Part shown: positions 1 to 22,158 of the stretch, one piece after another
How the letters are laid out: every line of letters begins with the position of its first letter
Position numbering within the stretch: position 1 is the first letter of the stretch
Made by a program: the position numbers and the translations under genes
Notes under the pieces: generated by a model
What the model was told of the DNA's origin: nothing
The model's input: only the letters and a program-made list of their open reading frames with translations
Database searches by the model: none
Assembly (NCBI GenBank): GCA_021738105.1
Contig: JAIPCS010000026.1
Coordinates: 1 to 22,158 of the forward strand
Origin: Sulfuritalea sp.
Lineage (GTDB): Bacteria > Pseudomonadota > Gammaproteobacteria > Burkholderiales > Rhodocyclaceae
Direction of reading: 5' to 3'
Length of the DNA: 22,158 nucleotides

Positions 1-88
1 AACGAAAGCAATGTACCACCAATGGCTTACGACACTCTGACCTGGATCAAGCGGCATGGCTTTGGCATGGATGCGAAGCCCGCCAGTT
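1..88. other. Left edge, no supportable gene
   Basis: These 88 bases lie downstream of the kinase stop codon. On the minus strand a short reading frame from an ATG at 57 stays open to the window edge (19 codons), but it has no visible ribosome binding site and is too short to judge. I see no hairpin followed by a T-run that would end the kinase transcript here. Confidence 0.3.
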
Positions 89-1546
89 TCAGGTTTCGGG
101 AGATTGCCGCATCAGTTTCTGCAGTGTCTTTAGGGCGGCGGGGTAGTCGAATTCTTCAATCTGCCGGCCGAGCCGGCTTGCATCCTCACCAAAGCTTGCC
201 AGCAATAAACGGCGGTTGGACTTCAGGAAATGGCCCGCCCCGGTGCTGAAGCCGGCCAGCAGCGGCTCCAGTTCCCCGAGCGCCGCGAGGGCACGTTCGA
301 TGTCGTCCGCAGTGGGTTCCCCGGAAGGATCATCTTCTGTCGATTCAGGCAGTGTCGCCATGAGCGCATCCAGCGCAGCCAGTTCTCTCTGCAAGCGCTC
401 CAGCGGTGCCGGAAGTATCGGGCCAGTCGGGTTTTCGCGCAGGGCCAGCTCAAGTTCAGCGCTTGCCATTTGCAGGCCGGTTGCGCCCAGTGTTCCCGCG
501 ACCCCTTTGAGCGCATGCAAACGATTCCTGGCGGCCTCGAATTCGCCGGCAGAAAGTTCTTCGCGCAACTTTATCGCGTCATCGCGGTGGCGGGCGATGA
601 ATTGTCGCAACAGGCCGGCGTATTTGTCCGTGTCGCCGTGGAGCGCAGTCAGCCCGCTTTCGCTATCCAGTCCCTCGAATTCAAGCAGCGCCGCCGGCAA
701 GGTTTCGGGTGTCCGGGACGGCGGGGGCATCGCCTTGGCGTCCGCAAGCGGCGCACGGTTGTCTGGCGACCGTCGCGACAGGCATTTGAGCAAGGTCCGG
801 AAGAGCGTATCGGGCTCGACGGGTTTGGAGATGAAATCGTTCATGCCCGCCGCCTCGCAGGCCCGGCGATCCTCGTCGAAGGCATTGGCGGTCATGGCCA
901 GGATGGGCGTCTTTTCCCGCCCCGGCAGCTCACGGATGGCGCGGGTGGCTTCGAGCCCGTTCATGTTCGGCATCTGCATGTCCATCAGGATCAGATCGTA
1001 GGCCGTTGCCTTGGCCTTCTCCAGCGCTTCACGACCATCGGTCGCCGTGTCTACGGCGAGCCCCGCGCCTTGCAGCAGTTCCAGCGCCACTTCGCAGTTG
1101 ATGGAGTTGTCTTCGGCCAGCAGGATGCTGGCGCCACTGTGCAGCCGGCGCAGTTTCGCTTCGATGTTCTCCGAATCCTCCGGCGGAACAGCCGGCACGG
1201 CGCCGTGGCCGCGTTGCAGGCTCACCGTGAACCAGAAGCTGCTGCCCACCCCCACCGTGCTGTCAACGCCGACTTTGCCTCCCATCATTTCGGCCAGGCG
1301 CCGCGTGATGACCAGGCCGAGGCCGGTGCCGCCATGCGTGCGAGTGGTCGAGGCATCGGCCTGTTCGAAGGCTCGGAACAGCCGGGGCATTTCCTTGGCG
1401 GCAATGCCGCAACCGGTGTCGGCCACTTCGAAGCGCACCAGCAGTTCGCCTTCGTGCTCTTCCAGCAGTTTGGCACACAGGGTGATCGAGCCGCGCTCGG
1501 TAAACTTGACGGCGTTGCCGGCCAGGTTGAGCAGGGCCTGACGCAC
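89..1546 (-). CDS. C-terminal part of interrupted hybrid histidine kinase (HATPase-REC-HPt)
   Basis: This is the continuation, in the same reading frame, of the kinase at 1568-4783, separated from it only by a TGA codon. It carries the ATP-binding domain, with N-box NLAGNAVKF (N1090 in read-through numbering) and G-box DTGCGI and GGTGLGL. A receiver domain follows, with the phospho-acceptor Asp in LILMDMQMP (D1268), then an HPt domain with the His in LHALKGVAG (H1423). The last 90 or so residues are helical and unassigned. The listed start is the first GTG after the stop. No Shine-Dalgarno sequence precedes it, and starting there would remove the first residues of the HATPase fold, so separate translation is doubtful. 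More likely this is the broken-off tail of one 1564-residue protein whose role is ATP-driven autophosphorylation and relay to Asp and then His. Confidence 0.8.
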
Positions 1547-1567
1547 CCGGGTTGGATCGCCGCGCAG

Positions 1568-1570
1568 TCA
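1568..1570 (-). other. In-frame TGA stop splitting the histidine kinase
   Basis: Codon 1072 of the kinase reads TGA. Flanking codons give [21 protein letters not shown]. In related hybrid kinases the residue before LRGDPTR is usually Trp, so this looks like TGG changed to TGA by one base (C to T on the plus strand at 1568). The reading frame continues unbroken for another 492 codons with full domain conservation, which points to a very recent mutation, a sequencing error, or read-through. The base after the stop is C. Confidence 0.85.
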
Positions 1571-4500
1571 CACCGGGACGGCGTCGCGATCGATTTCGAC
1601 GCGCAGGCCCTTGTCACTGGCCGATTCACTGATGATCGAGGCAACGTTGTCGAGGACGGCGGAAAGGGCGAAGTTGGTGGCTTCGAGTTGCAGCTTGCCG
1701 GCTTCGATCTTCGACAGGTCGAGAATGTCGTTGATGATGGACAGCAGGTGTCGCCCGGCATTGCCGATCTTGTCCAGCCGCTCGGTTTGCCCGGGTGTCG
1801 TGCCGGCGCGCTTCATCAGGTGGGTGAGGCCGAGGATGGCGTTCATCGGCGTCCTGATCTCGTGGCTCATGTTGGCGAGGAAGGCGCTCTTGGCCTGGTT
1901 CGCCGCCTCGGCCCGGCCTTGCGCTTCCCGCAGTTGCGCCGTGCGCTCCGCGACCAGCTCTTCCAGATGGTCGCGGTGGGCTTCGAGCTCGGCCGCCGCC
2001 GCCTTCTTCTCGGTGATGTCGCGGGCGATGCCGATGGCGTACCGTGTGCCGCCGAGGTCCATCCTCGACAGCGAAAGCTCGATGGGAAATTCGTGGCCGT
2101 CCTTGTGCAGGGCGAACAGTTCGGTCGTCTTGCCGATGGCCGCGCCTTCGCCGGTGTGGGCGAAATGTTCCATGCCCGCTGTCGCCGCCTTGCGGAAGCG
2201 CTGTGCCGGCAGCAGTTCATGAAGTCCCTGGCCGATCGCCTCTTCGTGCGCATAACCGAAGATTTCCGTGGCGGCGGCATTCCAGTAGGTGATCGTGCCG
2301 CCCGCCGCCTCGACGATGACGAAGGCGTCGCGCATGCTCTCCATGGCGCTGCGGGCGCGCAGTTCGCTTTCCGCCAGCCGCTGCTCCGCCTGCCGGCGCA
2401 CCGTGATGTCGCTGAAGCTCACCACCGCCCCGGTCAACTCACCTGCTTCGTCGCGCGTCGGCGTGGTGACATACTCGACCGGGAAGCTGGTGCCGTCCTG
2501 GCGCCAGTACACCTCGTCGGCCACGCGGTGAATCTTGCCGTCGCGGTAGGCTGCGTGGAGGGGGCAGTCCTCGTGCGGATAGGGCGTGCCATCGGCGCGC
2601 GTGTGATGATGCAAGTCATGCATGATCTCGCCGATCAGATCCGCTTCCGTCCATTGCAGCATGGCGAGCGCGGCCGGGTTGATGAAGGTGGCGCGTCCCT
2701 CTTGGTCGACCCCGAAGATGCCTTCGCCCGCCGCTTCCAGGATCTGTGTCCGCAGTGCGTCCTGTCGCCGGGCTTGCGCTGCGGATTCCTTCCAGGGCGT
2801 GATGTCGCGCGAGAAAATGGCGATGCCGTCGCCGACCGGCACGATCTGGTGGCGCAGCCATTTGGCGTGGATTTCTGGCGTATCGATGGGGAACTCTTCT
2901 TCCAGCGGCGTGCCGGTTTCCACAACGGCGACATACTTGTCGAAGAAACCGTCCGTGCGGTTGATGGGGATCATCTCGCACAGCTTTTGGCCGATGACCT
3001 CGTCCCGCGATCGGCCCAGCAGGACTTCGCCGTTCGGGTTCACGTCGATGAATTCGAAATCGACGATTGCGCCCTGCGCATCGCGCAGGCTGACCAGGAT
3101 GAACAGGGCGTCGAGGCTGGCCGTGGCCACCTGGCGGAAGCGATCCTCGACAACTCGCAGGGCCTCCTGGGTGTCTTGGAGTTCGGTATCGGCGCGGCGC
3201 GCGGCGATACCGAAGGCGAGGTCGTCGGCGCATTCGTTGAGCAGGGCGACCACGTCCGCGTCGAAGGCATCCGGCTCGGTGGCACAGAGGGTGATCGCAC
3301 CGATGACCTTGTCCTTGATTCGCAGCGGCAGGGCCAGCGAGGAGGCATAGCCGGCCTGGCGCGCCTGCTCCCGCCAGGGCGCGTAGGCCGGGTCGGTCAG
3401 GGTGTCGTTGACGGCGACGGCGACGCCCTTGCGGATCGCCGTGCCGGTCGGCCCGCGTCCTGACTCGGTGTCGTCCCAGGAGATGTCCAGGCTGTCGGTG
3501 AAGTCCACCGGGGTGCAGGCGGAGGCCACCAGTTTCACACGCTTGTCGGCCTCGGCGTAACCGACCCAGGCCATGCGGTAGCCGCCGGCCTCGACGATGG
3601 CGTGGCACATCTGTTCCAGCAACTCCTGTTCGGCTTTGCTCCTTAACAGGGTCCGGTTGCCGGCCGAGAGCACGCGCAGGGCGCGGTTGGAGAAGGCGAG
3701 CTTGCGCTCGCCGTCCTGCACGGCATCTGCCGTTTCGTCCAGCATGCGCGCCAGTTGCCCGATGTCGTCGCGGGTATGCGGCAGGCCGGTGCGCACCGCA
3801 TGGTCGCCGGCGCGGAAACGTTCCGTCTTCCGCATCATCGTCATCAGCGGACGCACCACCATCCGGTTGCCGACCAGCATCAGCAGCCCCAGTGTAATGA
3901 CGAGCATACCCAGCGCGAAGGCGAGGCTGCTCCACAATTCGCGTTCCACGGGGGCGGCCACCACCGCTTTCGGCAGGCTCAGCCACAGGGTCAAGCGGCC
4001 GGATGCCGTTTCCGGCAGCGGCGTGAAGGCGTAGAGCCGACGCACGCCATCCAGCCCGGTTTCCTCGAACGTGCCTTCTGGGGCGGCCGCGACATGCCGG
4101 AACAGTGGCTGATCGGCGATGTTCTTGCCGGTGAGATCATTCAGGTCGGGGTGGCGCACGACGACGTCACCTCCGGCGTCGACGACCGTCAGCTGGGCGC
4201 CTTCCGGCAGCCTGGTCTCCGTCAGGTCGTGGTGCAGCCAGGTCAGGTCTAGCGCCAGATAGAACACGCCGGTGACGCGTCCGGCTGTGTCGCGCTGGGC
4301 CTTGGCGAAGGCGATGGTCGGGCGCTTGAGGATGCGCCCAATGAGCACGTCGCTGACGACCATGTCGTGAGACCTGAGTGCCTGCTGAAACCAGCTGTGG
4401 TCGGCAACGCTTACGTGGTCGGTGGCAGGCACTGCGGCGCAGGAAACATCGCCGGCCGGCCGTACGCGGCCGGCCTGGATAAACTCAGGTGCCTGCGTTA

Positions 4501-4783
4501 GGCGCGCCGTGAGGAACTGCGCACAGGTCCCGGCGGGTACGTCCGGTGCCAATTCCGGTCTCAGCATCAGTCCGTTCAGGATCGCCTCGGCTCGCGTGGC
4601 GATGTGCTGCTGGCGGGCGGCAATCAGCCTCGCGTTATCGAGAAGGCCTGCCGAGACATGGCTTAACAGTTTCTCACGGTGCTCGATCAGATGCCACAGG
4701 CTCATGCCGGTCAGCGCGGTGAACGCCGCCAGCAGCAGCAGGATCAGCCTACCGCGCAGGCCGAGGACGAAATCGATTTTCAC
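1568..4783 (-). CDS. N-terminal part of interrupted hybrid histidine kinase (Cache-HAMP-GAF-PAS3-HisKA)
   Basis: Membrane sensor kinase, 1071 residues up to the premature TGA. In order: transmembrane helix near residues 13-33; a periplasmic Cache-type sensor to about 280; second helix near 285-305; HAMP to about 360; GAF about 365-525; three PAS domains at about 545-660, 670-790 and 805-925, each ending in a typical SRDIT/SFSDIT/ARDIT edge; a short coiled coil; and HisKA with the phospho-accepting H974 in SHEIRTPMNAILGL. The start is GTG at 4783, with AGGAGG 10 bases upstream and a 3-base overlap with the stop of the response regulator upstream, so the two are probably translationally coupled. 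As it stands the product has a phosphorylatable His but no ATP-binding domain, so it cannot autophosphorylate alone. Its ligand cannot be told from sequence. Confidence 0.9.
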   Translation of the reverse strand: MKIDFVLGLRGRLILLLLAAFTALTGMSLWHLIEHREKLLSHVSAGLLDNARLIAARQQHIATRAEAILNGLMLRPELAPDVPAGTCAQFLTARLTQAPEFIQAGRVRPAGDVSCAAVPATDHVSVADHSWFQQALRSHDMVVSDVLIGRILKRPTIAFAKAQRDTAGRVTGVFYLALDLTWLHHDLTETRLPEGAQLTVVDAGGDVVVRHPDLNDLTGKNIADQPLFRHVAAAPEGTFEETGLDGVRRLYAFTPLPETASGRLTLWLSLPKAVVAAPVERELWSSLAFALGMLVITLGLLMLVGNRMVVRPLMTMMRKTERFRAGDHAVRTGLPHTRDDIGQLARMLDETADAVQDGERKLAFSNRALRVLSAGNRTLLRSKAEQELLEQMCHAIVEAGGYRMAWVGYAEADKRVKLVASACTPVDFTDSLDISWDDTESGRGPTGTAIRKGVAVAVNDTLTDPAYAPWREQARQAGYASSLALPLRIKDKVIGAITLCATEPDAFDADVVALLNECADDLAFGIAARRADTELQDTQEALRVVEDRFRQVATASLDALFILVSLRDAQGAIVDFEFIDVNPNGEVLLGRSRDEVIGQKLCEMIPINRTDGFFDKYVAVVETGTPLEEEFPIDTPEIHAKWLRHQIVPVGDGIAIFSRDITPWKESAAQARRQDALRTQILEAAGEGIFGVDQEGRATFINPAALAMLQWTEADLIGEIMHDLHHHTRADGTPYPHEDCPLHAAYRDGKIHRVADEVYWRQDGTSFPVEYVTTPTRDEAGELTGAVVSFSDITVRRQAEQRLAESELRARSAMESMRDAFVIVEAAGGTITYWNAAATEIFGYAHEEAIGQGLHELLPAQRFRKAATAGMEHFAHTGEGAAIGKTTELFALHKDGHEFPIELSLSRMDLGGTRYAIGIARDITEKKAAAAELEAHRDHLEELVAERTAQLREAQGRAEAANQAKSAFLANMSHEIRTPMNAILGLTHLMKRAGTTPGQTERLDKIGNAGRHLLSIINDILDLSKIEAGKLQLEATNFALSAVLDNVASIISESASDKGLRVEIDRDAVPV

Positions 4784-5871
4784 GTGGCGCCGTCCTCCTT
4801 GTATTCCTCGGCCACGGCGACGAACTCGTCAAAGCGGGCAAGAAACGCATCCACTACGTCGGGGTCGAACTGCTTGCCGCGGCCCTCGGTAATGATCGCG
4901 CGGGCTTCGTCGAATGGCATTGCCGGCTTGTACACCCGTACCGAGATCAAGGCATCGAACACATCCGCCAGCGCCATCAGTCGCGCCGCGATGGGGATGG
5001 ACTCGCCCGCCAGGCCGTCGGGGTAACCGCTGCCATCCCATTTTTCATGGTGCCAGTGGGCGATTTCCTTGGCGACCGAAAGAAACTCCAGATGTTTCCT
5101 GATGTCGCCCTCCGCCCGTTCAATGGCGTCGCTGCCCTGCCTGGCATGGGTCTGCATGATCGTCCATTCCTCGGCGGTGAGCTCGCCGGGCTTGAGCAGG
5201 ATGGCGTCGGGAATGCCGACCTTGCCGATGTCATGCAGGGGCGCGGAGCGTGCCAGCAGGTCGACGTAGCGATCCGTCATGGTGTCGGCGTAGCGCGGAT
5301 GTTCGCGCAGGCCGAGGGCCATTTGCCGGACATAGGCCTGGGTGCGCAGGATGTGGCCACCGGTTTCCGGATCGCGCACCTCGGCCAGGCGGGCCAGGGC
5401 GCGGATGCTGACGGTCTGGGTCAGATCGTTTTCCTCCATGCGCCGTGCGACTTCGGCCTCGAGGGCGGCGTTTTCGTTGGTCAGGAGATCGCGGGCAAGC
5501 TTGAGTTCAAGATGGGTGCGGACACGGGCCAGCACGATGGGCGGGCTGATGGGTTTATGGATGTAATCGACCGCGCCGAGCTGCAAGCCGCGCTCTTCGT
5601 CTTTCACTTCCGCCAGGGCGGTGAGAAAAATCACCGGAATGTCGGACGTTGCCGGGTTTTCGCGCAGCTTCGTCAATACGGCATAGCCGTCCATGCCCGG
5701 CATCATCACGTCGAGCAGCATCAGGTCGGGCGGGGGTGTGCCGGCTGCCGCACTCAGGGCGCTGGCGCCCGAGTTGGCGGCTCGCACCTGATAGTCGGGT
5801 TCCAGCAGGTGACTCAGGAGGAAAAGATTCGCCGGCTCGTCATCGACGATCAGAATGGTTCGTGATGTCAT
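4780..5871 (-). CDS. Response regulator with HD-GYP domain (predicted c-di-GMP phosphodiesterase)
   Basis: Cytoplasmic two-component output protein of 363 residues. The receiver domain spans about 1-120, with acidic pocket D10/D11, phospho-acceptor D54 in LMLLDVMMPG, and a conserved KP in YIHKPIS. A short helical linker leads to an HD-GYP domain with H213-D214 in HDIGKVGIPD and G282-Y283-P284 in WDGSGYPDG, the signature of metal-dependent enzymes that hydrolyse c-di-GMP. The ATG at 5871 is chosen over one 69 bases upstream because GGAGG lies 8 bases before it and the receiver fold begins right after it. The gene leads an operon with the hybrid kinase, which is its likely phosphate source. Phosphorylation would be expected to switch the phosphodiesterase; direction and target are not visible. 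Confidence 0.93.
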   Translation of the reverse strand: MTSRTILIVDDEPANLFLLSHLLEPDYQVRAANSGASALSAAAGTPPPDLMLLDVMMPGMDGYAVLTKLRENPATSDIPVIFLTALAEVKDEERGLQLGAVDYIHKPISPPIVLARVRTHLELKLARDLLTNENAALEAEVARRMEENDLTQTVSIRALARLAEVRDPETGGHILRTQAYVRQMALGLREHPRYADTMTDRYVDLLARSAPLHDIGKVGIPDAILLKPGELTAEEWTIMQTHARQGSDAIERAEGDIRKHLEFLSVAKEIAHWHHEKWDGSGYPDGLAGESIPIAARLMALADVFDALISVRVYKPAMPFDEARAIITEGRGKQFDPDVVDAFLARFDEFVAVAEEYKEDGAT

Positions 5872-5893
5872 TGTCACAGCCTCCAACGTTGCT

Positions 5894-5958
5894 TTTGCAT
5901 ATTGCGCTGCAGCATAATGATGCTCGCGATTGCTATGCAAATGTCAACAATATGCAAA
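5894..5958. repeat. 11-bp inverted repeat with extra half-site in the leader of the HD-GYP/kinase operon
   Basis: TTTGCATATTG at 5894-5904 is the exact reverse complement of CAATATGCAAA at 5948-5958. A further copy of TATGCAAA sits at 5934-5941, 17 bases before the one at 5951-5958. In the minus-strand transcript the long arms could form an 11-bp stem that closes 10 bases before the GGAGG, enclosing a small hairpin AGCAT-CATT-ATGCT. Alternatively these are DNA-binding half-sites in the control region between two divergent genes. Confidence 0.5.
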
Positions 5959-5963
5959 CATCA

Positions 5964-5992
5964 ATTCAAGTACCGTGATTGCGGTATGTCAA
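5964..5992 (-). promoter_or_regulatory. Candidate sigma-70 promoter of HD-GYP/kinase operon
   Basis: On the minus strand there is a perfect -35 box TTGACA (5992-5987), a 17-base spacer, and a -10 box TTGAAT (5969-5964, 4 of 6 matches). Transcription would start near 5957 and give a leader of about 85 bases carrying the inverted repeat. A second TTGACA within that repeat has no good -10 box at proper spacing. Confidence 0.4.
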
Positions 5993-6076
5993 ATCCAAAT
6001 TCAATGACGCTACGGATTGCCAGCGGCATCAGGTGATACGGACGGTCCATTGCATCGTGATGCGCCGACGCCGCTA

Positions 6077-6104
6077 TTGATTCGTTCGTCGATCGGCGTA
6101 TAAG
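6077..6104 (+). promoter_or_regulatory. Candidate promoter of the DUF1304 gene
   Basis: TTGATT (6077-6082), 16-base spacer, TATAAG (6099-6104), ending 27 bases before the ATG at 6132. The spacing to the start codon fits a short leader. This is a consensus match by eye only. Confidence 0.4.
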
Positions 6105-6131
6105 ACGGGTTCAGACGTTCAGGGGCAAATC

Positions 6132-6494
6132 ATGAAAATTCTGGCGACGGCGCTGGTGCTGCTGGTGGCAATTGAGCACCTCTATTTCCTTTACCTTGAG
6201 ATGTTCCTCTGGACCCAACCGAAGGGTCTAAAAATCTTCGGCAACACGGCGGAAAAGGCCGAAGCGTCGAAGGTCCTCGCGGCGAATCAGGGGCTATACA
6301 ACGGCTTTCTGGCAGCAGGCTTGTTGTGGGGGCTGGTCTATCCGAATGCCGCCGCCGGCGTGCATATTCAGATGTTCTTTCTGGCCTGCGTGGTGGTGGC
6401 CGGAATCTACGGCGGCATGACCGTCAAAAAAACCATCCTGTACATTCAGGCTGGGCCGGCCCTGCTTGGCTTGCTGAGCTTGCTGCTGCTTTAG
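6132..6494 (+). CDS. DUF1304-family integral membrane protein
   Basis: Small protein of 120 residues with four predicted membrane helices (about 2-27, 47-70, 77-98, 102-120) and short polar loops. The first helix carries the EHLYFLYLEMFLW pattern, and the loop has KIFGN followed by ANQGLYNGFLA, both typical of DUF1304 proteins, whose length is also about 120 residues. The family's biochemical role is unknown, so none is assigned. The start ATG is preceded by a weak AGGGG. A REP-like paired hairpin begins 18 bases after the stop and may end or stabilise the transcript. Confidence 0.82.
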   Translation: MKILATALVLLVAIEHLYFLYLEMFLWTQPKGLKIFGNTAEKAEASKVLAANQGLYNGFLAAGLLWGLVYPNAAAGVHIQMFFLACVVVAGIYGGMTVKKTILYIQAGPALLGLLSLLLL

Positions 6495-6512
6495 GGAAAC
6501 ACTGAATAAGCC

Positions 6513-6579
6513 GTCACACCGGCGAAAGCCGGTGTCCAGTGTCTTGATTCTTCTGGATTCCGGCTTTCGCCGGAATGAC
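6513..6579. repeat. REP-like paired-hairpin element (imperfect inverted repeat)
   Basis: Two 27-base halves in opposite orientation, 6513-6539 and 6553-6579, are separated by 13 bases. Each half is an 8-bp GC-rich hairpin with a 4-base loop: ACACCGGC-GAAA-GCCGGTGT at 6516-6535, and ATTCCGGC-TTTC-GCCGGAAT at 6557-6576, which reads GAAA on the other strand. Outer ends are GTCA and TGAC, and inner ends are TCCAG and CTGGA. The core resembles the interspersed GTCATTCC...GGAATCCAG palindromes common in betaproteobacterial genomes. It lies between two plus-strand genes and may attenuate transcription. Confidence 0.75.
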
Positions 6580-6629
6580 GAATTTGGACTTGATAAACAT
6601 TTCCTCGGCTCTTTTACAGGAGAAGTACG

Positions 6630-7616
6630 ATGGCCATACCCAGCACCGAATGGAAAGAACGTATTGCAGCCGACGAAGCGGAGCGCCATGCGGGTTACGC
6701 GCGAGATTTCGCGCAGATTCAGGCAGCCAAGTCGGCAAAGTACGGCAAGGGGCGGGCCTTGCATCGCAAGCAGTTGCTGGGGTTGCATGGCAGCCTGGAA
6801 GTCCTGGCCGATTTGCCCGAATACGCCCGCCACGGCTTGTTTGCGACTCCGGCCACTTACGACGCCTGGGTTCGCCTGTCCAATGGCGGCACGGATCGCC
6901 AGGGGGATCGCAAGCCCGATGTACGCGGCTTCGCGATCAAGGTTCGGGGTGTTGACGGGCCCGGTGCGCTTGGATCAGGCTCAACCGAGAGTCAGGACTT
7001 TTTGTTGATCAATCATTCGACTTTTGCCTTTGCCGGGCCCGACGAGTTTGTCGGGCTGGTTAAAAACATGGCCAAGGGACCCGGCGCGCTGTTCGGCTAC
7101 CTGGTTTCACGCTACGGTGTTTTCGGTGGGATGGGTTTGATGGTGGGGCTGGCCAAGTCCCTTGGTGCTCCATTTACGGGTTTTGCCACCGAGCGCTTTT
7201 ATTCCGCAGCGCCGATCGCCTGCGGGCCGTATGCGGCGCGGGTGCGCCTGCAGGCCGCCAGCAAGGACGTCAAGAAAGGCGCGGCCGCGAATTGGGCGAA
7301 TGACGTCCGGGGTCGTCTGGTCGATGCGCCGCTGCGCTTTGAACTGCAGTTGCAGTTCTTTGTCGATGAGGAGCAAACGCCGATCGAGGATGCTTCGGTT
7401 GAATGGTTTCAATCGGTGGCGCCTTATCACACGGTGGCGGTGTTGACGCTGCCGCAGCAAGACCCTCAGTCGGCCGAAGGCCAATCCCTGGCGGACTCCA
7501 TCGAGGCGGCTGCGTTCGATCCCTGGAGTGCGCTGATGGCGCATCGCCCGCTCGGTGAAGTGATGCGCGCGCGAAAAGCGGTGTATTTCCAGAGCCAGGA
7601 AGGAAGACGCCAGTAG
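6630..7616 (+). CDS. Catalase-fold haem protein (y4iL-like catalase-related family)
   Basis: 328 residues, shorter than the roughly 480 or more of true monofunctional catalases. Recognisable catalase-core pieces are RALHRK with H45 at the place of the distal haem His, the AWVRLSNG strand followed by KPDVRGFAIKV, and FLLINHSTFAF in place of the catalase Asn-containing strand. The C-terminal catalase region with the classic R-x-x-x-Y proximal motif is not evident. The protein best fits the catalase-related y4iL-like group, whose substrate is not established; peroxide or organic-hydroperoxide turnover is possible. The start is supported by AGGAGA 6 bases before the ATG. No signal peptide is visible, so it is probably cytoplasmic. 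Confidence 0.78.
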   Translation: MAIPSTEWKERIAADEAERHAGYARDFAQIQAAKSAKYGKGRALHRKQLLGLHGSLEVLADLPEYARHGLFATPATYDAWVRLSNGGTDRQGDRKPDVRGFAIKVRGVDGPGALGSGSTESQDFLLINHSTFAFAGPDEFVGLVKNMAKGPGALFGYLVSRYGVFGGMGLMVGLAKSLGAPFTGFATERFYSAAPIACGPYAARVRLQAASKDVKKGAAANWANDVRGRLVDAPLRFELQLQFFVDEEQTPIEDASVEWFQSVAPYHTVAVLTLPQQDPQSAEGQSLADSIEAAAFDPWSALMAHRPLGEVMRARKAVYFQSQEGRRQ

Positions 7617-7678
7617 TCACTCATCGCAAAATTCATTGAAAGTTGACGGACTGCAAGTTATTGGATGTCCGCCATGGA

Positions 7679-7705
7679 TTGAATTCGCTCCGGCAATCCC
7701 CATGT
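7679..7705 (+). promoter_or_regulatory. Sigma-32 (RpoH) heat-shock promoter of clpB
   Basis: TTGAAT at 7679-7684 (-35, consensus CTTGAAA), a 13-base spacer, and CCCCATGT at 7698-7705 (-10, consensus CCCCATNT, all defined bases matching). It ends 33 bases before the clpB ATG. ClpB is a standard RpoH-regulon member, so both motif and location agree. Confidence 0.72.
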
Positions 7706-7738
7706 GCAGAGCAATGACAATCTTTTGAGGCGGCTTCC

Positions 7739-10333
7739 ATGCGTATCGACAAATTCACGACCAAGTTCCAGCAGGCGCTGGCCGATGCCCAGAGTCTGGC
7801 GGTGGGCAACGATCAGCAGTTCATCGAACCGCAGCACCTGCTGTTGGCGCTGCTCAACCAGGATGACGGCAGCACCACATCCTTGCTGGCGCGCGCCGGG
7901 GTCAATGCCGGCGGGCTGAAGGTGCAACTGGCCAAGGCGCTGGAGCGCATGCCCAAGGTGGAGGGCCACGGCGGCGATGTCAGCATCGGCCGCGATTTGT
8001 CCAATTTGCTCAACATTACCGACAAGGAAGCGCAGAAAGCCGGCGACCAGTTCATCGCCTCGGAGATGTTTTTGCTGGCGCTGACTCAGGACAAAGGCGA
8101 ATGCGGTCGATTGCTGAAAGAGGCCGGATTGAATCGCAAGGCGCTGGAAGAGGCACTGACAGCGGTGCGCGGCGGCGAGAATGTCGATTCACAGGACGCC
8201 GAAGGCCAGCGCGAGGCGCTCAACAAGTATTGCCTCGATCTTACCGAGCGCGCCCGGCAGGGCAAGCTGGACCCGGTGATCGGGCGCGACGACGAGATTC
8301 GCCGCAGCATCCAGATCCTGCAACGCCGCACCAAGAACAACCCGGTGCTGATCGGCGAACCCGGTGTTGGAAAAACAGCGATTGTTGAGGGGCTGGCGCA
8401 GCGCATCGTCAATGGCGAGGTGCCCGAGACGCTGAAAAACAAGCGTGTGCTGGTGCTCGACATGGCCGGCCTGCTGGCCGGTGCCAAGTATCGCGGCGAG
8501 TTCGAGGAACGCTTGAAGGCGGTGCTGAAAGAGGTGGCGCAGGACGAAGGCCGCATCATTCTCTTCATCGACGAAATGCACACCATGGTGGGTGCCGGCA
8601 AGGCCGAGGGGGCCATTGATGCCGGAAATATGCTCAAGCCCGCTCTGGCGCGTGGCGAGCTGCATTGCATCGGGGCGACGACGCTCGACGAATACCGCAA
8701 GTACATCGAGAAGGATGCCGCGCTGGAGCGGCGTTTCCAGAAGGTGCAGGTGGATGAGCCGTCGGTTGAGGCGACCATTGCAATTCTGCGCGGCCTTCAG
8801 GAGCGGTACGAGGTGCACCACGGCGTGGACATTACCGACCCGGCCATCGTCGCGGCAGCAGAACTCTCGCACCGCTACATTACCGACCGCTTTTTGCCGG
8901 ACAAGGCCATCGACTTGATCGACGAGGCGGCGGCGCGCATCAAGATGGAAATCGATTCCAAGCCCGAGGTAATGGACAAGCTCGAGCGGCGCCTGATCCA
9001 GTTGAAGATCGAGAGCGAAGCGGTCAAGAAGGAAAAGGATGAGGCGTCGAAAAAGCGCCTGTTGCTGATCAAGGACGAGATCGACAAGCTCGAGCGCGAA
9101 TACGCCAACCTCGACGAGATCTGGCGCGCCGAGAAGGCGCAGCTGCAGGGCTCGACCCATATCAAGGAAGAGATCGAAAAGCTGCGCGTGGAAATGGCGG
9201 AGCTGCAGCGCAAGGGCGCCTTCGACAAACTCGCCGAACTGCAATACGGCACGCTGCCCAAGCTTGAGGAGCAGTTGAAGGCGGCGGATATGGTGAATGA
9301 AAAAATCGGCTCTGGCGAGACGGGTACGAATCGCTTGCTGCGCACCCAGGTCGGCGCCGAGGAAATCGCCGAAGTGGTGTCACGCGCCACCGGCATCCCG
9401 GTTTCCAAGATGATGCAGGGTGAGCGCGACAAGTTGCTCAAAATGGAAGACAAACTGCACGACCGGGTGGTTGGGCAGGACGAAGCGGTGCGCCTGGTGT
9501 CGGATGCCATCCGCCGTTCGCGCGCCGGCCTGTCAGAAGAAAGCCGGCCCTATGGTTCGTTCCTGTTTCTGGGGCCTACCGGAGTCGGCAAGACCGAACT
9601 GTGCAAGGCACTGGCCGAGTTCCTGTTCGATGCCGAAGACCATCTGATTCGCATCGATATGAGCGAGTTCATGGAGAAGCATTCCGTAGCGCGGCTGATC
9701 GGCGCGCCGCCGGGCTATGTCGGTTATGAGGAAGGCGGTCACCTTACCGAACAGGTACGACGCAAACCCTATTCCGTGATCCTGTTCGACGAAGTCGAGA
9801 AGGCCCACCCGGATGTGTTCAACGTGCTGCTGCAGGTACTCGACGACGGTCGCATGACCGACGGGCAGGGGCGCACCGTGGATTTCAAGAACACGGTGAT
9901 TGTCATGACCTCAAACCTGGGCAGCCAGATGATCCAGCAGATGTCGGGCTCGGACTACCAGGTGGTCAAGATGGCTGTGATGGGAGAGGTGAAGACGCAT
10001 TTCCGTCCGGAGTTTGTGAACCGCATCGACGAGATCGTGGTGTTCCATGCGCTGGACGAAAAGCACATCGCCGGCATTGCGCGCATCCAGTTGCAGTTCC
10101 TGGAAAAACGCATGGCGAAGCTGGACATGACGCTGGAGGTTACCGATGCCGCACTGGCGCAGATCGCCGAGGCGGGCTTCGATCCGGTATTCGGCGCCCG
10201 GCCCCTGAAGCGCGCGATTCAGGAGCGCATCGAGAACCCGCTGTCGCGCTTGATTCTCGATGGCACGGTCGGCGCCAAAGACCGTGTCAAGGTGGATGTC
10301 AGCAAGGGGCAACTCAGCTTCAAAAAGGCTTGA
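7739..10333 (+). CDS. clpB: ATP-dependent disaggregase ClpB (Hsp100)
   Basis: Hexameric AAA+ chaperone of the cytoplasm that, with DnaK, pulls polypeptides out of aggregates after heat stress. 864 residues, close to the usual length. Clp N-domain repeats span about 1-145. The first AAA+ domain has Walker A GEPGVGKT (206-213), pore loop [13 protein letters not shown] and the arginine-finger region ERRFQKV. The coiled-coil M-domain lies about 410-525, rich in Lys/Glu. The second AAA+ domain has Walker A GPTGVGKT (612-619), pore loop GYVGYEEGG and the C-terminal [10 protein letters not shown] motif. GAGG lies 8 bases before the ATG. It is transcribed from the sigma-32 promoter just upstream, and no terminator is seen between it and the toxin-antitoxin genes that follow. 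Confidence 0.98.
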
Positions 10334-10348
10334 AACCGGCACGGCTCG

Positions 10349-10379
10349 GGCGTAGTATAACAACCGTTATAACTACGCC
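10349..10379. promoter_or_regulatory. Palindromic operator of the toxin-antitoxin operon
   Basis: A 31-base dyad: GGCGTAGT (10349-10356) and ACTACGCC (10372-10379) as perfect outer arms, with ATAAC and GTTAT as inner arms around AACC and one unpaired A. TATAAC and TTATAA inside it can serve as -10 boxes. It lies 15 bases after the clpB stop and 10 bases before the antitoxin ATG, the expected place for autorepression by an AbrB-type antitoxin. Confidence 0.65.
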
Positions 10380-10389
10380 GGAGCCTGCC

Positions 10390-10614
10390 ATGCACGTCCT
10401 CAAACTCACCCAGATCGGTAATTCCGTCGGCGTCATCCTGCCCAAGGAGGTGCTCGCCAACTTGAAAGTTGAGAAAGGCGAGTCAGTTTTTTTAACTGAA
10501 ACGCCCGAAGGCTACGTTGTCACGCCCTATGACCCGGCGCTCGAAGAACAGATGACAGCCGGTCGTGATTTCATGCGCGAGTTTCGCGATACTTTTCACG
10601 CATTGGCCAAATGA
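10390..10614 (+). CDS. AbrB/MazE-family antitoxin
   Basis: 74 residues. The N-terminal half (about 1-45) reads as a swapped-hairpin AbrB/MazE DNA-binding fold: LKLTQIGNSVGVILPKEVL followed by LKVEKGESVFL. The C-terminal third is acidic and helical and would be the toxin-binding segment. The ATG at 10390 is preferred over an in-frame one at 10330 because GGAG lies 6 bases before it and the upstream codons run through the operator. The stop overlaps the toxin start in an ATGA, the usual coupling for such pairs. It probably represses its own promoter at the adjacent palindrome and neutralises the Doc-like protein. Confidence 0.85.
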   Translation: MHVLKLTQIGNSVGVILPKEVLANLKVEKGESVFLTETPEGYVVTPYDPALEEQMTAGRDFMREFRDTFHALAK

Positions 10615-11000
10615 ACTGGCGCTGGATCGACAAGCAGGCGCTGCTGCTCCTGCATGGCGAGAGCCTGGCCGAACACGGTGGCGCCGCGGGAATGCGTGAT
10701 GAAGGGTTGCTCGATTCCGTGCTGGCGCGTGCGAAGAACCATGCGGCCTATGGAGAGCCGGACGTGGCAGAGTTGGCGGCGGCCTATGGTTGCGGAATAT
10801 CACAGAATCATCCATTTGTTGATGGCAACAAGCGGGCCGCGTTTCTTTCTGTCGGTTTGTTCCTGGCGCTGAATGGCTATCGCCTCGTCGCGACTCAGGC
10901 GGAAGCGACTCTTGTGGTCCTGTCCCTCGCCGCCGGCGAACTCGAAGAAGCCGAGTTCGCCGCCTGGCTGCGCGAGCATCTGGTGCCGCGCAAGACCTGA
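10611..11000 (+). CDS. Doc/Fic-family toxin (death-on-curing type)
   Basis: 129 residues, the size of phage P1 Doc. The Fic core motif is HPFVDGNKRAAF with H67 as the catalytic His. The Lys-Arg after Asn (NKR rather than NGR) is the Doc arrangement, associated with phosphorylation of EF-Tu and translation arrest rather than AMPylation; applying that here is inference. The preceding region AGMRDEGLLDSVL and YGEPDVAELAAAYGCGI is also typical of Doc. No separate inhibitory helix is visible, so control must come from the antitoxin encoded just upstream, with which it shares a 4-base ATGA overlap. It ends 6 bases from a convergent gene. Confidence 0.88.
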   Translation: MNWRWIDKQALLLLHGESLAEHGGAAGMRDEGLLDSVLARAKNHAAYGEPDVAELAAAYGCGISQNHPFVDGNKRAAFLSVGLFLALNGYRLVATQAEATLVVLSLAAGELEEAEFAAWLREHLVPRKT

Positions 11001-11006
11001 ACACTG

Positions 11007-11732
11007 TCAGCCGCGTTGACCGTTGTTCCGGCTTCGCTGCGCGCCCATATGTCGACCGTTGTTTTGCTGCGAGTTGCCGAAGTGATTGCCACTGTTTTGC
11101 GAGCGGCCCGGCGCTTGCCAACTCACGTTGCGTGAGGGATTTGAGCGGGCTCCCGGAGCCTGCTGGCGATGCTCGCTGCGTACCTCACGCCGGTCTTGAC
11201 GGTGTTCGCTGCGGGCTTCACGCCTGTCCTGGCGATGCTCTACCCGTGAGCTTCTGTCGCTCCGATCCGAACGCCCGGCGTGCCGGTCCTGACGATGGTC
11301 CGTGCGGTTCTGGCGCAGGTCCTGCCGACGTTCCTGCTTATCCTGACGTAGCTCGGCTCTATCCTGTCGGCGTTCCTGCTTGTCTTGTTTCAACTCGGCC
11401 CGATCCTGGCGGATTTCCCGCTTGTCGTTGCGGATTTCCTTGCGTTCGTTGCGAACGCCGGCGATGTCGCCCTGGGCCTTGGCGCGCTGCAAGTCGGCGC
11501 GGTCGCCGGCCAGTTCGCGATAGTCGCGGCGGAGTTCTTGCTTGTCTTGCCGAACCTCACGATTATCCTGACGAATTTCGCGCCGGTCCTCGCGAATTTC
11601 ACGGTTGTCCTGACGTATTTCGCCACGCGGGTTCCGTTCGTCTGCGTCCTGGGCATGAGTCGTCGGCGCGAATACGGCCAGGGCGAGCAGAGAGGTGGCG
11701 ATCATGCTGAGTTGCCGGGTTTTTACGTTCAT
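11007..11732 (-). CDS. Secreted charged heptad-repeat protein, function unknown
   Basis: 241 residues. A signal peptide (about 1-27, charged start, hydrophobic core SLLALAVFA, THA before the likely cut) indicates export. The mature part is extremely rich in Arg, Asp, Gln and Glu. Seven-residue units of the form x-E-[ILVR]-R-x-D-x run from 37 to 78 and from 98 to 146, with Asp in the sixth place of every unit (D42 to D77, then D103 to D145). A 19-residue break separates the blocks. Two 11-residue units RQDRREARSEH and RQDRREVRSEH follow at 167-188, then a tail rich in Asn, Gln, Gly, Ser and Arg. With only one hydrophobic residue per heptad it may form a long charged helix rather than a buried coiled coil. 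AGGAG lies 6 bases before the ATG. I do not recognise a characterised family. Confidence 0.75.
   Translation of the reverse strand: MNVKTRQLSMIATSLLALAVFAPTTHAQDADERNPRGEIRQDNREIREDRREIRQDNREVRQDKQELRRDYRELAGDRADLQRAKAQGDIAGVRNERKEIRNDKREIRQDRAELKQDKQERRQDRAELRQDKQERRQDLRQNRTDHRQDRHAGRSDRSDRSSRVEHRQDRREARSEHRQDRREVRSEHRQQAPGARSNPSRNVSWQAPGRSQNSGNHFGNSQQNNGRHMGAQRSRNNGQRG
11295..11441 (-). repeat. Second heptad-repeat block of the secreted protein
   Basis: Codes for residues 98-146, seven consecutive 7-residue units (21 bases each) including near-identical copies of AELRQDK and QERRQDR. The period is exact and continues in phase through the block. Confidence 0.7.
11499..11624 (-). repeat. First heptad-repeat block of the secreted protein
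   Basis: Codes for residues 37-78, six consecutive 21-base units such as REIRQDN, REIREDR and REVRQDK. It is out of phase with the second block because of the 19-residue insert at 79-97. Confidence 0.7.
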
Positions 11733-11866
11733 GGTGTTCTCCTCATCGGTTGGCGGGTGGCGCCGATGCGCTGCCCTTGGTCCGCAAGATAGAGGGACCG
11801 TTCGCCCGAATCTGTAATCGAGTGTCAGCAGATGTTTCAGCCATTGATATCGGGTAGCATTGTTTT

Positions 11867-13102
11867 ATGAACATCAAATCCTCCGTCCGTGCCGATGCTG
11901 CAGTGATTGCGCTGGTTGGCGTGGCTCACGCCACCTCGCATTTGTTTCATCTTTTGTTACCTCCGCTGTTTCCGCTCTTGATGCCCGACTTCGGTTTTGG
12001 CTACACCGAGGCCGGATTTCTGATGACCGTGTTCTTCACCATTTCCGGTCTCGGCCAGGCCTTTGCCGGGATACTGGTCGATCGCTACGGCGCGCGTCGC
12101 GTGTTGATGGCTGGAGTGAGCCTGCTGGCGGCGTCCGGTGTGGCGCTGGCGGTGGCGCTCAACTATCCGATGCTGCTGCTGGCGGCGGCACTCGCCGGGC
12201 TGGGCAATGCCGTTTTTCATCCTTCGGATTTTTCGCTGCTCAACAAGAAAGTGTCGCCGCCTCGTCTGGGTCACGCATTTTCGGTTCATGGCTTGTCGGG
12301 CAATCTTGGCTGGGCCCTTGGCGCGACAATATCGGGGATGGCGCTGGCTATGGGAAACTGGCGAATCGCCGGAGTGGTGGCCGCAGCGGTGGCGGTGGCT
12401 TCAGTGGTGGCGTTACGGCTCGCTCGACCGCTGCTGGATGACGACATGCCAAAAGTCGGCGCTGGCGAGACGGCAGTCGGCGCGACTTTTGCCTTTCTGG
12501 GCACACCGGTGATCTGGCTGGCGTTTGCCTTCTTTCTGTTGATTACCGCCGCGTTTGGTGGCTTGCAGAGTTTTTCCGCACCGGTGCTGGGCGTGATCTA
12601 CGGAATTTCTGCCGCTGCGGGTGTGGCGGCATTGACAGGCTATTTGCTGGGGTCGGCGGCCGGCATGGTGGTCGGTGGCTTTGTCGCGGCAAAAGTCGAA
12701 GCGCATGAGCGTGCGGTCGGTGCCGCGCTGGTCGGGTCGGCAGTGTTCGCGTCGATACTGGCGACCGGTCTGCCTCCCGCCTGGAGCGTATTGCCCCTGA
12801 TGGTCGGCATCGGCATCGGCGTGGGCCTGGCCGGACCCTCGCGCGATTTGCTGGTGCGCCGTGTCGCTACCGATTCGCTGGTCGGAGGCAATGCCTCGCC
12901 GGCATTCGGCCGGGTTTACGGCTTTGTTTATTCCGGGCTCGATGTGGGTCTTGCCATGGGCCCGCTGGCCTTTGGCATGTTGCTTGATGCCGGCGGTCGC
13001 AACGGCGTATTGCCCGGCGTGGCGCTGCTTCAGATAATGGCGGTGCTGACGGTATTGGCCATGGGGCGGAAACCGGCCCGGCCGGTGCCTATAGCTGCTT
13101 AG
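11867..13102 (+). CDS. Major facilitator superfamily transporter
   Basis: 411 residues, almost entirely hydrophobic, with about 12 membrane helices in two halves. The loop after helix 2 has the MFS motif-A remnant GILVDRYGARR. The first half carries HATSHLFHLLLPPLFPLL and GLGNAVFHPSDFSLL, a pattern I associate with the fosmidomycin-resistance (Fsr)-like branch of drug/solute exporters; the substrate here is unknown. No clear Shine-Dalgarno sequence precedes the ATG at 11867, but helix 1 begins soon after it and there is no better start. The 3' end overlaps the convergent acyl-CoA ligase gene by 14 bases. Confidence 0.88.
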   Translation: MNIKSSVRADAAVIALVGVAHATSHLFHLLLPPLFPLLMPDFGFGYTEAGFLMTVFFTISGLGQAFAGILVDRYGARRVLMAGVSLLAASGVALAVALNYPMLLLAAALAGLGNAVFHPSDFSLLNKKVSPPRLGHAFSVHGLSGNLGWALGATISGMALAMGNWRIAGVVAAAVAVASVVALRLARPLLDDDMPKVGAGETAVGATFAFLGTPVIWLAFAFFLLITAAFGGLQSFSAPVLGVIYGISAAAGVAALTGYLLGSAAGMVVGGFVAAKVEAHERAVGAALVGSAVFASILATGLPPAWSVLPLMVGIGIGVGLAGPSRDLLVRRVATDSLVGGNASPAFGRVYGFVYSGLDVGLAMGPLAFGMLLDAGGRNGVLPGVALLQIMAVLTVLAMGRKPARPVPIAA

Positions 13103-14624
13103 ATCGTCCGGCCCAGTAGGGATCGCGCAGTTCGCGCTTCAGTGTCTTGCCGGCCGCATTGCGCGGAAAGCTCGGCAGAATGACAACGGCACTAACTCTC
13201 TGATAGCGCGCTGCAACGCGCTGGTTGATCCAGTCGCGCAACTGGTCTGCCGTAGTGTGAGAGCCGAGTTTTAAGACTACCGCGGCAAGTGGCGTTTCGC
13301 CCCAGGTTTCGTGGGGAATGCCGAACACCGCGACTTCAGCCACATCGGGATGGGCAGAGGCGATTTCCTCGACATCGCGCGGATAGACCTTTACCCCGCC
13401 CGAATCGATCATGTCTTTCTTGCGATCGACCAGATAAAGATATCCTTCGTCGTCCAGATAACCGATGTCGCCGCTGTATACCCATCCATCGCCCAAGGTT
13501 TCGGCCGTGAGATCCGGTTTGCCCCAGTAGCCTTGCATGACGAAAGGACCGCGGCCGACAATCTCTCCCGGCTCTCCCGGTGGCAGATCCTTGCCGGCTT
13601 CGTCGACGATACGAACCGCACTGAATGGAGGCGGGCAGCCCACCGAACCGGCCTTGCGGATGGAATCGGTCTTGTCGAGAATGGTGATGAAGCCTTCCGT
13701 CAAACCGTAAAGTTCGTGGAAGCGGCCAGGCAGGAGCTGGTTAAGCTGGTCTTTTCGCGACTGCGCCAGGGGCGCGCCGAGCGAGAGAATCATTTGCAGT
13801 GAGGCAAGTTTTTCGGCATTGAATTCGGGTGCATCCAGCAGGGCGATGATCTGCGCAGGCACCACCATGATGTGAGTGACTTTTTCTGCGGCTATGGTCT
13901 CGATCATTGCCGCAGCATCGAACTGACGGTGCAGGATGTAGGTGGCGCCGAGATGAAACGCCGGCATCAGCGTGACGAAGGCACCGTTGAATACGATCGC
14001 GCCAGCGTGCAGTACCACCGATTCGGGCGTCATGCGCCAGGCTGCGCCCAGCAGCAGCGCATACATCGAGCGTACTCGGTGGCTGTGCATGATGCCCTTG
14101 GGCAGGCCTGTAGTGCCCGAGCTGTACATGATGTTGATCAGATCGTCGGCGGTGACTTCGGCCGAGGGCGGCTCGCTGTCGGGCGCGGCAGCGGTCAGCG
14201 CGGCATAGTTTTCCCAGGGAGCGCTATCGCCGTCGATCAGTAGCACGCGTGCCGCGGATAGCGTTGTCAGTTCCGGCAATACGCCTTCGACCACGGGCAG
14301 CAGACTTTGCTGGGTGACGAGGCAGACGGCGCCTGCGTCGTTGATCAGATTGGACAGTCCCACGCCCGTCAGGAGCGGTGACAGGGGCACCGCCACGGCG
14401 CCGATTTTGGCGCAGGCCCAGTAGAGTTCCAACAGTTCCAGGGTGTTGGGCAGCAGCGCGGCAACGCGCTCGCCTTTTGCCACCCCCAACCCGAGCAGCA
14501 TATGTGCCGTTCGATTGACCCTGGCATTGAAGCTACGATAATCCAGGCGCTGATCGTCGAAAACCACGGCAGTGGCGAGGGGACGATAGCGCGCGTGATG
14601 TGCAAGCAGGGATGAAAGTTCCAT
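13089..14624 (-). CDS. AMP-forming acyl-CoA synthetase (ANL superfamily)
   Basis: Activates a carboxylic acid with ATP to an acyl-adenylate and transfers it to CoA. 511 residues with all core motifs: P-loop-like YSSGTTGLPKG from Y167, HELYGLTEG (A5), VYSGDIGYLDDEG (A7), DMIDSGGVKVYPRDVEE (hinge, A8), and the C-terminal NAAGKTLKRELR with the adenylation Lys K493. The substrate (fatty, aromatic or other acid) cannot be told from sequence. The ATG at 14624 lacks a clear Shine-Dalgarno sequence but matches the usual N-terminus of the family. It is the last gene of a five-gene co-directional block. K493 sits in the sequence context that Pat-type acetyltransferases modify in related enzymes, and a Pat homologue is encoded upstream. 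Confidence 0.93.
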   Translation of the reverse strand: MELSSLLAHHARYRPLATAVVFDDQRLDYRSFNARVNRTAHMLLGLGVAKGERVAALLPNTLELLELYWACAKIGAVAVPLSPLLTGVGLSNLINDAGAVCLVTQQSLLPVVEGVLPELTTLSAARVLLIDGDSAPWENYAALTAAAPDSEPPSAEVTADDLINIMYSSGTTGLPKGIMHSHRVRSMYALLLGAAWRMTPESVVLHAGAIVFNGAFVTLMPAFHLGATYILHRQFDAAAMIETIAAEKVTHIMVVPAQIIALLDAPEFNAEKLASLQMILSLGAPLAQSRKDQLNQLLPGRFHELYGLTEGFITILDKTDSIRKAGSVGCPPPFSAVRIVDEAGKDLPPGEPGEIVGRGPFVMQGYWGKPDLTAETLGDGWVYSGDIGYLDDEGYLYLVDRKKDMIDSGGVKVYPRDVEEIASAHPDVAEVAVFGIPHETWGETPLAAVVLKLGSHTTADQLRDWINQRVAARYQRVSAVVILPSFPRNAAGKTLKRELRDPYWAGRSKQL

Positions 14625-14696
14625 CGTCAGGTTCGGCTTTGTTGTCTGGTCATTAAGCTACATGGCCTCAGTCAAAAAAAGGCAGCCGCTTTTCAA
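14625..14696 (-). other. 72-base gap between cyclase and acyl-CoA ligase
   Basis: In the transcribed sense this holds AAAAGCGGCTGCC followed by seven T, a possible but weak intrinsic terminator (short A-T stem with a bulge). No good promoter for the ligase stands out, so read-through from the cyclase gene is plausible. Confidence 0.3.
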
Positions 14697-17054
14697 TTAC
14701 TTGTTTGCCATCGTCCATACCCCGTCCCATTCTTTTGGCGGTGGTGAGTTGCGATAGATCTCGCAGCGTTCAAGATATATCCTGGACGGATTGTCCTGCG
14801 GATTACCCTTCAGCACCTGGCGAAAGCAGCGTTCGGCGCCGACCCAGTCGAGCTGGCGATAAAGTAGCAGACCTTCGTTAAAGGCACCCAGAACGTCCTG
14901 CAGATGCGGAAAGCTGTCTTCGGTGTGATGGTCAAGCGCCTCATAGATTGCCGTCGGCATGCTTCGGCCGCGCACCCGAATCAGATCAATTTCTCGCGCG
15001 ATCGAGTGGTCCTTGATGGCGGCGTAGGTTGCGTCGCAAACCAGGATCGAGGTGCCATAGAATTTGTTGGCACTTTCCAGGCGTTCGGCGAGGTTGACCC
15101 GGTCGCCAATCACGGTGTACTCCATGCGTTTCAGCGATCCAATATTTCCCGCCACCACATTGCCCGTGCTGATACCGACGCCGATCCGTATCACCTCGCC
15201 ACCGCGCGCGGCGCGGCGCTGATTGAGCTGGTGCAGGGCCGTCATCATCCGGTTGCCGACCAGAACGGCATTGCTGGCGTCGTCGTCACTTTGCATTACC
15301 GAGCCGAAGACGGCCATGATCATGTCGCCGATGTATTTGTCGAGCACACCGTTGTGGGCAAAAACGATGTCCACCATGTCGGTGAAGTATTCGTTGAGCA
15401 ATGCCACCGTATCCTTGGCGCCGAGGCGTTCGGAAATCGAGGTAAAGCCGCGAATGTCCGAAAACAACACACTGACGTCGCGCCCGGTGCCACCAAGAAC
15501 CGCCTCGCCGCTTTCGAGCAGCTGGTCTACCACGGTTTTGCTCATGTAGCGCGACATGGTGTTGCGCAGCCGCTTTTCGCGGGTAATGTCTTCCATCATC
15601 AACATGAAGCCGATGGGTTCGTTGCGGGTACTGGTCAGCGGCACCGTGGTGAGATTCACCGAGACAGCCTCAGTCCCTTCGACAAACAGATCGGTATCGA
15701 CCGTGGTGTCGGTATTGCCCGAGGCGCGCACTTTTTCCAGACTGTTGGCGACCCAGTTGTTGCGACCGATAAACCGGGTATCCAGTTTGTGCCCCAGTAA
15801 ATCCGCATCTTCGCGGCGCAGGATGCGTCGCGCCGATTCGTTTACCTTGCGTATTGTGCCGTTGACATCAAGCGTCAACACGGCGTTGTTCATGCTGTGC
15901 AGGATGGCTTCATTGTAGTTGCGTTCTTCCGTGACATCCTGAAAAAGCTGCGCATTTTCGATTGCGACGGCGGCCTGGGCCGAGAATGCGCGCAGGCGTC
16001 TTTCATCGGCGCTGCCGAACTCGCCTCCCTTGCGATTGAGAATCTGCATGACGCCAAGCTTGTGTTCGCCGTGGGCGACGATGGGCATGCAAAGAATGCT
16101 GTGGGTCCGGTAGCCTGTCTGGCGATCGAACTCCGGATTGAAGCGCGGGTCGTTGTAGGCGTCCGCGATGTTGATGACGGCGCCACTGCTGAAACATTCT
16201 CCGGCAATGCCGGCATTCGCCGGAAAACGAATCCCGGCGCCGGCAATGCCGCCGGCCACACGGGAAACCAGCTCGTCGGTTTTCGGGTCGTATAAAAACA
16301 GGCTGCCGCGGTCCGCGTCGAGCATGGTGGTGGCCGCCGACATGATCTTCGTCAATAGCGGGTCGAGATGGATTTCCGAAACGATGGAAATGCTGACTTC
16401 CAGCAGCATCGCCTCCTCGCGTTGCTGACGTTCCACTTTCTCGAACAGGCGCGCGTTTTCGAGCGCGGCCGAGGCCTGCAGCGACAAACCTTCCAGTAGC
16501 CGCTGATCTTCGCTGTCGAATTCTCCTGCAAGTTTGTTCAGGACCTGAGTGACACCAATGACATCGCGATTCTTGTTGCGGATCGGAACGCAAAGAATGT
16601 TGCGCGTCCTGAAACCCGTGCGCCGGTCAACTTCCTGGTTGAATCGCGGATCGGCGTAGGCGTTGGTAATGATCTCCGCCTGGCCGCTGGTGAATATCGA
16701 ACCGGCGACGCCCAGGTGACTCGGAAAGCGGATTTCGCCTATCGCGTCTCCCTGCACGACTCGTGAGAACAGCTCATTGGTCTCCGGGTCAAACAGGAAC
16801 AGCGAACTGCGCTCGGCATTCAAAGCCTCGGTGACGACCTCCATCAATCGCGGAAACAAGACATCCAGTGACAGACTGTCGGAGACGCGATTGGCGATGT
16901 CCGCCAGGGCCGAAGTACGGCGCAATAGTTCGGAAATACGGAAGAACAGCTGAGCCTTGCCTGACTCGTCAAGCCCTTGCAATAACCGCTCGATGTCCTC
17001 TTGATGCAGGCGGTGTTCGAGGATCTCGCGGATGGTTTCGAAGCCGATTTGCAT
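14697..17054 (-). CDS. GAF-GAF-PAS class III adenylyl cyclase
   Basis: Soluble sensor cyclase of 785 residues, predicted to make cAMP. GAF-A spans about 63-195, GAF-B about 230-365, PAS about 378-495, and the cyclase domain about 525-700. Metal-binding Asp are D533 (LFSDIRGFTS) and D577 (KYIGDMIMAVFG), 44 residues apart as in the family. K573 and T647 (EYTVIGD) are at the purine-selecting positions and favour ATP over GTP. Catalytic N654 and R658 (VNLAERLE) are present. The C-terminus has a TPR-like helical pair ending in IYLERCE. Both GAF domains carry a near-complete NKFDE motif (N173...D183-Q184; N340-R341...D350-E351). An ATG at 17054 is used; a TTG two codons earlier is possible. No Shine-Dalgarno sequence is clear. 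A minus-strand TACAAT at 17101-17096 could be its -10 box. Confidence 0.93.
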   Translation of the reverse strand: MQIGFETIREILEHRLHQEDIERLLQGLDESGKAQLFFRISELLRRTSALADIANRVSDSLSLDVLFPRLMEVVTEALNAERSSLFLFDPETNELFSRVVQGDAIGEIRFPSHLGVAGSIFTSGQAEIITNAYADPRFNQEVDRRTGFRTRNILCVPIRNKNRDVIGVTQVLNKLAGEFDSEDQRLLEGLSLQASAALENARLFEKVERQQREEAMLLEVSISIVSEIHLDPLLTKIMSAATTMLDADRGSLFLYDPKTDELVSRVAGGIAGAGIRFPANAGIAGECFSSGAVINIADAYNDPRFNPEFDRQTGYRTHSILCMPIVAHGEHKLGVMQILNRKGGEFGSADERRLRAFSAQAAVAIENAQLFQDVTEERNYNEAILHSMNNAVLTLDVNGTIRKVNESARRILRREDADLLGHKLDTRFIGRNNWVANSLEKVRASGNTDTTVDTDLFVEGTEAVSVNLTTVPLTSTRNEPIGFMLMMEDITREKRLRNTMSRYMSKTVVDQLLESGEAVLGGTGRDVSVLFSDIRGFTSISERLGAKDTVALLNEYFTDMVDIVFAHNGVLDKYIGDMIMAVFGSVMQSDDDASNAVLVGNRMMTALHQLNQRRAARGGEVIRIGVGISTGNVVAGNIGSLKRMEYTVIGDRVNLAERLESANKFYGTSILVCDATYAAIKDHSIAREIDLIRVRGRSMPTAIYEALDHHTEDSFPHLQDVLGAFNEGLLLYRQLDWVGAERCFRQVLKGNPQDNPSRIYLERCEIYRNSPPPKEWDGVWTMANK

Positions 17055-17169
17055 GCGCAATGTAAGCAGAAGGCCATATGGCAGAGGTGGCTTCTATTGT
17101 AACCAGATTCAGTATGCGCCTATTGGCGGAAATGCGCAGCCCGCTTGAGCTATCGGGCGACTGGGATTA

Positions 17170-17739
17170 TCAACTCAGTGCGGCGTGACGGTGGCAGTTG
17201 AGCAGATGATCATTGACCATGCCGGTCGCTTGCATGTGGGCATACATGACGGTTGGGCCGATGAATCGAAATCCGCGTTGCTTGAGTTCTTTTGACATCG
17301 CTTCGGCGGCGGGTGTAATGGCGGGTACCTCCGCCATTGATCGCCACCGGTTGATTCGTGGTTTGCCATCGACAAACTGCCAAAGCAGCTGATCCAGCGT
17401 CCCGCCTTGCTCGTAGAGCGCGAGAGTGGCCTTGGCATTGGCAATGCTGGCGGCAATTTTCAGCCGGTTCCTGATGATGCCGGCATCGTTGAGAAGTCGT
17501 GCTGCGTCTTTTTCATCGTAGCGGGAGATTTTCTCGGGATCGAAACCATCGAATGCGCGCCGATAGTTTTCGCGCTTCCTGAGAACCGTGATCCACGACA
17601 AACCCGCTTGTGCGCCCTCCAGAATCAGAAATTCGAACAGAGTGCATTCGTCATGGCAGGGCACGCCCCATTCGGTGTCGTGATAGGCCGTGTACAAGGG
17701 GTCGCTACCGCACCACGGACATCTGGCGAGATCGGCCAT
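17170..17739 (-). CDS. tag: DNA-3-methyladenine glycosylase I
   Basis: Base-excision repair enzyme that removes 3-methyladenine from alkylated DNA. 189 residues, matching E. coli Tag (187) along its length. The zinc-snap ligands are all present: C7, H20 (AYHDTEWGVP), H178 and C182 (NDHLLNC). The active-site region LEGAQAGLSWITVLRKRENYR contains E41, the equivalent of E. coli E38. The product carries out constitutive repair in E. coli; here its long upstream region holds competing inverted repeats that could influence expression. It sits between the Pat-like gene and the cyclase in the same orientation, with no obvious functional link to them. No clear Shine-Dalgarno sequence precedes the ATG. 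Confidence 0.96.
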   Translation of the reverse strand: MADLARCPWCGSDPLYTAYHDTEWGVPCHDECTLFEFLILEGAQAGLSWITVLRKRENYRRAFDGFDPEKISRYDEKDAARLLNDAGIIRNRLKIAASIANAKATLALYEQGGTLDQLLWQFVDGKPRINRWRSMAEVPAITPAAEAMSKELKQRGFRFIGPTVMYAHMQATGMVNDHLLNCHRHAALS

Positions 17740-17749
17740 TGATCTAAGA

Positions 17750-17806
17750 CGGCCAAGCCGGAACCAAGCAGGGGAAGCTTCGATGAAGTTTTTTGCTGCT
17801 TGGCCG
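17750..17806 (-). repeat. Competing inverted repeats in the tag leader
   Basis: In the transcribed (minus) sense a single segment, CGGCCAAGCAG (17806-17796), can pair in two exclusive ways: its CCAAGCAG with CTGCTTGG at 17771-17764 (8 bp), or its CGGCCAAGC with GCTTGGCCG at 17758-17750 (9 bp). The second stem would close 10 bases before the tag start codon. A GAAGCTTC palindrome (17774-17781) lies inside the loop. Confidence 0.45.
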
Positions 17807-17837
17807 GAAGGGCGAATTGAAGGTCCCCCACTCCCAT

Positions 17838-17855
17838 CCCCGCCCCAGGGCGGGG
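17838..17855. repeat. GC-rich hairpin between Pat-like gene and tag
   Basis: CCCCGCC (17838-17844) and GGCGGGG (17849-17855) form a perfect 7-bp stem with loop CCAG. No T-run follows on either strand, so it is not a standard intrinsic terminator. The surrounding C-rich tract resembles dispersed intergenic repeats of GC-rich proteobacteria. Confidence 0.45.
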
Positions 17856-17920
17856 CTAAAAGTAAGCTCGCTTTGCTCGAAATTCTTCGCGGGATTCGTC
17901 ATGACCTGGCCGCTTGGTGA

Positions 17921-20611
17921 CTAATTCAGTACCATCACGCCGCGCTTGAGGCCGTGGTCTTCGGGATGGGCGGAAAGGACAAAGCCCAGGCTGGCGACGA
18001 AAGCCAGCATGCGGCCATTCTCGGACAGGAAATCGCCATGCATGTAACGCAAACCACTATTGCGCGCCGTGTCGATCAGCAGTCCCATCAGGCGGCGTGC
18101 GAGCCCCTTGCCCTGCCAGTCGTCGGCAACGACGATGGCGAATTCGCAGGACTCTCCGTCGGGACTGGTGGCGTAACGTACAACGCCGACTTCTTTTTCC
18201 ACTCCTTCGCTATCGATCGTTGCGACGAAGGCCATTTCACGGTCGTAGTCAATTTGAGTCAGCCGTATCAATTGGGAGGGTGAAACTTCGCGGATGGTGT
18301 TCATGAAACGCATGTAGCGCGACTCGGGCGACAGTTCCTTGACGAATTCCTGTTCCATGCGGAAGTCTTCGGGTTTGATCGGACGAATGGTAACCACGTT
18401 GCCATCCTTGGCCTTGTAACTGGTCTGCAGGTGCGACGGGTAGGGATGGATCGCCATGTGGTCATAGCGGCCTGCGGTAATCGGCAGGTTTTCAATGGTG
18501 ATGCGTGCGTCGACGGCGACTGCACCGTTTTCATCAACAATCAGCGGATTGATATCCATTTCGCTGATCCACGGCAGTTCGCAGACCATGGCCGAAACCC
18601 GCAGCAGAACGGTTTCGATGGCCGCCATGTTGACTGGCGGCATGTTGCGGAACTCGCCAAGGCGTGCCGTGGTTCGCGTGGACGCCAGCATGTCGGCGAT
18701 CAGGATCGAGTTCAATGGCGGAAGCGCCACGGCGCGATCGCTATTGTATGCCTCGACATTGGTGCCACCCGGACCCAGAACGATAGTTGGACCGAAAATC
18801 TTGTCGCGCACCATGCCGACCATCAGTTCGCGGCCGTTGGCTTTCTGGATCATTGGTTCGATAGCAATACCGTTGATGTGTGCGTCGGGACGATTCCTTT
18901 TAACCTCGGCCATGATTTCCAGCCAGGTATCGCGGACGGCGGCGAGGCTGTTCAGATTCAGTCGCACACCTCCTGAGTCGCTCTTGTGCGTGATCTGGGC
19001 CGAATCGATCTTCATCACCACCGGCAGTCCGAGTTCTTCGGCGAGCACCATGGCCTCGGATGCCGATCGGGCGACCATGGTTTGAGCAATCGGAATCCGG
19101 AATGATGCCAGCAAGGCCTTCGATTCCATTTCGCTGAGTACCTTGCGTCCTTCCATCAGCGCAGTTTCGATGACCAGACGCGCCGATTCGAGGCGTGGCG
19201 GGGCTTGTTCCGAAATTGAGGGTGGCGTCTGCATCAGCAATTGCCGATTGCGATAGTAGTTGGAGACGTGCGAGAACAGATCAACCGCAGGCTCCGGCGT
19301 GCGGAACGTCGGAATGGCCGCACCCCGGAACAGTTTGCGCGCTTCACTCACTTGTTCCTCGCCCATCCAGCAGGTCACCAGAGGCTTGTCGCTGCGTCGC
19401 GCAATCTCGATCACCGTGCGCGCGGCCTGGGTCGGGTCGGTCATTGCCTGCGGTGTCAGGATCGCCATCACGCCATCAATGCCATCATCTTCGATACAGG
19501 CCTGAAGTGCCTGACCATAGCGCGTGGGATCGGCGTCGCCAAGAATATCGATCGGGTTGGATTTGGACCAGGTGGCGGGGAGACACTCATTGAGACGAGC
19601 GATGGTGGCAGGAGAAAGTTGCGCCAGCGGGATATCAATGTCAGCAGCATGATCGGCCGCCATGACGCCTGGGCCGCCACCGTTGGTAATGATTGCCAGC
19701 CGTTTGCCACGCGGCCGGAAGTGGGAAAACAGCGCCGATGCCGCCGCATACATCTGCCCGACATTGGCCAGACGTACCACGCCGGCCCGTCGCAGCGCTG
19801 CGTCAAACACATCGTCGGCCCCGACCAGTGCGCCGGTATGCGAGCGCACGGCCTTTTCGCCGGCAGGATGCTTGCCCACCTTGATCAGCAACACCGGCTT
19901 GCAGCGCGCAGCTGCGCGCAGGGCGCTCATGAAGCGGCGGGCGTTCTTGATGCCTTCGATGTAAAGGAAAATGTTTTCAGTACGCGGGTCTGAAACCATG
20001 TAATCAAGCACTTCGCCAAAGTCGATATCGCCCTCTGCGCCCAGCGAGACGACGTTGGAGAACCCGACCTTGTTCGGTAACGCCCAATCGAGAATTGCTG
20101 TGCACAGGGCGCCCGATTGAGAAATCAGGCCTATGGTTCCGGCATGAGCAAAGCCATGGCCGAAGGTCAGGTTGATCTGGCTGCCCGGTCGCATGATGCC
20201 CAGGCAGTTGGGGCCGAGCAGGCGCATGCCATGGCGGCGGGCGTTTTCCAGCGCATTGCGTTCCAGTGTTTTGCCGCGTCCTCCCACCTCGGAGAATCCT
20301 CCGGAAATGATGATGGCGTTTCGACAACCAGCGCGGCCGCAGGCATCGACGAGTTCGGGAACATTGTCTGCCTGGGTGCAGATCACTGCAATATCGAGTC
20401 GTTGCGGAATCGTATCTACCGATGGGTAGGTTTTCTGTCCAAATACCGTTTCATGCCTCGGATTGACAAAGAACAGCTTGCCCTTGTAGCCCGAGTCGAG
20501 CATGTTGCGAACCAGAGTGGAGCCGATCGAATTGGGTGTTTCCGAAGCCCCGACGATGGCAATCGATTCGGGTTCAAAAAGCGTGTGTAAATAATGTTGT
20601 TCGTTATGCAT
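17921..20611 (-). CDS. Pat-like fusion: NDP-forming acyl-CoA synthetase domains plus GNAT acetyltransferase
   Basis: 896 residues, cytoplasmic. A CoA-binding Rossmann domain (about 10-140, SIAIVGASETPNSIG) and succinyl-CoA-ligase-like domains come first. An ATP-grasp domain (about 480-690, PVVMKIDSAQITHKSDSGGV) and a C-terminal GNAT domain (about 725-896, EFAIVVADDWQGKGLARRLM) follow. This is the layout of E. coli PatZ/Salmonella Pat, which acetylate lysines on AMP-forming acetyl-CoA synthetase and other proteins. Unlike PatZ, where I recall Asn in the matching place, this protein keeps H258 in VRSHTGALVG, the His that is phosphorylated in true NDP-forming synthetases, so both activities may survive. 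The ATG at 20611 has GGAG 7 bases upstream; a TTG seven codons earlier lacks this. It is flanked on both sides by genes for adenylyl cyclases (tag intervenes on one side). Confidence 0.9.
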   Translation of the reverse strand: MHNEQHYLHTLFEPESIAIVGASETPNSIGSTLVRNMLDSGYKGKLFFVNPRHETVFGQKTYPSVDTIPQRLDIAVICTQADNVPELVDACGRAGCRNAIIISGGFSEVGGRGKTLERNALENARRHGMRLLGPNCLGIMRPGSQINLTFGHGFAHAGTIGLISQSGALCTAILDWALPNKVGFSNVVSLGAEGDIDFGEVLDYMVSDPRTENIFLYIEGIKNARRFMSALRAAARCKPVLLIKVGKHPAGEKAVRSHTGALVGADDVFDAALRRAGVVRLANVGQMYAAASALFSHFRPRGKRLAIITNGGGPGVMAADHAADIDIPLAQLSPATIARLNECLPATWSKSNPIDILGDADPTRYGQALQACIEDDGIDGVMAILTPQAMTDPTQAARTVIEIARRSDKPLVTCWMGEEQVSEARKLFRGAAIPTFRTPEPAVDLFSHVSNYYRNRQLLMQTPPSISEQAPPRLESARLVIETALMEGRKVLSEMESKALLASFRIPIAQTMVARSASEAMVLAEELGLPVVMKIDSAQITHKSDSGGVRLNLNSLAAVRDTWLEIMAEVKRNRPDAHINGIAIEPMIQKANGRELMVGMVRDKIFGPTIVLGPGGTNVEAYNSDRAVALPPLNSILIADMLASTRTTARLGEFRNMPPVNMAAIETVLLRVSAMVCELPWISEMDINPLIVDENGAVAVDARITIENLPITAGRYDHMAIHPYPSHLQTSYKAKDGNVVTIRPIKPEDFRMEQEFVKELSPESRYMRFMNTIREVSPSQLIRLTQIDYDREMAFVATIDSEGVEKEVGVVRYATSPDGESCEFAIVVADDWQGKGLARRLMGLLIDTARNSGLRYMHGDFLSENGRMLAFVASLGFVLSAHPEDHGLKRGVMVLN

Positions 20612-20652
20612 GGTGACGCTCCGCAGCGTCAATGGAAAGTTCCGTTAAAAAT

Positions 20653-20679
20653 GGTGCAATGCAATAAAAGCATAGCACC
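20653..20679 (-). terminator. Stem-loop after the cyclase-hemerythrin gene, possible terminator or operator
   Basis: In the transcribed sense GGTGCTATGC (20679-20670) and GCATTGCACC (20662-20653) pair in 9 of 10 positions around a 7-base loop and are followed by ATTTTT. It fits a weak intrinsic terminator for the upstream cyclase gene. Because it also lies about 40 bases before the Pat-like start codon it might be an operator instead. Confidence 0.42.
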
Positions 20680-20708
20680 TTCCGTGCACTTGTGCCGGTT
20701 CGGGTGAC

Positions 20709-22049
20709 TTAGAGCGGTGCTGGGTCGCTGCGCCGGCCAGATCGATAATGACCATAGTGGCGGTCGGCACTGAGTATGTGGTTGATTAACCAGCCAGTCA
20801 GGAATCGCTTGATGCGAAAGGCCAGATAGATGCGATTGTCTTCTCCGAGATCGATCTCGCGTCGCAACTCATCGAAATACTCAAAAAAGCGCTGGTGTTG
20901 TCGAATGTGCAAATCGCGAAACGGATATTCATCCTCCTGCATCAGGTCTTCCTCGATCCTGAAGCCGCGGGTAGCAGCCAGTTGAATCTGCTCCAGCAGC
21001 CGTGAGGTCAGATCGAAAGCACCTGAATTCACGGCCCTGGCAAGCACGTTCATTTCTGCCAGAAGTTTCTTGTTGGCTGCGTCTACCGCCGCTGGGCCGA
21101 AGGCATACTCTTCACTCCAAATGGTCGGCAGTTCTGCTCTCAGAGAGTCCAGGTCTTCGACCGGGCGCTCGCAGCGTTCGAGATATACACAGGCAGCGTC
21201 ATCGTCTGGCACAGTTTCAAGATAGGCTGTGAGTCGTTCGCGCGCGGTATGAATGTCGTCAATATGGTAATAGGCCAGTGCCTCTTCGAAGGTTTTCAGT
21301 GTGTCGGTTTTGGCATTTCTCAAAGAGGCTGGGTCGCTGTTAAAGACTTCATATACGGATTGAGTACCGCGTTTGCCGCGAACGTTAGTGCGGTCGAGAA
21401 AACGAATCGACCAGAGCTCCGGCTGTTCAAGGCAATACAGGGTGTACTCGCTGATCAGAATCGATACCTGGTAGTCCTTGGTCAGGCGCTCCAGACGCGC
21501 TGCCAGATTGACAGCGTCACCAATCACTGTTCCGTCCATGCGCGCGGCACCACCGATGGTGCCAAGAATGACGATACCGGTGTTGATGCCGATGCCGATC
21601 TTGATTGGGCGATAGCCTGCGCGCAATCTTCCGGCGTTGTAGTTTTCCAGCTTTTCGAGTATCGCCAGTGCGCAACGCAAGGCCGAATCCGGCGATTCAG
21701 GAAACAGAGCCATGATGCCGTCGCCGATGAACTTGTCGATAAAACCGCCATGCGCCGTAATGACCGGCTCCATATGAATCAGATAGGAATTGAGGAAATT
21801 GAAGTTTTCCTGAGGGCTCATCGACTCCGACAGCGCAGTGAAATTGCGGATATCGGCGAACAGAATGGTCATCTTGCGCTCGACCTGCTGCCCGATCACA
21901 ATCGTCCGGATGTCGTCTATGCCCATCAGGTGAAGAAACTCACGCGGCACAAAGCGGCTGTACGCTCGAATCGTTGCGTTCAGTCTTTCAAGCAAGACAT
22001 CTTTATCGTCTTGCTTGGCGCCAGCAATGCTGTTTGGGTCGGCGGGCAT
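20709..22049 (-). CDS. Adenylyl cyclase fused to a hemerythrin-like domain with a partly lost diiron site
   Basis: 446 residues, no membrane segment. The class III cyclase domain (about 55-235) has metal Asp D66 (ILFADIRNFT) and D110 (KFIGDGIMALF), purine-selecting K106 and T174 (DGTVIGD), and catalytic N181 and R185, so cAMP synthesis is predicted. A TPR-like helical pair (about 250-295) ending in VYLERCER matches the tail of the other cyclase nearby. Residues 311-435 follow the bacteriohemerythrin layout: W311, VDAAN at the first-helix IDxQH position, GFRIEEDLM at the HFxxEExxM position, YPFRDLHIRQHQRFF, and WLINHILSAD. Ligands E366, H381, H385, H424 and D429 are present at canonical spacing, but the first two His are N326 and G362. 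The domain may sense oxygen, redox state or iron in an altered way. The start codon has no clear Shine-Dalgarno sequence. Confidence 0.87.
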   Translation of the reverse strand: MPADPNSIAGAKQDDKDVLLERLNATIRAYSRFVPREFLHLMGIDDIRTIVIGQQVERKMTILFADIRNFTALSESMSPQENFNFLNSYLIHMEPVITAHGGFIDKFIGDGIMALFPESPDSALRCALAILEKLENYNAGRLRAGYRPIKIGIGINTGIVILGTIGGAARMDGTVIGDAVNLAARLERLTKDYQVSILISEYTLYCLEQPELWSIRFLDRTNVRGKRGTQSVYEVFNSDPASLRNAKTDTLKTFEEALAYYHIDDIHTARERLTAYLETVPDDDAACVYLERCERPVEDLDSLRAELPTIWSEEYAFGPAAVDAANKKLLAEMNVLARAVNSGAFDLTSRLLEQIQLAATRGFRIEEDLMQEDEYPFRDLHIRQHQRFFEYFDELRREIDLGEDNRIYLAFRIKRFLTGWLINHILSADRHYGHYRSGRRSDPAPL

Positions 22050-22056
22050 AGGATAG

Positions 22057-22075
22057 AAGTCACTTGCTGTGACTT
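22057..22075. promoter_or_regulatory. Palindrome between divergent genes
   Basis: AAGTCAC (22057-22063) and GTGACTT (22069-22075) form a perfect 7-bp dyad with a 5-base centre. It lies in the 47-base gap between the cyclase start (22049) and the divergent ATG at 22097, so one bound regulator could affect both. GACTTG is repeated directly at 22071 and 22078. Confidence 0.42.
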
Positions 22076-22096
22076 GCGACTTGGTTTAAGGGCAAA

Positions 22097-22158
22097 ATGA
22101 TAACCGACATGAATGGACATATTTCCGAAAAGGCGTCACTTTGGGTTCAACGCTTCCT
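22097..22158 (+). CDS. Partial start of a divergent gene (cut by window edge)
   Basis: An ATG at 22097 is preceded by AAGG at 5 bases, and the frame stays open for 20 codons to the edge. The visible residues include SEKASLWVQRF. A WVxRF segment of this kind precedes the SAM-binding motif in some betaproteobacterial methyltransferases, but that is only a weak impression and no function is assigned. Confidence 0.42.
   Translation, partial: MITDMNGHISEKASLWVQRF

Follow-up and report, generated by a model that had tools for sequence, protein, structure and literature searches.

What a hemerythrin domain can sense when half of its metal site has been taken apart, and why such a domain should sit on a nucleotide cyclase, is the question raised by one gene in a 22,158-nucleotide stretch of Sulfuritalea sp. 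DNA (contig JAIPCS010000026.1 of assembly GCA_021738105.1), which is referred to here as the window. Hemerythrin is the textbook diiron oxygen binder. The protein encoded in the window carries a hemerythrin-type domain from which both terminal histidines of the oxygen-binding iron have disappeared, and since many relatives show repeated dismantling of this half of the site, the domain probably no longer serves to bind oxygen. A preliminary description of the DNA had recognised a cyclase with a fused hemerythrin-like domain, and profile searches agree, as PF00211 and TIGR02481 both match within a single open reading frame of 446 residues (Table 1). Fusion to a functional domain is also a listed feature of bacterial hemerythrin sensors (PMC9388753) and is seen here in the union of cyclase and hemerythrin.

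Table 1. Features of the cyclase-hemerythrin fusion gene and its downstream neighbour in the window
Feature	Position	Strand	Basis
Cyclase-hemerythrin fusion gene, 446 aa, ATG start	20709..22049	-	Open reading frame and profile matches
Class III nucleotide cyclase domain, residues 57-233	21351..21881	-	PF00211, E 2.3e-20
Linker with weak TPR-like match, residues 240-300	21150..21332	-	PF13371, below cut-off
Hemerythrin domain, residues 311-435	20745..21119	-	TIGR02481, 68.1 bits; 2avk
N326, codon AAC, position of first Fe2 His	21072..21074	-	
G362, codon GGC, position of second Fe2 His	20964..20966	-	
E366, position of bridging Glu	20952..20954	-	
H381 and H385, Fe1 His pair, helix C	20895..20909	-	
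H424 (third Fe1 His) and D429 (bridging Asp)	20763..20780	-	
PatZ-like acyl-CoA synthetase (NDP-forming) with C-terminal GNAT; immediate downstream neighbour of the fusion	17921..20632	-	

The score against TIGR02481, the NCBIfam hemerythrin domain, exceeds the family cut-off of 51.75 bits and places the domain within this family. Scores against two other profiles fall short, slightly so for PF01814 (22.2, cut-off 25.3) and also for NF033749 (68.4, cut-off 84), for which the full-ligand relative L006 also remains below the cut-off (74.7). The best sequence match among solved structures is the hemerythrin domain of DcrH (2avk), aligned over 130 residues with an E-value of 1.1e-10, and because of this value and the TIGR02481 score, the similarity is, on sequence grounds, not a chance one. 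The TPR-like match in the linker covers residues 253-286 and reaches 19.3 bits against a cut-off of 35. Class III adenylyl cyclases are characterised by two metal-binding aspartates, an asparagine/arginine pair, and a lysine with a threonine or aspartate that contact the adenine. The window protein displays this signature (metal Asp, Asn/Arg, Lys, Thr) in D66, K106, D110, T174, N181, and R185, which we take to be the catalytic residues, and its lysine/threonine pair presumably marks it as an adenylyl cyclase. A protein search with the hemerythrin part returned a close set of 69 proteins of 349-477 residues, including the query, all with PF00211 and several named Sulfuritalea or Rhodocyclales; D66 is found in 68 of them (one gap) and the other five residues in all 69. 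As the catalytic residues are intact, the window protein would be expected to make cAMP.

In hemerythrin, one iron (Fe1) is held by three histidines and the other (Fe2) by two, a glutamate and an aspartate bridge the pair, and O2 binds at Fe2, according to the available part of PMC9388753. Conserved iron ligands are listed in the same part of that source as a feature of bacterial hemerythrin sensors, and the window protein lacks it, as its ligand positions read N326, G362, E366, H381, H385, H424, and D429 (NGEHHHD; motif N-GxxxE-HxxxH-HxxxxD). Both terminal histidines of Fe2 are thus absent while the Fe1 set is complete. This one-sided loss had been claimed in the preliminary description, along with canonical and bacterial ligand spacing, and each residue and distance was found as described: 36 residues separate the first two positions, the Fe1 histidines lie at +15, +19, and +58 from the glutamate, and the aspartate follows the last histidine by five, spacings shared exactly by 179 of 236 aligned proteins. 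A misalignment of the second position was ruled out, as the aligned residue lies exactly four before the glutamate column in all 236 rows. The codons AAC at 326 and GGC at 362 are each one base from the His codon CAC and from GAC, the Asp codon of the family, respectively. Directly after the bridging aspartate, R430 and H431 (20757-20762) are invariant in the 69 close relatives, and DcrH has lysine at both positions. As a possible extra ligand, H431 is placed by rough helix geometry at the edge of the core.

Among the 69 close relatives, position 326 is occupied by histidine in 66, arginine in two, and asparagine in the query alone, while position 362 is Asp in 57, Val and Ala in three each, Gly, Ser, and Glu in two each, and His in none. 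Glu366 is found in 67 of these proteins, and H381, H385, H424, and D429 in all of them. From these counts, the feature comprises two parts, an older loss of the second Fe2 histidine that is shared by the family and a private loss of the first. The older change takes the form of Asp in the clade of the window and of Leu, Ser, Gln, Ile, Ala, or Cys elsewhere. The idea that asparagine and glycine represent a conserved and selected state, raised in the preliminary description together with a homologue check, is not supported by that check: N326 is confined to the query, G362 occurs in two of the 69, their combination is known from one sequence on one contig, and only the change at 362 is both older and shared. 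The same description had pointed to close homologues with full ligand sets as the sign of a one-off decay, and one such protein was found among those aligned (120 of 2955 matches were listed), namely P0079, which lies in the clade of the window, is 74% identical, and has His at 362. Another relative, P0137, combines Asn at the first position with loss of the second histidine, and the Rugosibacter aromaticivorans protein P0136 has the ligand set HAQHHHD. A search for stand-alone relatives of the hemerythrin domain gave three matches only: the second position is Asp in P0070 and in P0071, and P0072 is too short to cover it.

The wider family was assembled from the named genomes and two surrounding genome groups (90 of 92 and 70 of 82 full-length matches listed, plus further loci), giving 184 open frames and, without identical ones, 167 distinct fusions, whose counts describe related sequences and not independent observations. 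The first position is His in 157 fusions, Asn in five, Leu in three, and Arg and Ser in one each. The second is far more diverse, with His in 65, Leu in 28, Asp in 21, Ser in 13, Gln in 10, Ala and Ile in seven each, Cys in five, and other residues in 11. The Fe1 side is nearly frozen, as H381 is present in 165 fusions (Gln in two), H385 in all 167, H424 in 166 (one gap), and D429 in 166 (one Glu). The bridging glutamate is retained in 156 and replaced by Gln in eight, Val in two, and Met in one, and 10 of these 11 replacements occur without the second histidine. Asn at the first position is accompanied by loss of the second histidine in all five cases, while the three fusions with Leu at the first position keep it. 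No single pattern is commoner than the complete ligand set (58 of 167), which is also found inside the Asp-type and Gln-type groups, in P0079 and P0126. Genomes G005 and G386 have three fusions that differ at the second position (Asp, Gln, and His); a single genome can thus contain paralogues with full and with reduced ligand sets, L209 being a full-ligand paralogue of G005. Two distant fusions, L008 and L018, show the reverse loss, with both Fe2 histidines present and Gln at the first Fe1 histidine.

One helical turn upstream of the second position, a histidine at 358 (query numbering) may represent a re-sited ligand replacing the lost one. Among the Gallionellaceae-type members, 38 of the 51 that lack the second histidine have this residue, against three of the 19 that retain it, an association that comes down to only three to four independent contrasts and is not significant. 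The carriers are among L013-L016, L141-L170, and L231-L270, L231 has both histidines, and the window has Ala at this position.

To follow these changes, a main tree was built from cyclase and linker columns only, with 91 rows left from 145 after removal of five long-branch rows and near-duplicates. The minimum number of changes between canonical and non-canonical residues, which cannot separate loss from gain, is nine at the second position, seven at the first, and seven at the glutamate, against none at H381 and H385, one at H424 (a gapped row), and one at the aspartate. A larger FastTree of 145 of the 236 rows (short rows and near-duplicates with equal ligand pattern removed) gives nine and eight for the second and first positions. 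Counted as residue states on the 91-row tree, the second position changes 32 times and ranks 75th of 131 domain columns, about an average column, while the three Fe1 histidines change 0, 0, and 0 times and are tied first. By the same count, the first position and the glutamate change seven times each and the aspartate once. The Thiomargarita/Parabeggiatoa outgroup and several deep branches have the full ligand set. A careful tree of the window's clade gives Asp as the general state at 362 and places the window protein beside P0061 with a support of 91/91. P0061 carries Glu at 362 and Met at 366; it is a long branch, and its placement is less sure. The two have gone further than the rest in remodelling the Fe2 half.

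General decay of the hemerythrin domain was considered and rejected, as the window protein departs from the 51 domain columns that are at least 90% conserved only at H326N (comparison of 66 of the 69 proteins, three rows having been left out by hand). Of the one-off decay offered as an alternative in the preliminary description, decay of the domain as a whole is therefore discarded. Its claim of a selective change fared better in part: losses fall mainly on the Fe2 half, the Fe1 ligands are near invariant, and the remaining domain and cyclase residues are intact, while no selection for the asparagine and glycine themselves emerges from a family in which His326 predominates. Median dN/dS for Asp-type genes, taken over 122 of 190 pairs, is 0.26 in the hemerythrin part and 0.20 in the cyclase. 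For comparisons with the gene of the window itself no figure is given, as the synonymous sites of the hemerythrin part are near or past saturation there.

Other hemerythrin domains of the same genomes served as a control. From 70 loci in 19 genomes (30 returned, plus 40 taken as about every second further match listed), 59 domain matches were obtained, or 52 without seven short ones of another type. All 52 have the second histidine and 51 have the first (one gap), and the first helix C histidine is lost in four. A cyclase was looked for at loci with flanks or long open frames, and three domains (L097, L099, and L305) proved to be cyclase fusions; the remaining 49 have the second histidine in 49 and the first in 48 (one gap), with the first helix C histidine lost in three. 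A 2008 survey, in its available part, reports altered ligands in 58 of 327 bacterial hemerythrin sequences; of 71 alterations, 45 affect helix C, where the Fe1 pair lies, 10 affect helix A, and 11 affect helix B (PMC2556348). In the cyclase fusions, by contrast, losses lie mostly in helix B, then in helix A. Because the control keeps the second histidine throughout and the survey substitutions are mostly in helix C, ligand loss from helices A and B seems, within this sample, to be a particular feature of the cyclase fusions.

These observations lead us to propose, with about even confidence, that the domain is a one-iron sensor that retains Fe1 only, derived from a diiron one, probably responsive to redox state or metal, and controlling cAMP. 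What the sequences show directly is the ligand losses, their one-sidedness, and the constraint on the remainder; the details of the fold, the metal content, the signal, and the cAMP output are what we infer from them, as follows. The Fe2 half would have been dismantled stepwise, with the second histidine replaced by Asp in the window's clade and, on the window's own branch, the first by Asn and the Asp by Gly, while Fe1 keeps its three histidines along with Asp429 and Glu366. The usual O2 cycle appears unlikely, because O2 binds Fe2, whose two terminal histidines are missing, and a metal is arguably still bound, because the Fe1 histidines are strictly kept. The likeliest working state would be one non-heme iron, or another metal, on three histidines and one or two carboxylates, which could respond to redox state, to the supply of metal, or to a small ligand (NO, for instance) rather than bind O2 in a diiron manner. 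A change in redox state or ligand would then alter the bundle and pass through the linker to the cyclase dimer, so that the C-terminal hemerythrin-fold domain would regulate the cAMP output. The recurrence in distant fusions of Asn at the first position together with a lost second histidine is suggestive of this reading. Other points weigh against it: with the first Fe2 histidine so widely kept, most of the family may hold a second metal, the complete set is the commonest pattern, and the N326/G362 pair is private to one sequence. Even the Fe1 carboxylate shell seems incompletely frozen, given the fusions that have lost Glu366. More tentatively, and with somewhat less confidence than for the window itself, the Betaproteobacteria fusions as a whole may form a natural series in which the O2-binding half was removed repeatedly and the other frozen, yielding a mononuclear three-histidine/carboxylate sensor that controls cAMP.

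The main rival to this Fe1-only reading, for members with Asp362, is a family site that is still dinuclear, with Fe2 held by the first histidine, both bridging carboxylates, and Asp362, i.e., a four-histidine, three-carboxylate diiron site with a shifted redox potential. The window protein would then be a recent, weakened copy, its second metal perhaps bound through E366, D429, N326, and water. Carboxylates do replace histidines in other hemerythrin-fold proteins. In favour of this rival, the first histidine is kept in 157 of 167 fusions with only seven changes on the tree, Asp stands at 362 amid variable neighbouring residues in 57 of the 69 close relatives, and P0079 swaps this Asp back to His. 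However, the second position elsewhere holds Leu, Ile, Ala, or Ser, which would bind iron scarcely or not at all, although the first histidine is kept there, and the Gly and Asn of the window protein cannot replace two histidines. We therefore regard a dinuclear site as unlikely, while giving it more credit than the readings below. That the domain is metal-free or holds a purely structural metal, serving dimerisation or another contact while the cyclase is regulated otherwise, is improbable; a hemerythrin fold largely conserved outside the lost ligands and the loss of E366 in 11 of 167 fusions would fit it, but Fe1 histidines without a single residue change on the tree would be unexpected for such a role. 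About as improbable, finally, is a one-off decay or a sequencing or assembly error, in which N326 and G362 would be two single-base changes arisen by chance in one uncultured strain. Each codon does lie one base from the state of the family, and the allele is known from one contig. Against this reading, there is no frameshift or stop, H326N is the sole departure from the conserved columns, the sister P0061 changed the same half, and other lineages acquired Asn at the first position as well.

The RIC/YtfE and FBXL5 hemerythrin-like diiron domains have carboxylates at some histidine positions, yet they differ from the window protein in ligand pattern and in the lack of a cyclase, and none was among the structure matches listed. 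Class III cyclases such as 1wc0, one of those matches and presumably Spirulina CyaC, share the catalytic core and the lysine/threonine substrate residues, to which the window protein adds a hemerythrin-type domain after the core. The domain of the chemoreceptor DcrH (2avk, 2awy, and 2awc) has the same Fe1 ligand positions and is likewise a C-terminal sensor on a signalling protein, but it has histidine at both Fe2 positions in the alignment, its output is chemotaxis, and it binds O2 (PMC9388753, available part). As in the window, a hemerythrin domain is fused to a second-messenger enzyme in Bhr-DGC of Vibrio cholerae and Bhr-HD-GYP of Ferrovum, whose activity is set by redox state (PMC9388753, PMC8846402, available parts); these differ in using c-di-GMP instead of cAMP, in an N-terminal sensor, and in a complete ligand set. 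The hemerythrin fusions reviewed in the available parts of PMC9388753, PMC4919030, and PMC2556348 concern chemotaxis, c-di-GMP, and a P-type ATPase. No description of a cyclase-hemerythrin fusion was found in the literature searched, which left subscription papers mostly outside and is thus weak evidence of novelty. Such a fusion would link non-heme iron sensing to cAMP, and a family with one iron site nearly frozen and the O2-binding one given up would illustrate the conversion of a gas-binding site into a different sensor. The family offers natural intermediates with seven, six, or five ligands, some of them paralogues in one genome. Whether redox sensing, in distinction to O2 binding, depends on Fe2 can now be addressed by direct experiment.

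The PatZ-like gene is a neighbour of the fusion and no part of the sensor. Its open reading frame as listed starts 76 nt after the fusion, and the ATG used by relatives lies 97 nt after it. Where 400 nt or more of sequence follow the fusion (65 loci), a PatZ-like protein or a lone GNAT-like stretch begins on the same strand between -22 and +140 nt of the fusion stop in 29 cases, a hint that cAMP and protein acetylation may be connected. The order of fusion, PatZ-like gene, 3-methyladenine glycosylase, GAF-PAS cyclase, and AMP-ligase recurs in L002 and L315. In L311, L312, and L313, a second, full-ligand cyclase-hemerythrin fusion lies beside the PatZ-like gene and is followed by a hemerythrin-GGDEF protein (identified by Pfam in L311 and L313, and by a near-identical open reading frame in L312), and this insert sits between the PatZ-like gene and the GAF-type cyclase, where the window has the 3-methyladenine glycosylase. 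The window itself encodes a second class III cyclase of 787 residues with a GAF-GAF-PAS-cyclase layout (14697-17060), the tail of which resembles, by eye, the linker of the fusion. Inspection by eye also revealed words like GFRRNDE and FRRKPESR in translations of both strands at ~6500-6620, presumably of the sort seen in small dispersed repeats, as well as overlapping small genes resembling an AbrB-type antitoxin and a Doc-like toxin at 10330-11000. Beside these, 11007-11732 encodes a protein that, after a signal-peptide-like start, appears by eye to consist largely of RQDRREIRQD-like repeats.
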